The notes below the pieces were generated by a model. The model saw only the letters and a list, made by a program, of their open reading frames with translations. It ran no database searches and was not told the origin of the DNA. Shown here piece by piece: positions 1-64,000 of a stretch of 64,000 bases of DNA (the first letter of the stretch is position 1; each line of letters opens with the position of its first letter). The translations under genes and the position numbers were made by a program. This stretch comes from Solimonas fluminis (GTDB lineage Bacteria; Pseudomonadota; Gammaproteobacteria; Nevskiales; Nevskiaceae): assembly GCF_002930645.1 (NCBI RefSeq), contig NZ_PSNW01000010.1:281-64280 (forward strand), written 5' to 3'.

Positions 1-1
1 T

Positions 2-811
2 ATGAGCCGCATCAAGGAAACCCTGGAGCGCATCCGCAGCCAGGGCCGCAAGGCGCTGATCCCGTACATCACCGCCGGCGATCCGCAGCCGGACGCCACG
101 CTGGGCCTGATGCATGCGCTGGTCAAGGCCGGTGCCGACGTGATCGAACTGGGCGTGCCCTTCTCCGACCCGATGGCGGACGGCCCGGTGATCCAGCTGG
201 CCTGCGAGCGTGCGCTGAAGCACGGCACCGGCCTGTGGGACATCATCGACATGGTGGCGGAGTTCCGGAAGACCGACAGCGCCACCCCGGTGGTGCTGAT
301 GGGCTACCTCAACCCCATCGAGATGCGCGGCGTGGCCGCCTTTGCCGAGCGCGCGGCACGCGCGGGCGTGGACGGCGTGCTGATCGTGGACCTGGCGGTG
401 GAGGAGGCGGACGGCTACGTGCCTGCGCTACGCTCGCAGGGTCTGGATTGCATCTTCCTGCTGGCGCCGACCAGCCCGGCGGAGCGCATCCAGGCCGTGG
501 CCCGCCAGGCCAGTGGCTACCTTTACTACGTTTCGCTCAAGGGCGTGACCGGTGCGGCCAGCCTCGACGTGGCCAGCGTGGCAGAAAAATTGCAGGAAAT
601 CCGGCGGTTTACGAAACTTCCGCTGGCGGTGGGATTCGGAATCCGCGACGCCGCTTCGGCGCGCGCGGTAGGGGCGGTGGCCGATGCCGTGGTCGTAGGC
701 AGCGCACTGGTCGCCGAAATCGAGAAGCATCAGAATGAGCCTTCAACGCTGCCGGGACGGCTGGCCGACAAGCTGGCGCCGCTGCGCGAGGCTCTAGACA
801 AAGGGAATTGA
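2..811 (+). CDS. trpA: Tryptophan synthase alpha subunit
   Basis: This subunit cleaves indole-3-glycerol phosphate to indole and glyceraldehyde-3-phosphate; indole then passes to the beta subunit, TrpB, in the cytoplasmic alpha2-beta2 complex. The 269-residue length is normal. The two catalytic acids fall at the family positions: Glu49 in VIELG and Asp60 in SDPMADGP. The phosphate-binding glycine region near the C-terminus (VGFGIRD, then VVVGSALV) is present. The ATG is the second base of the window and gives the usual N-terminus ([12 protein letters not shown]), so the gene looks complete. trpB probably lies just upstream, outside the window. accD follows 7 bases after the stop, so the two are probably co-transcribed. 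Confidence 0.97.
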
Positions 812-818
812 GTAGCCG

Positions 819-1697
819 ATGAGCTGGCTCGACAAGATTTCAGGATCCAAGCTGCTGACCAACGGGCGCCGCAGCAAGAGCGTCCCGGAGGGGCTCTGGA
901 CCAAGTGCGAGAGCTGCCAGTCCGTGCTGTACCGGGCGGAACTGGAGCGGACCCTGGAGGTGTGTCCCAAGTGCGGCACGCACCGTCCGATCGATGCGCG
1001 CGAGCGCCTCAACCATTTCCTGGACCCGGAACCGCGTTTCGAGATCGCCGCCAACGTGATCCCGACCGATCCGCTGAAGTTCAAGGACAGCCGCAAGTAC
1101 ACCGAGCGCATCAAGGAAGCGCAGGCCGAGACCCAGGAGAAGGATGCGCTGGTGGTGATGCGCGGCCAGCTCATGGGCCTGCCGGTGGTGACGGCGTCCT
1201 TCGAGTTCAGCTTCATGGGCGGCTCCATGGGCAGCGTGGTGGGCGAGAAGTTCGTGCAGGGCGTGGACGCGGCGCTGGAGTACGGCACGCCGATGATCTG
1301 CTTCGCCGCCACCGGTGGCGCGCGCATGCAGGAGTCGCTGTTCTCGCTGATGCAGATGGCCAAGACCTCGGCGGCGCTGGCGCGCCTGTCGGAGCGCGGC
1401 CTGCCGTTCATCTCCGTGCTGACGCACCCGACCATGGGCGGCGTGTCGGCGAGCCTGGCGATGCTGGGCGACATCAACATCGCCGAGCCGCGCGCGCTGA
1501 TCGGCTTCGCCGGGCCGCGCGTGATCGAGCAGACCGTGCGCCAGAAGCTTCCCGAGGGCTTCCAGCGCGCCGAGTTCCTGCTGGAGAAAGGCGCGATCGA
1601 CATGATCATCGACCGCCGCGAGATGCGCGAGAAGCTCTATCGCATCCTGTCGATGCTGACGCATTTCACGCCCACGGTCGTGGAGCAGCCGAACTGA
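819..1697 (+). CDS. accD: Acetyl-CoA carboxylase carboxyltransferase beta subunit
   Basis: Beta half of the carboxyltransferase that moves CO2 from carboxybiotin to acetyl-CoA to make malonyl-CoA, the first step of fatty acid synthesis; it works with AccA. It has 292 residues. An N-terminal zinc ribbon is visible with Cys30, Cys33, Cys49 and Cys52 (CESC and CPKC). The crotonase-like carboxyltransferase fold follows, with the glycine-rich GGARMQES and the [10 protein letters not shown] segment. The gene sits between trpA and folC, as in many Gammaproteobacteria. Its stop codon overlaps the proposed CTG start of folC, which suggests translational coupling. Confidence 0.97.
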
Positions 1698-2968
1698 GCC
1701 CTGCCTCTGCCATTCCGACCGCGGCGTGGACGCTCGCGGACTGGCTGGCCTGGCAGGAGCAGCTGCACCCGAAGAGCATCGAACTGGGGCTGGAGCGCGT
1801 GCGCAGCGTCGCGCTGCGCCTGGGCCTGCTGCCGGCGCGGGCGGTCACGCTGACCATCGCGGGGACCAACGGCAAGGGCTCCAGCTCCACGCTGGCCGCG
1901 GCGATCTGCCGCGAGGCCGGCTACCGCACCGGGCTCTATACCTCGCCGCACCTGCAGCGCTACAACGAGCGCGTGATGATCGACGGCGTGCCGGCATCGG
2001 ACGCGCAGCTGTGCCGCGCCTTCGCGGCGATCGAGCAAGCGCGCGCGGCGACGCCGCTGACCTATTTCGAGTTCGGCACCCTGGCGGCGCTGTGGCTGTT
2101 CCGCGAAGCGGACGTGCAGGTGCAGGTGCTGGAGGTGGGGCTCGGCGGCCGCCTGGACGCGGTCAACATCGTCGATCCCGATGCCGCGCTGATCACCAAC
2201 ATCGGCCTGGATCATACCGACTGGCTGGGTGCGGACCGCGAGAGCATCGGCCGCGAGAAGGCGGGCATCCTGCGCCCGGGCCGGCCGGCGGTGTTGGTGG
2301 AGCGGCATCCGCCGGAGTCGGTGCTGCAGATCGCGCAGGACCTGGGAGTGCCGCTGCTGCGGCTGGGCCGCGACTACGACTTCGCGCCTCGTGACGGCGC
2401 TTGGCGCTGGCGGGGACCTGCCGGCGCCCTCGATGACCTGCCGCCGCCGGCCCTGCCGGGCGCCATGCAGCTGCAGAACGCCAGCGGCGTGCTGGCCCTG
2501 CTGGAGACGCTGCGCGAGCGGCTGCCGGTGGCGCCTGCGGCCGTCGCGGCGGCGTTGCGCGCGCTGCGGCTGCCGGGACGCCTGCAGCGCCTGGGTGCCT
2601 GCCTGCTGGATGTCGGCCACAATGCCGAGGCCGCGGAGGTGCTCGCCGAGCACCTGCAGAGCCTGCGCCCGCGCGGGCGTGTGCTGCTGGTGCTGGGCAT
2701 GCTGGCGGACAAGCCGGTCGAGGCCTTCGCGCGGCTGCTGCAGCCGCAGGTTTCGCGCGCCTTCCTCGGTGGCCTGCCCGGGCCTCGCGGGCTGGACGCC
2801 CATGCCCTGCAGGCGCGGCTGCGCAGCCTGGGCATGGACACCGAGGCCTGCCGCGATATCCCGGAAGCGCTGCGGCGCGCGCTGGCGCAGGCGGCGCCCG
2901 AGGACCTGGTGGTGGTGACCGGATCGTTTATTACCGTGGCTGCGGCCCTGGATGTACTGCATGAATGA
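1694..2968 (+). CDS. folC: Dihydrofolate synthase / folylpolyglutamate synthase
   Basis: Cytoplasmic bifunctional Mur-ligase-family enzyme that adds glutamate to dihydropteroate and then extends the polyglutamate tail of folates. The protein shows [13 protein letters not shown], the P-loop [10 protein letters not shown] and the [12 protein letters not shown] motif; a Mur-ligase C-terminal domain ends in [12 protein letters not shown]. The start is unusual: no in-frame ATG, GTG or TTG lies between the end of accD and the conserved N-terminus. The best candidate is CTG at 1694, which overlaps the accD stop (CTGA) and has GGAG at 1682-1685, eight bases upstream. That start gives 424 residues, a normal length. 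ATT at 1712 is a weaker alternative. The function is secure; the start is inferred. Confidence 0.93.
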
Positions 2969-3887
2969 GCAACTCAAGAATCGCCTGATCGGTGCCCTGG
3001 TCTTGCTGGCCGTGGCGCTGCTGATGGCCTTCCTGCTGCCCAAGCCGGGCCAGGTCGAGCGCGACGATGGGGTGCGCCGGGTCACCATCGACCTGGACGG
3101 CGGCGAGCCGAAGCCGGTGGCGGAGGGCGACCGCACGATGCCGCCGGCGATCGCCGCGCCGGAGCCGGCCACCCTGTCCGGCGAGCCCGACCCTGTGGTG
3201 GAGGGCGAGCCGGAGATCGACGAGCCGGCCCCGGCGGACGCCGAGGGCGACAGCCGCATGGCGGCGGCACCGGTGGCGATCCGTCCCTCCGAGACGCTGG
3301 CGCAATCCTCCACCAGCCGCGTGTTGCCGGCGCCGGTGGGCAAGGCGCCGCCGGTGCAACTCAAGCAGGACAACAGCATGGAAGGCCTGACGGCCCCCGG
3401 CGCTACCACGCCGCCGCCTCCCGCCAAGCCCGAGGTTCCGCCGCCGGCCCGTCCCGAGATCGCGGCCCGGCCCAGGCTGGAGCCGCCGGCACCGCGCGCC
3501 CAGGCCGAAGTGACCAAGCCAGTGGCCCCGGCCAAGCCCGAGCCCGCTGCCGCGCCGCCGCCGCCGAAGCCGGAGGTTGCCGTGGCCAAGCCGGCTCCCG
3601 CGCCGGCGGCGAAGGCGGAGCCCGCCCGGCCCGAACCCGCCAAGCCGGCCGGCAAGGAGCGCTGGAGCGTGCAGGTGGGCAGCTACGCGGCGCTCGAGAA
3701 TGCGCGGACCGCGGAGGGCAAGCTGAAGGCGGCCGGCCTGCCGACCCAGTTCGGCCCGGTGGATACCGCCAAGGGCGTGCTCTACCGCGTGCGCGTGGGG
3801 CCGCTGTCCGACGAGGCGGCGGCGCAGGCCGCCAAGGCCAAGGCGGTGCAGCTGGGTTTTGCCCAGGCCACGGTGCGCAAGGACTGA
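2961..3887 (+). CDS. SPOR-domain cell-envelope protein, DedD-like
   Basis: 308-residue bitopic inner-membrane protein. A short cytoplasmic head ([13 protein letters not shown]) leads into one membrane helix (about residues 9-27). A long Pro/Ala/Glu-rich periplasmic linker (about 30-230) follows, then a C-terminal SPOR domain (about 232-308, starting WSVQVGSYAAL). SPOR domains bind denuded peptidoglycan at the division septum, and the gene sits in the dedD position between folC and cvpA, so a division role like DedD is likely. The start chosen is ATG 2961, which overlaps the folC end by 8 bases and matches family N-termini; an ATG three codons upstream (2952) is less likely. The linker is low-complexity and probably variable. 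Confidence 0.9.
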   Translation: MNEQLKNRLIGALVLLAVALLMAFLLPKPGQVERDDGVRRVTIDLDGGEPKPVAEGDRTMPPAIAAPEPATLSGEPDPVVEGEPEIDEPAPADAEGDSRMAAAPVAIRPSETLAQSSTSRVLPAPVGKAPPVQLKQDNSMEGLTAPGATTPPPPAKPEVPPPARPEIAARPRLEPPAPRAQAEVTKPVAPAKPEPAAAPPPPKPEVAVAKPAPAPAAKAEPARPEPAKPAGKERWSVQVGSYAALENARTAEGKLKAAGLPTQFGPVDTAKGVLYRVRVGPLSDEAAAQAAKAKAVQLGFAQATVRKD

Positions 3888-3967
3888 CGCGGGCACTGAG
3901 CAGCCGTACGGCGCGCGAGGGTAGCGGCGGGATGTTAAAATCCCGTTCTACCTACTGGGCAGGCCGC

Positions 3968-4489
3968 ATGATCTGGGTTGACTACTGCATTCTTGCCGTC
4001 TTCATCCTCTCGGTCGCCATCGGCCTGCTGCGCGGATTCACCCGCGAAATCCTCGGTCTTGCCACCTGGCTCTTCGCCCTCCTGCTGGCCTGGCTGCTCG
4101 GCCATACCCTGGCCGACGCCCTGGCGGGCAAAATCGCCAATCCCGCGCTGCGCCTGGGCTGCGCCTACCTGCTGCTGTTCCTGGGCGGCCTGCTGGTGGG
4201 AGCGCTGGTCACGCATTTCGTCTCGGAGGCGGTCAAGGACAGCTTCCTGAGCCTGCCCAACCGCATGGTGGGCGGCGGCTACGGCCTGGCGCGCGCCGTG
4301 GTGCTGACCGCCGGCTTCGTGCTGCTGGCCGGCCAGATGGGCGCCAAGGCGGAACCCTGGTGGCAGCAATCGCTGCTGATCGACAAATTCGAGTGGCTGG
4401 CCGACGGGCTGGGCACACTGGTCCCGGAACGCTGGCTTGAAGTCCTGCGTCCCGCCCCCAATTCTTCTCTTCAGACTCAGCAAGGCTAA
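3968..4489 (+). CDS. cvpA: CvpA family membrane protein
   Basis: 173-residue integral membrane protein with about four hydrophobic helices, starting [19 protein letters not shown]. CvpA was named for colicin V production in E. coli and is linked to envelope homeostasis; its molecular activity is not settled. Family marks seen are the [13 protein letters not shown] loop after helix 1 and the [16 protein letters not shown] segment before the last helix. The gene lies just upstream of purF (2-base gap), as in E. coli and Pseudomonas. The ATG at 3968 was preferred over an in-frame start at 3932 because it matches the conserved N-terminus. The 80 bases between the SPOR gene and cvpA may hold a promoter, but none is clear. 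Confidence 0.93.
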
Positions 4490-4491
4490 CC

Positions 4492-6006
4492 ATGTGCGGA
4501 ATTGCCGGTATCGTCACCCAGGGCGCCGGGGTCAACTCGGAACTGTTCGACGCCCTGACCATGCTGCAGCATCGCGGGCAGGATGCGGCAGGCATGATCA
4601 CCAATGACGGCGATCGCCTGTACCTGCGCAAGGAGAACGGCCTGGTGCGCGACGTCTTCGCCAAGGACGAGCACATGGTCATGCTGCGGGGGAACATGGG
4701 CGTGGCGCATGTTCGCTATCCCACCGCGGGCTGCTCCACCTCGGCCGAGGCGCAGCCCTTCTACACCAACACGCCCTTCGGCATCTCGCTGTCGCACAAC
4801 GGCAACCTGACCAACGCCGAGGAGCTGAAGCAGGAGCTGTTCCTGCAGGACCGCCGCCACCTCAACACCGAGTCCGACTCCGAGGTGCTGCTCAATGTCT
4901 TCGCGCACGAGCTGATGCAGCGCGGCGCGCTGCGCCTGTCGCCGGACGACGTCTTCGCCGCCGTGTCCGGCGTGCACCAGCGCTGCCGCGGCGCCTATGC
5001 CTGCGTGGCGATGATCACCGGCTTCGGCGTGGTCGGCTTCCGCGATCCCTTCGGCATCCGCCCGGCGGTCTATGGCCGCCGCCTGGGCCCCAACGGCGTG
5101 GACTACCTGATCGCCTCCGAGTCGGTGGCGCTGGACGCGCTGGGCTTCGAGATCATCGGCGACATCGCTCCGGGCGAAGCCGTGCTGATCACGCTCGACG
5201 GCAAGCTGCACAAGCGCCAGTGCGCCGCCAACCCGACCTATTCGCCCTGCCTGTTCGAGTACGTGTACCTTGCGCGCCCGGACTCGGTGATGGACAACAT
5301 CTACGTCTACAAGGCGCGCCTGCGCATGGGCGTGAAGCTGGCCGAGAAGATCCTGCGCGAGTGGCCGGACCATGACATCGACGTGGTGATCCCGATCCCG
5401 GACACCAGCCGCGTCGCCGGCGCCGAACTGGCGGCGCGCCTGGGCGTGCCCTACCGCGAGGGCTTCATCAAGAACCGCTACATCGGCCGCACCTTCATCA
5501 TGCCGGGCCAGGCCCAGCGCAAGAAATCGGTGCGCCAGAAGCTGAACCCGATCGACCTGGAGTTCAAGGGCAAGAACGTGCTGCTGGTGGATGACTCCAT
5601 CGTACGCGGCACCACCTCCAAGGAGATCATCCAGATGGCCCGCGAGGCCGGCGCGATGAAGGTCTACTTCGCCTCCGCCTCGCCGCCGGTGCGCTATCCG
5701 AACGTCTACGGCATCGACATGCCGACGGCCTCGGAGCTGGTGGCCCATGGCCATACGGTGGAGGAGCTGCAGCGCATGCTGGGCGCCGACCGCCTGATCT
5801 ACCAGGACCTGAACGACCTGATCGAGGCCGTGCGCGCCGGAAATCCGCGCATCACGCGCTTCGACACCTCGGTGTTCACCGGCGAGTACATCACGCAGGA
5901 CATCACCACCGAGTATCTCAACCAGCTGGAGCTGTTCCGCTCCGATGCGGCCAAGGCGGCGCGCAAGCGCGCTTCGTCCACCGTGATCGAGATCCAGAAC
6001 GCTTGA
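4492..6006 (+). CDS. purF: Amidophosphoribosyltransferase
   Basis: First committed enzyme of purine synthesis: it makes 5-phosphoribosylamine from PRPP using ammonia from glutamine. 504 residues, a normal length. The N-terminal glutaminase begins MCGIAGI, so Cys2 becomes the catalytic N-terminal cysteine after Met removal. The C-terminal phosphoribosyltransferase domain has the PRPP loop [14 protein letters not shown]. It follows cvpA by two bases, so the two genes share a transcript. A GC-rich inverted repeat just after the stop (6013-6018 with 6032-6037) could help end transcription, but it abuts the metZ leader. Confidence 0.97.
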
Positions 6007-6035
6007 GTTGTCGGGCGGTTCGCCTTAAAGTCCGC

Positions 6036-6112
6036 CCCGCGCCCTTTTGATCCCAGCTTGCAGGCGCGGGCTTTCCCCCGGGAAGGTCCAATAAATATCG
6101 CTAAACGGGGCT
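6036..6112 (+). promoter_or_regulatory. Candidate SAM-II (SAM-alpha) riboswitch in metZ leader
   Basis: The metZ leader carries the marks of the SAM-II aptamer. An 8-bp P1 stem (CCCGCGCC at 6036-6043 with GGCGCGGG at 6063-6070) encloses a loop containing TTGATCCCAGCTTGCA. Downstream lies the A-rich strand ATAAATAT and the conserved GCTAAA (6100-6105), then GGGG (6107-6110). CCC at 6052-6054 can pair with GGG at 6107-6110 as the pseudoknot helix. A small extra hairpin (6071-6086) sits in the joining region. SAM-II elements are known to precede methionine genes such as metA, metX and metZ. The assignment rests on motif memory and hand pairing, not a covariance search. Confidence 0.75.
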
Positions 6113-6114
6113 GG

Positions 6115-6146
6115 AAGCCCGTTTGGTTTTGACCGACGGGCTTTTT
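6115..6146 (+). terminator. Riboswitch-controlled terminator with competing antiterminator
   Basis: AAGCCCGT (6115-6122) pairs perfectly with ACGGGCTT (6136-6143), and the T run extends to 6146: an intrinsic terminator 25 bases before metZ. The same 5' strand can instead pair with AAACGGGGCT at 6103-6112 (one bulged G), whose G tract is also the 3' strand of the SAM-II pseudoknot. The structures exclude each other: SAM-bound aptamer frees the terminator, while the empty aptamer lets the antiterminator form. This matches an OFF switch. The pairing is visible; the switching is inferred. Confidence 0.65.
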
Positions 6147-6170
6147 CATTGCCCGCAGGAGTGCAGGGCA

Positions 6171-7397
6171 GTGACCGACACGACCGAGCCGTACTTCGAC
6201 CCCGAGTGGGGCTACGCCACCCTGGGCATCCGGGCCGCCGAGCCGCGCACGGAGAACATGGAGCATTCCGCTTCGGTCTCGCTGACCTCCTCCCATGTGT
6301 ACCGCAGCGCCGCCGAGGCGGCCGCGGTGTTCAGCGGCCAGCAGCCCGGCTACATCTATGCCCGCTTCTCCAACCCCACGGTAGAAGCCTTCGAGCGCCG
6401 CCTGGCGGCGATGGAGGGGGGCGAGGCCTGCATCGCCACCGCCAGCGGCATGGTGGCGATCCAGACCCTGTGCCTGGCCCTGCTCAAGGCCGGGGACCAC
6501 ATCCTGGCCTCGCGCGGGCTGTTCGGCGCCAGCATCAACCTGTTCAACAACATCCTGTCCCGCTTCGGCCTGGAGACGACCTATGTCGATCCCACCGACC
6601 CGGCGGCCTGGAAGGCGGCGGTCAGGCCCAACACGAAGCTGTTCTTCGTGGAGACGCCGTCCAATCCGCTGATGGAGCTGGCCGACATCCGTGCGCTGGC
6701 GGACATCGCCCATGCGCACGGCGCACTGCTGGCCGTGGACAACTGCTTCCTGACGCCGGTGCTGAGCCAGCCGCTGAAGCTGGGCGCCGACTTCGTGATC
6801 CACTCCGGCACCAAGTACATCGACGGCCAGGGCCGCTGTATCGGCGGCGCCATCGTCGGCGACGCCCAGCGCGTCGGCAAGGACATCTACAGCTACATGA
6901 GGACGGCCGGCCCCTGCCTGTCGCCGTTCAACGCCTGGGTGTTCCTGAAGGGCCTGGAGACGCTGGCGCTGCGCGTGCGGGCCCACAGCGACAGCGCGCT
7001 GAAGCTGGCGCAGTGGCTCAAGGCACAACCGCGCGTGAAGCGGGTGTTCTACCCGGGCCTGCCGGAGCATCCCCAGCACGAGCTGGCCAGGCGCCAGCTC
7101 GCATCGCCTGGCCGCGGCGCCAGTGCCGCGGTGGGCTTCGGCGGCATCGTGTCCTTCGAGGTGGAAGGCGGCCGCGAAGCGGCCTGGAAGCTGGTGGACA
7201 GCACCCGGATGCTGTCGATCACCGCCAACCTGGGCGACACGCGCAGCACCATCACGCACCCGGCCACCACCACGCATGCCCGCGTCACGCCGGAGGCCCG
7301 CGAGCAGGCCGGCATCACCGAGAGCCTGCTGCGCATCTCGGTGGGGCTGGAGGACATCGAGGACATCATCCGCGACCTGGAACGCGGGCTGGCCTAG
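6171..7397 (+). CDS. metZ: O-succinylhomoserine sulfhydrylase
   Basis: PLP enzyme of the Cys/Met metabolism family that makes homocysteine directly from O-succinylhomoserine (or O-acetylhomoserine) and sulfide. With the GTG start at 6171 it has 408 residues, the family norm. The PLP lysine is Lys215 in HSGTKYIDGQGR. YIYARFSNPT, ATASGMVAI and the C-terminal STRMLSITANLGDTRS are also typical. GTG 6171 was chosen because homology-like sequence begins at TDTTEPYFDPEWGYAT and CAGGAG lies upstream. The position after purF is the Pseudomonas-type order. The SAM-II-like leader suggests repression by S-adenosylmethionine. The choice of succinyl over acetyl ester is inferred from family and context. 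Confidence 0.93.
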   Translation: MTDTTEPYFDPEWGYATLGIRAAEPRTENMEHSASVSLTSSHVYRSAAEAAAVFSGQQPGYIYARFSNPTVEAFERRLAAMEGGEACIATASGMVAIQTLCLALLKAGDHILASRGLFGASINLFNNILSRFGLETTYVDPTDPAAWKAAVRPNTKLFFVETPSNPLMELADIRALADIAHAHGALLAVDNCFLTPVLSQPLKLGADFVIHSGTKYIDGQGRCIGGAIVGDAQRVGKDIYSYMRTAGPCLSPFNAWVFLKGLETLALRVRAHSDSALKLAQWLKAQPRVKRVFYPGLPEHPQHELARRQLASPGRGASAAVGFGGIVSFEVEGGREAAWKLVDSTRMLSITANLGDTRSTITHPATTTHARVTPEAREQAGITESLLRISVGLEDIEDIIRDLERGLA

Positions 7398-7411
7398 GGC
7401 CCGCCGACGCC

Positions 7412-8197
7412 GTGGACGCCTTCGCCGCGATCCATGCCGCGCTGGCGGAGCCCGATCCGCCGGCCAAGTGCGAGCGGGTCGCGGCGCTGGCGTTGCCGCC
7501 GGGCGATTTCCCGGTGCCGGCCATGGCCGAGGACGGCATTGGCGTGCCCGGCCGCCCGCAGCGCCCGGTGCTGATCCATCCGCGTGACGTGCCGCACCGC
7601 GGTCTCGGCAGCGTGGCCGGGCGCGCGGCGCTGCTGCATGCGGTGGCCCATATCGAGTTCAACGCGATCAACCTGGCGCTGGATGCCTGCTGGCGCTTCC
7701 GCGGCATGCCGGCCGGCTACTACCGCGACTGGCTCAGCGTGGCGCAGGACGAGGCCCGGCATTTCACGATGCTGTCCGGGCGCCTGGCGCAACTCGGCAC
7801 CGCCTACGGCGACCTGCCGGCGCACAATGGGCTGTGGGAGGCCGCCGAGAAGACCGCGGACGATCCCCTGCTGCGCATGGCCCTGGTGCCGCGCGTGCTG
7901 GAGGCCCGCGGGCTGGACGTGACGCCGGGAATGATCCAGCGGCTCACGGAGGCCGGCGATGCCGGGACCGTCGCGATCCTGCGCGTGATCCTCGACGAGG
8001 AGGTGCGTCACGTGGCGATCGGCACGCGCTGGTTCGAGCATCTCTGCGCGCAGCGCGGCCTGGAGCCGAAGCCGACATTCGCGCGCCTGCTCGCCGAGCA
8101 TCGCGTGCGCGTGGCGCCGCCGCTGAACCGCGAGGCCCGCCGGCTGGCCGGCTTCGGCGATGCGGAGATGGACGCGCTGCTGGCGGCTCCGCGCTGA
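7412..8197 (+). CDS. DUF455 ferritin-like di-iron protein
   Basis: Protein of about 261 residues of the DUF455 family, a ferritin-like four-helix fold distantly related to the tRNA hydroxylase MiaE. Likely iron ligands are visible: Glu in AHIEFNAINLALD, Glu and His in DEARHFTML, and Glu and His in DEEVRHVAIG. This spacing is typical of carboxylate-bridged di-iron enzymes. The substrate is unknown. The start is taken as GTG 7412, fourteen bases after the metZ stop; no ATG lies in the right place, and the exact start is uncertain. It is probably co-transcribed with metZ. It is convergent with the next gene, leaving only 13 bases between stops. Confidence 0.8.
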   Translation: MDAFAAIHAALAEPDPPAKCERVAALALPPGDFPVPAMAEDGIGVPGRPQRPVLIHPRDVPHRGLGSVAGRAALLHAVAHIEFNAINLALDACWRFRGMPAGYYRDWLSVAQDEARHFTMLSGRLAQLGTAYGDLPAHNGLWEAAEKTADDPLLRMALVPRVLEARGLDVTPGMIQRLTEAGDAGTVAILRVILDEEVRHVAIGTRWFEHLCAQRGLEPKPTFARLLAEHRVRVAPPLNREARRLAGFGDAEMDALLAAPR

Positions 8198-8210
8198 GCG
8201 GTGCCGGCGC

Positions 8211-9890
8211 TCAGTGCGCCATCTGGGAGGTCTTGAGTCCGCTGAACTTCGGTGGCGGCAGTTCCTTGTCCGCCGGCACCTGCGCCTCGAAGGTATGCGC
8301 CGCCGCCATGTGCCAGAAGTACTGGTACACCGGGTGGCTGGCGCGGCTCTCCAGCAGGTCGCCGGGGTTGAGCCAGGTGATCAGGTTGGAGACAAGGCGC
8401 ACGTCGTTGGCCGAGACGCGCCGCACGATGTGCCGCGGCTGCAGTTCCGCCGGGTGCTGCAGGCCGGCCGCGCCCACCAGCTCGCCCAGCGCATGCAGCG
8501 TGTGGTGGTGGAACTGGTGCACGCGCACGGCCTTGTCGGCCGGCACCAGGGCGCGCTGGCGCAGCTTGTCCTGGGTGGTGACGCCGGTGGGGCAGTGGCC
8601 GGTATGGCAGGTCTGCGCCTGCAGGCAGCCCAGCGCGAACATGAAGCCGCGCCCGCTGTTGCACCAGTCCGCGCCCAGAGCCATGTAGCGCGCCATGTCG
8701 AAGGCCGAGATGATCTTGCCGCTGGCGCCGATGCTGACGCGGTCCTTCAGGTTCAGGCCCACCAGGGTGTTGCGCACCAGCAGCAGGGCTTCCTGCAGCG
8801 GCGTGCCGACGTGGTCGGTGAACTCCACCGGTGCGGCACCGGTGCCGCCTTCGCCGCCGTCCACCACGATGAAGTCCGGCGTGATGTCCGTCTCCAGCAT
8901 GGCCTTGCAGATGGCGAAGAATTCCCAGGGGTGTCCCAGCGCGAACTTGAAGCCGACCGGCTTGCCGCCGGACAGTTCGCGCAGCCTTGCGATGAACTGC
9001 AGCAGCTCGATCGGCGTGGTGAAGGCGGCGTGCCGCGGCGGCGAGATGCAGTCCTTGCCTATGGGGACGCCGCGGGCCTCGGCGATCTCCGGCGTCACCT
9101 TGGCGCCCGGCAGCACGCCGCCATGGCCCGGCTTGGCACCCTGCGACAGCTTGATCTCGATCATCTTGACCTGGGGATCGGCCGCGTTGCGCGCGAAGGC
9201 CTCCGGGTCGAAACGGCCCTGCTCGTCGCGGCAGCCGAAGTAGCCGCTGCCGATCTCCCAGATCAGGTCGCCGCCGTGCTCGCGGTGATAGCGGCTGATC
9301 GAGCCTTCGCCGGTATCGTGGGCGAAGCCGCCGAGCCGCGCACCCTTGTTGAGGGCGAGGATGGCGTTGGCGGACAGCGCGCCGAAGCTCATCGCCGAGA
9401 TGTTGAACACCGAGGCGCTGTAGGGCTGGGCGCAGGTCCTGGCCCCGATCATCACGCGGAAGTCGTTGTCGGCGATGCGCAGCGGCAGCATGGAGTGGTT
9501 GATCCACTCGTAGTCGTCGGCATAGACGTTGTGCTGGGTGCCGAAGGGCCGCAGGTCGATCTGGCTCTTGGCGCGCTGGTAGACCAGCGAACGCTGCGCG
9601 CGGGAGAAGGGGATGGGGTCGGTGTCCGACTCCAGGAAGTACTGGCGGATCTCCGGACGGATGAATTCGAGGAAGAAGCGCAGGTGCGCCAGGATCGGGT
9701 AGTTGCGTCGGATCGACTGCTTGCTCTGCGCCAGGTCCCAGATGCCGACGAAGGCCAGGAATCCCGCCACCGCGGTGACCAGCCACCAGCCGGGCTGGAC
9801 GAAGCCGGCGGCGAAGCTCAGCAGGGTCAGCAGGCAGGCCGCGGCGAATGCAGCGAAGCGCGGCGGCAGAAAGGATGGCCAGAGCGTCAT
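8211..9890 (-). CDS. FMN-binding glutamate-synthase-like membrane protein
   Basis: 559 residues. Two hydrophobic helices at the N-terminus (about 11-55, around AAACLLTLLSFAAGF and LVTAVAGFLAFVGIW) anchor a domain homologous to the FMN/Fe-S synthase domain of glutamate synthase. FMN-domain marks include NISAMSFGALS, GEGSISRYH, KLSQGAKPGHGG and VVDGGEGGTGAAP. A cysteine cluster, CLQAQTCHTGHCPTGV (C-x5-C-x4-C), matches the 3Fe-4S site. It lacks the N-terminal amidotransferase domain, so it is not a full GltB, and its real substrate is unknown. It stands alone, convergent with the DUF455 gene. Confidence 0.88.
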   Translation of the reverse strand: MTLWPSFLPPRFAAFAAACLLTLLSFAAGFVQPGWWLVTAVAGFLAFVGIWDLAQSKQSIRRNYPILAHLRFFLEFIRPEIRQYFLESDTDPIPFSRAQRSLVYQRAKSQIDLRPFGTQHNVYADDYEWINHSMLPLRIADNDFRVMIGARTCAQPYSASVFNISAMSFGALSANAILALNKGARLGGFAHDTGEGSISRYHREHGGDLIWEIGSGYFGCRDEQGRFDPEAFARNAADPQVKMIEIKLSQGAKPGHGGVLPGAKVTPEIAEARGVPIGKDCISPPRHAAFTTPIELLQFIARLRELSGGKPVGFKFALGHPWEFFAICKAMLETDITPDFIVVDGGEGGTGAAPVEFTDHVGTPLQEALLLVRNTLVGLNLKDRVSIGASGKIISAFDMARYMALGADWCNSGRGFMFALGCLQAQTCHTGHCPTGVTTQDKLRQRALVPADKAVRVHQFHHHTLHALGELVGAAGLQHPAELQPRHIVRRVSANDVRLVSNLITWLNPGDLLESRASHPVYQYFWHMAAAHTFEAQVPADKELPPPKFSGLKTSQMAH

Positions 9891-9954
9891 CGTTACCCCT
9901 CTCGGCGAGCCGCGGTCCGCGGTCCGGTGACCCAGTATAAGGGCTTGCCCGGGC

Positions 9955-10671
9955 TCAGACCGTGAGCCGGTATAGGCCTTCCTGCGTCACCGCGAGGTAT
10001 TCCATGCGCTCGGGCCGCCAGTCGGCCAGCACAATGCGCTGCATGCCCCCGGACAGGTCGTGCTGGGCCGGGCGGTGGGTGTGGCCGTGGATCAGGCGGC
10101 GGGCGCCGGAGAGCCGGAAGAAGGCTTCCACCGCGGCCGCGTTGACGTCCATGATGTCCTCGGGCTTGTAGCGCTTGCCGCTGTTGCTGCGGCGGCGCAC
10201 GCGCTGGGCGATGCGCTCGCGCCAGGCGCGGGGCAGGGCGCGGAAGATGCCCTGGGCGGTGCGGTTGTGGGCGAAGCGGCGCCAGCGCTGGTAGCCCAGA
10301 TCGTCGGTGCAGAGCAGGTCGCCATGCGAAAGCACGGTGATGCCGCCGTAGAGATCGATGACGGCGGGGTCGCGCAGCAACTCCACGCCGGCCAGGGCGC
10401 AGAAGTCCTCGCCGACCAGGAAGTCGCGGTTGCCGCGCTGGAAGTACAGCTTCACGCCTTGCTGGGAGAGCGCGGCGAGCAGGGCCACCTCGGCGGCGTA
10501 CTCCTGCATGCCGAGGTCGTCGCCGATCCAGTATTCGAAGAGGTCCCCGAGGATGTAGACCGCCTCGGCATGGCGGGCGGGTCCTTCGAGGAAGCGCCGG
10601 AAGCCCTCGCGGAAGGGCGAGGGCCCCGGCGGCAGGTGCAGGTCGGACAGGAACAGCGTGCGCGGAGTCAC
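9955..10671 (-). CDS. lpxH: UDP-2,3-diacylglucosamine diphosphatase
   Basis: Peripheral membrane calcineurin-like phosphoesterase that cleaves UDP-2,3-diacylglucosamine to lipid X and UMP in lipid A synthesis. 238 residues. The metal-binding motifs appear in order: FLSDLHL, ILGDLFEYWIGDD, QRGNRDFL, SHGDLLCTDD and HGHTHRP. The gene lies 25 bases after the peptidyl-prolyl isomerase gene, the conserved ppi-lpxH pair, and is probably the last gene of the dusA-ppi-lpxH transcript. The organism therefore makes lipid A. Confidence 0.95.
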   Translation of the reverse strand: MTPRTLFLSDLHLPPGPSPFREGFRRFLEGPARHAEAVYILGDLFEYWIGDDLGMQEYAAEVALLAALSQQGVKLYFQRGNRDFLVGEDFCALAGVELLRDPAVIDLYGGITVLSHGDLLCTDDLGYQRWRRFAHNRTAQGIFRALPRAWRERIAQRVRRRSNSGKRYKPEDIMDVNAAAVEAFFRLSGARRLIHGHTHRPAQHDLSGGMQRIVLADWRPERMEYLAVTQEGLYRLTV

Positions 10672-10696
10672 GCGGACCGGACCTGCGGTGCAGACC

Positions 10697-11260
10697 TTAC
10701 TTGGCCTCGATGATCGTGACCTTGCGGATCACGATCGGCGTCACCGGCACGTCGCGGCCGAACGGCGGCAGGTTGCCGGTGCGGGTGGCGGCGATCTTGT
10801 CGACCACGTCCAGGCCTTCGGTCACCTTGCCGAACACGGCATAGCCCCAGCCGTCCTGGCCCGGGTAGTTCAGGAAGTCGTTGTTGCCGTGGTTGATGAA
10901 GAACTGAGAGGTGGCCGAGTTGGGCACCGAGGTGCGGGCCATGGCGATGGTGCCGCGGTCGTTCTTCAGGCCGTTCTTGGCTTCGTTGTCGATCGGCGCG
11001 CGGGTCTTGCGCTGGTCGTTCTTCTCGTCGTAGCCGCCGCCCTGGATCATGAAGCCGCTGATGACGCGGTGGAACACCAGGCCGTCGTAGTGACCGTCCT
11101 TGGCGTACTGGACGAAGTTGGCGACCGACTTCGGCGCCTTGGCGGAATCAAGCTCCAGCTTGATGTTGCCTTCGGTGGTTTCCATCAGCACCTGCACGGG
11201 TGCGGCATTTGCAATCGACATAGTGAGTCCCAGGGCTAGAGAGAGCAGCAATTGTTTCAT
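10697..11260 (-). CDS. Cyclophilin-type peptidyl-prolyl isomerase, exported
   Basis: 187-residue cyclophilin that isomerizes proline peptide bonds. It starts MKQLLLSLALGLTMSIANA, a clear Sec signal peptide, so the enzyme is periplasmic (PpiA-like). Active-site features are visible: FHRVISGFMIQGGG holds the catalytic Arg and the Phe/Met/Gln residues, followed by MARTSVPNSATSQFFIN. ATG at 11260 was chosen over the much longer open frame because AAGGA lies just upstream and the signal peptide begins there. It sits between dusA (20-base gap) and lpxH. Confidence 0.93.
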   Translation of the reverse strand: MKQLLLSLALGLTMSIANAAPVQVLMETTEGNIKLELDSAKAPKSVANFVQYAKDGHYDGLVFHRVISGFMIQGGGYDEKNDQRKTRAPIDNEAKNGLKNDRGTIAMARTSVPNSATSQFFINHGNNDFLNYPGQDGWGYAVFGKVTEGLDVVDKIAATRTGNLPPFGRDVPVTPIVIRKVTIIEAK

Positions 11261-11280
11261 GTTTTGTCCTTCAACGAGTT

Positions 11281-12273
11281 CTACGCCGCCGGACGAAGGG
11301 CGGCAGCCTCCACCTCCGCCAGGGCGGCGCGGATGACGTCCGCGCCGGCACCGGGCCGGGTGGCATTCTGCGAGATCACGCGGCGGAATGCTCGTCCGCC
11401 GGGCTGGCCGCGGAACAGGCCCAGGATGTGCCGGCTGATGTGGTTCAGCTGAGCGCCGGCCGCCAGTTCGCGGTCCACGTAGTCCAGCAGCGCTTCGATC
11501 ACGGCCGGGCGGGTCAGTTCCACCGCAGCCTCGCCGTAGATGCGCGAGTCCACCCCGGTCATCAGGTAGGGGTTCTCGTAGACCTCGCGGCCGAGCATGA
11601 CGCCGTCGAGTTCCTGCATCTGCTCGACGCAGGCATCCAGGGTCTTGAGGCCGCCATTGAGCACGATGGTGAGCTGCGGGAACTCGCGCTTGAGGCGATG
11701 CACCACCTCGTACTGCAGCGGCGGGATCTCGCGGTTCTCCTTGGGCGAGAGGCCCTTCAGCCAGGCCTTGCGGGCGTGGACGATGAAGATCGTGCAGCCG
11801 GCGGCGGCGACGGTCTCGATGAAGTCCTTCAGGAAGACGTAGTCCTCGGATTCGTCCACGCCGATGCGGGTCTTGACCGTGACCGGCAGGTGGGTGGCGC
11901 GGCGCATGGCGGCCACCGCTTCGGCGACGCGCGCCGGCTCCTTCATCAGGCAGGCGCCGAAGCGGCCCTCCTGCACGCGGTCGGAGGGGCAGCCGCAGTT
12001 GAGGTTGATCTCGTCGTAGCCGTAGGCCGTGCCGATCTCGGCGCAGCGGGCCAGGTCGTCCGGCTCGGAGCCGCCGAGCTGCAGGGCCACGGGATGCTCG
12101 GCCGGGTGGAAGCGCAGGAAGCGCTCGCGGTCGCCGTGGATGATGGCGCCGGTGGTGACCATCTCGGTGTACAGCCAGGCACGGCGCGACATCAGGCGCA
12201 GGAAGAACCGGCAATGCCGGTCGGTCCAGTCCATCATCGGAGCAACGCAGAATTTACGTTCTATTTCAGTCAC
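11281..12273 (-). CDS. dusA: tRNA-dihydrouridine synthase A
   Basis: FMN-dependent enzyme that reduces uridines 20 and 20a in the D-loop of tRNA using NADPH. The family core is clear: VAPMMDWTDRHCRFFLRL, EMVTTGAIIHG, HPVALQLGGS, NLNCGCPSDRVQ (catalytic Cys) and a TIM-barrel C-terminus with LNGG and MLGREVYENP. The best start is GTG at 12273 (VTEIERKFCVAPMMDW), giving 330 residues, close to E. coli DusA; the first in-frame ATG would cut into the conserved APM(M/L)DWTD motif. It is the first gene of a likely dusA-ppi-lpxH operon. Confidence 0.93.
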   Translation of the reverse strand: MTEIERKFCVAPMMDWTDRHCRFFLRLMSRRAWLYTEMVTTGAIIHGDRERFLRFHPAEHPVALQLGGSEPDDLARCAEIGTAYGYDEINLNCGCPSDRVQEGRFGACLMKEPARVAEAVAAMRRATHLPVTVKTRIGVDESEDYVFLKDFIETVAAAGCTIFIVHARKAWLKGLSPKENREIPPLQYEVVHRLKREFPQLTIVLNGGLKTLDACVEQMQELDGVMLGREVYENPYLMTGVDSRIYGEAAVELTRPAVIEALLDYVDRELAAGAQLNHISRHILGLFRGQPGGRAFRRVISQNATRPGAGADVIRAALAEVEAAALRPAA

Positions 12274-12326
12274 TTGAAGAATTATCTTCAAGCCGGTGCC
12301 GAGACGGCGCCAGCAAGGCGGGCATT

Positions 12327-12944
12327 TTAAGCCTGCCGGGCCGGTCCGGACACCGCGCGGGCACAGAAATCGACGATGGCCTCGATCAGCTTCTCGTCCT
12401 TGCTGCGCGGCGTGGTGGGGGCTACCGGCCGCACCAGGGCCTCGGTGAAGGCGCCGACGATGCAGGCGGCGCTGACGTCCACCGACTGCCGGGGAAACTC
12501 GCCGGTGGAGATGCCCTGGCGCAGCACGGTCTTGAAGACGTCGCTGAACTCCTGGCGGCAGAGGATACGGGCGGCCTCGACCTCGGGATCGGTGGGTTCG
12601 GCGATGAAGGCGTAGGCGAGATAGGGGCCTTCCAGAGCGCGGCGGGCAAAGGAGTCCACGGCGGCCCGCAGGCGCTGGTCCGCGGTGCCGGGCCGGCCGA
12701 TGATCTCGCGCAGGATGTCGCACTCGCGCCGCACGGCCTCGGTCAGCACCTCGACGAACAGCTCCGCCTTGGAGGGGAAGTAGCGGTAGATCGCGCCGGT
12801 GGACAGGCCGGCGTCGGCCGCCACCGCGGTGATCGAGGCCTCGCGGAAGCCGCCGCGGGCGATCAGGGCGCGGGCCGAGCGCAGGATGCGCTCGCGGTTT
12901 TCCGCGAGGCGTTCCTGCATCAGGGCGGAGCGCTGGTAGGCCAT
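12327..12944 (-). CDS. TetR-family regulator, likely of the liu operon
   Basis: 205 residues. The N-terminal helix-turn-helix (about residues 15-60: ILRSARALIARGGFREASI, then GLSTGAIYRYFPSK) is typical TetR; the C-terminal ligand domain is not recognised further. It is divergent from liuA across 130 bases containing the palindrome AAAGTGA-CT-TCACTTT, so it probably represses the leucine-degradation operon and itself, with release by an acyl-CoA intermediate. In Pseudomonas the liu operon is controlled by LiuR of the MerR family; a TetR protein in this position is a different solution. The inducer is inferred. Confidence 0.85.
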   Translation of the reverse strand: MAYQRSALMQERLAENRERILRSARALIARGGFREASITAVAADAGLSTGAIYRYFPSKAELFVEVLTEAVRRECDILREIIGRPGTADQRLRAAVDSFARRALEGPYLAYAFIAEPTDPEVEAARILCRQEFSDVFKTVLRQGISTGEFPRQSVDVSAACIVGAFTEALVRPVAPTTPRSKDEKLIEAIVDFCARAVSGPARQA

Positions 12945-12980
12945 GGGGCGAGTATAAAGTGAATCTTGGTTAAATTTGTG

Positions 12981-12996
12981 AAAGTGACTTCACTTT
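12981..12996. promoter_or_regulatory. Palindromic operator between TetR gene and liuA
   Basis: AAAGTGACTTCACTTT is a perfect 7-bp inverted repeat around a 2-base centre. A further half-site AAAGTGA lies at 12956-12962, close to the regulator start. The site sits in the divergent promoter region where a TetR dimer would be expected to act. The sequence is visible; the binding protein is inferred from position. Confidence 0.6.
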
Positions 12997-13074
12997 TTTG
13001 CGGTGGAGGCTTAGGATGCAGGCTCCCGGGATTCCCGGACCCGCAGGCACTTCCTTCAGGCAGGCATCGCAGAC

Positions 13075-14241
13075 ATGACCTTCAAGAGTCTCAATTTCGA
13101 TCTCGGCGCGGACATCGACCAGCTGCGCGAGGCCACCGAGCGCTTCGCCGCCGGCGAGGTCGCGCCGCTGGCGGCACAGGCCGACCATGAAAACGCTTTT
13201 CCCAACATGCTCTGGCGCAAGTTCGGCGAGTTGGGACTGCTGGGCCTGACGGTGGAGGAGGAGTACGGCGGCACCAACCTGGGCTACCTGGCCCACGTGG
13301 TGGCGATGGAGGAGATCTCCCGCGCCTGCTCGGCCATCGGCCTGTCCTATGGCGCGCACTCCAATCTTTGCGTGAACCAGCTGCGCAAGAACGGCAACGA
13401 GGCGCAGAAGAGGAAATACCTGCCCAAGCTGGTCAGCGGCGAGCACATCGGCGCGCTGGCGATGAGCGAGCCGGGCGCCGGCTCCGACGTGGTCAGCATG
13501 AAGCTGCGCGCCGACAAGAAGGGCGACCGCTACGTGCTCAACGGCAACAAGATGTGGATCACCAACGGCCCCGATGCCAACACCCTGATCATCTATGCCA
13601 AGACCGACCCGGCCGCCGGCTCGCGCGGCATGACGGCCTTCATCGTGGAGAAGGGCTTCAAGGGCTTCAGCACGGCGCAGAAGCTGGACAAGCTGGGCAT
13701 GCGCGGCTCCAACACCTGCGAGCTGGTGTTCACCGACTGCGAGGTGCCGGAGGAGAACGTGCTGGGCGCCGTCGGCCGCGGCGTCAACGTGCTGATGTCG
13801 GGCCTGGACTACGAGCGCGTGGTGCTCTCCGGCGGCCCGCTGGGCATCATGGCGGCCTGCCTCGACGTGGTGGTGCCCTACGTGCACGACCGCAAGCAGT
13901 TCGGCCAGTCGATCGGCGAGTTCCAGCTGATGCAGGCCAAGCTGGCCGACATGTACGTGGGCCTCAATGCCTGCCGTGCCTATGTCTACGCCGTGGCACG
14001 CGCCTGCGACCGCGGCGAGACCACGCGCAAGGATGCCGCCGGCGCGATCCTGTATTCCGCCGAGAAGGCGACCTGGATGGCCGGCCAGGCGATCCAGGCC
14101 CTGGGTGGCAACGGCTACATCAACGAGTTCCCCACCGGCCGCCTGTGGCGCGACGCCAAGCTCTACGAGATCGGCGCCGGCACCTCGGAAATCCGACGCA
14201 TGCTGATCGGCCGCGAGCTGTTCGGCGAATCGAAGCACTGA
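13075..14241 (+). CDS. liuA: Isovaleryl-CoA dehydrogenase
   Basis: FAD enzyme oxidising isovaleryl-CoA to 3-methylcrotonyl-CoA in leucine breakdown. 388 residues with the acyl-CoA dehydrogenase fold: [41 protein letters not shown] and [14 protein letters not shown]. Two points separate IVD from other dehydrogenases: the catalytic base is in LDYERVV (Glu247 here, matching Glu254 of human IVD), and the usual C-terminal glutamate position reads [10 protein letters not shown], without Glu. First gene of the liu operon; liuB starts four bases after its stop. Confidence 0.95.
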
Positions 14242-14245
14242 TCCC

Positions 14246-15852
<1,607 letters not shown>

Positions 15853-15853
<1 letters not shown>

Positions 15854-17847
15854 TGGCCATGTTCACGAAAATCCTGATTGCCAACCGCGGCGAGATCGCC
15901 TGCCGCGTGATCGCCACCTGCCGCCGCCTGGGCATCCGCACCGTGGCGGTGTATTCCGAGGCCGATGCCGGTTCGCGCCACGTGCGCCTGGCCGACGAGG
16001 CCTACTGCGTCGGTCCCGCCGCCTCGCGCGAGAGCTACCTGCGTGCCGACCGCATCCTGGAAGTCGCCCGGCAGAGCGGCGCCCAGGCGGTGCATCCGGG
16101 CTATGGCTTCCTGTCGGAGAACGAGGGCTTCGCCGAGGCCTGCGCCGCGGCGGGGGTGGTGTTCATCGGCCCGCCGGTGAGCGCGATCCGCGCCATGGGC
16201 TCCAAGTCCGCCGCAAAGGCGCTGATGGAGAAGGCCGGCGTGCCGCTGGTGCCGGGCTACCACGGCGACCGGCAGGAGCCGGCTTTCCTGCGCTCGCAGG
16301 CCGACCGCATCGGCTACCCGGTGCTGATCAAGGCCTCCGCCGGCGGCGGCGGCAAGGGCATGCGCGTGGTCGAGCGCAGCGAGGATTTCGAAGCCGCGCT
16401 GGCCTCCTGCCAGCGCGAGGCGAGCGCCAGCTTCGGCGACGACCGCGTGCTGATCGAGAAGTACCTGGTACGCCCGCGCCATATCGAGATCCAGGTGTTC
16501 GGCGACAGCCAGGGGCAGGTGATCCACCTGCACGAGCGCGACTGCTCGGCGCAGCGCCGCCACCAGAAGGTGGTGGAGGAGGCGCCGGCCCCGGGCATGA
16601 CGGCCGGGCGCCGCGCCGCCATGGGCAAGGCCGCCTGCGATGCCGCGCGCGCCGTCGGTTATGTCGGTGCCGGTACGGTGGAGTTCATCGCCGACCCGTC
16701 GGGCTCCTTCTACTTCATGGAGATGAACACCCGCCTGCAGGTCGAGCACCCGGTCACCGAGATGATCACGGGGCAGGACCTGGTGGAGTGGCAGTTGCGC
16801 GTGGCCGCCGGCCAGCCGCTGCCGCTGGCGCAGGAACAGGTGCCCCTGCGCGGCCATTCGATCGAGGTGCGCGTCTACGCCGAGGAGCCGGAAAAGGGCT
16901 TCCTGCCGTCGATCGGGCGCCTGGTGCACTGCGCGCCGCCGGCCGCCTCGGCCAACGTGCGCATCGACACCGGCGTGGAGCAGGGCGACGAGATCAGCCC
17001 GCACTACGATCCGATGATTGCCAAGCTGATCGTCTGGGACGAGAACCGGGAGCGCGCCACCGAACGCATGCTGGCGGCGCTGTCGCGGTTCCAGATCGTC
17101 GGCGTCGGCAACAACATTGCCTTCCTGTCGCGCCTGGTGGGCCACGCCGAGTTCCGCGCCGGCACGGTCGATACCGGCCTGATCGCCCGCGAGGGCGAGG
17201 CCCTGCTGACTGCCGATGCGGGCTTGCCGGCCGCCGCCGTGGAAGCGGCGGCGCTGTGGACCGCGACGCAGGAGCAGCGGCGCCTGCGCGAGAAGGCCGC
17301 CGCGTCGCTGGACCTGCATTCGCCCTGGGGCGTGGCCGACGGCTGGCGCATCAACGCCGATCTCGGTCGCCGCATGGCGTTCAGCGCGGGCGAGCAGCGA
17401 CGCGAGCTGAGCCTGCAGTACGGCCGCCAGGGGCTGTCGATCGACGGCGAGGCGGTGCGCATCTCGACCGCGGCCAATGGCCTGCTGCGATACGCCGCGG
17501 GCGAGCGTCATACCGAGGCCACGGTCGTGGCGCTGGGCGAGCAGTTGCATGTGTTCCAGGGCGGACGCCACACGGCGCTGACGCTCCTGGACCCGCTGGC
17601 CCATGCCGGCGAGGAACAGGACGCGGACGGCGGCCTGGCGGCGCCGATGCCGGGCAAGATCGTCGCGCTGCTGGTGGAACCCGGTGCCGAGGTGGAGAAG
17701 GGCGCGCCGCTGCTGGTGATGGAGGCGATGAAGATGGAACACACGCTCTGCGCGCCGGCCAGGGGCGTGGTACAGGCCTTCCTCGCGGCCGCCGGCGAAC
17801 AGGTCAAGGACGGCATGGAACTGGTCGACTTCAAGGCGGCCGCGTGA
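15853..17847 (+). CDS. liuD: Methylcrotonyl-CoA carboxylase alpha (biotin) subunit
   Basis: ATP-dependent biotin carboxylase joined to a biotin carrier domain. 664 residues. The order is: biotin carboxylase N-domain ([14 protein letters not shown]), ATP-grasp with [27 protein letters not shown], then the C-terminal carrier domain with MEAMKMEH, whose biotinylated lysine is Lys627. ATG 15853 overlaps the liuB stop; a second ATG at 15859, with AGGA ten bases upstream, is also possible. The gene ends overlapping the GTG of liuE. No liuC (methylglutaconyl-CoA hydratase) gene stands in its usual place between liuB and liuD. Confidence 0.95.
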
Positions 17848-18764
17848 GCCGGCTGCCGCAGCGGGTGAAGCTGGTCGAGGTCGGCGTTCGCGACGGCCTC
17901 CAGAACGAGCCGGGCGTGGTGCCCACCGGGATCAAGCTGGACCTGATCACGCGGCTGGCCGATGCCGGCCTGCGCCACATCGAGGCCACGGCGTTCGTCT
18001 CGCCCAAGTGGGTGCCGCAGATGGCGGACCATGACGCGGTGATGCGCGGCGCGCCGCGGCGCGAGGGCCTGACCTATTCGGTGCTGGCACCCAACCTCAA
18101 GGGATTCGAGGCGGCGGTGGCGGCGGGAGCCCAGGAAGTGGCGGTGTTCGGCGCCGCTTCCGAGGCGTTCACGCAGAAGAACATCAACTGCTCCATCGCC
18201 GAGAGCCTGAAGCGTTTCGAGGACGTGGTGCTGGCGGCGAAGCAGCAGGGTATCCCGGTGCGGGCCTATGTCTCCACCGCGTTGGGCTGTCCTTACCAGG
18301 GTGACGTCGCTCCGGAGAAGGTGGCCGAGGTGGCGGGCGAGATCTACGACATGGGCTGCCACGAGATTTCGCTGGGCGACACCATCGGCGTCGGTACGCC
18401 CCTGGCGACGCGGCGCATGATCGAGGCAGTGGCCCGGCGCGTGCCGCTGGACCGGCTTGCCGGGCATTTCCACGATACCTACGGCCAGGCCCTGGCTAAT
18501 GTGCTGGCCTCGCTGGAGAGTGGCGTGACGGTGTTCGACAGTTCGGTGGCGGGTCTCGGCGGCTGCCCCTATGCGGCGGGTGCCTCGGGCAACGTGGCGA
18601 GCGAGGACCTGGTGTACATGCTGCAGGGCATGGGTATCGAGACCGGCGTGGACCTGAAGGCGCTGGCCTGCGCCGGCGACTACATCAGCGCCGCTCTGGG
18701 CCGGCCGACGCGCTCGCGCGTGGCGCTGGCCTTGGCCGGCAAGGCCGCCAGGACGGCTGGCTGA
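17844..18764 (+). CDS. liuE: Hydroxymethylglutaryl-CoA lyase
   Basis: Last step of leucine degradation: splits HMG-CoA into acetyl-CoA and acetoacetate. 306-residue TIM-barrel protein of the HMGL/isopropylmalate synthase family. Seen are the substrate-binding [12 protein letters not shown], the metal ligand [13 protein letters not shown] and the signature [19 protein letters not shown] with the catalytic cysteine. It starts with GTG at 17844, four bases inside liuD (GTGA overlap), so it is coupled to liuD. It closes the liuABDE transcript. Confidence 0.95.
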
Positions 18765-18908
18765 GCACCGCGCGTTTCCGGAACCCGGTTCAGTCCGCGA
18801 CCCTTCCGGACAATCCGCTCCGCGCCTGCCTGCGGCAGGATGGCGGCGAACGAGGGCATCCGCCGCGGCCGGGGCTAAGATGGGCAAAAGCCCCGGAGGA
18901 GACCGCGG

Positions 18909-20036
18909 ATGGATTTCGACTACAGCGTCGAGCAGGACCTGCTGCGCGACACCCTGGCCAGCTACCTGGCCGATCACTATGACTTCGAGATGCGGCGGGC
19001 GGCGGTGTCCACGCCGGCCGGCTGGCGTCCCAAGGTCTGGGCGGACCTCGCCGAGCGACTGAACCTGCTGGGGGCGCCGTTCCCGGAGGAATACGGCGGC
19101 CTGGGCGGCGGCGCCATCGAGAATGCCATCGTCATGGAGGAACTCGGCAAGGCCCTGGTCGTGGAGCCTTACCTGGGAACCGTGGTGATCGGCGGCGGCC
19201 TGTTGCGTCAGGCGGGCGGGGCGCTGGCGGCGGAGTGGCTGCCGCGCATCATCGCGGGCCATGCCGTGCTGGCGTTTGCCGCGGCGGAGCGCCAGGCGCG
19301 CTACAGCCTCGGCGATATCGCTGCCACGGCTGCTCCGGCCGAGGGCGGCTACCGGCTCAACGGCCGCAAGACCGGAGTGGCCGGCGGCCCCTGGGCCAGC
19401 CAGTTCCTGGTGACCGCAAGGAGCGGGCCGGGCATCAGCCTGTTGCTGGTGGACGCCGGCGCCAGGGGCCTCACGCGCTCCGACTACCCGACCATCGATG
19501 GCGGCCGCGCCTCGGATCTCTCCTTCGACGATGTCGTCGTGCCCGCTGCGCGCCTGGTCGGTGCCGAGGGCGCCGCGCTGCCGCTGGTGGAACGCATCGC
19601 CGACGAGGCGATCTGCGCGCTCTGCGCCGAGGCCGTGGGCGGCATGCGCCGCATGCTGGCCGACACGGTGGCCTACGCCAGCCAGCGCAAGCAGTTCGGC
19701 GTGCCGCTGTCGACGTTCCAGGTCCTGCAGCACCGCATGGCCGACATGTACACGGCGCTGGAACAGTCGGCGGCGCTGACGCTGGTGGCGACGATGAAAC
19801 TGGACCGCCCGGCGGCGGAGCGCGCGCTGGCAGCCAGTGCGGCCAAGGTGCAGATCGGCAACGCGGCGAAGTTCATCGGCCAGTCGGCCGTGCAGATCCA
19901 CGGCGGCATGGGCGTGACCGAAGAGCTGTCGCTGGGCCATTACTTCCGCCGGGCCACCGCCATCGGCGCGCAGTTCGGCAACGCCGACTTCCACCTTCGG
20001 CGCTACGCCGACCTGTCGCTGGCCGACGCCGCCTGA
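18909..20036 (+). CDS. Acyl-CoA dehydrogenase, probable non-catalytic partner subunit
   Basis: 375-residue acyl-CoA dehydrogenase-fold protein. Family marks include LNLLGAPFPEEYGGLGGG, RKQFGVPLSTFQVLQHRMADMY and IHGGMGVTEELSLGHYFRR. No C-terminal YEGT-type glutamate is present and helix G reads ERIADEAICALCAEA, so a catalytic base is not obvious. The next gene is a second, different dehydrogenase 10 bases downstream; adjacent unequal pairs form heteromeric enzymes in actinobacterial steroid side-chain oxidation (ChsE-type). A similar alpha2-beta2 enzyme is inferred here. A good GGAGGA ribosome site precedes ATG 18909. The substrate is unknown. Confidence 0.88.
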   Translation: MDFDYSVEQDLLRDTLASYLADHYDFEMRRAAVSTPAGWRPKVWADLAERLNLLGAPFPEEYGGLGGGAIENAIVMEELGKALVVEPYLGTVVIGGGLLRQAGGALAAEWLPRIIAGHAVLAFAAAERQARYSLGDIAATAAPAEGGYRLNGRKTGVAGGPWASQFLVTARSGPGISLLLVDAGARGLTRSDYPTIDGGRASDLSFDDVVVPAARLVGAEGAALPLVERIADEAICALCAEAVGGMRRMLADTVAYASQRKQFGVPLSTFQVLQHRMADMYTALEQSAALTLVATMKLDRPAAERALAASAAKVQIGNAAKFIGQSAVQIHGGMGVTEELSLGHYFRRATAIGAQFGNADFHLRRYADLSLADAA

Positions 20037-20046
20037 GGAGACCGAC

Positions 20047-21285
20047 ATGAATCTCGACTACACGACCGAAGAGCTGGCCTTCCGCGACGAGGTCCGCGCC
20101 TGGATCAAGCAGGCCTACGATCCGGAGCTGAAGAAGCTGATGTCGCAGAGCAAGAACGGCTATCTGGACAAGGCCGGGCAGGTGAAATGGCAGAAGAAGC
20201 TGGCCGCCAGGGGCTGGGCCGCGCCGGGCTGGCCGGTGCAGTACGGCGGGCCGGACTGGACGCCGACGCAGCGCTATATCTTCCAGAGCGAGACGGCGGC
20301 GGCGGGTTGCCCGATCGTCTCGCCGATGGGCATCGCCATGGTGGCGTACGTCATCATGGAGTACGGCACCGAGGCACAGAAGCAGAGCTTCCTGCCGAAG
20401 ATCCTCAATACCGACGAATGCTGGTGCCAGGGCTACTCCGAGCCGGGCTCCGGCTCCGACCTCGCCTCGCTGCAGATGAGCGCGGTGCGTGACGGCGACC
20501 ACTACGTACTCAACGGCTCCAAGATCTGGACCACGCACGCGCAGTGGGCGGACTGGATCTTCTGCCTGGTGCGCACCAACCGCGAGGCCAAGGCCCAGAG
20601 CGGCATCAGCTTCCTGCTGGCCGACATGCGCACGCCCGGCATCAGCATCCGGCCGCTGCCCTCGCTGGACGGCCCCATCGACGGCGAACAGGAGGTCAAC
20701 CAGCTGTTCTTCGAGAACGTGTGCGTGCCGGTGGAGAACCGCATCGGCGAGGAAGGGCTGGGCTGGACCTACGCCAAGTACCTGCTGCAGTTCGAGCGCG
20801 GCACGGCCTACGGCTCGCTGCTGCGCTACCTGCTGGCCAAGATCCGCCATATCGCCAGGGAGCAGCCCGCCGGCAACGGCGGCCGGCTGATCGACGATCC
20901 GGATTTCCGCCGACGCTATGCCGAACTGGCGGTACGGGTGGAGGCGGTGGATGCCGCCGAGATGCGCTTCTTCTCCAGCGTGGAGTCGGGTGCGGCCATC
21001 GGTGCCATGTCGAGCATGTTCAAGCTGGTGGGCACGGAGCTGCAGCAGGCATTGAGCGAGCTGGCCATGGAGGCGCTGGGGCCCGACGGGCTGCCCTTCG
21101 TGCAGGACAGCTTCGCCGAGGTCCGTGGCCGCGAGGCTCCAGTGCGCCCCATCCCGGACCATGCGGCGGCGGTGACGCCGCTGTACTTCAACTACCGCAA
21201 GACCTCGATCTACGCCGGCACCAACGAGATCCAGCGCAACCTGCTGGCGCGCCATGTGCTCAGCTCCGCGGGAGTGCGCGGATGA
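20047..21285 (+). CDS. Acyl-CoA dehydrogenase, probable catalytic partner subunit
   Basis: 412 residues. Shows YSEPGSGSDLASLQM, SKIWTTHAQWADW and the C-terminal SIYAGTNEIQRNLLARHVL. At the classical catalytic glutamate position the motif reads YAGT rather than YEGT; a Glu in LLQFERGTAYGS on helix G is a candidate base, as in IVD-like and several actinobacterial FadE proteins. It is paired with the dehydrogenase just upstream and overlaps the following SDR gene (ATGA at 21282). The acyl chain oxidised cannot be read from sequence; a branched, terpenoid or steroid side chain is a reasonable guess. Confidence 0.88.
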   Translation: MNLDYTTEELAFRDEVRAWIKQAYDPELKKLMSQSKNGYLDKAGQVKWQKKLAARGWAAPGWPVQYGGPDWTPTQRYIFQSETAAAGCPIVSPMGIAMVAYVIMEYGTEAQKQSFLPKILNTDECWCQGYSEPGSGSDLASLQMSAVRDGDHYVLNGSKIWTTHAQWADWIFCLVRTNREAKAQSGISFLLADMRTPGISIRPLPSLDGPIDGEQEVNQLFFENVCVPVENRIGEEGLGWTYAKYLLQFERGTAYGSLLRYLLAKIRHIAREQPAGNGGRLIDDPDFRRRYAELAVRVEAVDAAEMRFFSSVESGAAIGAMSSMFKLVGTELQQALSELAMEALGPDGLPFVQDSFAEVRGREAPVRPIPDHAAAVTPLYFNYRKTSIYAGTNEIQRNLLARHVLSSAGVRG

Positions 21286-22064
21286 CCTACGCCCCCTTCG
21301 ATCTCTCCGGGCGCGTGGTCCTGGTTACCGGCGGCAATGCCGGCATCGGGCTGGGCATCGCCGAGGGCCTGGCGCAGGCCGGGGCCGATGTCTGCATCTG
21401 GGGCACCCGCGAGGCGCGCAACGCCGAGGCCCTGGAGCGCCTGCGCGCCCACGGACGCCGCGCCGCGGCGCTGCGCTGCGACGTGTCGAGCAAGGCGGAG
21501 GTGGATCGCAGCTTCGCCGCCACGCTGGAGCAGTTCGGGCGCGTGGACGGCTGCTTCGCCAATGCCGGCGTCATGAGCGTGCAGAAGCCTTTCCACGAGA
21601 TGAGCGAGGCGGACCTGGACCGCACCTTCGGCGTCAACCTGAAGGGAGCCCTCTTCACCTTGCAGTGCGCGGCGCAGCACATGAAGCAGCGCGCCGAGGC
21701 CGGCGATGCCTTCGGCCGGCTGGTGGCCACCAGCAGCCTCTCGGCCGTGTCGGGCCTGGCGCGCGGCGAGGACTACGCCGCCACCAAGGGTGCGCTGCTG
21801 TCGACCATGCGCGGGCTTTGTGTCGAGTACGCGCGCTACGGCGTCACCGCGAACTCGATCGTGCCGGGCTGGATCGAGACGGCGATGACCGGGCCGCTGC
21901 TGGAAAGCGCCAAGTTCGTCAGCGCGGTGACCGCGCGCATCCCGCAGCGCCGCTTCGGCAAGCCGGAGGATTTCGCCGGCATCGCGGTGTACCTGATGTC
22001 CAAGGCCAGCGCGCACCATACCGGCGACTGCTTCACGATCGACGGCGGTTACCACAATTTCTGA
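21282..22064 (+). CDS. Short-chain dehydrogenase/reductase
   Basis: 260-residue Rossmann-fold SDR. Cofactor motif VLVTGGNAGIGLGIA, then NAG within FANAGVMS, and the catalytic triad Ser (ATSSLSAVSG) and Tyr-x3-Lys (DYAATKGAL). The C-terminus GDCFTIDGGYHNF is typical of classical SDRs. It starts four bases inside the previous dehydrogenase gene and is followed by an enoyl-CoA hydratase gene, so a 3-hydroxyacyl-CoA dehydrogenase role in the same beta-oxidation route is likely. That role is inferred from the operon. Confidence 0.88.
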   Translation: MTYAPFDLSGRVVLVTGGNAGIGLGIAEGLAQAGADVCIWGTREARNAEALERLRAHGRRAAALRCDVSSKAEVDRSFAATLEQFGRVDGCFANAGVMSVQKPFHEMSEADLDRTFGVNLKGALFTLQCAAQHMKQRAEAGDAFGRLVATSSLSAVSGLARGEDYAATKGALLSTMRGLCVEYARYGVTANSIVPGWIETAMTGPLLESAKFVSAVTARIPQRRFGKPEDFAGIAVYLMSKASAHHTGDCFTIDGGYHNF

Positions 22065-22071
22065 GGTGACG

Positions 22072-22938
22072 ATGGACTTCTCCACGATCCGGTACGAAAA
22101 GGACGGTCATGTCCTGACGATCACGCTCCATCGTCCCGAGCGCATGAACGCCTTCACCTTCACGATGGCGGACGAGCTGATCCGCGCCATCGACCTGGCG
22201 GACGCCGACGGCGACATCCGGGCCGTCATCCTCACCGGTGCCGGCCGCGCCTTCTGCGCCGGCGCGGACCTGGAGAAGGGGCAGGATGCCTTCCGCTACG
22301 AGACGCCGGAGGGCCAGGAGCCCGACTGGGACGAGGTGCGCGATGCCGGCGGCAAGGTAGCGCTGCGCTTCTTCGAGTGCCGCAAGCCGATGATCGCCGC
22401 GATCAATGGTCCGGCGGTGGGGGTGGGGGCGACCATCACGCTGCCGGCGGACATCCGGCTGGCCGCGGAAGGAGCGAAGATGGGTTTCGTGTTCTGTGCC
22501 CGCGGCATCGCTCCGGACGGAGCCAGCAGCTGGTTCCTGCCGAAGATCGTCGGCCTGCCGCAGGCCCTGGAGTGGGTGCTGACGGCCCGGGTGTTTCCCG
22601 CCGAGGAGGCCTTGCGGGCAGGGCTGGTGCGATCGCTGCACGCCCCGGGCGAGCTGCTGGCCGCGGCGCGGCGGCTGGCCGACGAGATCGCCGCGAACGT
22701 AGCGCCGGTGTCGGCCACGGTGGCGCGGCAGATGATCTGGCGCATGGCGGGCAGCCCGCACCCGGTGCATGCCAATGCGCACGAGACCCGCGCGATCTAC
22801 TGGCGCGGCCGCAGCGAGGACGTGAAGGAGGGGGTGATGTCCTTCCTGGAGAAGCGGCCGGCGAAGTATTCCAACCGCGTGCCGGAGGACCTGCCGCCGG
22901 GCTACCCCTGGTGGGGCGAGGAGCCGGAGTTCCGCTAG
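22072..22938 (+). CDS. Enoyl-CoA hydratase/isomerase family protein
   Basis: 288-residue crotonase-fold enzyme. The oxyanion-hole loop GAGRAFCAGADLEKG and the NGPAVGVGATITLPADIRLAAE helix region are clear; the C-terminal stretch VMSFLEKRPAKYSNRVP is characteristic of one subgroup. It probably hydrates the enoyl-CoA formed by the upstream dehydrogenases. ATG 22072 with GAGG five bases upstream was chosen over GTG 22066. It ends the 18.9-22.9 kb operon. It could in principle supply the missing methylglutaconyl-CoA hydratase step, but nothing specific supports that. Confidence 0.9.
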   Translation: MDFSTIRYEKDGHVLTITLHRPERMNAFTFTMADELIRAIDLADADGDIRAVILTGAGRAFCAGADLEKGQDAFRYETPEGQEPDWDEVRDAGGKVALRFFECRKPMIAAINGPAVGVGATITLPADIRLAAEGAKMGFVFCARGIAPDGASSWFLPKIVGLPQALEWVLTARVFPAEEALRAGLVRSLHAPGELLAAARRLADEIAANVAPVSATVARQMIWRMAGSPHPVHANAHETRAIYWRGRSEDVKEGVMSFLEKRPAKYSNRVPEDLPPGYPWWGEEPEFR

Positions 22939-22941
22939 GCC

Positions 22942-24975
22942 CTAGCTGGCCAGCGCCTGGGTGCGGGCCAGGCGTTCCTGGTTCTTCAGCATCCAGGCCT
23001 CGAAGTCGGCGGCGGACATGGCCTTGCTGAACAGCCAGCCCTGGCCGCAGTTGACACCCTTGCGCGACAGGAACAGCTGCTGCTCGACGGTTTCGATGCC
23101 CTCGGCCACCACGCGCAGGCCCAAGTCATGGCCCAGGGTGATGATGGTACTCATCACCGACATCGCTTCCTGTTCCTGCGGAATGCCCTGCAGGAAGCTG
23201 CGGTCGATCTTGATCGCCTGCACCGGCAGCTTGCGCAGGTAATTGAGCGAGGAGTAGCCGACGCCGAAGTCGTCCACCGCGGCACTGACGCCGCGCATCA
23301 GCAACTGCTGCAGCAGCGCGCTGGTGCGGTCGATGTCGTCCAGCACGATGTTCTCGGTGATCTCCAGCATCAGGCGGTCGCGCGACAGCGGCGAGGCGAT
23401 GAGGGCCTTCTCGACGTGGCGGACGAAGTCCGGATGGCGGAACTGGTGGGCGGAGACGTTGACCGCGACATAGGGCAGGTCGAGCCCGCGCGACTGCCAG
23501 TCGGCGATCTGGCGGCAGGCCTGCTGCATGACCCACTCGCCGAGCTGGATGATCAGTCCGCTGGACTCGGCCACCGGGATGAACTCGCCCGGCGGCACCA
23601 TGACGCCGTCGCGCGGCCAGCGGATCAGGGCCTCGGCGCCGCGCAGCTCGCCATTCTCCAGGCCGACCAGGGGCTGGTAGTGCAGCACCAGCTCGTTGCG
23701 GATCAGGGCCTGGCGCAGCTGCTTGGCCAGGCGCAGGTGCTGATGCGACTGCTGCTGCAGCTCGGGGCGGAACACCATGACCTCGCCCAGTCCGGCCTGC
23801 TCGGTACGGTAGAGGGCTTCGTCGCTGCGGCGCAGCAGCAGGTCGATGTCGCCGCCGTGGTCCGGATAGATCGACACGCCGATGTCGCAGCTGACCATGA
23901 CGCCGCCGGCGTTGGCCAGCGGAGCGCCGATGTCGCGGCGCAGGCCCAGGCAGCGGCCCTGCAGGTCCAGCAGTTCGCCGCTGGGGTGGACCTGGGTGAT
24001 CCAGATGAAGCCGTCGCTGCCCATGCGGGTGAGCAGGTCGCCGGAGCCGACCGACTGGCGCAGGCGCAGCGCGATCTCCGCCAGGCCGGCATCGGCGGCG
24101 TTGCCGTCGATGCCGTGGCGCAGCGTGCGGTAGGACGAGAGGCTGATGCTGACCACGGCCAGGCGCTGCTGCTGCTCGTGCGCGTCCTGCACGCGCTTGC
24201 GCAGCAGCTCGCGGAACAGCTTGCGGTCGGGCAGGCGGGTGACGTCGTCGATGCTGGCCTTGCTGAGCGCCACGCGCTGGCCGTCCAGCGCCAGCTTGAG
24301 CTCGGACATGCGGTCCTCGCGCAGGCGGTGCAGCGAGGCGATGGTGCCGAGGCTGAACAGGGTTACCGCCAGGCCGCTGGCGACCTGGAAGACATTCATC
24401 CAGAAGGCGGGGGTCGGCGGCAGGGAGTAGCCGACCCAGAGCAGGGTGTTGGGGGCCAGGGCGGCGAGCAGCAGCAGGGCTCCGGCCAGGATGCCGATGG
24501 CCGTCCACTGGCCCTGGCGAAGGCGCTGCCAGGAACCGATCAGCAGGCCCAGCGCCGTCGCCGCGGCCAGCGGGCCGAGCAGGCGCAGCGACCAGGCCGC
24601 AGGCAGCAGCAGGGCGGCGCCGGCGGCCAGCAGCAGCAGGCCGTTGAGGACCCGCAGCCCCGGGTCCAGGGCGGGCAGTCGCCGGCGGCTGTCCAGGGAC
24701 AGCCGCCCGTAGCGCAGCACGGTGGCGCTGAACAGGGCGCCGAACAGCGGCATGGCGGGCGCCGTGAGTTTCGCCGGCCCGGGGATCTGGCCGCGCCAGG
24801 CCAGCAGCCACAGCAGCGACAGCAGGGCACTCAGGGCGAGCCAGGGCATGGAGGGCTCGTCGCGGTAGCGGGCGTAGATCGCCAGGCCCAGCACGCCGAT
24901 GGCCAGCAGGAAGCCGACATGGACCCCGGCGACGGGATCGGGGTAGGGCGTGCCGAGTATCAGGCCCTCGGGCAT
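22942..24975 (-). CDS. Membrane GGDEF-EAL cyclic-di-GMP phosphodiesterase
   Basis: About 677 residues. The N-terminal third holds seven or so hydrophobic helices, then a short coiled linker (LHRLREDRMSELKLAL), a GGDEF domain and an EAL domain. The GGDEF signature is degraded to GSDGF, so cyclase activity is unlikely. The EAL domain looks active: EALIRW, ENIVLDD, DDFGVGYSSLNYL and VAEGIET are intact. The protein should therefore degrade cyclic-di-GMP, with the membrane part as sensor. The start may instead be 25047, which adds 24 residues. Confidence 0.9.
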   Translation of the reverse strand: MPEGLILGTPYPDPVAGVHVGFLLAIGVLGLAIYARYRDEPSMPWLALSALLSLLWLLAWRGQIPGPAKLTAPAMPLFGALFSATVLRYGRLSLDSRRRLPALDPGLRVLNGLLLLAAGAALLLPAAWSLRLLGPLAAATALGLLIGSWQRLRQGQWTAIGILAGALLLLAALAPNTLLWVGYSLPPTPAFWMNVFQVASGLAVTLFSLGTIASLHRLREDRMSELKLALDGQRVALSKASIDDVTRLPDRKLFRELLRKRVQDAHEQQQRLAVVSISLSSYRTLRHGIDGNAADAGLAEIALRLRQSVGSGDLLTRMGSDGFIWITQVHPSGELLDLQGRCLGLRRDIGAPLANAGGVMVSCDIGVSIYPDHGGDIDLLLRRSDEALYRTEQAGLGEVMVFRPELQQQSHQHLRLAKQLRQALIRNELVLHYQPLVGLENGELRGAEALIRWPRDGVMVPPGEFIPVAESSGLIIQLGEWVMQQACRQIADWQSRGLDLPYVAVNVSAHQFRHPDFVRHVEKALIASPLSRDRLMLEITENIVLDDIDRTSALLQQLLMRGVSAAVDDFGVGYSSLNYLRKLPVQAIKIDRSFLQGIPQEQEAMSVMSTIITLGHDLGLRVVAEGIETVEQQLFLSRKGVNCGQGWLFSKAMSAADFEAWMLKNQERLARTQALAS

Positions 24976-25191
24976 CAAGGGGTCCCCCGGGGACGGGAGA
25001 GGTCCTGCGCGCGCTCTTTTTCGATGGCGTTCATGTGGTAAGCCCATTCTGGCATTAGTCCCGCCGCAAGGCGACGGGAATTCCGCATCATGTCAACGGG
25101 CTATGGCTGGCTGCGTTTCAACGTCTTGATGACACAATACCGCTGCTAGGCTTCCCGCCCCCCGACCCTTCGACCCGCCAAACCCGCATTC

Positions 25192-26547
25192 ATGAATTCG
25201 AACAACAATCTGCGCTCCGGACGCCCCGGCCGGCGCTGGGGCCTGTGGGCCGCCGCCGTGCTGGTGCTCGCCGCCGTCCTCTGGTTCGGCAAGGGCCTGT
25301 TCAAGGGCGAGAAGCCCCCCGAGTTCACCACGGCGCCTGCCGAGCGCGGCGAGGTGGTGGCCAAGGTGACCGCCACCGGCACCCTGTCGGCGCTGGTCAC
25401 GGTCCAGGTGGGCAGCCAGGTCAGCGGCCGCATCCAGGACCTGTACGTGGATTTCAACTCCCAGGTGAAGAAAGGGCAGCTGATCGCCAAGATCGACCCG
25501 CGCCTGTTCCTGGCCGAGGTCGAGCAGCAGCAGGCCAATGTGATGGCGGCGCAGGCCAACCTGACCCGCGCCAAGGTTCAGGCCCAGGATGCCCGGCGCC
25601 AGGCCCGGCGTGCCGACGAGCTGTCGCCCCGCGGCCTGATCTCGCAGAGCGAGCGCGACACCGCCCAGGCGACGGCCGATGCCGCCGATGCCTCGGTGGT
25701 GTCCTCGCAGGCCGCCCTGGCCCAGGCGCGCGCGGCGCTGAACCGCGCCCAGGTGAACCTCAACTACACCGACATCATCTCGCCGACCGACGGCGTGGTG
25801 ATCTCGCGCAGCGTGGACGTCGGCCAGACCGTGGCGGCCTCGCTGCAGGCCCCGGTGCTGTTCACCATCGCCCAGGACCTGCGGCAGATGCAGGTCAATA
25901 CCAGCGTGGCGGAGTCGGACGTCGGCAAGCTGCAGGGCGGCATGAAGGCCAACTTCACGGTGGACGCCTATCCGGGCGAGCGCTTCCGCGGCGAGGTGCG
26001 GCAGGTGCGCGATGCCGCCACCACCACGCAGAACGTGGTCACCTACGATGCCGTGCTCGACGTGACCAACGAGGAACTGAAGCTCAAGCCCGGCATGACC
26101 GCGAACGTGACCTTCGTCTATGCCCGGCGCGAGGACGTGCTCAAGGTGCCGAATGCGGCGCTGCGCTTCCGCATGCCAGGTGCCGACGGCCAGCACGGCA
26201 ATGGCGGGCCCAAGGCGGCGGCCGCCCCGGCGCAGGCCCAGGCGCGTCCGGAATCCGGCGCGCGACAGGCCCCGGCGGGCACGGAGGCCGGCGCGGCCAA
26301 TGGCAATGGCGAGCGCCGGCAGCGCCGCCAGCGGGGCGGCGAGGGCGCCTCCAGCGGTCCGCGCACGGTCTACGTGCTCCGAGAAGGCCAGGCGCAGCCG
26401 GTGGAGATCAAGACCGGCATCAGCGACGGCAGCTACACCGAGGTGATCGAGGGCAGCCTGAAGGAAGGCGATGAACTGATCACCGACATGCCCTCCGCCG
26501 AGGACGACAAGCCGCGCAGCGGCGCCCCCGGCATGCGCATGTTCTGA
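25192..26547 (+). CDS. MacA-like periplasmic adaptor of an efflux ABC system
   Basis: 451-residue membrane fusion protein. One N-terminal helix (about 15-30: WAAAVLVLAAVLWFGKGLF), then the lipoyl/coiled-coil hairpin (VQVGSQVSGRIQDLYVDFNSQVKKGQ; VEQQQANVMAAQANLTRAK) and a beta-barrel domain. A low-complexity insert (about residues 325-390, rich in Ala, Gly, Gln and Arg) interrupts the last domain and is not usual for MacA. It forms one operon with an ATPase and a permease downstream. No outer-membrane TolC-like gene is nearby. The substrate is unknown; macrolide names are by homology only. Confidence 0.9.
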   Translation: MNSNNNLRSGRPGRRWGLWAAAVLVLAAVLWFGKGLFKGEKPPEFTTAPAERGEVVAKVTATGTLSALVTVQVGSQVSGRIQDLYVDFNSQVKKGQLIAKIDPRLFLAEVEQQQANVMAAQANLTRAKVQAQDARRQARRADELSPRGLISQSERDTAQATADAADASVVSSQAALAQARAALNRAQVNLNYTDIISPTDGVVISRSVDVGQTVAASLQAPVLFTIAQDLRQMQVNTSVAESDVGKLQGGMKANFTVDAYPGERFRGEVRQVRDAATTTQNVVTYDAVLDVTNEELKLKPGMTANVTFVYARREDVLKVPNAALRFRMPGADGQHGNGGPKAAAAPAQAQARPESGARQAPAGTEAGAANGNGERRQRRQRGGEGASSGPRTVYVLREGQAQPVEIKTGISDGSYTEVIEGSLKEGDELITDMPSAEDDKPRSGAPGMRMF

Positions 26548-26561
26548 GGCAGGCCCTCGAC

Positions 26562-27269
26562 ATGGCACTGATCGAACTGCGTGACGTCACCCGCGAGTAC
26601 CACATGGGCGACGTGGAGGTGCGCGCGCTGCGCGGCGTCACCCTGGACATCGAGGCCGGCGAGTTCGTGGCCATCATGGGCACCTCCGGCTCCGGCAAGT
26701 CCACGCTGATGAACACCCTGGGCTGCCTGGATCGCCCGACCGCGGGCCATTACCGGCTCGACGGCCGCGAGGTGTCCACGCTGGGCCGCGACGAGCTGGC
26801 CGACATCCGCAACCGCACGCTGGGCTTCGTGTTCCAGAACTTCAACCTGCTGGCGCGCACCAGTGCGCTGGAGAACGTGGAGCTGCCGCTGCTGTACGCG
26901 GGGGTGCCCGCCGCCGAGCGCCACGCCCGCGCGACCGCCGCGCTGGAGCGCGTGGGCCTGGGCAAGCGCCTGGACCATACGCCGAGCCAGCTTTCCGGCG
27001 GCCAGCAGCAGCGCGTGGCCATTGCCCGCGCCCTGGTCGGCGAGCCGCGCGTGATCCTGGCCGACGAGCCCACCGGCAATCTCGATTCCGCCACCAGCGT
27101 GGAGGTCATGGCCCTGCTGCAGTCGCTGGGGCGGGCCGGCATCACCGTGATCCTGGTGACGCATGAGCCCGATATCGCCGAATACGCGGCGCGCAACATC
27201 GTGATGAAGGACGGACAGGTGATCAGCGATATCCGCCGCGAGCCGGTGATCGCCGAGGTGCAGGCATGA
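26562..27269 (+). CDS. MacB-type ABC transporter ATPase
   Basis: 235-residue ATPase of the LolD/MacB group. Walker [11 protein letters not shown]-loop VFQNFNLL, signature [15 protein letters not shown], Walker [13 protein letters not shown] and the H-loop VTHEPD are all intact. It starts 14 bases after the adaptor gene, and its stop overlaps the permease ATG (ATGA at 27266). In E. coli MacB the ATPase and permease are one protein; here they are separate, as in Bacillus YknYZ-type systems. Confidence 0.93.
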
Positions 27270-28492
27270 ACCTGCTGGCCGTGATCCGCGTGGCGATCCG
27301 CGCGCTGCTGCGCAACCGCCTGCGCTCCTTCCTGACCGCCCTGGGCATCATCATCGGCGTGGCCGCCGTGATCGCGATGGTCTCCATCGGCGAGGGCGCC
27401 AAGTCGCGCGTCGAGCAGAGCTTCTCCGCGATGGGCACCAACCTGCTGGTGGTGCGCTCGGGCTCCAGCCAGATGGGCGGCTCGCGCGGCGGCTTCGGCA
27501 GCCAGCCGACCCTGACCTGGGACGATCTCAAGGCGATGCAGACCGAGCTGCCCTCGGTGAAGTATGCGGCGCCCGAACTGCGCAGCAACGCCCCGCTGAT
27601 CTCCGAGGAGCAGAACTGGACCACCCGCGTGGCCGGGGTGACGCCGGACTACCTGCTGGCGCGCAACTGGCGCATCGCCAGCGGCAGCGGCCTGCCGGAG
27701 GACCCCGACTCCAACGTCAAGGTCGTGCTGCTGGGCCAGACCGTGGTGGAGAAGCTGTTCGGCGCCTATTCCGATCCGGTGGGGCAGATCGTGCGCATCC
27801 GCAACGTGCCCTTCGAGGTCGTGGGCGTGCTGGCGGCCAAGGGCCAGTCGCCGATGGGTGACGACTACGATGACACGGCGCTGGTGCCGGTGCGCGCCTA
27901 TGCCGAGAAGCTGCAGGGCGGCCTCAAGAAGTTCATTGCCGGCACGATCTACGTCAGCGCGGCCCCCGGGGTGCCGACCTCCAAGACCGAGAGCGATCTC
28001 ACCAACCTGCTGCGCGACCGGCACCGCATCCGCCCGGGCGCGGAGGATGACTTCAACGTCCGCAACCTGGCCGAGATGGCCAGCGCGCAGGAGGAGAGCA
28101 CCAAGACGCTGACCACCCTGCTGGCGGCCATTGCGGCGGTGTCCCTGCTGGTGGGCGGCATCGGCGTGATGAACATCATGCTGGTATCGGTGACCGAGCG
28201 CACCCGCGAGATCGGCGTGCGCATGGCGGTGGGTGCCCGTCCGCGCGACATCCTGCTGCAGTTCCTGGTGGAGGCGCTGGTGCTGGCCCTGATCGGCGGG
28301 CTGACCGGCGTCGCGCTCGGCGTCACCATCGCCCAGCAGTTGTCCTCGTCCTTCGGCTGGCCGCTGCTGATCCGAGTGGACGTGGTGCTGCTGTCGGTGG
28401 CCGTCAGTGCCGCGGTGGGGGTGGTCTTCGGCCTCTATCCGGCCCGCAAGGCCTCGCAGCTCGATCCGATCGAGGCGCTGAGGTACGAGTAG
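27266..28492 (+). CDS. MacB-type ABC transporter permease (FtsX fold)
   Basis: 408 residues with four membrane helices: one near the N-terminus ([19 protein letters not shown]) and three at the C-terminus (around [20 protein letters not shown]). The large periplasmic MacB core domain lies between them (about 50-275). [19 protein letters not shown] is the coupling-helix region of this family. It completes the three-gene adaptor-ATPase-permease set, a mechanotransmission-type exporter needing a TolC-like partner from elsewhere. Confidence 0.92.
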
Positions 28493-28654
28493 GCGAGGGT
28501 CTCGAGGGGCCCGGGGCGCCCGCCTGCCGTCCGGCACCCGTTTCCCTGCCTGTCCAGTCAAGGGGCATGCTGCAAACTGGGGAGGCGCCCCGGGTGGTTT
28601 CGGGCATGCTGTCAACCGGTGCATCATTTGCACCCCTGACGGTCCAAGCTCCTG

Positions 28655-29362
28655 ATGATCCAGCCGAAACAGCGTCATATCCTCGTCACCGGCGGAGGCT
28701 CCGGCCTCGGCGCCGCCACCGCGCGGCTGCTGGCCGGCCAGGGGCACCGCCTGACCCTGCTGGGCCGCCGCGCCGAGGCCCTGGAAGAGGTTGCCGCGCC
28801 GTTGCGCGCCCGGGGAGCGGATGTCCGCGGCCATGCCTGCGACATCGGCGACACGGCGGCCCTGGATGCGCTCTACACCGGCTTCGGCGACACCCCGCCC
28901 GACGGCATCGTCGGCAGCGCCGCGCAATTGCTGATCAAGCCCTTCATGGACACGAGCCTGGAGGAGTACGACCGGGTGATGGACGTGAACGTCCGCGGAC
29001 TCTGGTACCTGTGCCAGCAGGCCTTCCGCACGATGAGCGCGCGGGGCGGGGGCGATATCGTGCTGGTGTCCTCCCTGTCCGGCATCCGCGGCCTGCAGAT
29101 CGCCCCGGGCAAGAGCGTCTACGCCCCCAGCAAGCATGCGGTGACCGGCCTGACCGAAGCCCTGGCCTTCGACGGGCGCGAGTTCAACATCCGCGTCAAT
29201 GCCGTGGCACCCGGCTACATGAGGACCGATATGAATGCGCGCTACGGCCTGTACGGCGGCGTGCAGCCGGAGGATGTGGCGCCCAGCGTGGCCTACCTGC
29301 TGGACCGCGCCCAGTCCGGCGCCACCACCGGCACGACCCTGGAGGTGTTCTGCAATGGCTGA
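28655..29362 (+). CDS. Short-chain dehydrogenase linked to a pterin synthase
   Basis: 235-residue SDR. The cofactor loop [13 protein letters not shown] and the catalytic YAPSK with upstream SSLSG are present. The usual NNAG motif is replaced by GSAA ([14 protein letters not shown]), which is atypical. Its last eight bases overlap the start of a PTPS-II-type 6-pyruvoyltetrahydropterin synthase gene, so the two proteins should work together. A sepiapterin- or pyruvoylpterin-reducing role in tetrahydrobiopterin-like synthesis is inferred from that pairing, not from specific residues. Confidence 0.85.
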
Positions 29363-29783
29363 TTCCCGGCCGATCGTGACCCTGAGCCGCCGCGAGTCTT
29401 TCTGCGCCTCGCACCGCCTGTGGGAGCCGACGCTGTCGCGCGAGGAGAACTTCGCGCTGTACGGCAAGTGCGCCCGCGACAACGGCCACGGCCACAACTA
29501 CGTGCTGCAGGTGACGCTGCGCGGCGGCGTGGACCCCGCCACCGGCATGGTGGTGAACCTGGCGGACCTGAAGAACTTCCTGCGCGAGGAAATCATTGCG
29601 CGCGTGGACCACTACCACCTGAATCACGACGTGGAGATGTTCCGCGGCGTGAACCCCACCTCCGAGAACGTGGCCCTGGTGTTCTGGAAGGTCTGCCATG
29701 CGCGCTTCGGCGAGCTGCTGTCCGAGGTGCGCGTCGAAGAAACGCCGGACAACATCGTCTGCTATCGCGGCGAGTCGGGCTGA
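29355..29783 (+). CDS. 6-pyruvoyltetrahydropterin synthase family, PTPS-II type
   Basis: 142-residue zinc enzyme of the PTPS/QueD family. Zinc-binding His in CASHRL plus His45 and His47 in NGHGHNY; the catalytic Cys is Cys39 in [12 protein letters not shown]. The Cys-x5-His-Gly-His spacing is that of animal PTPS (the PTPS-II class) rather than QueD (Cys-x3-His-Gly-His). PTPS makes 6-pyruvoyltetrahydropterin from dihydroneopterin triphosphate. The start at 29355 lies inside the SDR gene end. QueD function for queuosine remains the alternative; the motif and partner gene argue for tetrahydropterin synthesis. Confidence 0.88.
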
Positions 29784-29793
29784 AGTTTTCCGC

Positions 29794-29862
29794 AGGAGCG
29801 GCCGTTGCCGCGATACGGAGACTGTCATGGGCATGCCGCCCACGCGGCCAACGGCCGCTCCT
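29794..29862. repeat. Large inverted repeat, REP-like, between convergent genes
   Basis: Two arms (29794-29812 and 29843-29862) match as inverted copies except for one extra base, with about 30 bases between. The outer end reads GTAGGAGCGGCC on the minus strand, which resembles the head of repetitive extragenic palindromes in Pseudomonas. It sits between the convergent PTPS and TonB-receptor stops, where such elements often lie, and could act as a two-way transcription end. No second copy was found in the window. Confidence 0.55.
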
Positions 29863-32398
29863 ACGGCATCTGCCACTCGAGCAGCGCGCCAAAGCTGCGT
29901 GGCTCGCCGTAGCGGCTGGCCAGGCGGCTGCCGGCCACCAGCGCACCCTGGTCGTTGAGTTCGCCGGTCAGGTTGCGTCCGTAGACCGCCAGCGTGAAGC
30001 CGGCCGGCAGGGCATAGCCCAGCTTGGCGTTGACCAGCACGCGGGCGTCGGCGCGCGAACGCGGGTCATTGTCCGGGTCGCTGTGGAAGGAGCCGATATA
30101 GTTGGCGGCGAGCTGCCCGCTGACCCGCTTCCATTCCCGCAGGGTCAGGCCGATGCCGGCGGTCTGGCGCGGGGCGTAAGGGAACTCGTTGCCCCGGTAG
30201 TCCTCGTCGTCGGCATCGCTGGTGTCGCCGTCGCCATTGAGGTCGTTGCCGAATTCGTCGAACTCGCTGCGCAGCAGGCCGAAGGTGAGGAAGGCCTCCA
30301 GCGGCCCCTGCAGCTTCCACAGCAGCTCGGCTTCCAGGCCGTAGTAGTGCGAGCGTCCGGCGTTGGTGGTGTAGGTGGCGAAGCCGGAAGTCTCGCCGAT
30401 GGTGACCTGCTGGTCGCGCCAGCGGGTGTAGAACAGGTTGGCGTTGAGCGTCAGCCGCTCCTGCAGCCAGCGTGAGCGCAGCGACAGTTCCACGGTCCGG
30501 GTGTACTCCGGGTCATAGGGACTGACCGCCCCGCCGAAGAAGGAGATGCTGGTGCCGCCGGAGCGGTAGCCCTCCTGGTAGGTGAGGCCCAGAGAACTGT
30601 CGTCGGTGGCGAACCAGGTCAGGCCGGCCTTGGGCAGCAGGTCGGTGAAGCGCGTGTCGTTCCTTTCGTCATAGTCCGGCGGTACGAGACCGGAGGCGGC
30701 AGCGGCCAGAACGTCGGCCAGCGGATCCAGCACCGGGATCACGATGGGCAGCGGCAGGGGAACCTGAGGAGGGGTCGTGAGGCTCAGGTCGAGCTGGCTG
30801 ACGTCGTGGCGGCGGGCGCGCTCGCGGTTCAGGCGCAGGCCTGCGGTGAGTCTCCAGGCCTCGGCGAAATCCCAGTCGGCTTCGGCGAACAACGCGGTGG
30901 TGCGGGTGCTGGCGTCGGAGTCGATGGTGCCGTTGAGCAGGGCGATGCCGCCGCCCGCGGCGACATCGTATCCGGTGGTGTTCTTCACCACGTCGGATCC
31001 GGCGTAGTAGAGACCGGTGACCGCCTTCAGGCGCGGGCGCGAATAGCGCAGCCGCAGCTCCTGGCTGAGGATTTCCTCGTCCTCGGTGTTGTCGGAATAG
31101 CCGCCCTCGGCGGCGCTGCGGTCGTAGTCGATCGTGTACAGGTTGGACAGCTTCGACCAGCCGCTGATCGCCTCCAGGCTCCAGCGCCGGCTGAAGGCAT
31201 AGCTCTGCTCCAGGCTGTGCAGTTTCGTGCTCACGTCCTCGTTGGGCCGGACATTGGAGGTCTCCGTGCGGTCGCCGCCGGAGGAGTCGTGGAAGGGATC
31301 GCCGTATTCGTTGTCCGACTCGGTGTAGCCATAGAGAGCCTGGTAGCCGGGCAGGGCCTGCGGCAACCAAGCCAGGCGCGCCCGGGCGTTACGCGTGCGC
31401 TCGCGCTGGGCGTCGTCCTCGTTGCGCGTGGTGTTGACCACGTCGCCGTTGTCGTAGCGGTCCTGCGTGGCGATGCGGAAGCGCAGCGTGTCGGTGAGAG
31501 GGCCGCCGCCGGCCAGCGCGTAGTCGTGACCGTCGCGGCTCATCAGGCCGGCGCGCAGGCGGAGGTCCCAGTCCTCGGTGGGTTCGACGGAGCGCAGCAC
31601 CACCGAGCCGGCCAGGCTGTTACGGCCCTGGTTGGTGGACTGGGCGCCGCGCAGGATCTCGACCTGCTCCAGGTCCCAGGCCGACAGCGGTCCGGCGAAG
31701 GCGCCGGCGCGCGACGGCAGGGCCACGCCGTCGAGATAGACGCTGATGGTGTCGCCCTGGCCGCCGATGCCGCCCTGCGGCACGCCGCGGATGGCGATGG
31801 CGCGGTCGCCATCGGCCGATACGACGTTGGCGAACTGCGTGACCACGTCCTTCATCGACGCATCGCTGCTCGCCCTGAGGTCCTCCCGGGTGACGATGGC
31901 GACGCTGCTGCTGGTCTCGGCCAGCGAGCGGCCCAGCTTCTCGCCCGTGACGACGACCGGCGCGAGCTGCACCGGCAAGTCCTCGCGCAACTCCGGCATG
32001 CGCCGCTCTTCCTGCGGCAAGGGGATGGTCGGCAGCGTCGATTCGGCCTCGGCGTTCCGGGCCAGGACGGGCGGCGGCAGCAGCGAGGCGGCGAGGGTGA
32101 CGGCGATGTAGGAGACCGGCGCGAGGAAGCGCCGCAGCCGTCGCGGCTGCAGGCGGCGCAGCGCCAACCCCAGGCGCAGCGTGGCAACCATGGCGCCCTG
32201 GGCGAGCGCGTGACGCAGCCATAGCTCGGGCAATGCGGCAGGGCCTGCGGCCGCGTTCCACAGGGCCAGCGCGGCGGCATTCAGCAGCAGCAGTGCGAGG
32301 AGCCACTCGCAGCGGTTGGACGCTTCGGTGCGTCGCGCGAACAGGTGATGCAAGGCGATAGCCGCCAGGGCGATCTGCAGCGACGCCAGCTGGTCCAT
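29861..32398 (-). CDS. TonB-dependent outer-membrane receptor with membrane N-terminal extension
   Basis: 845 residues. The plug domain starts near residue 145 (APVVVTGEKLGRS, then SSVAIVTREDL) and contains ISVYLDGVALPSRAG and VEILRGAQSTNQGRNS; a 22-strand-type barrel follows and ends in EWQMP, without a terminal Phe. The first 112 residues are unusual: two or three hydrophobic helices precede a signal-like stretch (RRFLAPVSYIAVTLAASLL, then PPPVLA). A good ribosome site (GGGGGAAG) supports the distal ATG 32398; Met70 is an alternative start. A near-consensus Fur box lies about 50 bases upstream, so iron control is likely. The ligand is unknown. Confidence 0.88.
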   Translation of the reverse strand: MDQLASLQIALAAIALHHLFARRTEASNRCEWLLALLLLNAAALALWNAAAGPAALPELWLRHALAQGAMVATLRLGLALRRLQPRRLRRFLAPVSYIAVTLAASLLPPPVLARNAEAESTLPTIPLPQEERRMPELREDLPVQLAPVVVTGEKLGRSLAETSSSVAIVTREDLRASSDASMKDVVTQFANVVSADGDRAIAIRGVPQGGIGGQGDTISVYLDGVALPSRAGAFAGPLSAWDLEQVEILRGAQSTNQGRNSLAGSVVLRSVEPTEDWDLRLRAGLMSRDGHDYALAGGGPLTDTLRFRIATQDRYDNGDVVNTTRNEDDAQRERTRNARARLAWLPQALPGYQALYGYTESDNEYGDPFHDSSGGDRTETSNVRPNEDVSTKLHSLEQSYAFSRRWSLEAISGWSKLSNLYTIDYDRSAAEGGYSDNTEDEEILSQELRLRYSRPRLKAVTGLYYAGSDVVKNTTGYDVAAGGGIALLNGTIDSDASTRTTALFAEADWDFAEAWRLTAGLRLNRERARRHDVSQLDLSLTTPPQVPLPLPIVIPVLDPLADVLAAAASGLVPPDYDERNDTRFTDLLPKAGLTWFATDDSSLGLTYQEGYRSGGTSISFFGGAVSPYDPEYTRTVELSLRSRWLQERLTLNANLFYTRWRDQQVTIGETSGFATYTTNAGRSHYYGLEAELLWKLQGPLEAFLTFGLLRSEFDEFGNDLNGDGDTSDADDEDYRGNEFPYAPRQTAGIGLTLREWKRVSGQLAANYIGSFHSDPDNDPRSRADARVLVNAKLGYALPAGFTLAVYGRNLTGELNDQGALVAGSRLASRYGEPRSFGALLEWQMP

Positions 32399-32447
32399 GA
32401 ACTTCCCCCGAGTGTGATCTTGACGCTGCGGCCCCTGCCCGCGATTT

Positions 32448-32466
32448 GCAAATGATATTAATTATC
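32448..32466. promoter_or_regulatory. Fur box between TonB receptor and DUF6607 gene
   Basis: GCAAATGATATTAATTATC matches the 19-bp Fur consensus at 15 of 19 positions. It lies 49 bases before the TonB-receptor ATG and 38 bases before the divergent DUF6607 ATG, in an AT-rich island of an otherwise GC-rich region, so it could control both genes. The match was counted by eye; the regulator is inferred. Confidence 0.75.
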
Positions 32467-32504
32467 AATTAAATAAGGAAGCGATTGATATTCACGGCCA
32501 TCCC

Positions 32505-33467
32505 ATGCCCACGATCCGGAACGCCCTTGTCCTTGCCCTGAGCCTGATGGCGGTGGCCTGCGCCACCACGTCCATGCCACCCGCGACGGCAACGGAAGGG
32601 GACCCGGAGCGTGACCGCCGCGCGATCCTGGCGATGGCCGGCGAGTACGAGGTGCATTTCCGCTTCGACGAAACCGTGGCGCTGCAGCCCGGCTACAAGC
32701 GGCAGGAGCCGCACCTGACCGGCGGCCATGAGTTCGTGGAGGTCCTGGAGGACAGCCCGCGTCGGATCGTGCTGCAGCATGTGCTGGTGGACGGATCCGG
32801 CCATGTGACCAAGCACTGGCGGCAGGACTGGGAGTACGAGCAGACCCGGTACTGGGGCTACGCCGGCGACTACGCCTGGGAAGTGCGCCGCGCCGGCCCG
32901 GAGCAGGCGCGCGGGCGCTGGCTGCAGACGGTCTGGCAGGTGGACGACAGCCCGCGCTACGCGGCGCTGGGGCGCTGGACGCATCAGGATGGCGTGTCCA
33001 GCTGGGCCTCCGACCGCACCTGGCGGCCGTTGCCGCGGCGCGAGCACACCACGCGCGGCGACTATGACGTGCTGGACACCTGGAATCGCCAGACGCTGAC
33101 GCCCGCCGGCTGGGTACACGAGCAGGACAGCCTGAAGCTGGACCGTAAGGCGGAGGGTGGTCCGCGTGCGCTGGTGCGCGAGCGCGGACTCAACACCTAC
33201 ACGCGGGTGCAGGGTTACGACTTCGGGCCCGGCCGCGAGTACTGGCGCAAGACCCGCGCCTACTGGGCCGCGGTGCGCTCGGTCTGGGCGGAACTGCTCG
33301 CCCGGTACCCCCGCGTGGCCCTGCGCGAGGAAGTGGACGGGACGCCGCACTACATGGCCGTGATGGCGCAGGCCAACGACCTGGCGAACCGGCCCCTGTC
33401 CGACGAACAGCGCCGCGCCGCCGTGCGTGAGGCGCTGGAGCCTTATCTGGTGCTGGGAAAACCTTAG
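32505..33467 (+). CDS. DUF6607 family lipoprotein
   Basis: 320 residues. Signal peptide ending MAVAC, a lipobox-like site, so probably a lipoprotein. The body carries DUF6607-type sequence: EYEVHFRFDETVALQPGY, HEFVEVLEDSPRRIVLQHVL, VTKHWRQDWEYEQ and RGLNTYTRVQGYDFGPGREY. The function of the family is unknown. Members tend to lie beside TonB receptors, as here, which suggests a part in metal or ligand uptake. Its stop overlaps the stop of the convergent M28 gene. Confidence 0.82.
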   Translation: MPTIRNALVLALSLMAVACATTSMPPATATEGDPERDRRAILAMAGEYEVHFRFDETVALQPGYKRQEPHLTGGHEFVEVLEDSPRRIVLQHVLVDGSGHVTKHWRQDWEYEQTRYWGYAGDYAWEVRRAGPEQARGRWLQTVWQVDDSPRYAALGRWTHQDGVSSWASDRTWRPLPRREHTTRGDYDVLDTWNRQTLTPAGWVHEQDSLKLDRKAEGGPRALVRERGLNTYTRVQGYDFGPGREYWRKTRAYWAAVRSVWAELLARYPRVALREEVDGTPHYMAVMAQANDLANRPLSDEQRRAAVREALEPYLVLGKP

Positions 33468-35131
33468 CGTTCTTCCAGGCCGGAGCGCAGCACGCCGGCC
33501 GGCTCGTTGCCCAGGTTGAGGATCATGCGCACGAAGGCGCCGACCTGCGCATGCATCAGCGGGTAATCGGTGAACTCGCTGGTGACGCGTGGGATGCCGA
33601 AGTTGAGCAGGTACACCGGACCGGTGATGTACTGGATCATCGGCAGCCCCGCATCGTTGCGGTAGGCCTGGCCTTCGCCGAAGGGCAGCACCGGAGGAAG
33701 CACGATGCTGCGGTCGAACTGCTGCGACAGCAGGATGCTCTCTCGCTCGAATGCCGCGCCGAAGGGCGTGACGATCACCTGCGGCTCGTTGAGCCCGGTG
33801 AGACCCATGACGCCCGGGGCGATTTCCAGCCACTCGCGGGCGCCGACGTGCTCGATCTCGATCGCCGCGAGCACCTTCTCCTGCAATTCGTCGTGGTGTT
33901 CCTCGATGTAGTGGCCCAGGCCGCCGCCGCCGAAGTGTCCACCGCTGAACACCACGCGCAGGCTGCGCTTGCGCTGCGCCTGGGGGATGCGGGTGAAGTA
34001 GCGCATGATCCCGAGGATGGCCGCGGGACCGTTGTCCTCGATGGAGTTGGTGCCGTCCGTGTGCGAGCTGAGCACGATCTCGAGTTCGCTGGCGCCGGGC
34101 AGCACGGCGACCACGTTGTAGGCCTCCACGCTTTCCTCGAGGGCATGCAGCGTCAGCCGGGCCGGCTTGGGTGAGAGCGGGTTGGCCAGCAGGCGCTGCT
34201 TCAGCGCGGCGCCGGTGTCGCGGTCCAGGTAGACCGTGGGCGAGGCCGGCAGGAAGCGCGCGAAGAAGGGGTAGTAGGAACCCTGCGCGGCCTCCAGGGG
34301 ATAGTCGACGATGCCGACCGCTCCGGCGGCGCCGGCGGCCTTCAGCGCGGTGGTGACCACCTGCGCCACCACCATGTCGAGGAAGGGGCGCGAGAAGGGC
34401 GTGGTGAAACCCATGGTGCCGGCATCGTCGGTCACATGCAGGGCGATGCTGCTGAGTACGCCGATGGGGATCGTCAGCCGCGGAAGGTCGTAGACCACGA
34501 TCTTGCCGCGCACGTCCGCCGCGGCGAGCAGGGAGACGATGGAGGACAGTCCGCTGGCGGTATCGCCGAGCAGGGATACCAGCGACTGCACCAGCCCGAG
34601 GACGCCGCCGGCGAGGGCGCCGCTGTCGAGCATGCGCACGACGACATCGGTCAGGTCCACGGCGGCCAGGCCCGGGACATAGACCAGCGGGCCTTCCAGG
34701 CCTTCCGCCCCGGTGTTGCCGGAAAAGGGAATGTAGGACACCAGGGGGACGTCTTCCGGGGACTCGCCCCACAACAGTTCGAGCTGGGCCTTCTGTGCGA
34801 CCCAGCGGTCGACCGGATAGGGTTCCAGGCGCACGTCGGGTACGCCCATGCCCCGCAGCTGGCTGGCAAGGCGCTGGGCGTAGGCGATCTCGGCGACGCT
34901 GCCGGCCGGACGGAAGCCGTTGTCGAAGCGGTCGATCTCGTACTGCCAGCCGCGCACCTGCGCCAGCGTCGGCATCAGCTTCGCGTCGAACTCGCGGCTA
35001 TGGTCGATGCCCGGGGTGCCGCCGTTGCCGCCCTCGACGGGCTGGCTGCTGCCGCAGCCGGCGGCCAGGAGCAGGCCGGCGGCGGCCATTGCAAGGCCGG
35101 CTCCGCGGGCCAGGCGCAGGGAAAGACTCAT
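33464..35131 (-). CDS. M28-like peptidase, exported lipoprotein
   Basis: 555 residues from ATG 35131, which has GGAG upstream; the longer open frame lacks support. The N-terminus MSLSLRLARGAGLAMAAAG runs into LLLAAGC, a clean lipobox. A PA-like insert appears to interrupt the M28 catalytic fold. Metal-ligand-like residues are His-Thr-Asp in LSSHTDGTNSIEDNGPAA, then SGGHFGGGG, IEIEHVGAREW and a late His in TDYPLMH. The usual M28 Glu-Glu pair is replaced by Gly-His, so the activity is uncertain. The upstream palindrome is shared with the CocE-hydrolase region. Probable extracytoplasmic peptidase or a related hydrolase. Confidence 0.8.
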   Translation of the reverse strand: MSLSLRLARGAGLAMAAAGLLLAAGCGSSQPVEGGNGGTPGIDHSREFDAKLMPTLAQVRGWQYEIDRFDNGFRPAGSVAEIAYAQRLASQLRGMGVPDVRLEPYPVDRWVAQKAQLELLWGESPEDVPLVSYIPFSGNTGAEGLEGPLVYVPGLAAVDLTDVVVRMLDSGALAGGVLGLVQSLVSLLGDTASGLSSIVSLLAAADVRGKIVVYDLPRLTIPIGVLSSIALHVTDDAGTMGFTTPFSRPFLDMVVAQVVTTALKAAGAAGAVGIVDYPLEAAQGSYYPFFARFLPASPTVYLDRDTGAALKQRLLANPLSPKPARLTLHALEESVEAYNVVAVLPGASELEIVLSSHTDGTNSIEDNGPAAILGIMRYFTRIPQAQRKRSLRVVFSGGHFGGGGLGHYIEEHHDELQEKVLAAIEIEHVGAREWLEIAPGVMGLTGLNEPQVIVTPFGAAFERESILLSQQFDRSIVLPPVLPFGEGQAYRNDAGLPMIQYITGPVYLLNFGIPRVTSEFTDYPLMHAQVGAFVRMILNLGNEPAGVLRSGLEER

Positions 35132-35258
35132 GTTTTCTCCTCGGGGGGCTGTCCTGGTCGCCGTGGCGGCACTGGCCGCAGGACCGGCAGGCCCATGTCT
35201 AATCCGCGAAGTGTGCCGCCGGCAGCCCGCTGCCGCCATTGGCCATGTCACAAGCACT

Positions 35259-35276
35259 TTTGTGGTCTGGCACAAA
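35259..35276. promoter_or_regulatory. Shared palindrome TTTGTG-N6-CACAAA, copy 1
   Basis: TTTGTGGTCTGGCACAAA lies between the divergent M28 lipoprotein gene (start 35131) and the VOC-ankyrin gene (start 35391). A second copy with the same arms and the same 6-base spacing stands at 37955-37972. The pair suggests one regulator acts at both places. The spacing is two bases shorter than a CRP site (TGTG-N8-CACA), so CRP is not a good explanation. Confidence 0.6.
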
Positions 35277-35390
35277 AACGGCATCGATTTGTCAGCGGCC
35301 GCTTTTTCGTGCAATCGTGTCAGGTTGAAGACATAAAAATGGCTGCATCTGCCGTTCTGCAGCCGCGTGAGTCGTCTCTTCGGGGGATTT

Positions 35391-36542
35391 ATGGGGGCCA
35401 AGCTATTCCGGATCGTGATCCCGGTATCGGGACTGGACCAGGCCGCGCGCTTCTACGGCAGCCTGCTGCTGGCGGACGGTTTCCGCGTGCCGCCGGCCAG
35501 CCACAGCTTTCCGCTGGGCCAGGCCCTGCTGACCTGCTACGACGCCCGGGTCGACGGTGAGGCAGTACTGCCCCCGTCGCCGCAGGCGATCTATATCGGG
35601 GTGGATGAAAACCTGATGCAGCTGCGGGTGCGGGCGCTGCAGATGGGGGCGACCGAGGTCGATGCCGAGCCCCGTCGCATGCCCGCAGGCGAGGCAGGAC
35701 TGTGCCTGACCGATCCCTGGGGCAACCGCCTGGCGATGGTCGATGCCCATACCATGCAGTGGGGTGCTCCCGCGCCTGCCTTCCGCGCGAAGGAAATGGT
35801 TGCCTCGCCCCAGCAGGGCGTGCTGCTGCTGCGGCAGGATTTCCTCAACGCGGTGAAGGGTGGCGAGTTCTCGCGCGTGAAGGAACTGCTGGCCCTGGAC
35901 CACGACCTGATCGATACGGTCGACAACACCGGGGCCTCGGTGCTGCTGGTGGCCGCCTACAAGCGGCATGAGCGTGTCGCCGCCTACCTGCTGGCCTTGC
36001 GCGACGAGCTGAATCTCTGCGAGGCGGCGGCCATGGGTGCGATCGAACCCCTGGCGACCCTGCTGCGCCGCCATCCCGAGCAGGTGAACCTGCCGGGCGC
36101 CGATGGCTTCCTGCCGCTGGGCCTGGCCTGTTTCTTCGGGCATGGCGACTGCGTGGACCGGCTGCTGCAGGCCGGCGCCGACCCCAACGCCGTGTCGCGC
36201 AACAACATGCGCTCCCATCCGCTCAACAGCGCCCTGACGCAGACCTCCCAGGAATGCGCCCTCGGCATTGTCCATCGACTGCTTCGCGCCGGCGCACGGC
36301 CCGATGCGGCACAGGTCTCCGGGCACACGGCACTGCACCAGGCCGCGGGCCGGGGTTTCCTGGAGGCGGTGGACGTGCTGCTGTCGGCGGGCGCCAATCC
36401 GGATCTGCGGGCCGACAACGGCGCGACCCCGGCGATGCTGGCGCGCCGGGCCGGACATGTCGCGGTGCTGGAGCATCTCCGGGCGCACGAGCAGGGGCGG
36501 CGCCCGGCGGTCGATCCCTTTGCCGAGACCCTGATGTTCTGA
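35391..36542 (+). CDS. VOC (glyoxalase-like) domain fused to ankyrin repeats
   Basis: 383 residues. Residues about 1-122 form a glyoxalase/bleomycin-resistance (VOC) domain: FRIVIPVSGLDQAARFYGSL at the start and GLCLTDPWGNRLAMVDAH at the end. Residues about 145-370 hold five or more ankyrin repeats, e.g. DLIDTVDNTGASVLLVAAYK, GLACFFGHGDCVDRLLQAGA and HTALHQAAGRGFLEAVDVLL. No signal peptide is seen, so it is probably cytoplasmic. The fusion suggests a small-molecule sensor or enzyme with a protein-binding arm. ATG 35391 with GGGGGA upstream was chosen over GTG 35367. A 7-bp hairpin (35341-35364) lies in the leader. Confidence 0.85.
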   Translation: MGAKLFRIVIPVSGLDQAARFYGSLLLADGFRVPPASHSFPLGQALLTCYDARVDGEAVLPPSPQAIYIGVDENLMQLRVRALQMGATEVDAEPRRMPAGEAGLCLTDPWGNRLAMVDAHTMQWGAPAPAFRAKEMVASPQQGVLLLRQDFLNAVKGGEFSRVKELLALDHDLIDTVDNTGASVLLVAAYKRHERVAAYLLALRDELNLCEAAAMGAIEPLATLLRRHPEQVNLPGADGFLPLGLACFFGHGDCVDRLLQAGADPNAVSRNNMRSHPLNSALTQTSQECALGIVHRLLRAGARPDAAQVSGHTALHQAAGRGFLEAVDVLLSAGANPDLRADNGATPAMLARRAGHVAVLEHLRAHEQGRRPAVDPFAETLMF

Positions 36543-36593
36543 GCGGGGCCGCTTCTCCGGCGCGACTCCGGAGCGTTGCGCGCCGCGCGACGG

Positions 36594-37868
36594 CTACACG
36601 CTGTCGGCGCGACCCATGCGCCGCATCAGCAGCGCGGCGCTGAGGCGCGATTGCCAGGACAGATCGTCCAGGTCGGCCTTCAGCAGCGTCTCGATGCGCT
36701 TGAGGCGATAGCTCAGGGTGTTGGGATGGATCTGCAGGGTGGCGGCGACTGCCTTGCGCTGCTGCCGCTGCAGGAAATAGCTGTCCAGTGTCTCCAGCAG
36801 GTGCGGCTCCGGGGCGATCAGCTCCAGCAGCCCTTCCAGGTAGCCGGCGACGTTGCGCGACTGCAGGGCAGTGTCGTCGAGCACGTAGTCGGAATAGCGG
36901 AACTGCCGGCCGCGCGTCGCCAGGCGCCGTCCGATGTCGAGGCCGCGCAAGGCCTGTTCCGCGCTCAGGTGCCAGCCGCGGGCGCCGGTGCCGGCAAGCC
37001 CGATGCCCACGGGTTGCGGGTGTCCGCGCAGCGCCGGCAACTGGCCCAGCTGCGTGGACAGGCGGCGCTCGTGGCGGATCGCGTTCTCGCCGCCGGGTAC
37101 GGCCATCCAGATCACCGCGTGCTCGCGCCACAGCGTGCCGATGGGGCGCGGCTCGTCGCGTACGGTCAGGGCGCGCATCAGCGATTCCAGTTCGTCCTCG
37201 GCGGCGCTGCGGCTGCCGCCGGGGGAGGTCTTGGCGAAAGCCAGCGCGATGCGCCGTCCCAGGGGGTCGGCGCCCAGCGCCAGCGCCCGTTCGCGGAATC
37301 CCTCGGCGTCGTCGGGGCGGTCGAAGACGATGGAGCACAGTTCGTGCTGCAGGCGACTCTGCCAGCGTTCGCCGCGGCGCTGCTCGTCGACGTAGGCATG
37401 GCTGATGGTCTGACCGAGCAGGTCGGTGTGGTACATCATGTAGGGCGAGAGCTTGAGCAGCACCTCGTCGCGCAGTTCGTGGCGGTGCTGCACGCCGTCG
37501 AGAAAGGCCTGCCACAGCACCGTGCTGCCGACGCGGAAGGAATGCAGCAACCCGGTCAGCGCGATGCCCTGGTGGAAGCGCCGGCGGGCGAAGTCCGCCA
37601 CCGGCTTGAGCATCTCGGCATCGGGCGAGCGCCCACCCAGCAGGGCGCGGAACCAGATGTCGACGTTGATCCGGATCATGGTCTCGACTTCCTGAACCAC
37701 GGCCGGATCGCGGATCGCGGCGTACTCCGGCACGTCTTCCCGCACCGTGGCAAAGACGCGCTGCACGATGGTCTCCGCACGCTGCGACAGTGCCCGCACC
37801 TCCGGCGCCATCCGCCGTGAAACCGCCGGGACGGCCGCGCCATCGCGCGGCCGGGCTGCCTTGCTCAT
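36594..37868 (-). CDS. PucR/CdaR-type transcription regulator
   Basis: 424 residues from ATG 37868, with GGAGGAG upstream. The C-terminal PucR-type helix-turn-helix is clear (LETLDSYFLQRQQRKAVA, then LQIHPNTLSYRLKRIE). The middle resembles the GGDEF-like fold of CdaR regulators, and the N-terminal part (about 25-170) is an all-alpha sensory region of unknown ligand. It lies between the VOC-ankyrin gene and the divergent CocE-type hydrolase. The palindrome at 37955 lies 87 bases before its start, so self-regulation and control of the hydrolase are plausible. Confidence 0.88.
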   Translation of the reverse strand: MSKAARPRDGAAVPAVSRRMAPEVRALSQRAETIVQRVFATVREDVPEYAAIRDPAVVQEVETMIRINVDIWFRALLGGRSPDAEMLKPVADFARRRFHQGIALTGLLHSFRVGSTVLWQAFLDGVQHRHELRDEVLLKLSPYMMYHTDLLGQTISHAYVDEQRRGERWQSRLQHELCSIVFDRPDDAEGFRERALALGADPLGRRIALAFAKTSPGGSRSAAEDELESLMRALTVRDEPRPIGTLWREHAVIWMAVPGGENAIRHERRLSTQLGQLPALRGHPQPVGIGLAGTGARGWHLSAEQALRGLDIGRRLATRGRQFRYSDYVLDDTALQSRNVAGYLEGLLELIAPEPHLLETLDSYFLQRQQRKAVAATLQIHPNTLSYRLKRIETLLKADLDDLSWQSRLSAALLMRRMGRADSV

Positions 37869-37954
37869 CTGCCGTCTCCTCCATATGCGCCCGGTCTTTG
37901 CCGCCGGGCTGACCCTTGTATAGCACGGGGCGCCGCCGGGCAGGCCGCCCTGCC

Positions 37955-37972
37955 TTTGTGCCGCGGCACAAA
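37955..37972. promoter_or_regulatory. Shared palindrome TTTGTG-N6-CACAAA, copy 2
   Basis: TTTGTGCCGCGGCACAAA is a perfect 18-bp palindrome in the divergent space between the PucR-type regulator (start 37868) and the CocE-type hydrolase (start 38095). It shares both arms and two of the centre bases with the copy at 35259-35276. It is a strong candidate operator for the adjacent regulator. Confidence 0.68.
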
Positions 37973-38094
37973 AGCAGCCGTGAACCTGCCAATGGCGCTG
38001 CCGCAGGGCCGCCGCGAAGATGGAGCCACGACATATACGCGTCCGCGAAGGGCCTGCCGGCCCTCGACGGCTGCGAACGCGAGGAGAGACCAAC

Positions 38095-40038
38095 ATGCTG
38101 GACGCATTGGCGCGCCTGCGCCCGAGGGGTGTTTTGCTTTTTGCATGGCTGTGCCTGGCACTGGCGCAGCCCGCGGCGGCCGAAGTGCGTCGCCAGGGCT
38201 ACATCACGCTGCGCGACGGCGTGAAGCTGCACTACAACCTGGCCTTGCCGGACGAGCGGGGCAGTTTCCCCACGGTATTCATCTATGACCCCTATGAGGC
38301 CGGCGCCGCTCGCAACGGGCCGGTGACGCGGCCCTACGTGACCTCGTTCTGGGCGCAGCGCGGCTATGCCGCCATCGGCGTGAACATCCGCGGAACCGGC
38401 TGCTCGGGCGGGACCTTCGTCGCCGAGGATGCACCGCAGTGGGGGCGGGACGGTGCCGAGGTGGTGGACTGGATCGCCGCGCAGCCCTGGTCCAATGGCC
38501 GCGTCGGCATGTTCGGCATCTCCTTCACCGGCACCTCGCAGTTCGCGGTGGCGGCACTGGCGCCAACGGCGCTGAAGGCGATCGCGCCCTGGCAGGTGTT
38601 CCCGGACTTCTACCGCGACATGGCCTATCCGGGAGGCATCTACAACAGTGTCTTCGTCACCGGCTGGGGGCTGCTGTCGCGGCCGCTGCTGCAGTCTTCG
38701 GGCGCCAATGCCGAGGCCCTGGGAGACCCGCAGTGCCTGGCCCACATCCTGCAGTCGCTGCTGCCGAATACCGCCGCCAATGTCGGCCTGAACATGCTGC
38801 TGCATCCTTACCGCGATGACTACTGGTCGCGCGATCCCTCCACGATGCTGCCGGCCGTGCGCCTGCCGACACTCGGTTGCGTGACCTGGCAGGACTCCAC
38901 GGTCACCAGCCGCGCCGCCGATCTGTTTGCCGAGGACCTGCCGCGGGACAGCACCTGGCTGGTGGCCAACAACGGCCTCCACGGCGGCTGCGCAGTATCC
39001 GAGGACATGCTGATGCGCTTCTACGGCCGCTATCTCAAGGCAGAGGCGAACGGCTGGGAGCGCACCCCCAGGCTGACCCTGCATCACGAGGTGCCGCCGG
39101 AAGGCGATGCCGGCATCGAGCGCTGGACCTCGCCGGGCCGCCCGGCCTGGACCACGAGCCATGATCGCTTCGACGGCGGCGTGCAGCCGCTGCGCCTGCG
39201 GCTTCAGCCGGGTGGCCGGCTGGACCTGGAGCCGGTGGCGGCGAAGGAGACGGTCGAGCGCTACCTGTATCCCTCGGTCTCGGCGAATACGGCCTACGAC
39301 TGGCTGGCGGCCTTCAGCCGCTGGGGATGGCCCCAGCTGCCGGGTACGGTGCTGAACTACACCACGCCGCCGCTGGAGCAGGATGCCGAATTCCTCGGCT
39401 CCGGCAGCGTGGAACTGTGGATGTCCACGCCGGGCACCGACGCCGACGTGCAGGTGACGCTCAGCGAGGTGCGGCCCGACGGGCAGGAGATGTACATCCA
39501 GAACGGTTGGCTGCGCCTGTCGCACCGCCACGAGGATGCGGCGCGCTCGACGCCGCTGCGGCCCTGGCACACCCACCGGGCCGCGGACGCCAGGCCGCTG
39601 GTGCCCGGCGAGCCGGTGCTGGCGCGCATCCCGATGCTGCCGTTCAACCACGTGTTCCGCGCCGGTTCCTCGATCCGCCTGGCCATCGATACGCCGAACC
39701 TCGACCACGGTGCCCGCCCGGTGCCGGCAGTGCATGCCGTGCACCTGGGCGAAAACCATGACTCGACGCTGGTGCTGGGCTGGCTGCGCGGCGCGCGTGC
39801 CGGCGCTGCGCTGCCCGGCTGCAACGCGGTGCAGAGCCAGCCCTGCCGCCAAGACCGGGTCGGCGTGCCCGAGGGACGCCTGAGGCTGGAGGCCTCCGGG
39901 GAGCCGGCGGCCGGCGGCTCCGGTGGCGGCGTCTTCGGTCCCTCGATGTTCGTCTTGCTGATGGCGGCGCTGCTGTGGCGCCGCCGGAGCCACGGTCCCT
40001 TCGTGGGGATGCCCGGGGCGCTTCGCCGCCGGGATTGA
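38095..40038 (+). CDS. CocE/NonD-family hydrolase with GlyGly-CTERM-like anchor
   Basis: 647 residues. A Sec signal (LLFAWLCLALAQPAAA) is followed by an alpha/beta hydrolase domain with the nucleophile Ser143 in MFGISFTGTSQF and His in NNGLHGGC. The C-terminal CocE/NonD jelly-roll begins near EFLGSGSVELWMST and includes FRAGSSIRLAID. The tail is notable: Gly-rich GGSGGG, a hydrophobic stretch (FVLLMAALLW), then RRRS. This is the layout of GlyGly-CTERM sorting signals cut by rhombosortase, so the enzyme is probably surface-attached or secreted. Family members hydrolyse esters or acyl-amino-acid bonds. ATG 38095 follows GAGGAGAG. Confidence 0.87.
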   Translation: MLDALARLRPRGVLLFAWLCLALAQPAAAEVRRQGYITLRDGVKLHYNLALPDERGSFPTVFIYDPYEAGAARNGPVTRPYVTSFWAQRGYAAIGVNIRGTGCSGGTFVAEDAPQWGRDGAEVVDWIAAQPWSNGRVGMFGISFTGTSQFAVAALAPTALKAIAPWQVFPDFYRDMAYPGGIYNSVFVTGWGLLSRPLLQSSGANAEALGDPQCLAHILQSLLPNTAANVGLNMLLHPYRDDYWSRDPSTMLPAVRLPTLGCVTWQDSTVTSRAADLFAEDLPRDSTWLVANNGLHGGCAVSEDMLMRFYGRYLKAEANGWERTPRLTLHHEVPPEGDAGIERWTSPGRPAWTTSHDRFDGGVQPLRLRLQPGGRLDLEPVAAKETVERYLYPSVSANTAYDWLAAFSRWGWPQLPGTVLNYTTPPLEQDAEFLGSGSVELWMSTPGTDADVQVTLSEVRPDGQEMYIQNGWLRLSHRHEDAARSTPLRPWHTHRAADARPLVPGEPVLARIPMLPFNHVFRAGSSIRLAIDTPNLDHGARPVPAVHAVHLGENHDSTLVLGWLRGARAGAALPGCNAVQSQPCRQDRVGVPEGRLRLEASGEPAAGGSGGGVFGPSMFVLLMAALLWRRRSHGPFVGMPGALRRRD

Positions 40039-40077
40039 GATTCATGGCCGGCGTGCGGCGGAGCCGGCCATGAATCT
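40038..40077 (+). terminator. Terminator after the CocE-type hydrolase gene
   Basis: A perfect 15-bp stem (40038-40052 with 40063-40077) around a 10-base loop, followed by the T/C-rich TCTTTCTCCC. It begins at the last base of the stop codon, so it probably ends this transcript. Confidence 0.75.
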
Positions 40078-40152
40078 TCTTTCTCCCGGGCCCGCGGACC
40101 GGCACGAGGCTGGGCCTTGCTATGCTGGAGCATGTTCAACGGGGGTAGCTCC

Positions 40153-40536
40153 ATGCCAGCGGATTCGTCCTACACGCGCCTGCTCTTCGGCACGGCGATG
40201 CTGTTCAATCTCGTGGTCGCGGCCGGGCTGCTCACCTCCAGCGCACAGATCGGAGCGGCCCTGGATCTCGGCGCGGCCACGCCCGGCAGCGTGGTGCTGT
40301 CGAACCTCTCCGGCGCGTTCGTGGCCCTGTTCGCCTACGCCTATGCGCGCGTTGCGCTGGAGCCGCAGCGGTATCGCGCCTACGTGGAACTCGGTGCCAT
40401 CGGCAAGCTGCTGGTGCTGCCGGCCGCCGGCATTCCCCATGTCCTGGGCTACATCGGCTGGGAATTGCCCTTGCTGGCCTGCGGCGACCTGGTCTTTGCG
40501 CTGCTGTTCTGGGACTGGCTGCGCCGCACGCGCTAG
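40153..40536 (+). CDS. Small four-helix membrane protein, unknown function
   Basis: 127 residues with four hydrophobic stretches (LLFGTAMLFNLVVAAGLL, VLSNLSGAFVALFAYAYA, LGAIGKLLVLPAAGIPHV, PLLACGDLVFALLFW). No family motif is recognised with confidence. ATG 40153, eight bases after GGGGG, was preferred to starts at 40117 and 40132. It stands alone, convergent with the small membrane gene downstream; the stops overlap by four bases. Confidence 0.7.
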   Translation: MPADSSYTRLLFGTAMLFNLVVAAGLLTSSAQIGAALDLGAATPGSVVLSNLSGAFVALFAYAYARVALEPQRYRAYVELGAIGKLLVLPAAGIPHVLGYIGWELPLLACGDLVFALLFWDWLRRTR

Positions 40537-40796
40537 AGCCGCAAGCTCACCGACGCCAGCAGCATCAGCATCAGCAGCAGCGGTACCGGCAGGCTGATCC
40601 AGAAAGTAGCACTGGCGCGGGGCGTTGCGCGTGCCCGCGCGAAGTTGACGATGGCGGTGACCGGGATCGCCCAGACTCCGAGCAGCATCGCGGCCAGGCC
40701 GACGAAGGAGCCGTTGCCCCGCGTGGCGAACATCACGAACAGGGTGAGCGCGACCTGCAGCACTGCGGGCAGCCCGACATGGAGCAGGTATTTCAC
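40533..40796 (-). CDS. Small membrane protein coupled to patatin
   Basis: 87 residues from GTG 40796, with about three hydrophobic helices (VLQVALTLFVMFATRG, GLAAMLLGVWAIPVTAIV, LPVPLLLMLMLLASVS). The GTG overlaps the patatin stop as GTGA, so the two proteins are translationally coupled. No family is recognised. The coupling suggests a membrane partner for the phospholipase, but that is inference. Confidence 0.7.
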   Translation of the reverse strand: MKYLLHVGLPAVLQVALTLFVMFATRGNGSFVGLAAMLLGVWAIPVTAIVNFARARATPRASATFWISLPVPLLLMLMLLASVSLRL

Positions 40797-42220
40797 GGCA
40801 CCCAGTCCACCGGTTCGAGGGCCTTGAACAGGAACGGCAGCATCACGTCGGCCTGGTTCCAGCCCCATTGGAAGGCGCGGTCGAAGTCCTGCGGCGAGGG
40901 CAGCAGGTTGATCGGCGACAGGGTGGGTTCGAAACGCAGCAGCCAGTCGAAGTAGGGCTTCTGCGAGTTCATCTGCAACTGCACCGCCTGCGTGACCGGC
41001 CACAGCCAGAGATGGCTGGGATCCCATTGCGGATGGAAGCAGTCCAGCGCCAGGTAGAAGGCGTTGCGCGTGCCGATGCGTCCGCCCTGCACGCGCTCCC
41101 AGGCGATGCGCGCCGGTACGTTGGATGCCACGCCGCCGTCGACGAACAGCGCCACGTCGTGCTGCTGCCGCAAGGCGGCAAGGATGGCGTCGCTCTCCGC
41201 ATCGCGTGCCGGAGGCTCGTACTGCAGCACCGCGGGAATGGCCGCCGACAGGCCCACGGCGTCCACGGCCCGGAGGCGCCTTGTCAGCGCGTCGCCGCCC
41301 AGCACGATCGGCTTGACCACGCTGGGGCTGACCATGGCGGCGAGCAGCAGCATGCGCTCGGCCACCCGCTTGGAGAAGCGCTTGCCGCTGGCCAGCGGCG
41401 AGGTGAAGTCGCGCAGGCCGGAGGGCAGATGCTCATAGGCACGGGTATGGATGCCGGCCACGACCGAGTCGTAGGGGATCTCCAGGTCTTCCAGCCGCAT
41501 CGGACTGCCGTCCGGCAGGGTCATGATCCGGTGCATGCTGTGCAGGTGCAGGCGCGTGATGCCGGGCAAGGTATGCGTGGCGCCGATGTGGGGACGGCTG
41601 AAGATGTCGCGCACGCGCAGCGACTTGGCCCAGGCCATCAGGGCTTCGATGTCGGCCTGGCGGGAGCGGGCCAGGAAGGCGCCGATCAGCGCGCCGATGG
41701 ACGAGCCCACGAGATAGTCGGAAGAGCGACCCTCGGCACGCAGGCGCGCGGCGGCGCCCACGTAGACGTAGCCTGCACCGCCGCCGCCGCCCGCGATGGT
41801 GACCAGCGACTTGCGGCCCACCTCGGCATCGAGTTCCCCGGCGGTGAAGCGACCGGCGTGGCGGATCAGCAGGTTGTCGCGCGCCAGCCGGGCTGCGGCA
41901 TGCAGCGCATCCAGCGAGGCCATGCAGCCGGCCAGGCGCGCGCGGGGAGAGTCCTCATGGCGCAGCGGCTTGTACCACTCGCGCAGCACCAGTTCGCGCA
42001 GCGGTTCGATGATGCCCGGGTCCGGCTCGACCTCGGGGCGCCAGGGAGCGCCCAGCGCGGCACCCGGCGCGAAACCCTGCAGGCGCGCCAGGCCCAGCAC
42101 ATAGCGCAGGCGATGGTATTCGGCAGGCAGCAGGAAGCGCGGCTGCGCCAGTACGGCGCGGATCGCCGCCATCTCCATGCGCTGCAGCTTGAGCAGGGCC
42201 TTGGCCCGCGGGTCGGACAT
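40793..42220 (-). CDS. Patatin-like phospholipase
   Basis: 475 residues. The patatin domain shows the oxyanion loop IAGGGGGAGYVYVGAA, the nucleophile serine in LVGSSIGALIG (GxSxG) and the catalytic Asp in LFVDGGVASNVP (DGG), so a Ser-Asp dyad lipid hydrolase is expected. An N-terminal 140-residue all-alpha region precedes it. No signal peptide is seen; it may be cytoplasmic or membrane-associated. ATG 42220 was chosen over GTG 42241. The next gene on the same strand is a small membrane protein overlapping by four bases. Confidence 0.9.
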   Translation of the reverse strand: MSDPRAKALLKLQRMEMAAIRAVLAQPRFLLPAEYHRLRYVLGLARLQGFAPGAALGAPWRPEVEPDPGIIEPLRELVLREWYKPLRHEDSPRARLAGCMASLDALHAAARLARDNLLIRHAGRFTAGELDAEVGRKSLVTIAGGGGGAGYVYVGAAARLRAEGRSSDYLVGSSIGALIGAFLARSRQADIEALMAWAKSLRVRDIFSRPHIGATHTLPGITRLHLHSMHRIMTLPDGSPMRLEDLEIPYDSVVAGIHTRAYEHLPSGLRDFTSPLASGKRFSKRVAERMLLLAAMVSPSVVKPIVLGGDALTRRLRAVDAVGLSAAIPAVLQYEPPARDAESDAILAALRQQHDVALFVDGGVASNVPARIAWERVQGGRIGTRNAFYLALDCFHPQWDPSHLWLWPVTQAVQLQMNSQKPYFDWLLRFEPTLSPINLLPSPQDFDRAFQWGWNQADVMLPFLFKALEPVDWVP

Positions 42221-42301
42221 GGACGATGGTGCCCCTTGCACTCGTTATTGGAATGCGCCGTATCATGCCATCGACCGCTGTCGGCATCTGCCCGGGCTGC
42301 T

Positions 42302-42823
42302 TCAGTCCCCGGCCCGGCGGTGTGCCGGCAGCTGCGTGAAGACCAGCAGGCCCATGGCCACATCCACCAGCAGGCAGCCCAGCGCGTACCAGTCCGGCAT
42401 GTAGGCGCTGTGCCCGTGATGCCAGGCATCCCAGGCGACGCCATGGGCGAGGATGCCGCCGCCGAGCAGGACCGGCGCACGCAGGTATCCCCATAGCGCC
42501 AGGGCTCCGAACAGCGGGACACCGATGGCTTCCAGCCGCAGCCCGGCCGCGTCCTCCGCCAGCCAGGCCGCCCAGAGGTAGATCAGCGGCATGCCGGCCA
42601 GGAACAGGGCCTGCACGAGCCTTTCCAGTTTCAGCCGGCGCCGCGGCAGCGAGCGCAGCAGCACCAGCTGCACGGTCACCAGCACAGCGGCCAGCGTCGC
42701 GAAGTAGGGTGGGACCAGCGGATGCCGCAGGGGAGATTCCGGCGCCAGGCCGATCCAGGCGTAGGCGACGACGGCGATCAGCAGGATGAAGGCGGGCCGT
42801 TCGAGCCGGGCGAGCAGGTTCAT
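42302..42823 (-). CDS. Polytopic membrane protein, unknown function
   Basis: 173 residues with about five hydrophobic helices (FILLIAVVAYAWIGLAPE, PYFATLAAVLVTVQLVLLR, LFLAGMPLIYLWAAWLA, LLVDVAMGLLVFTQL). A His-rich loop HGVAWDAWHHGHSAYMPDWY stands before the last helix. No family recognised. ATG 42823, with GGGA six bases upstream, was chosen over ATG 42841. It lies upstream of the patatin gene on the same strand, separated by 81 bases. Confidence 0.75.
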   Translation of the reverse strand: MNLLARLERPAFILLIAVVAYAWIGLAPESPLRHPLVPPYFATLAAVLVTVQLVLLRSLPRRRLKLERLVQALFLAGMPLIYLWAAWLAEDAAGLRLEAIGVPLFGALALWGYLRAPVLLGGGILAHGVAWDAWHHGHSAYMPDWYALGCLLVDVAMGLLVFTQLPAHRRAGD

Positions 42824-42887
42824 GGTATTCCCAGGAGTCATTCCAGCCTTGTAACCCTGGAGCCGGGTCCCTGCGCAAGCGCGGCCG

Positions 42888-43442
42888 TCAGCCAGGCCGG
42901 GCTTCCAGCGCGCCGCCATACCGGAGCACGGTGCCGAGCAGCGGCAGCGCAAACTCGACCTGGAACAGGTAGCGTCCGTTCTCGATGCGCTTGCCGGCCC
43001 GGGAGCGCGGCATCAGAAACAGCGGGACCGGGATGCCGCGGACGCGGGTCCGCAGCACCCGCCAGAGCCATCCGCCGCGGTCCACGTCCACGGTCAGGTG
43101 CATCTCGACCGGTCCGGTGCTTTCCACCCACCAGCCGTCGCGGCACGTGCCGACCGGCACGAACAGCGAGCGCATCTCGGCGCCGTTGTCGAAGCGCCGG
43201 TTCCACTCCAGCGCCGTTCCGGTGTGCCGGATGCTCACCTCGAAGCCGCGGCGCGGCAGGTCCACCGGAATGCCGACGGACTTCGCCAGCCGCCGTCCGA
43301 TCCAGCCGGCGGGTCCGCGGCCGACCTGGATGTCGATCTCGCCGCTCAGCACGCCGCCATGGCGATGCAATTGCTGCAGCAGCGGATGCAGTTCGCCGAA
43401 GGCGGGGCCGAACCAGCGGCTGACGACCGTTTCCGGGGCCAT
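42888..43442 (-). CDS. DUF4166 family protein
   Basis: 184 residues. The end of the protein (ENGRYLFQVEFALPLLGTVLRYGGAL) matches the conserved C-terminus of DUF4166 proteins, and the N-terminal part (SRWFGPAFGELHPLLQQLH) is also typical. There is no signal peptide. The function of the family is unknown; the domain is often fused to saccharopine dehydrogenase-like or nucleotide-sugar proteins, but here it stands alone. It starts five bases after the uup stop, so the two may share a transcript. Confidence 0.78.
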   Translation of the reverse strand: MAPETVVSRWFGPAFGELHPLLQQLHRHGGVLSGEIDIQVGRGPAGWIGRRLAKSVGIPVDLPRRGFEVSIRHTGTALEWNRRFDNGAEMRSLFVPVGTCRDGWWVESTGPVEMHLTVDVDRGGWLWRVLRTRVRGIPVPLFLMPRSRAGKRIENGRYLFQVEFALPLLGTVLRYGGALEARPG

Positions 43443-43447
43443 GGCTT

Positions 43448-45331
<1,884 letters not shown>

Positions 45332-45410
45332 GGGGGACGGGGCAGGAAAACGGGGCGCGGATTGTCGCATTCCCCGACGTCCGGCGGGATGTGAATCGTG
45401 CTTCCAATTT

Positions 45411-45429
45411 ACAAATGAGAAGCATTCCT
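45411..45429. promoter_or_regulatory. Fur-box-like site before siderophore receptor
   Basis: ACAAATGAGAAGCATTCCT contains AATGAGAAGCATT, close to the Fur core AATGATAATCATT (11 of 13 in the core, 11 of 19 overall). It lies about 95 bases before the siderophore-receptor start in an AT-rich patch. Control by Fur is inferred from the match and the gene content. Confidence 0.55.
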
Positions 45430-45522
45430 ATGTAATGGCCGCCTCTCTTCCGCCGGTGCAGCCAGTCCTACGCACCAGCCATCCCCCGGCCGAAGTCATT
45501 GATGCACTTCCGGGGATTCGTC

Positions 45523-47784
45523 ATGAACACGCTGCACGGGCGGTTGCGCCCGCATTTCGTCCTTGCCGCCGGCCTGGGGCTGGCCGCGCTGTCGCCGGCC
45601 GCCGCCGCGCAGGATCCGGTGCCCGCCGCCGAAGCCGCGGCACCTGCGCCTGCAGGAGCCGTACCGCCCGCCGCCGAGATTCCCGCGCCGGCGCCGGCCG
45701 GGGACGTCAAGGAGGAAGCCGTCACCCTGCCGGCGGTCCTCGTGACCGATACGGTGGTGACGCCGACCACCGAGGGCAGCGGCAGCTACACCAGCCGGCA
45801 GGTCACCCTTGGCAAGACGCCTCAGTCGATCAAGGACACGCCGCAGTCGGTAACCGTGATCACGCGCCAGCGCATCGAGGACCAGAACCTGACCTCGGTG
45901 CCCAAGGCCCTGAAGCAGGCGACCGGCGTGAACGTGCAGCGCTTCGATGGCGCCGGCAACTTCAACAACTACTACATCCGCGGCTACCAGGTCGATGCGA
46001 TCCAGCTCGACGGCATCAACTTCGGCGCCACCGGCAACGTCGTCGAGTTCGACACCGCGATGTACGACCGGGTCGAGATCCTGCGCGGTCCCGGCGGCCT
46101 GTTCCAGGGCTCGGGCGAGCCCAGCGGCGTGATCAACCTGGTACGCAAGCGTGCGCTGGCCCATGCCCAGTACGGCGGCGCCGTGACGGTCGGCAGCTGG
46201 GACAGCTACCGCACCGAGCTGGACGCCACCGGTCCGCTGACCGCCGACGGCCACCTGCGCGGCCGCATCGTCGGCGCCTACAATCACCAGGACTCCTTCG
46301 TGGATGTCGTCGGCTCCACCCGCCAGATGGTCTATGGCACGCTGGAGTACGACCTCGCCCAGTCCACGACGCTGTCGGCCGGTATCGCCTGGCAGGACGT
46401 CGATGCGGTGATCGACCAGGGCCTGCCGGCCTATGCCGATGGCCGGCTGCTGGACGTGCCCCGTTCGACCTTCATCGGCGCCGACTGGAACAAGCAGGAA
46501 CTGGAGTCCACCGACCTCTTCACCGAGGTTGAGCATCGCCTGGACAACGGCGGCTATCTCAAGGCCGCCGTGCGCAAGCTGGACCGCTACATGCTGTACC
46601 GGGTCGCGCGCGCCAATAGTGCGGTCGATGCCAATGGCAACGTGAATCTGCAGACCGGCATCTACAGCCCGGATCGCGAGAACCTCAGTGCGGACGCCTA
46701 TGCCAGCCTGCCGTTCGAAGCCTGGGGGCTGAAGCACAACCTCGTCGTGGGCCTGGACTGGCGCAAACAGGAGGAAACGGCGAAATCCACGGCCTTCGCC
46801 AATACCGCGACGATGAATGTCTTCAATCCGGACCATGCGGTTGTGCAGCCGGATTGGGTATTCAACAGCCTCAGCGGTACGGAGACCCGGCAGTACGGTG
46901 CGTACACGCAACTGCGCATCAAACCCGTTGCGTGGGCGACCGTGGTGGGTGGCGGACGTCTCAGCTGGTGGGAATCGCAGTCGTACAACCGGCTGACAGG
47001 AGCCAAGACTGCCGACTATGACGAGAAGTCCGAGTTCACGCCGTATGCGGCACTGATATTCGATCTGTCGCGGGAAATTTCCCTCTACGCCAGCTGGGCT
47101 GAGATCTTTCAGCCCCAGAACAACGTCACGCTCGACAACTCGCCGCTGCCTCCGCGGACGGGGCTGCAATATGAGGCCGGTATCAAGGCCGAACTGCTCC
47201 AGGACCGGTTGAATGCGCAACTCGCAGTATTCCGCACCCGGGATAGGGATCGCGCTATCGCCGATCCCAATGCTCCGAGTCCCCTGCCGACGGGAGCGCC
47301 TGCAAACCCCTCGATCTCGGCAGGCGAGGTCGAGAGCCAGGGATTCGAGGCCGAACTGGCGGGCAGCATCCTGCCGGGTTGGGAGCTGACCTTGGGTTAT
47401 GCCTACGTCGACACCGAGTACCTGCGCGGCGCGACCACTGCCCAGACTGGCCAGACCTTTGCGGCTTTCACCCCTCGGCATACGGGCAACCTGTGGAGTT
47501 TGTACCGATTCACCGGCGGAGCGTTGAAGGATTTCAGCATCGGTGGCGGCGTCAGGGCTCTGAGCCGCTTCTACAACCAGAGCGGTGCCGTTCGCTTTGA
47601 AGCTCCCGCCTATACAGTGGTCTCAGCGCTGGTCGGCTACCAGATCACACCGCACTGGCAGACCACCCTGACGGCTGACAATCTCTTCGACGAGAAATAC
47701 TACGAGAAGGTCAGCGGCGTGACGCGGCAAGCCTTCTACGGCGAGCCGCTGAACTTCTCGCTGGTCTTGCGCGGTTCCTTCTGA
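45523..47784 (+). CDS. TonB-dependent siderophore receptor
   Basis: 753 residues. Signal peptide (FVLAAGLGLAALSPAAA), a Pro/Ala-rich spacer, a TonB-box-like LPAVLVT near residue 75, then the siderophore-receptor plug (KTPQSIKDTPQSVTVITR, YYIRGYQVDAIQLDGI, VEILRGPGGLFQGSGEPSG) and barrel, ending in LVLRGSF with the C-terminal Phe expected for BamA insertion. There is no N-terminal STN signalling domain, so it is a plain transporter. ATG 45523 with GGGGA upstream was chosen. It heads an iron island with DUF3649, PepSY and DUF3325 proteins. The last third of the gene looks less GC-rich than its start. Confidence 0.93.
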   Translation: MNTLHGRLRPHFVLAAGLGLAALSPAAAAQDPVPAAEAAAPAPAGAVPPAAEIPAPAPAGDVKEEAVTLPAVLVTDTVVTPTTEGSGSYTSRQVTLGKTPQSIKDTPQSVTVITRQRIEDQNLTSVPKALKQATGVNVQRFDGAGNFNNYYIRGYQVDAIQLDGINFGATGNVVEFDTAMYDRVEILRGPGGLFQGSGEPSGVINLVRKRALAHAQYGGAVTVGSWDSYRTELDATGPLTADGHLRGRIVGAYNHQDSFVDVVGSTRQMVYGTLEYDLAQSTTLSAGIAWQDVDAVIDQGLPAYADGRLLDVPRSTFIGADWNKQELESTDLFTEVEHRLDNGGYLKAAVRKLDRYMLYRVARANSAVDANGNVNLQTGIYSPDRENLSADAYASLPFEAWGLKHNLVVGLDWRKQEETAKSTAFANTATMNVFNPDHAVVQPDWVFNSLSGTETRQYGAYTQLRIKPVAWATVVGGGRLSWWESQSYNRLTGAKTADYDEKSEFTPYAALIFDLSREISLYASWAEIFQPQNNVTLDNSPLPPRTGLQYEAGIKAELLQDRLNAQLAVFRTRDRDRAIADPNAPSPLPTGAPANPSISAGEVESQGFEAELAGSILPGWELTLGYAYVDTEYLRGATTAQTGQTFAAFTPRHTGNLWSLYRFTGGALKDFSIGGGVRALSRFYNQSGAVRFEAPAYTVVSALVGYQITPHWQTTLTADNLFDEKYYEKVSGVTRQAFYGEPLNFSLVLRGSF

Positions 47785-47791
47785 TCGCGGC

Positions 47792-48088
47792 ATGACGACA
47801 CGGCGCGACGGCAGTTGGCGCGAGCGGGGCGCCGTGCTTTCGCGGCTGCTGGCCGCGCTGCTGGGAGGATACGCCGTCAGCGCGCTGCTGGCGGCGGTCC
47901 TGGCGCTGCACCTGCCGATGGAACGCAGCGAGGCGGTACTGGTCGGCACCATGCTGTCCTTCCTGGTCTACGCGCTGGCGGTGATGTGGGCCTTTGCGGC
48001 CCGCCATGCACTGCGCGCCTGGACCGGGCTGCTGGTGCCGGCGCTGCTGCTGGCGGCGGTCCTTGCCGCGCCGGGGTGGACCGCATGA
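47792..48088 (+). CDS. DUF3649-type small membrane protein of iron uptake
   Basis: 98 residues with three hydrophobic helices (LLAALLGGYAVSALLAAVLAL, VGTMLSFLVYALAVMWAFA, GLLVPALLLAAVLAA). It resembles DUF3649 proteins, which lie with PepSY and DUF3325 proteins next to TonB siderophore receptors in other proteobacteria. It begins seven bases after the receptor stop and overlaps the PepSY ATG (ATGA), so it belongs to the same transcript. The exact role is unknown. Confidence 0.78.
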   Translation: MTTRRDGSWRERGAVLSRLLAALLGGYAVSALLAAVLALHLPMERSEAVLVGTMLSFLVYALAVMWAFAARHALRAWTGLLVPALLLAAVLAAPGWTA

Positions 48089-49638
48089 AGCAGGGTTTCC
48101 GCCAGTCGATGGCTTGGCTGCATACCTGGGGCGGGCTGCTCTGCACCTGGCTGCTGTTCGCGGTGTTCTTCGCCGGCTCGCTGTCGTTCTACCGCGAGGA
48201 GCTGACGCTGTGGATGCAGCCGGAACTGCACCAGGCGCAGCGCGGCGGCGACGACGGGCTGGCGGCGGCCCTGGCCGTGCTGCAGCAGCGCGCGCCGCAG
48301 GCCAGGAGCTGGACGATCGCGTTGCCCGGGCCGCGCGATCCGGTGATCGAGGCCCGCTGGAACCACGGCAAGTTCGACCGCAAGGCCGTGGTGGTGCTGG
48401 ACCCGGCGACGGGCAGGGCCCTGGAGCCGCGCGAGACGGTCGGCGGCAGCTTCTTCCGCAACTTCCACTTCTCGCTGATGCTCAAGCGCACCGGCTACTG
48501 GATCGTCGGCATGGCCACGCTGATGATGCTGGTGGCCCTGATCACCGGCGTGGTGATCCACAAGAAGATCTTCAAGGACTTCTTCACCTTCCGGCCCGGC
48601 AAGTCGAAGCCGCGGGCCTGGCTGGATGTCCACAACGCCACCGGCGTCATGGCCTTGCCGTTCCTGCTGACGATCACCTACAGCGGCCTGCTGACCCTGG
48701 CCTACGTCTACATGCCGGCCGGCATGATCGCCGGGGGTATCGACAGCGAGCGCTTCCTCAGCGAGATCAGTCCGCGGCAGGAGCCCCCGGAGGCGCGCAG
48801 CGGCAAGCCGGCGACGCTCACCGCTCTGGCGCCGTTGCTGGAGCAGGCCCGCCGGCATTGGCAGGGGGCGGCACCGGGCTCCGTGACGATCCACCATCCG
48901 GGCGATATCGCCGCCGTGATCGACGTGGCCCGCCGCCGCGGCACCGGCATCACGGCACGCATCGAGCCGGTGATGCGTTTCGACGGCGTCACCGGGCGAC
49001 TGATCGCGGCGCAGGAGCAGAGCGCACCCGGCGCCGTGACCTACGGCGCGATGTACGGCCTGCACGTGGCCTGGTTCGCCGAACCTTTCCTGCGCGGGCT
49101 GCTGTTCGTCATGGGAGCGATGGGCTGCCTGGTGATCGCCAGCGGCGCGGTGGTCTGGGGCGCCAAGCGGCGCGAGCAGCATGGCGCCACCCATGCCGCG
49201 GTCGGCTATCGGGCCGCGGAGTCCCTGAACGTGGCGGGCATTGCCGGCATGGCGGTGGCGACGGCCGTGCTGCTCTGGGCCAACCGCCTGCTGCCGGCGG
49301 AACTGGCCGAGCGCGCACTGGCGGAACGGCAGTGGTTCTTCGGTGCCTGGCTGCTGTGCCTGCCGCATGCGCTGCTGCGCCCGCGTGTCGCGGCCTGGCG
49401 CGAGCAGTTGTGGCTGGCGGCGATCCTGCTGGCGCTGCTGCCTTTCGCGGTGCGGTTCTCCGGTGGGCTGTCCCTGCCGCAGGCCCTGCTGCAGGGGCGG
49501 GGGGCGGTCGCCGGCGTTGAACTCGCGGCGTTGGCTTTCGCCGCGCTGCTGGCCTGGGCAGGCTACCGGATCGCCTCGGTGAAGCCGGCGCTGCCGCGTG
49601 CGCGCCCGGCAAGGCCGTTGCCGGAGGCGGCGGCATGA
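48085..49638 (+). CDS. PepSY transmembrane protein, probable ferrisiderophore reductase
   Basis: 517 residues. Typical PepSY-TM layout: an N-terminal helix after MAWLHTWGGLLC, a periplasmic PepSY part, helices around MATLMMLVALITGVVIHKK and FFTFRPGKSKPRAWLDVHNATG, and several C-terminal helices. His residues in LHTWGG, RNFHFSL, DVHNATG and GLHVAWF could bind heme. The family includes FpvG-type inner-membrane reductases that release iron from siderophores in the periplasm. It overlaps its neighbours on both sides (ATGA at 48085, and 49635). Confidence 0.88.
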   Translation: MKQGFRQSMAWLHTWGGLLCTWLLFAVFFAGSLSFYREELTLWMQPELHQAQRGGDDGLAAALAVLQQRAPQARSWTIALPGPRDPVIEARWNHGKFDRKAVVVLDPATGRALEPRETVGGSFFRNFHFSLMLKRTGYWIVGMATLMMLVALITGVVIHKKIFKDFFTFRPGKSKPRAWLDVHNATGVMALPFLLTITYSGLLTLAYVYMPAGMIAGGIDSERFLSEISPRQEPPEARSGKPATLTALAPLLEQARRHWQGAAPGSVTIHHPGDIAAVIDVARRRGTGITARIEPVMRFDGVTGRLIAAQEQSAPGAVTYGAMYGLHVAWFAEPFLRGLLFVMGAMGCLVIASGAVVWGAKRREQHGATHAAVGYRAAESLNVAGIAGMAVATAVLLWANRLLPAELAERALAERQWFFGAWLLCLPHALLRPRVAAWREQLWLAAILLALLPFAVRFSGGLSLPQALLQGRGAVAGVELAALAFAALLAWAGYRIASVKPALPRARPARPLPEAAA

Positions 49639-49961
49639 TGCTGGCGGCGCTGATGCTGGTCTATGCCGGCTGGATGGCCCTGTGCCTGGCGATGACGCGC
49701 CACCAGCGCCCGCTGCTGCAGCGCGAGTTGGGCCGGCGGGCGTCCGCCCTGTTGCGTTCGGGTGGGGGAGTGCTGTTGCTGCTGGGGCTCGGCGCGGCTG
49801 TCTGCGCGCAGGGTTGGCACATCGGGCCGGTCGCCTGGGTCGCCTGCCTGGCGGTTTCCGGGATCGCCCTGGTGCTGACACTGCCATATCGGCCGCGTGC
49901 ATGCCTGCGATTTGCAGGGCTGGCGCTCGCACTGGCGCCGTTGCTGGCCGCATGGGCCTGA
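49635..49961 (+). CDS. DUF3325-type small membrane protein
   Basis: 108 residues, three helices; starts MMLAALMLVYAGWMALCLAMTRHQRPLL, which resembles the DUF3325 pattern (ala-rich helix, then MxRH). Overlaps the PepSY gene end by four bases. DUF3325, DUF3649 and PepSY proteins recur as a set beside siderophore receptors. The role is unknown; a partner of the reductase is likely. It is the last gene of the first iron transcript. Confidence 0.78.
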   Translation: MMLAALMLVYAGWMALCLAMTRHQRPLLQRELGRRASALLRSGGGVLLLLGLGAAVCAQGWHIGPVAWVACLAVSGIALVLTLPYRPRACLRFAGLALALAPLLAAWA

Positions 49962-49985
49962 AGAGCGAGGCGCTGCGGTTAACAT

Positions 49986-50004
49986 GGAAATGATTCTCAC
50001 CTAC
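49986..50004. promoter_or_regulatory. Fur-box-like site before the second PepSY unit
   Basis: GGAAATGATTCTCACCTAC shares 11 of 19 positions with the Fur consensus, with a good left half (AAATGAT) and a weak right half. It lies 41 bases before the GTG of the next gene. On its own it is weak; the context of an iron cluster makes it plausible. Confidence 0.45.
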
Positions 50005-50045
50005 AATTCAGACTCCTCCCGCCGCTGCCCGCGCTGAGCCCTGCC

Positions 50046-50375
50046 GTGTCCGTCTCCGATCCTGCTGTCCGCCGCCGTTTCTGGTCGCGCTTCGCGCTGG
50101 CCGGTCCGGTGGTTTTCCTCTGCGCCGCGCTGGTCATGTGCGGCGGTGCGCTATGGCTGCCCAAGGGCGCGGCGCAGATCGACAACCTGGTGATGCCGAT
50201 CGTGCTGTTCCCGGCGATCTGGGCGGGGCTGTTCTTCTATGCCTACCTGGACCGCAGCCTGGCGCGCGCCTGGGCAGTGATCGGCGGACTGTCGCTGGTT
50301 CACCTCGCCGTGATCGGCCTCTACGTCATGCAGACCATGCAAGCGGCCAAGGCCGCAGGGGCGGGTGCCTCGTGA
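50046..50375 (+). CDS. Small membrane protein preceding PepSY
   Basis: 109 residues from GTG 50046. Three hydrophobic helices (AGPVVFLCAALVMCGGALWL, LVMPIVLFPAIWAGLFFYAYL, GGLSLVHLAVIGLYVMQTM). No domain name is secure. The end overlaps the GTG of the next PepSY gene (GTGA), so the two are coupled. It is analogous in place to the DUF3649 gene of the first unit. Confidence 0.75.
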   Translation: MSVSDPAVRRRFWSRFALAGPVVFLCAALVMCGGALWLPKGAAQIDNLVMPIVLFPAIWAGLFFYAYLDRSLARAWAVIGGLSLVHLAVIGLYVMQTMQAAKAAGAGAS

Positions 50376-51967
50376 TCAAGCTGTCGCAGGAGCGCAACAA
50401 ATCCCTGCTGGCGGTGCACGGCTGGTCGGCCGTGTTCCTGGGCCTGCTGCTGTACGCGGTGATCCTCACCGGCGTCGCCTCGGTCTTCGCCAAGGAGCTG
50501 GGCGACTGGTCCAGCCCGCTCGCGCAGCCGGTGGCGGATCCCTTCAGGCCTGGCACCGACCGCATGCTGCGCGAGTTCGCCGCCACGGTGGATCCCCAGT
50601 ATCACGAGGAGATGTTCGTGTTCCCGCGCGCCGGGGACCGGCTCTACGCCTTCTTCCACAAGCACGAGACCGATGAGGACGGCAAGCCGCGCGAGCGCGG
50701 CGTGGCCGCCGAGTTCGATCCGAACACGCAGACCCTGATCGAGCGCCGCGAGGGCACCGACGAGGACGTGGATGCCGGCGACCGCGCCAATGCGCTGGGC
50801 GACTTCATGGTGGAACTGCATGTGCGCCTGCACCTGCCGAACCCCTGGGGGCTGCTGCTGACCGGCGTGCTGGGCCTGGCCATGCTGGTGGCGGCGATCA
50901 CCGGCTTCGTCGTGCACCGCCATCTGATCAAGGAGTTGTTCACGCTGCGTCGGCACAAGGAGAAGCTGCTGTCGGCGCGCGACACGCATGTCATCGCCGG
51001 CACCTGGAACCTGCCGTTCGCCTTCATCCTGGCCTTCACCGGCAGCTACTTCAGCTTCGGCAGCGCCTTCGGCATCCCGGCGGTGGCGATGGTGGTGTTC
51101 GGCGGCGACCAGGAGAAGATGATCGAGACGGTCATCGGCAATCCCCCGAAGGAAGACAAGACACCGGCCCCGGTGGCGGACTTTGATCGCATGATCGCCG
51201 ACGTCCGCGGCCGCACCGACGCCGCGCTGAACTTCATCACCGTGCAGCACTGGGGGCGCGCCGACTCCCTGGTGACGATGTTCATGCAGTACCCCGAGGG
51301 CAAGCTGCTCGGGCCGACCTATGTCTACAGCGGTGCCACCGGCGAGTTCCGCTACGCCAAGCCCAGTCTCGGCCTGCAGCCATCGACCGGCGGTGCGCTG
51401 TTCGAGCTGATGGGGCCGCTGCATTTCGGCAACTTCGCCGGTGTGTTCTCCAAGGCGGCCTGGTTCGCCCTGGGCTTTGCCGGCGCCTACGTCACGATCA
51501 CCGGATTGATGCTGTGGACGCTGCGCCGGCGCGAGCAGCGCGGCTGGCGGCACCTGGCACGGGCCACCGTTTGGGTGGGTTACGGCCTGCCGCTGGCGCT
51601 GGCGGCACCGGCCTACGCTTTCTTTCCGCTGCGCGCCGCCGGCGAGCTGGTCCACGGGCCGATGATGACGGTCTTCCTGCTGGTGGCGCTGGCCGCCGCC
51701 GGCATCGCCTGGGGCCTGCGCAGCCTGACGCTGGCACGCCGCATCCTGCTGGGGCTGACCGGCCTGGCCCTGCTGCTGCTGCCGGCGCTGCGCCTGCTGA
51801 GCGGCGGGGCGGGGTGGCCGCTGGCCTTCGAATCCGGCCTGCATACGGTGCTGGCATTGGACATCGCCTTTGCCGTCGGCGGACTGCTGTGCCTGCTCTC
51901 CGCGTCGCGCCGGCACGCGGAGAATGCGGCGGCGGATGAGGAACTCGACGAAGCGGTGGAAGCATGA
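50372..51967 (+). CDS. PepSY transmembrane protein, second copy
   Basis: 531 residues. Starts VIKLSQERNKSLLAVHGWSA, with PepSY-TM helices around AVFLGLLLYAVILTGVASVF, LGLAMLVAAITGFVVHRHLI and AWFALGFAGAYVTITGLMLW. Conserved His in VHGWSA, ELHVRLH, VVHRHL and DTHVIAG suggest heme binding. It differs clearly from the first PepSY protein, so it is not a recent duplicate. It is coupled to the small protein upstream and to the one downstream (ATGA at 51964). Probable second iron or siderophore reductase. Confidence 0.87.
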   Translation: MIKLSQERNKSLLAVHGWSAVFLGLLLYAVILTGVASVFAKELGDWSSPLAQPVADPFRPGTDRMLREFAATVDPQYHEEMFVFPRAGDRLYAFFHKHETDEDGKPRERGVAAEFDPNTQTLIERREGTDEDVDAGDRANALGDFMVELHVRLHLPNPWGLLLTGVLGLAMLVAAITGFVVHRHLIKELFTLRRHKEKLLSARDTHVIAGTWNLPFAFILAFTGSYFSFGSAFGIPAVAMVVFGGDQEKMIETVIGNPPKEDKTPAPVADFDRMIADVRGRTDAALNFITVQHWGRADSLVTMFMQYPEGKLLGPTYVYSGATGEFRYAKPSLGLQPSTGGALFELMGPLHFGNFAGVFSKAAWFALGFAGAYVTITGLMLWTLRRREQRGWRHLARATVWVGYGLPLALAAPAYAFFPLRAAGELVHGPMMTVFLLVALAAAGIAWGLRSLTLARRILLGLTGLALLLLPALRLLSGGAGWPLAFESGLHTVLALDIAFAVGGLLCLLSASRRHAENAAADEELDEAVEA

Positions 51968-52251
51968 GCACCTACGCCTTCGCTGCCGTCGCCAGCCTGA
52001 TCAGCCTGCTGCTGCTTCTGCCCATCGCCCTGCGTGACCCCAAGCGCCTGCGTAGCCTGCGCCGCCCCGTACCCAAGCCCGGCCGGGAGCGGCAGCTGCT
52101 GGGTTGGGGCACGCTTCTGCCCGGGGCGGCACTGGTGCTGCTGGGCCAATGGCCGGCCCTGCTGATCTGGCTGGGCACGGTCACCACACTGGGTTGGCTG
52201 CTGGTGCAGTTGCTGGCCCGCCTGGGGGCGCCGTCGCCGCGTGCGGGCTGA
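51964..52251 (+). CDS. Small membrane protein after the second PepSY
   Basis: 95 residues, three hydrophobic helices (FAAVASLISLLLLLPIAL, LLGWGTLLPGAALVLLG, LLIWLGTVTTLGWLLVQLL). It overlaps the PepSY stop by four bases. No family recognised with confidence. It closes the second iron transcript. Confidence 0.75.
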   Translation: MSTYAFAAVASLISLLLLLPIALRDPKRLRSLRRPVPKPGRERQLLGWGTLLPGAALVLLGQWPALLIWLGTVTTLGWLLVQLLARLGAPSPRAG

Positions 52252-52335
52252 GCCGGGGGCGCGCCCGCATCCGTGGCGTTGACCTGGCGTTGACGCGGCG
52301 GCCGCTACGATCGGGCTGTCTCCCCGAGCCCGATC

Positions 52336-53082
52336 ATGATCCGCCGCCCTCCACGTACGCCTGCCTTGCTTCTCGCCGCGCTGATGCCGCTTGCCGCGCA
52401 GGCCGGCATCTTCGAGACCAGCAGCCCCGATCCCAGCACCCGGCTGAAGACGGAGCCGCAGCTGGGCTGGAAGGACGATGGCAGCAAGACCACCTGGGCC
52501 ATGCCCTCGCTGTCGGTGGACCTGCCGTTGCGGCCTGGGCTGCACGCCAACGTTTCCAGCGGCTACGGCCGCGTCGAGAGCGATGGGGGCGACCGCGCCC
52601 GCGAGGGTTTGGCCGACAGCAAGGCCGGCTTCAAATGGCGCTTCTACGAGAACCGGGCTGCGCTCTCGCGCCTGGCCCTGGGCGTCGAACCCAAGCTGGG
52701 AATCCCGACGGCCGATGACGGCAGCGGCCTCGGGGCCAATTGCTGGAAGCTGGCCCTGCCGCTGCTGGCAGCCTACGAGGCCGGGCGCCTGCGCCTCGAG
52801 GGGCAACTCGGCTATACCCATGCCTTCGGTGGGCAGGACGACGACATCCTGCTGGGCGCACTGGCCCTGGTCACGGTGACGCCGCGGCTCAAACTGGGCG
52901 GCGAGATCGTGGAGGATTCGCCGGCCGACGACATTCACCGCCGCCAGGTGCGCGCCAACCTCGGCCTCAAGTACAGGCTGATGCGCGACCTGGAACTGCA
53001 TGGCCTGGCCGGCCGCAGCATCGACAATCATCGCGGCGATACGGTCGAGCAGGCGCGCATGATCCTGCAGATGCTGTTCTGA
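52336..53082 (+). CDS. Outer-membrane beta-barrel protein, transporter-like
   Basis: 248 residues. Signal peptide (LLLAALMPLAAQAG), then alternating polar and hydrophobic strands and a C-terminal Phe (MILQMLF), the outer-membrane insertion mark. The pattern (KLGIPTADDGSG; YTHAFGGQDDDILLGA; KLGGEIVEDSPADD) resembles transporter-like barrels of the MetA-pathway-of-phenol-degradation type. Its ligand is unknown. It follows the iron island by 84 bases and could be linked to it, but no operator is visible. Confidence 0.78.
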   Translation: MIRRPPRTPALLLAALMPLAAQAGIFETSSPDPSTRLKTEPQLGWKDDGSKTTWAMPSLSVDLPLRPGLHANVSSGYGRVESDGGDRAREGLADSKAGFKWRFYENRAALSRLALGVEPKLGIPTADDGSGLGANCWKLALPLLAAYEAGRLRLEGQLGYTHAFGGQDDDILLGALALVTVTPRLKLGGEIVEDSPADDIHRRQVRANLGLKYRLMRDLELHGLAGRSIDNHRGDTVEQARMILQMLF

Positions 53083-53118
53083 GGCGATAATCCGCGCCTA
53101 TCCCAGGTGGAGCGCGAC

Positions 53119-53508
53119 ATGCGGATCGGCGATATCGCAAGGCAGGCAGGCACTACGCCCAAGGCCATCCGCCACTATGAGCTTCTGGGGATTCTCCCGG
53201 CGGTCCCGCGACAGGGCAGCTATCGCCGCTACAGCGAGCGCGACCTGATGTTCGTGCGCCTGGTACGCCAGGCGCAGGCCCTGGGTTTCCGCCTGGCGGA
53301 GTTGCGCGGCCTCTATCCGGCCGATGGCGAGCCCGACTGGTCCCGGGTGCTGGCTGCCCTGCTGGAGCGGCGCCGGCAGGTCGCGGCGGACATCCAGCGG
53401 CTGCAGGCGCTGGACTTGCAGTTGCAGGCGGTGGAGGCGGAAACCCGCGCCTGTCTTGGCGGTGGCGGCGGGGAATGCGCGGCGGCACCGGTACGCCGGG
53501 CGGCTTGA
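53119..53508 (+). CDS. MerR-family regulator
   Basis: 129 residues. The N-terminal winged helix (MRIGDIARQAGTTPKAIRHY, then RYSERDLMFVRLVRQAQ) and C-terminal coiled coil (about 80-115) are typical. ATG 53119, seven bases after GGAG, was chosen over GTG 53107. The tail holds one Cys in TRACLGGG and one in GECAAA, too few for a clear metal site, so a small-molecule or redox ligand is likely. It is followed by a MerR-type promoter reading toward the quinone reductase gene. Confidence 0.88.
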   Translation: MRIGDIARQAGTTPKAIRHYELLGILPAVPRQGSYRRYSERDLMFVRLVRQAQALGFRLAELRGLYPADGEPDWSRVLAALLERRRQVAADIQRLQALDLQLQAVEAETRACLGGGGGECAAAPVRRAA

Positions 53509-53536
53509 CTCTGCCCCTAGGGGCAGGCTGCAAGCT
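53505..53536 (+). promoter_or_regulatory. MerR-type promoter for the quinone reductase
   Basis: A TTGACT -35 box (53505-53510) is directly followed by the perfect palindrome CTGCCCCTAGGGGCAG (53511-53526) and a poor -10 at about 53530-53536. A palindrome inside an overlong 19-20 base spacer is the hallmark of promoters twisted open by MerR proteins. The -35 overlaps the merR stop codon. Confidence 0.75.
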
Positions 53537-53562
53537 CCGGTTCCCGCCACCGGAGCCGCCCC

Positions 53563-54153
53563 TTGAGTCCACGCGTCCTCATCATCCTCGCGCACCCCGC
53601 CGAAGACAGCCTCTGTCATGCGCTGGCCGCGAGCTACGCGGCGGGCGCGCTGCAGTCCGGGGCGGAAGTGCGCCGGCTGGATCTGGGGCGCATGAGCTTC
53701 GACCCGGTGCTGCGCCAGGGCTATCGCGGCTCGCAGCCCCTTGAGCCGGATCTGGTGTCGGCGCAGCAGGAGCTGCTGTGGGCACGGCATCTGGTCTTCG
53801 TCTATCCGGTCTGGTGGGGGGCGATGCCGGCGCTGCTGAAGGGTTTCCTGGACCGCGTGCTGCTGCCTGGCTTTGCCTTCCGCTACCGCCGTGATTCGGT
53901 CTGGTGGGACCGGCTGCTGGCCGGGCGCAGTGCGCAGCTCATCGTCACCATGGACACGCCGCCCTGGTACTACCGCTGGTTCTACCGCCAGCCCGGCCAC
54001 GAACAGATGCGGCGCACCGTGCTGGAGTTCTGCGGCATCCGCCCGGTGCGGGTAAAGAGTTTCGGCGCGGTGCGCAGCGCCACGCCGGCCCAGCGCGCGC
54101 GCTGGCTGGAATGGGCGCGGCGGCAGGGTGCGCGCTTGCCGCCGCGGACATGA
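53563..54153 (+). CDS. NAD(P)H quinone reductase / flavodoxin-like oxidoreductase
   Basis: 196 residues from TTG 53563, which has GGAG seven bases upstream. Flavodoxin-like NQO/KefF-type fold: VLIILAHPAEDSLCHALA, then HLVFVYPVWWGAMPALLKGF and FLDRVLLPGFAF, the FMN-binding and family signature. The C-terminal region VLEFCGIRPVRVKSFG is also typical. It reduces quinones or electrophiles by two electrons. Activation by the upstream MerR protein is inferred from the promoter architecture. Confidence 0.9.
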   Translation: MSPRVLIILAHPAEDSLCHALAASYAAGALQSGAEVRRLDLGRMSFDPVLRQGYRGSQPLEPDLVSAQQELLWARHLVFVYPVWWGAMPALLKGFLDRVLLPGFAFRYRRDSVWWDRLLAGRSAQLIVTMDTPPWYYRWFYRQPGHEQMRRTVLEFCGIRPVRVKSFGAVRSATPAQRARWLEWARRQGARLPPRT

Positions 54154-54156
54154 AAA

Positions 54157-54187
54157 AAGGGGTGCCGGCCCACGGCCGGCACCCCTT
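54157..54187 (-). terminator. Terminator of the 2,4-dienoyl-CoA reductase gene
   Basis: A perfect 14-bp stem (54157-54170 with 54174-54187) and a 3-base loop; read on the minus strand it ends in a run of T residues (A run at 54153-54158 on the plus strand). It lies just after the fadH stop. On the plus strand there is no T run, so it mainly serves the minus strand. Confidence 0.85.
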
Positions 54188-54201
54188 GGACCGCACTCCA
54201 C

Positions 54202-57178
<2,977 letters not shown>

Positions 57179-57204
57179 CGGGTGCTGGTCTTGCCGGGCA
57201 TATG

Positions 57205-57247
57205 TGATAACGTCCGTTATCAAATCATCCGGTAACGATCGTTGTCA
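57205..57247. promoter_or_regulatory. Tandem TetR operators
   Basis: Two 18-base sites with the shared pattern TAACG-NN-CGTT. The first (57205-57222) is TGATAACGTCCGTTATCA with perfect 8-bp arms; the second (57230-57247) is CGGTAACGATCGTTGTCA with weaker outer bases. Their centres are 25 bases apart and the second abuts the TetR ATG at 57248. They should control both the regulator and the divergent hydrolase. Confidence 0.78.
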
Positions 57248-57883
57248 ATGTCAAAGCAGACACAGGCGCTGTCCGGCGGGTCGGGGCGCACCTACCGCGG
57301 CGTCAGCGAAGAGGCGCGCCGCGCGGAGCGCCAGCAGAAGCTGATCGAGACCGCCATCGAGGCCTTCGGCACCCGCGGCATCCGCCATGTCTCCCTGCGC
57401 GATATCTGCGCCGCCGCCGGCTACACGCCGCGCTACTTCTACGAGTCCTTCGCCGATCTCGACGAACTGATGGCGGCGATGGTGGAGGTGCTGCTGCAGC
57501 GCCTGGTCGATGAACTGCGGGGCGCCCTGCTGACGGGCCCGCGCGACGACCCCGCCCAGCTTGCGCGGCGGATGGTGCGCGCCTACCTGGAGTTCCTGCG
57601 CAAGGATGCGCGCGTCACGCGCATCCTGATGATCGAGATCTACGGCATCGGCCTGGACATGGACCGCCTGGCCAACCGCTTCATGCTGACCCTGGGGCCT
57701 GAGTTCGGTCCGCTGCTCGAACTGCAGAAGCAGTGGGACCTGCCGCGCCGTGCGAGCAAGGGCCTGGTGGCCACGGGCGTGCTCGGCGCCATGGTGTTCA
57801 TCGGCACGCGCTGGGTGTCCACCGGCTTCGGTGCGCCGATCGAGGCCGTGACCGATAGCTGCATGGCCTTCCTGCGCGGCTGA
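57248..57883 (+). CDS. TetR-family regulator
   Basis: 211 residues. TetR helix-turn-helix near residues 25-70 (IETAIEAFGTRGIRHVSLRD, then AGYTPRYFYESFADLDEL). The ligand domain is not assignable. ATG 57248 touches the second operator directly, so autoregulation is very likely. Target: the divergent alpha/beta hydrolase. An inducer of ester, acyl or hydrophobic type would fit the target but is not shown. Confidence 0.9.
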   Translation: MSKQTQALSGGSGRTYRGVSEEARRAERQQKLIETAIEAFGTRGIRHVSLRDICAAAGYTPRYFYESFADLDELMAAMVEVLLQRLVDELRGALLTGPRDDPAQLARRMVRAYLEFLRKDARVTRILMIEIYGIGLDMDRLANRFMLTLGPEFGPLLELQKQWDLPRRASKGLVATGVLGAMVFIGTRWVSTGFGAPIEAVTDSCMAFLRG

Positions 57884-58005
57884 CCAGCGCCGCCGCGCCA
57901 GCCCCGGCTGTCGCCGGCACCAAGGCCGGCGGGCGGCGCAGGCGACAGACTGCGGGCCGTATCCATTGCAATGAGCCGTCCGCAGAACGGCCGGGGAGCC
58001 CGTCA

Positions 58006-58896
58006 ATGAGCAGGAAGCAGTCCGGCCAGCCCGCGCTGGCGCCGGTGCGCAGCGGCTATCTGGCCTATGGCCAGTACCGCCTGGCCTATGAGACCTGGGG
58101 CGAGGCCGGCGGCGTGCCGGCACTGCTGGTGCACGGCATCCTGCTGGATGCCGGCATCAATCGCGGCATCGCCCGGCGCATGGCCGCCGAGGGTTACCGC
58201 GTGATCCTGCTGGACCTGCTGGGCCACGGCCGCAGCGACCGCACCACCGACCCCAAGGAGCATCGCGCCGAGTTCTATGCCGACCAGGTGATCGCCGCGC
58301 TGGATCATTTCGGCATCGACAAGGCCTTGGTCGGCGGCATGTCGCTGGGTTCGATCACCGCCCTGCATGTCGCGCAGAAGGCGCCGCAGCGGCTGCTGGG
58401 GCTGTTCCTGGAGATGCCGGTGATGGAGTGGTCCATGCCCTGGGCAGCCTTCCTGCTGGGCCCGGTGCTGATCGCTACGCGCTACGCGGAGCGGCCCTAT
58501 GCCTGGATGGCCAGGCGCTTCGCCGCCATGAAGCGGCCGCGCAACGACCTGCTGGCGACGCTGCACAGCGCCGCCAGCCTGCCGCCGCGCAACGTGGCGG
58601 CAATCCTGCATGGCGTGCTGGTGGGGCCCCTGGTGCCGCCGGTGGCGATGCGCCGGGCCATTTCCGTACCGACCCTGGTGATCGGCCATGGCGGCGACAA
58701 GCTGCATGGCTACCGGGATTCCGAGTCCCTGGCGCGCCAGATTCCCGGGGCCCGGCTGCTGCCCGCCCGGCACATCCTGGAAATGCGCCTCCACCCCGAG
58801 CGGGTCTGGCCCGAGATCAGCGACTTCCTGCGGGAAGTCGCGCAGGGGCGGGCGGCCCCGGCCCCGCGGCGCAAGGGACGGCGCCGGCAGGGCTGA
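58006..58896 (+). CDS. Alpha/beta hydrolase
   Basis: 296 residues. Oxyanion HGILLDAG, LLDLLGHGRSDR, nucleophile Ser in GGMSLGSITALH (GxSxG), a late Asp in GHGGDKLHGY and His in ARHILEMRLHPE. The C-terminus is basic (RRKGRRRQG). It follows the TetR gene by about 120 bases on the same strand and precedes DUF1329; whether it shares the TetR control is unclear. An inverted repeat (57908-57915 with 57941-57948) lies before it. Confidence 0.88.
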   Translation: MSRKQSGQPALAPVRSGYLAYGQYRLAYETWGEAGGVPALLVHGILLDAGINRGIARRMAAEGYRVILLDLLGHGRSDRTTDPKEHRAEFYADQVIAALDHFGIDKALVGGMSLGSITALHVAQKAPQRLLGLFLEMPVMEWSMPWAAFLLGPVLIATRYAERPYAWMARRFAAMKRPRNDLLATLHSAASLPPRNVAAILHGVLVGPLVPPVAMRRAISVPTLVIGHGGDKLHGYRDSESLARQIPGARLLPARHILEMRLHPERVWPEISDFLREVAQGRAAPAPRRKGRRRQG

Positions 58897-59016
58897 CAGG
58901 CGCGGCTGTCGAGAAAGCCATTGGCCACTGTTGCATTGGTGGCAGAATCCCGGGGCATTACTACGAATGCGCCTCGAGCCTCTTCCGGCCGATGGACGCC
59001 CGGGAGGAGAACAACG

Positions 59017-60369
59017 ATGAGAACCCTGTCGCGGGCCTTGCTGGCCCTGGGCCTGGGCTTTGCCGTGGCCCCGGTGCTGGCGGCGGTGCCTGCCGCCGAA
59101 TACGCGACCCTGGGCGCCAGCCTCACGCCCGTGGGAGCCGAGCGCGCCGGCAATGCCGACGGAACGCTACCGGCCTGGGTGCTCGACCGTGGCCAGCAGG
59201 CCGCTGCCGGCAAGCTGATGGAACTGGGCGATGCCGAGCCGGGTGCGCCGATGTTCGTCATCACCATCGACAACATGAACCGCTTCCGTGACTGGCTCAC
59301 GGAAGGGCACATGAAGCTGCTGCAGGAGTACAACACCTACTCCATGCGCGTGTATCCCTCGCGCCGCACGGTGCGCTGGCCGGAGACCATCGAGAAGGCC
59401 AGCCTGCTCAACGCCCAGCGCTGCAAGCTCGTCGGCAGCGACGACCCCGAAGGCTGCATGGCCGGCTTTCCGTTCCCGATTCCCAAGAGCGGCGCCGAGG
59501 CGATCTGGAACCACAAGCTGCGCTGGCGCGGAGAGACCCTGTCGCGCATCAACAACAACCTCGTGGTGGATCCCAAGGGCCAGTTCCAGGCCACGCGGGT
59601 GCGCGAGGACTTCCGCTTCAGCTACGCCAACCCGGGACGTCCGCAATTGCTGGATCCGAACAGCCGCGATCTCTGGCAGCTCGCCACCGAAACCCTGGCG
59701 CCGCCGCGGCTGGCGGGTACGGAACTGCTGATCCGAGAGCGCAGCGGTACCGGCACCGAGGGCCGCATGGCCTGGATCGCCAGCCAGAAGCAGCCGCGCA
59801 TGCGCCGCGAACCCAATGCCTGCTGTGACAATTTCACGCCGGGTGCCGAGGGCCTGCAGTTCTACGACCAGATGGACATGTTCAATGGCACGCTGGAGCG
59901 CTACAGCTGGAAGCTGGCCGGCAAGCGTGAGCTGCTGATTCCCTACAACAGCCCGCGCAGCGTTGCCGGTGCCGACAAGGGGGATTTCAGCCGGCTGGTG
60001 AAGCCCTGGCATATCGACCAGGCCTGGCCGCACTACGAGCTGCACCGAGTCTGGGTGGTCGAGGCAGCGCTGAAGAAGGGCTCCGCCCATCCGGTGCGAA
60101 AGCGCATCTTCTACATCGACGAGGACAGCTGGCAGATCGCCGCGGTGGACCTGCTGGACGTCTACGACCAGGCCTACCAGTTCCAGGAGGCGCACCTCGG
60201 CTATGACCCGCAGCTCAAGGCCACGGTGGCCTCGGCGGAACTGGTCTACCAGTTCGATATCGGCCGTTACCTGGTGTCCGGGCTGGTGTCGCCCGGAGCC
60301 GGCGCGACGCCGGGAGCGGAGTACTTCACGCCGGAGGCGCTGCAGAAGCGGGTGAAGCAAAGCGACTAG
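59017..60369 (+). CDS. DUF1329 family exported protein
   Basis: 450 residues. Signal peptide (MRTLSRALLALGLGFAVAPVLA), then DUF1329 features: LGASLTPVGAERAGNADGTLPAWV near the start, PKSGAEAIWNHKLRW, and a C-terminal region with IFYIDEDSWQIAAVDLLDVYDQ. The fold is related to outer-membrane lipoprotein-sorting (LolA/LolB-like) proteins. Members are common beside hydrolases and alkane or steroid genes and may carry hydrophobic molecules in the periplasm. ATG 59017 follows GGGAGGA. A strong terminator follows the gene. Confidence 0.9.
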   Translation: MRTLSRALLALGLGFAVAPVLAAVPAAEYATLGASLTPVGAERAGNADGTLPAWVLDRGQQAAAGKLMELGDAEPGAPMFVITIDNMNRFRDWLTEGHMKLLQEYNTYSMRVYPSRRTVRWPETIEKASLLNAQRCKLVGSDDPEGCMAGFPFPIPKSGAEAIWNHKLRWRGETLSRINNNLVVDPKGQFQATRVREDFRFSYANPGRPQLLDPNSRDLWQLATETLAPPRLAGTELLIRERSGTGTEGRMAWIASQKQPRMRREPNACCDNFTPGAEGLQFYDQMDMFNGTLERYSWKLAGKRELLIPYNSPRSVAGADKGDFSRLVKPWHIDQAWPHYELHRVWVVEAALKKGSAHPVRKRIFYIDEDSWQIAAVDLLDVYDQAYQFQEAHLGYDPQLKATVASAELVYQFDIGRYLVSGLVSPGAGATPGAEYFTPEALQKRVKQSD

Positions 60370-60431
60370 GAGAGGTGCCATCCCGTTCTCCTCCGCCGGT
60401 GGGAGAAGGAGGCGGGCAGAGAGCGGACGGA

Positions 60432-60463
60432 AAAAAGGCGGGCCATCACTGGCCCGCCTTTTT
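60432..60463. terminator. Bidirectional terminator after DUF1329
   Basis: A perfect 14-bp stem AAAAAGGCGGGCCA (60432-60445) and its inverted copy (60450-60463) with the 4-base loop TCAC; A and T runs flank both sides, so it can end transcripts from either direction. Confidence 0.85.
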
Positions 60464-60535
60464 CCTTCCTATGCCTGCGCAGCTGCTGCAAGAGAGGTCG
60501 AATCCGCCGCCCACTCGCTGCGCTAGTTAAGCGAT

Positions 60536-60604
60536 GGGGCTGCCATCCATGGCGAGACATTGGCTCGCCCATTGCAGCCCCGCCCGGCCATCCGTGGCCG
60601 GGCG
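60536..60604. repeat. Structured intergenic block, two hairpins
   Basis: An outer 8-bp stem (GGGGCTGC 60536-60543 with GCAGCCCC 60574-60581) encloses an inner hairpin (GGCGAG 60551-60556 with CTCGCC 60564-60569). Next to it, sharing base 60581, is a 10-bp stem with a TCCG loop (60581-60590 with 60595-60604). Neither has a T run. The rest of the 307-base gap (60370-60676) holds the terminator and nothing else recognisable. It may be a repetitive element or an RNA-stabilising 3' end of the minus-strand gene. Confidence 0.5.
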
Positions 60605-60676
60605 TTCGGCGACGCAGGCCTGCCCTTCAAGGCATCGCCAAAGCGCATCGCCTCATCCCTCCATGCGGCTCGGGGC

Positions 60677-61495
60677 TTACTGCACCTGCACCGGGCCCGC
60701 CAGCTTCTTGCCCAGCGCGCGGTTGTTGCGGTCGGTGACGCCGCTGCCGACGGTCACGGTGTAGCGGCCGTTCTTGGCCACCGGGAACACCAGCATCTTC
60801 TTGTTGCTAGCGCCCAGTTCCCACTTGCCGGACACGGCGTTGCCGGCGGCATCCTTCACCTTGATGTTCTGGTCGGCGCTGGCGGCGCTATCGAACGTGC
60901 CGTTGAACATCAGCACCACGGCCTTCTTGTAGGCGGCGGAGCCGGCGTACACCAGCGACAGCTCGTTGGGCGACTCGGCGCCCCACCAGGGGCCGACCGG
61001 CTTGGCCGGGGCCGGCTTCTTCTTTTCGGCCGGCTTGGCGGCGGGCTTGGGGGCTTCGGCGACCGGGGCAGGGGCCGGTTCGGCGGCCGGAGGCGGCTCG
61101 GCCGCGGGCGGCGGTTCCACGGCAGCCGGAGCAGGCTCGGCGGCCGGCGCCGGGGCGGCGGCGGCGTCCACGGCGCCCATGTCGCCGTTGCCGGCGTCGG
61201 AAGTGTCCGCGGGGGCCTCGGCGGCGGCCGGATCGGCGGAGGCCTCCACCGGCGCCGCTTCATCGGCGGCAGCCGTGTCTCCGGCAGGGGCGGCCTCTGC
61301 GGGCGCGGCGGCGGGCGCCTCCGCGGAGTCGATCGCGGCGAGATTCAGCTCGCTGGCGAAGACTTCCTCCACCGTCGGGCCTTGCTGCTGGCGCTTCTCC
61401 TCCACGTGACGCTGCGGCGCGATGGCATGCAGGACGAAGTAGGTTCCGGCGGTGATCGCGACGGAAACGACGCCAAGCGTCAGGGCTTTGTTCAT
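60677..61495 (-). CDS. Anchored Pro/Ala-rich protein, unknown function
   Basis: 272 residues from ATG 61495. One N-terminal membrane helix (LGVVSVAITAGTYFVLHAI), then a long acidic Ala/Pro/Glu-rich linker (about 45-165) and a small C-terminal domain of about 100 residues beginning PWWGAESPNELSLVYAG and containing VVLMFNGTFDSAASADQNIK and YTVTVGSGVTDRNNRALG, which looks like a beta-sandwich (Big-like) fold. The layout (helix, spacer, envelope domain) recalls SPOR or TonB-like proteins, but no SPOR motif is visible. Function unknown. Confidence 0.75.
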   Translation of the reverse strand: MNKALTLGVVSVAITAGTYFVLHAIAPQRHVEEKRQQQGPTVEEVFASELNLAAIDSAEAPAAAPAEAAPAGDTAAADEAAPVEASADPAAAEAPADTSDAGNGDMGAVDAAAAPAPAAEPAPAAVEPPPAAEPPPAAEPAPAPVAEAPKPAAKPAEKKKPAPAKPVGPWWGAESPNELSLVYAGSAAYKKAVVLMFNGTFDSAASADQNIKVKDAAGNAVSGKWELGASNKKMLVFPVAKNGRYTVTVGSGVTDRNNRALGKKLAGPVQVQ

Positions 61496-61774
61496 CTGGT
61501 CCAACCCTCCAGAAATACGGTTTCGTTATGGGCGCCGCAAGGAATCAGCCGTGGAGCGGCTGGGGCGCGAATTATGACGAGCATCAGGTCGGAAAACTAT
61601 CCGACAGCCGCCTGCGCGCCGTCAATGCGGCGGCGGAAAGCCCTGATTTCAACGGCGCAAAGCGGTGTCAGCGCGGCCAAGGACGCTACGGCGGCGATGG
61701 GTTAGCTTGGTTGTCTTGGCGGAGCTTTCTTGGCTCCCACCCCCTTCGTTACGGCAAAGCAATCAGGAGCAGCG

Positions 61775-63202
61775 ATGAGCGATCGCTTGATGGAATTCAC
61801 CCAGACCCCCTTCGGCAAGAGCCTGGCCAACCTGCTTGGCCTGCCGCAGCCGCCGCGCCTGAACCGCGCCAAGGCCGCCTGGGCCGACCGTCCGCTCGAC
61901 GGCAAGTTCGTCACCGTGGGCTCCGGCAACGGCGCCGCCCTGGCCAAGCCCCTGCTGGAAACCCTGGCCGCCGCCGGTGCCGTGGTCCGCATCGTTCCGG
62001 AGCATGCCGGCCTGGCGCCCGTGAAGCAGGCCGCCGCCGAGCTGGGCATCGCCGTCACCGGCAATCCGGCGGCCGAGTCGGGCGCCCCGCGCAGCCATGC
62101 CCTGCTGTTCGATGCCTCCGGCATCGCCAGCGCCGAGCAGCTGCGCGAGCTCTATGACTTCTTCCAGCCGCTGGTGCGCAGCCTGCCGTCCAACGGCCGC
62201 GTCGTGGTCCTGTCGCGTGCCCCGGACGAGATCGAGGAGATCGGCCTGAAGACCGCTCAGACCGCGCTGCGCGGCTTCGTGCGCTCGCTGGGCAAGGAAA
62301 TCGGCAAGAACGGCACCACCGCCAACCTGCTGGAAGTGGCCGACGGCGGCGCGGAATGGCTGTCGGCGCCGCTGCGCTTCTTCCTGTCCGAGCACTCGGC
62401 CTACGTCACCGGCCAGCTGCTGCGCGTGGGCAAGGGCCCCAAGGGCGGCGAGCCGCAGCCCCTGACCGGCTCGCTGGCCGGCAAGGTGGCCCTGGTGACC
62501 GGCGCCGCCCGCGGCATCGGTGCCTCCATCGCCGAGACGCTGGCCCGCGAGGGCGCCACCGTGATCGGCATGGATCACCCCTCGGCCGAGGGCGGCCTGG
62601 GGGAGACCATGTCGCGCATCGGCGGCCATGGCCTGGCGCTGGATGTGACCGCCCCGGATGCGGCCGACCGCATCGCCCAGGAGGTCGTCGGCAAGTTCGG
62701 CGGCCTGGACATCGTCGTCCACAACGCCGGCGTGACCCGCGACAAGATGCTGCGCAACATGTCCCCGCAGCAGTGGGACCTGGTGCTCAACATCAACCTG
62801 GGCGCCATCCTGCGCATCAACGAGGGCCTGCTGAAGAACGGTCTCAAGGACGGTGCGCGCATCGTCTGCATCTCGTCCATCGGCGGCATCGCCGGCAATG
62901 CCGGCCAGACCAACTACGGTTCGACCAAGGCCGGCGTCATCGGCTACGCCCAGGCCCTGGCCGCCACCATGGCCAAGCGTGGCGGTGCGATCAACGCCGT
63001 TGCCCCGGGCTTCATCGAGACCGCCATGACCGCCGCCATGCCGCTGGGCCCGCGCGAAGTCGGCCGCCGCATCAACTCCCTGTCGCAGGCCGGCCTGCCG
63101 CAGGACATCGCCGAGACGGTGGCCTTCCTGGCCTCTCCGGCGGCGGGCGGCGTGAACGGCTCGACGCTGCGGGTCTGCGGCCAGAACTGGATGGGCGCGT
63201 AA
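61775..63202 (+). CDS. Two-domain 3-oxoacyl-ACP/CoA reductase (FabG4-like)
   Basis: 475 residues, about twice the length of ordinary FabG. Residues about 45-220 form a degenerate Rossmann-like domain; residues about 235-475 are a full SDR with [19 protein letters not shown] in [15 protein letters not shown], catalytic SSIGG and YGSTKAG. This layout matches high-molecular-weight FabG4-type reductases that act on 3-ketoacyl-CoA with NADH. The ATG follows CAGGAG. Terminator-like hairpin lies 140 bases after its stop. Confidence 0.9.
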
Positions 63203-63251
63203 GGAACCCAATAGGCCTGCTGCGCGACCCGATCTTGCATCTGCGGTGCTC

Positions 63252-63269
63252 GCCGTACTTCAGTACGGC
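63252..63269. repeat. Small hairpin in the fabG4-ribA spacer
   Basis: GCCGTAC and GTACGGC (63252-63258 and 63263-63269) form a 7-bp stem around TTCA. The flanking text (GGTGCTC before, TGTGCTCCTCG after) resembles short extragenic repeats of high-GC Gammaproteobacteria, but no second copy is in the window. Confidence 0.4.
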
Positions 63270-63341
63270 TGTGCTCCTCGCTGCAACCTCGGGCCGCTCG
63301 CGACGGCCTCTTGGGCTCCTTGGAGAGCGCGGTTGAGGCAT

Positions 63342-63373
63342 GGGGAGGGCCGCAAGGCCCTCCCCATTTCTTT
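63342..63373 (+). terminator. Terminator before ribA
   Basis: GGGGAGGGCC (63342-63351) pairs with GGCCCTCCCC (63356-63365) around a GCAA tetraloop, followed by ATTTCTTT. It probably ends the transcript of the FabG4-like gene. Confidence 0.8.
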
Positions 63374-63488
63374 GCAAAGCCGTCACAATGCGCCGAATGC
63401 CACCTGGCTTCCTGGCCGGGCGGTAAAAAAGATAACGACTTCAATGCATTCCGGGCGGCTGAGACCGGAAGGCCCGATAATCTGCCGC

Positions 63489-64000
<512 letters not shown>

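Follow-up and report, generated by a model that had tools for sequence, protein, structure and literature searches.

What does one palindrome do when it stands on both sides of a regulator gene? In the window, the 64,000-nucleotide stretch of Solimonas fluminis DNA analysed here, TTTGTG-N6-CACAAA occurs at 35259-35276 (operator 1) and 37955-37972 (operator 2), and a gene for a PucR-type regulator lies between the two. A first-pass annotation had proposed that these sites, at two divergent promoters, mark an undescribed four-gene regulon of secreted hydrolases with its own regulator. We followed the palindrome through the genome, through related genomes and through relatives of the regulator, and conclude that the two sites are probably operators of this PucR protein, with the genes that they face as its predicted local regulon.

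The palindrome pair in the Solimonas genomes

Both sites lie exactly where they had been annotated, with 0 mismatches each, and neither is assigned to a strand. A third match is absent from the window even when up to two mismatches are allowed, a scan in which 0.38 matches are expected and 5 of 100 shuffles give at least two. Operator 2 (TTTGTGCCGCGGCACAAA) is an 18-bp palindrome, perfect over its full length as claimed, while the perfection of operator 1 (TTTGTGGTCTGGCACAAA) is confined to the 6-bp arms, or 7 bp counting the flanking T/A. Each site sits between divergently oriented genes, as had been noticed: operator 1 is 127 bp from the start of the gene for an M28-like lipoprotein and 114 bp from that of a VOC-ankyrin protein, and operator 2 is 86 bp from the start of pucR and 122 bp from that of an S15 hydrolase gene. 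The whole genome (4,668,848 bp in 34 contigs) holds two exact sites, where a first-order Markov model of the window predicts 0.024, and no exact match to a reversed control pattern; the genome-wide scan proposed earlier thus finds that the motif is not common. The shorter core TTGTG-N6-CACAA occurs at the same two places alone (1.1 expected). The pair is confirmed to lie far above chance in this genome. Because the count at two mismatches (17) equals that of the control pattern (16), the signal is confined to the exact sites, and further genomic targets were dropped from consideration on the same comparison.

Among the 61 genomes searched, each of the four Solimonas genomes carries exactly two exact sites, at orthologous places. 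The 12 arm bases are kept at all eight of these places, in a search that demanded exact arms, and the N6 spacer varies. Single exact sites occur in 3 of the 57 non-Solimonas genomes, and the control pattern likewise gives 3 of 57. No homologues of the four genes were found at these three loci (G021, G032 and G038; tblastn, E 1e-5), and with no cluster homologue adjoining them we put the sites down to chance. Such a chance rate elsewhere speaks for the view that the palindromes are accidents, or structural elements such as a terminator or a repeat. Against this stand the presence of two orthologously placed sites in each of four genomes, the enrichment of sites beside relatives of the regulator, described below, and, for a structural element, the result that no terminator-like site was found in either intergenic region. 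This explanation has a negligible probability and is refuted for practical purposes.

The regulator and the genes that the sites face

The PucR-type regulator (424 aa, 36594..37868, minus strand) is the sole protein of the genome above the HTH_30 cut-off. It comprises a C-terminal HTH_30 domain (PF13556, 59.2 bits, cut-off 27), a GGDEF-like domain (PF17853, GGDEF_2, 36.4 bits, cut-off 24.5), which the available text of PMC7652997 describes as present in about half of PucR-type regulators, and an N-terminal domain assigned as globin-like by fold match. The N-terminal PucR domain PF07905 gave no match in a Pfam search down to E 10; the protein is therefore PucR-type solely in the HTH_30 sense, with a putatively globin-like domain in place of PF07905. 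Compared with non-heme globins, the N-domain model gives target-normalised TM values of 0.79 (pXO2-61), 0.76 (3zta) and 0.65 (RsbR), at E-values of about 1-2. The GGDEF-like and HTH half matches MabR of M. tuberculosis (9f80) both as its best PDB sequence hit (2.2e-07) and as its best fold hit (1.4e-04).

The M28-like lipoprotein (555 aa, 33464..35131, minus strand) has a lipobox, LAAGC, recognised by eye, and adopts a predicted M28 fold with a profile match to 3iib (3.6e-15). The Pfam M28 family matches three of 14 aligned members, the window protein not being among them. In M28 enzymes an EE pair consists of the catalytic Glu and the adjacent metal-ligand Glu. In all 14 members His stands at the position of the first Glu and Phe, Leu or Met at that of the second, the window protein having H-F. 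Compared with the M28 metallopeptidases 3iib, 2ek8 and PaAP, the fold is thus alike and the EE pair is missing; since both the catalytic Glu and the adjacent metal-ligand Glu appear replaced in the alignment, we do not file the protein as an M28 peptidase. It marks out an M28-fold lipoprotein family that would be devoid of the usual catalytic residue.

The VOC-ankyrin protein (383 aa, 35391..36542, plus strand) is probably a fusion of a glyoxalase-like VOC domain with ankyrin repeats. PF00903 matches five of five members at E <=0.1, with a best value of 4.7e-08, the window protein itself scoring 17.1 bits, below the cut-off of 20.6. On the far side of operator 2, the CocE/NonD (S15) hydrolase (647 aa, 38095..40038, plus strand) clears the TIGR00976 cut-off by a wide margin (209.7 bits vs 66.3) and also meets PF02129 and PF08530. 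It carries a PepX_C domain, has 3ib3 as its best PDB hit, and shows by eye an export signal and a hydrophobic Gly-/Arg-rich tail. It shares the family profile with CocE/NonD hydrolases and differs from them in this hydrophobic C-terminal tail; its relatives elsewhere reach only 41-42%. Reading the tail as GlyGly-CTERM did not hold up, as TIGR03501 matches neither the window protein nor its tail, and an orthologue in genome G002 scores 14.3 bits, below the cut-off of 15.5. The idea of secreted hydrolases fits the S15 protein well and is not supported for the M28-like protein, which lacks the M28 catalytic glutamate.

Do these four genes form one dedicated system, with the VOC-ankyrin protein as a cytoplasmic sensor for secreted hydrolases, as the first-pass annotation envisaged? 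In two Solimonas genomes each of the four genes does have an operator facing it, and the VOC-ankyrin gene is kept in four of four. The membership of the set nevertheless differs between relatives, which was the conservation check suggested at the outset: the S15 gene is absent from the locus in two of the four Solimonas, and in Stagnimonas (genus g9, five genomes searched) the site lies between pucR and the M28-like gene in both genomes that bear the pair, with the VOC-ankyrin gene absent. Conversely, a VOC-ankyrin orthologue in another genus belongs to a genome without a close PucR or M28 match (79% complete), and PucR carries a candidate sensor domain of its own. A dedicated four-gene system is accordingly improbable. 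The core of the locus is PucR plus the M28-like lipoprotein, and two Nevskia loci also have PucR adjoining an M28-like gene, there without a recognisable site, which counts against the operator reading.

The site beside PucR relatives across genera

If the palindromes are operators of PucR, the site should travel with the pucR gene. Our locus set consisted of the 78 best-scoring PucR loci among the matches listed; the Solimonas loci L095 and L096 and loci L127-L172 were left out, giving a count over 30 loci. At 18 of these 30 non-Solimonas loci a TTGTG-N6-CACAA site with no more than one mismatch is present less than 450 bp from pucR, against a mean of 0.51 and a maximum of 3 in 200 rounds of shuffling; many of the loci are closely related to each other, so the counts are not independent, nor are they independent of the site counts from the other genomes searched here, with which the set overlaps. 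By group, the site is found at 15 of 18 Gammaproteobacteria loci vs three of 12 from Burkholderiaceae, and nine of the 12 relatives without a site within 450 bp are Burkholderiaceae. With nine of 12 Burkholderiaceae loci lacking the site, support for the code is good in Gammaproteobacteria and weak elsewhere. The nominal 27 kb near pucR contain 22 sites, and the 271 kb lying further off than 1 kb contain 13. Compared by spacing, 21 sites have a gap of 6 and 0-2 are seen at each of the other gaps between 2 and 12, and in a wider window the figures are 26 (eight of them perfect) vs 0-4. When all 5-bp dyads with gaps 0-16 are compared, TTGTG-N6-CACAA ranks first by excess, at 17 of 30 loci vs 1.25 expected; the small differences between 17 and 18 loci and between 21 and 22 sites reflect slightly different window limits. 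The proposal that the regulon is local and has a regulator of its own is borne out to the extent that site and pucR gene occur together in different genera, and TTGTG-N6-CACAA is best read, from these sequence comparisons, as the operator of this PucR clade. The Marinobacter relative (L102) has two perfect sites of its own.

The arms TTGTG and CACAA resemble many operators, and CRP-type sites also have GTG/CAC arms, so that another regulator, for example of the CRP/FNR or LysR type, might control the cluster. In CRP sites the spacing from GTG to CAC is 8; at the palindromes it is 6. A global regulator would also have many sites, whereas this genome has two. Furthermore, the site accompanies pucR from genus to genus, and M28-like and VOC-ankyrin relatives that have no PucR neighbour lack it: no site of at least 9/10 was found at eight of eight such gene starts from seven loci, the starts being approximate and one having no more than about 210 bp upstream. 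Control by another regulator is thus highly unlikely.

More distant PucR genes carry the same arms at another spacing. A first control with 46 distant loci, a poor one since many matches begin inside the gene, gave one site at gap 6 and three at gap 7 with the 5' side of the match alone read. In a wider window of 159 kb, gap 6 gives no perfect and eight one-mismatch sites, gap 7 gives four perfect and nine in all, and other gaps give up to eight; gap 6 is therefore not prominent there. A further count, at distant PucR loci, found 14 perfect TTGTG-N7-CACAA vs 0-4 at other gaps, a recurrence of the arms that links the half-site to the protein family. A class-wide sample of 369 genomes yielded no additional member of the PucR clade at E 1e-50, nor any new VOC-ankyrin relative at E 1e-30, so the Gammaproteobacteria hold-out failed for want of new clade members. 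In a hold-out within the family of L105, five of 197 genomes matched at E 1e-45, L105's own included, and one of them, G553, matches none of the five Rhodanobacteraceae loci compared. Both of its loci show one and the same 9/10 site, located 73 bp behind one of the two pucR genes. A link between the recognition helix and the site was set aside on small numbers: the site is missing from all three loci with HPNS in place of HPNT, but also from nine of 29 HPNT loci.

A putative tandem operator and its regulation

Each operator is accompanied by a degenerate second copy at a distance of 22 bp. Beside operator 1 this copy (TTGTGACATGGCCAAT, 35238..35253, minus strand) overlaps a conserved CCAATGGC element at 35235-35243 (GCCATTGGC on the plus strand); beside operator 2 the copy (CCGTGAACCTGCCAAT, 37978..37993, plus strand), with 5/10 core matches, overlaps GCCAATGGC at 37988-37996. 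For a second copy at 21-22 bp, none of 1000 shuffles matched the result with 21 sites, and P is 0.002 with 16 sites, which suggests that the operator is a tandem one; in Stagnimonas (4/10 matches), as at operator 2, the tandem copy is weak. In Solimonas and Stagnimonas a 17-bp gap separates each of the ten sites from CCAATG, and nine of the ten have CCAATGG there. By itself GCCAATGGC is not rare, with seven places in the window, and the fixed spacing alone matters.

Neither intergenic region yielded a sigma-70 consensus promoter. A candidate extended -10 box of pucR, TGCTATACA (37917..37925, minus strand), is unchanged in the four Solimonas, and relative to an assumed start operator 2 would lie at about -45 to -62. 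We propose that a PucR dimer binds the palindrome, whose half-site centres are 11 bp or one helical turn apart, and that a dimer of dimers arises when a second dimer occupies the weaker copy, 22 bp off on the enzyme side. PucR would act as an activator, for which the family offers precedent, since no sigma-70 consensus is seen at the promoters and operator 2 would be placed just upstream of the pucR -35 region, as the GabR site is at its target promoter. The predicted regulon consists of pucR and the genes for the M28-like lipoprotein, the VOC-ankyrin protein and the S15/CocE-type hydrolase. The weakest step concerns the ligand, possibly an acyl or carboxylic product that the globin-like N-domain would sense, through which the surface proteins and their regulator might be induced by their own product.

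It is less probable that PucR binds these sites as a repressor, or as both, and that its ligand makes it leave the DNA instead of bringing it there. That pucR, too, is faced by operator 2 leaves room for negative autoregulation, and the available text of PMC7652997 reports B. subtilis PucR as both activator and repressor; the other studied PucR-type regulators that it names are activators. Repression also sits poorly with two regions that lack a sigma-70 consensus promoter, and with an operator 2 placed upstream of the candidate extended -10 box and not over it.

The synteny points to a history in which PucR, site and M28-like gene are the older core. Solimonas would have gained the VOC-ankyrin gene between PucR and M28 and a second operator together with the S15 gene, and two Solimonas species would later have lost the S15 gene, or never had it.

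By comparison with studied systems, an inverted-repeat operator beside the regulator's own target genes appears to be present here too, and the locus is a local regulon of a known kind. As far as the literature was searched, no description of this operator was found in open papers, which agrees with its having been called undescribed. PucR-type regulators are widespread and few have a known operator, a handful of studied ones being listed in the available text of the 2020 GabR paper (PMC7652997). GabR of Corynebacterium glutamicum is a local activator beside its target with two inverted-repeat sites, both of which together give stronger binding (PMC7652997). It is like the Solimonas protein in being PucR-type, in adjoining its target and in having two inverted-repeat sites, and unlike it in lacking a GGDEF-like domain, in its 21-bp repeat and in its target, an operon for GABA transport and metabolism. 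The B. subtilis PucR-type regulator PutR binds a 17-bp inverted repeat (PMC7652997); the likeness is one of length alone, TTGTG-N7-CACAA near distant PucR genes also being 17 bp, and PutR differs in serving proline utilisation and in a gap that would be 7, not 6.

MabR (Rv2242) of M. tuberculosis is alike in its GGDEF-like and HTH C-terminal half, at about 20% identity over that half. According to the available text of PMC11617747, its N-domain resembles non-heme globins, as the Solimonas N-domain model may do too, and its recognition helices are about one turn apart, comparable to the 11 bp between Solimonas half-site centres. MabR regulates mycolic acid genes, unlike the regulator of the Solimonas locus. 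Its architecture is called largely restricted to Actinomycetia (PMC11617747), and a candidate MabR-like architecture is here placed in Proteobacteria. We tentatively suggest, as a joint reading that may well prove wrong in some part, that a proteobacterial MabR-type clade (globin, GGDEF-like, HTH) shares one code, tandem TTGTG-N6-CACAA two helical turns apart. In Nevskiaceae, on this reading, the regulator would bind an acyl or carboxylic product in its globin pocket and then switch on surface hydrolases together with a lipoprotein whose M28 fold is catalytically altered. The motif offers a testable recognition code that can be read from genomes, would allow target prediction for the clade, chiefly in Nevskiaceae, Rhodanobacteraceae, Pseudomonas and Marinobacter, and supplies short DNA probes for binding tests.

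E. coli CdaR (SdaR) is an HTH_30 relative whose model scores 32.4 bits on the Solimonas protein (cut-off 612), and it differs in governing a sugar-diacid regulon; its binding site was reported as undetermined in 2020 (PMC7652997). TTGTG-N6-CACAA is absent from the three E. coli CdaR-regulon regions scanned. The cdaR upstream and garP-garD regions have CATTGTGCAAATGC in common, with the same TTGTGC half-site. If the TTGTG half-site at gap 7 and TTGTGC at CdaR promoters are true counterparts, TTGTG may be ancestral for HTH_30 regulators, with a gap that evolves.

A probable operator pair and its conservation in Solimonas

The palindrome TTTGTG-N6-CACAAA lies without mismatch at 35259-35276 (operator 1) and 37955-37972 (operator 2), as the first-pass annotation had placed it, and the window has no other match at up to two mismatches. 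The genome-wide scan that this annotation had proposed found the motif to be rare, with exactly two exact sites against 0.024 expected from a first-order model of the window; a reversed control pattern has no exact match in the whole genome, and the shorter core, TTGTG-N6-CACAA, occurs in this genome only at the same two places. With two mismatches allowed, the motif (17 matches in the whole genome) is not enriched over the control (16), so nothing points to a wider regulon.

The pair recurs in the genus. All four Solimonas genomes searched, the window genome included, contain exactly two exact sites each. Around them lie orthologues of the M28-like lipoprotein gene (33464-35131, minus strand), the VOC-ankyrin gene (35391-36542, plus strand) and the gene of the PucR-type regulator P0001 (36594-37868, minus strand); the S15 hydrolase gene (38095-40038, plus strand) is at the locus in two of the four, and the four genes are not a fixed set. 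The relatives G001 and G003 are without the S15 gene, yet keep the palindrome before PucR; their best S15 relatives, at only 41-42% identity, are located elsewhere and have a stop inside. In G003 the CCAATGGC element beside the site is altered to CCAATGCGC, which fits the loss of a gene once served, as one case that proves nothing. The site pair is real, conserved and locus-specific, and the two sites are best read as predicted operators of a local PucR regulon.

Two further features of the neighborhood were observed. A small membrane-like protein of 128 residues (40154-40537), with no family match, has homologues of 50-63% next to the locus in each of the three relatives; in G001 and G003 it follows immediately after the site-2 region. 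The first ~118 residues of the TonB receptor (29861-32398) match a separate stretch in relatives (loci L025, L026 and L027) at 42-56%, while the remainder matches further on at 84-89%, as if the window gene had been fused or a neighbor deleted; L025 and L027 have an apparent extra receptor-like stretch beside DUF6607.

The motif among relatives of the regulator

The new part is a motif common to relatives of the PucR regulator. An alignment of PucR scanned against 84,980 species genomes gave at least 78 loci, and in 32 of the loci listed (L095-L126) the match spans most of the protein with at least 32% identity. Among the matches listed, these comprise Nevskiaceae (Solimonas, Stagnimonas, Nevskia and others), Marinobacter, Pseudomonas, Luteibacter, Dyella, Rhodanobacter, Pinirhizobacter, Sodalis, Burkholderia, Paraburkholderia and Caballeronia, and L101, labelled Verrucomicrobia. 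The test set consisted of 30 of the loci listed, the two Solimonas loci (L095, L096) being left out. Of these 30, 18 have a site with no more than one mismatch in ten positions within 450 bp of pucR, where 200 rounds of shuffling gave 0.51 such loci on average and never more than 3; the other 12 have none. Such counts overstate independence, because several loci are near relatives. Sites of this quality number 22 in the nominal 27 kb close to pucR and 13 in the 271 kb that lie over 1 kb from it. They are found in 15 of 18 Gammaproteobacteria but in 3 of 12 Burkholderiaceae, and the case therefore rests on the Gammaproteobacteria.

Spacing is specific in the loci listed: gap 6 has 21 sites, compared with 0-2 for each alternative gap in the range 2-12. 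Permuting the arms yields no more than 4 sites, except for TGTGT at gap 4 (8), which is another register of the same palindrome. An unguided search of all 5-bp dyads at gaps 0-16 returned TTGTG-N6 as the largest excess (17 of the 30 loci listed, 1.25 expected). Among 46 more distant loci (L127-L172 of the matches listed; actinobacteria, bacilli and others), gap 6 is not outstanding. Their whole 555 kb contains 14 perfect copies of TTGTG-N7-CACAA (for example L132:5939, L139:4561, L144:4569, L157:2287), compared with 0-4 for the other gaps from 2 to 12. This excess is only a lead, because it is post hoc, some of the loci are closely related and many of the sites are kilobases distant from the match. 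The gap-7 form has the length reported for the PutR site, 17 bp (excerpts of PMC7652997), and these distant sites are possibly of PutR type; this points to a half-site common to the family and a spacing that varies from clade to clade. The Burkholderiaceae split and the weaker distant control weaken the motif claim and the gap-7 lead strengthens it, so that its likelihood is unchanged overall. In genome G553 one 9-of-10 site was found, 73 bp behind one of its two pucR genes.

The regulon had been called undescribed, and in the open papers searched neither the operator nor a Solimonas PucR regulon was found; a similar motif may have been reported earlier, for instance in the work on PutR, AdeR and CdaR. 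A search of PMC5343134 for PucR, SdaR and CdaR gave no match. In E. coli MG1655, the cdaR upstream region (L086:1810-1963) and the garP-garD region (L087:6909-7282) have in common the 14-mer CATTGTGCAAATGC, a candidate CdaR site containing the half-site TTGTGC, which was not seen upstream of gudP. The Luteibacter genome of L105 (G450) has three adjoining pucR-clade genes within ~4 kb (L197, L199, L200); both gaps between them contain 9-of-10 operator sites, and G622 has the same arrangement.

Within the order, PucR relatives occur in 11 of 85 genomes (E 1e-40) and M28-like relatives in 14 (E 1e-30). In two Stagnimonas genomes (G011, G022) the M28-like gene (77-78%) comes next after PucR (75-76%) in the same orientation. 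The interval contains TTGTG-N6-CACAA, again with CCAATGG 17 bp from it, and there is no VOC-ankyrin gene at the locus; three other genomes of that genus have no M28-like match at E 1e-30. PucR (37-39%) and M28-like genes are adjacent in two Nevskia genomes, without a recognizable site. At six PucR-less M28-like loci and a VOC-ankyrin orthologue in G009, none of eight gene starts (seven loci, starts approximate) has a site of at least 9/10, so the site goes with PucR and not with the enzymes.

Regulator, promoters and a putative second operator copy

P0001 scores over the cut-offs for both GGDEF_2 and HTH_30, without PF07905, and is the only protein of the genome over the HTH_30 cut-off, five further matches lying below it. 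Its C-terminal half resembles that of MabR in sequence (2.2e-07) and fold (1.4e-04); the three-part MabR architecture is described, in the portion of PMC11617747 consulted, as largely restricted to Actinomycetia. In the structure model (pLDDT 75.9, pTM 0.51), matches of the N-domain include non-heme globins (target-normalized TM 0.79 for pXO2-61, 0.76 for 3zta and 0.65 for RsbR), a globin likeness that is suggestive only because the E-values are ~1-2.

No sigma-70 consensus promoter was found in either site region. A putative pucR promoter element, TGCTATACA (37917-37925, minus strand), is unchanged in four Solimonas and would put operator 2 at about -45 to -62, which would be a usual place for an activator and resembles the site position reported for GabR in excerpts of PMC7652997. 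On the enzyme side, a degenerate second copy, overlapping a CCAATG(G)-type element, is nearest the gene instead of the palindrome. Scored over offsets 10-59 toward the enzyme gene, ten Solimonas and Stagnimonas sites give the best mean at +22 bp (5.5/10), and all eight Solimonas sites have GTG-N6-CCAAT there. Clade-wide, among the loci listed, offsets 21 and 22 rank first (21 sites; 0 of 1000 shuffles); once near relatives and the pair at L098 are removed, 16 sites remain, with P 0.002. That pair consists of two 9-of-10 sites, spaced by exactly 22 bp and located upstream of a pucR relative (L098:5892-5931). A simple reading is that two PucR dimers would bind on one helix face, at palindrome and second copy. 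Strong binding by GabR needs two sites, and MabR forms dimers and tetramers (excerpts of PMC7652997 and PMC11617747, respectively). The tandem arrangement is less certain than the main palindrome, because the Stagnimonas second copy is poor (4/10). Read from their sequences, the neighbors of the L098 pucR gene are galactose-oxidase-like and cytochrome-c-peroxidase-like lipoprotein genes.

Gene products and a possible ligand

The S15 protein fits the CocE/NonD family well. By eye, it has a predicted export signal and a hydrophobic tail rich in Gly and Arg; its annotation as a GlyGly-CTERM protein was not borne out, the score being below cut-off. The M28-like protein has a lipobox, identified by eye, and an M28 fold. 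All 14 aligned members (alignment A2) have H-[F/L/M] at the position of the M28 EE, and only 3 of them are caught by Pfam M28. A new invariant set, H357, D359, E365, H399, E427 and H428, indicates a pocket under selection for something, and the protein may be an altered hydrolase or a binding protein. In five genomes, from two genera, the VOC-ankyrin fusion is a single reading frame; its VOC part does not reach the Pfam cut-off in the window protein and is clear in a relative (best 4.7e-08).

A neighbor survey of ten proteins, chosen by eye from gene lists and not a census, leans towards lipid, ester or acyl-CoA use: enoyl-CoA hydratase, CoA-transferase III, an acetoacetate decarboxylase-family gene and acyl-CoA dehydrogenase at L112, 3-hydroxyacyl-CoA dehydrogenase at L120, MaoC and PhaC at L101, DUF1302/DUF1329 at L084 and an S15-family gene at L100. 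These neighbors and the globin-like domain are the sole grounds for guessing a carboxylic or acyl product as ligand. L100, from another Stagnimonas genome, has a 9-of-10 site 50 bp behind its PucR relative and a further one ~180 bp before the S15-family lipoprotein gene, and is a second link between this regulator type and S15 hydrolases. In another family of the order, a distant M28-like gene and an S15 gene (41%) are divergent neighbors (L062:8193-11844, genome G037); no PucR gene was found beside them, and they may represent an independent pairing of the two enzymes.
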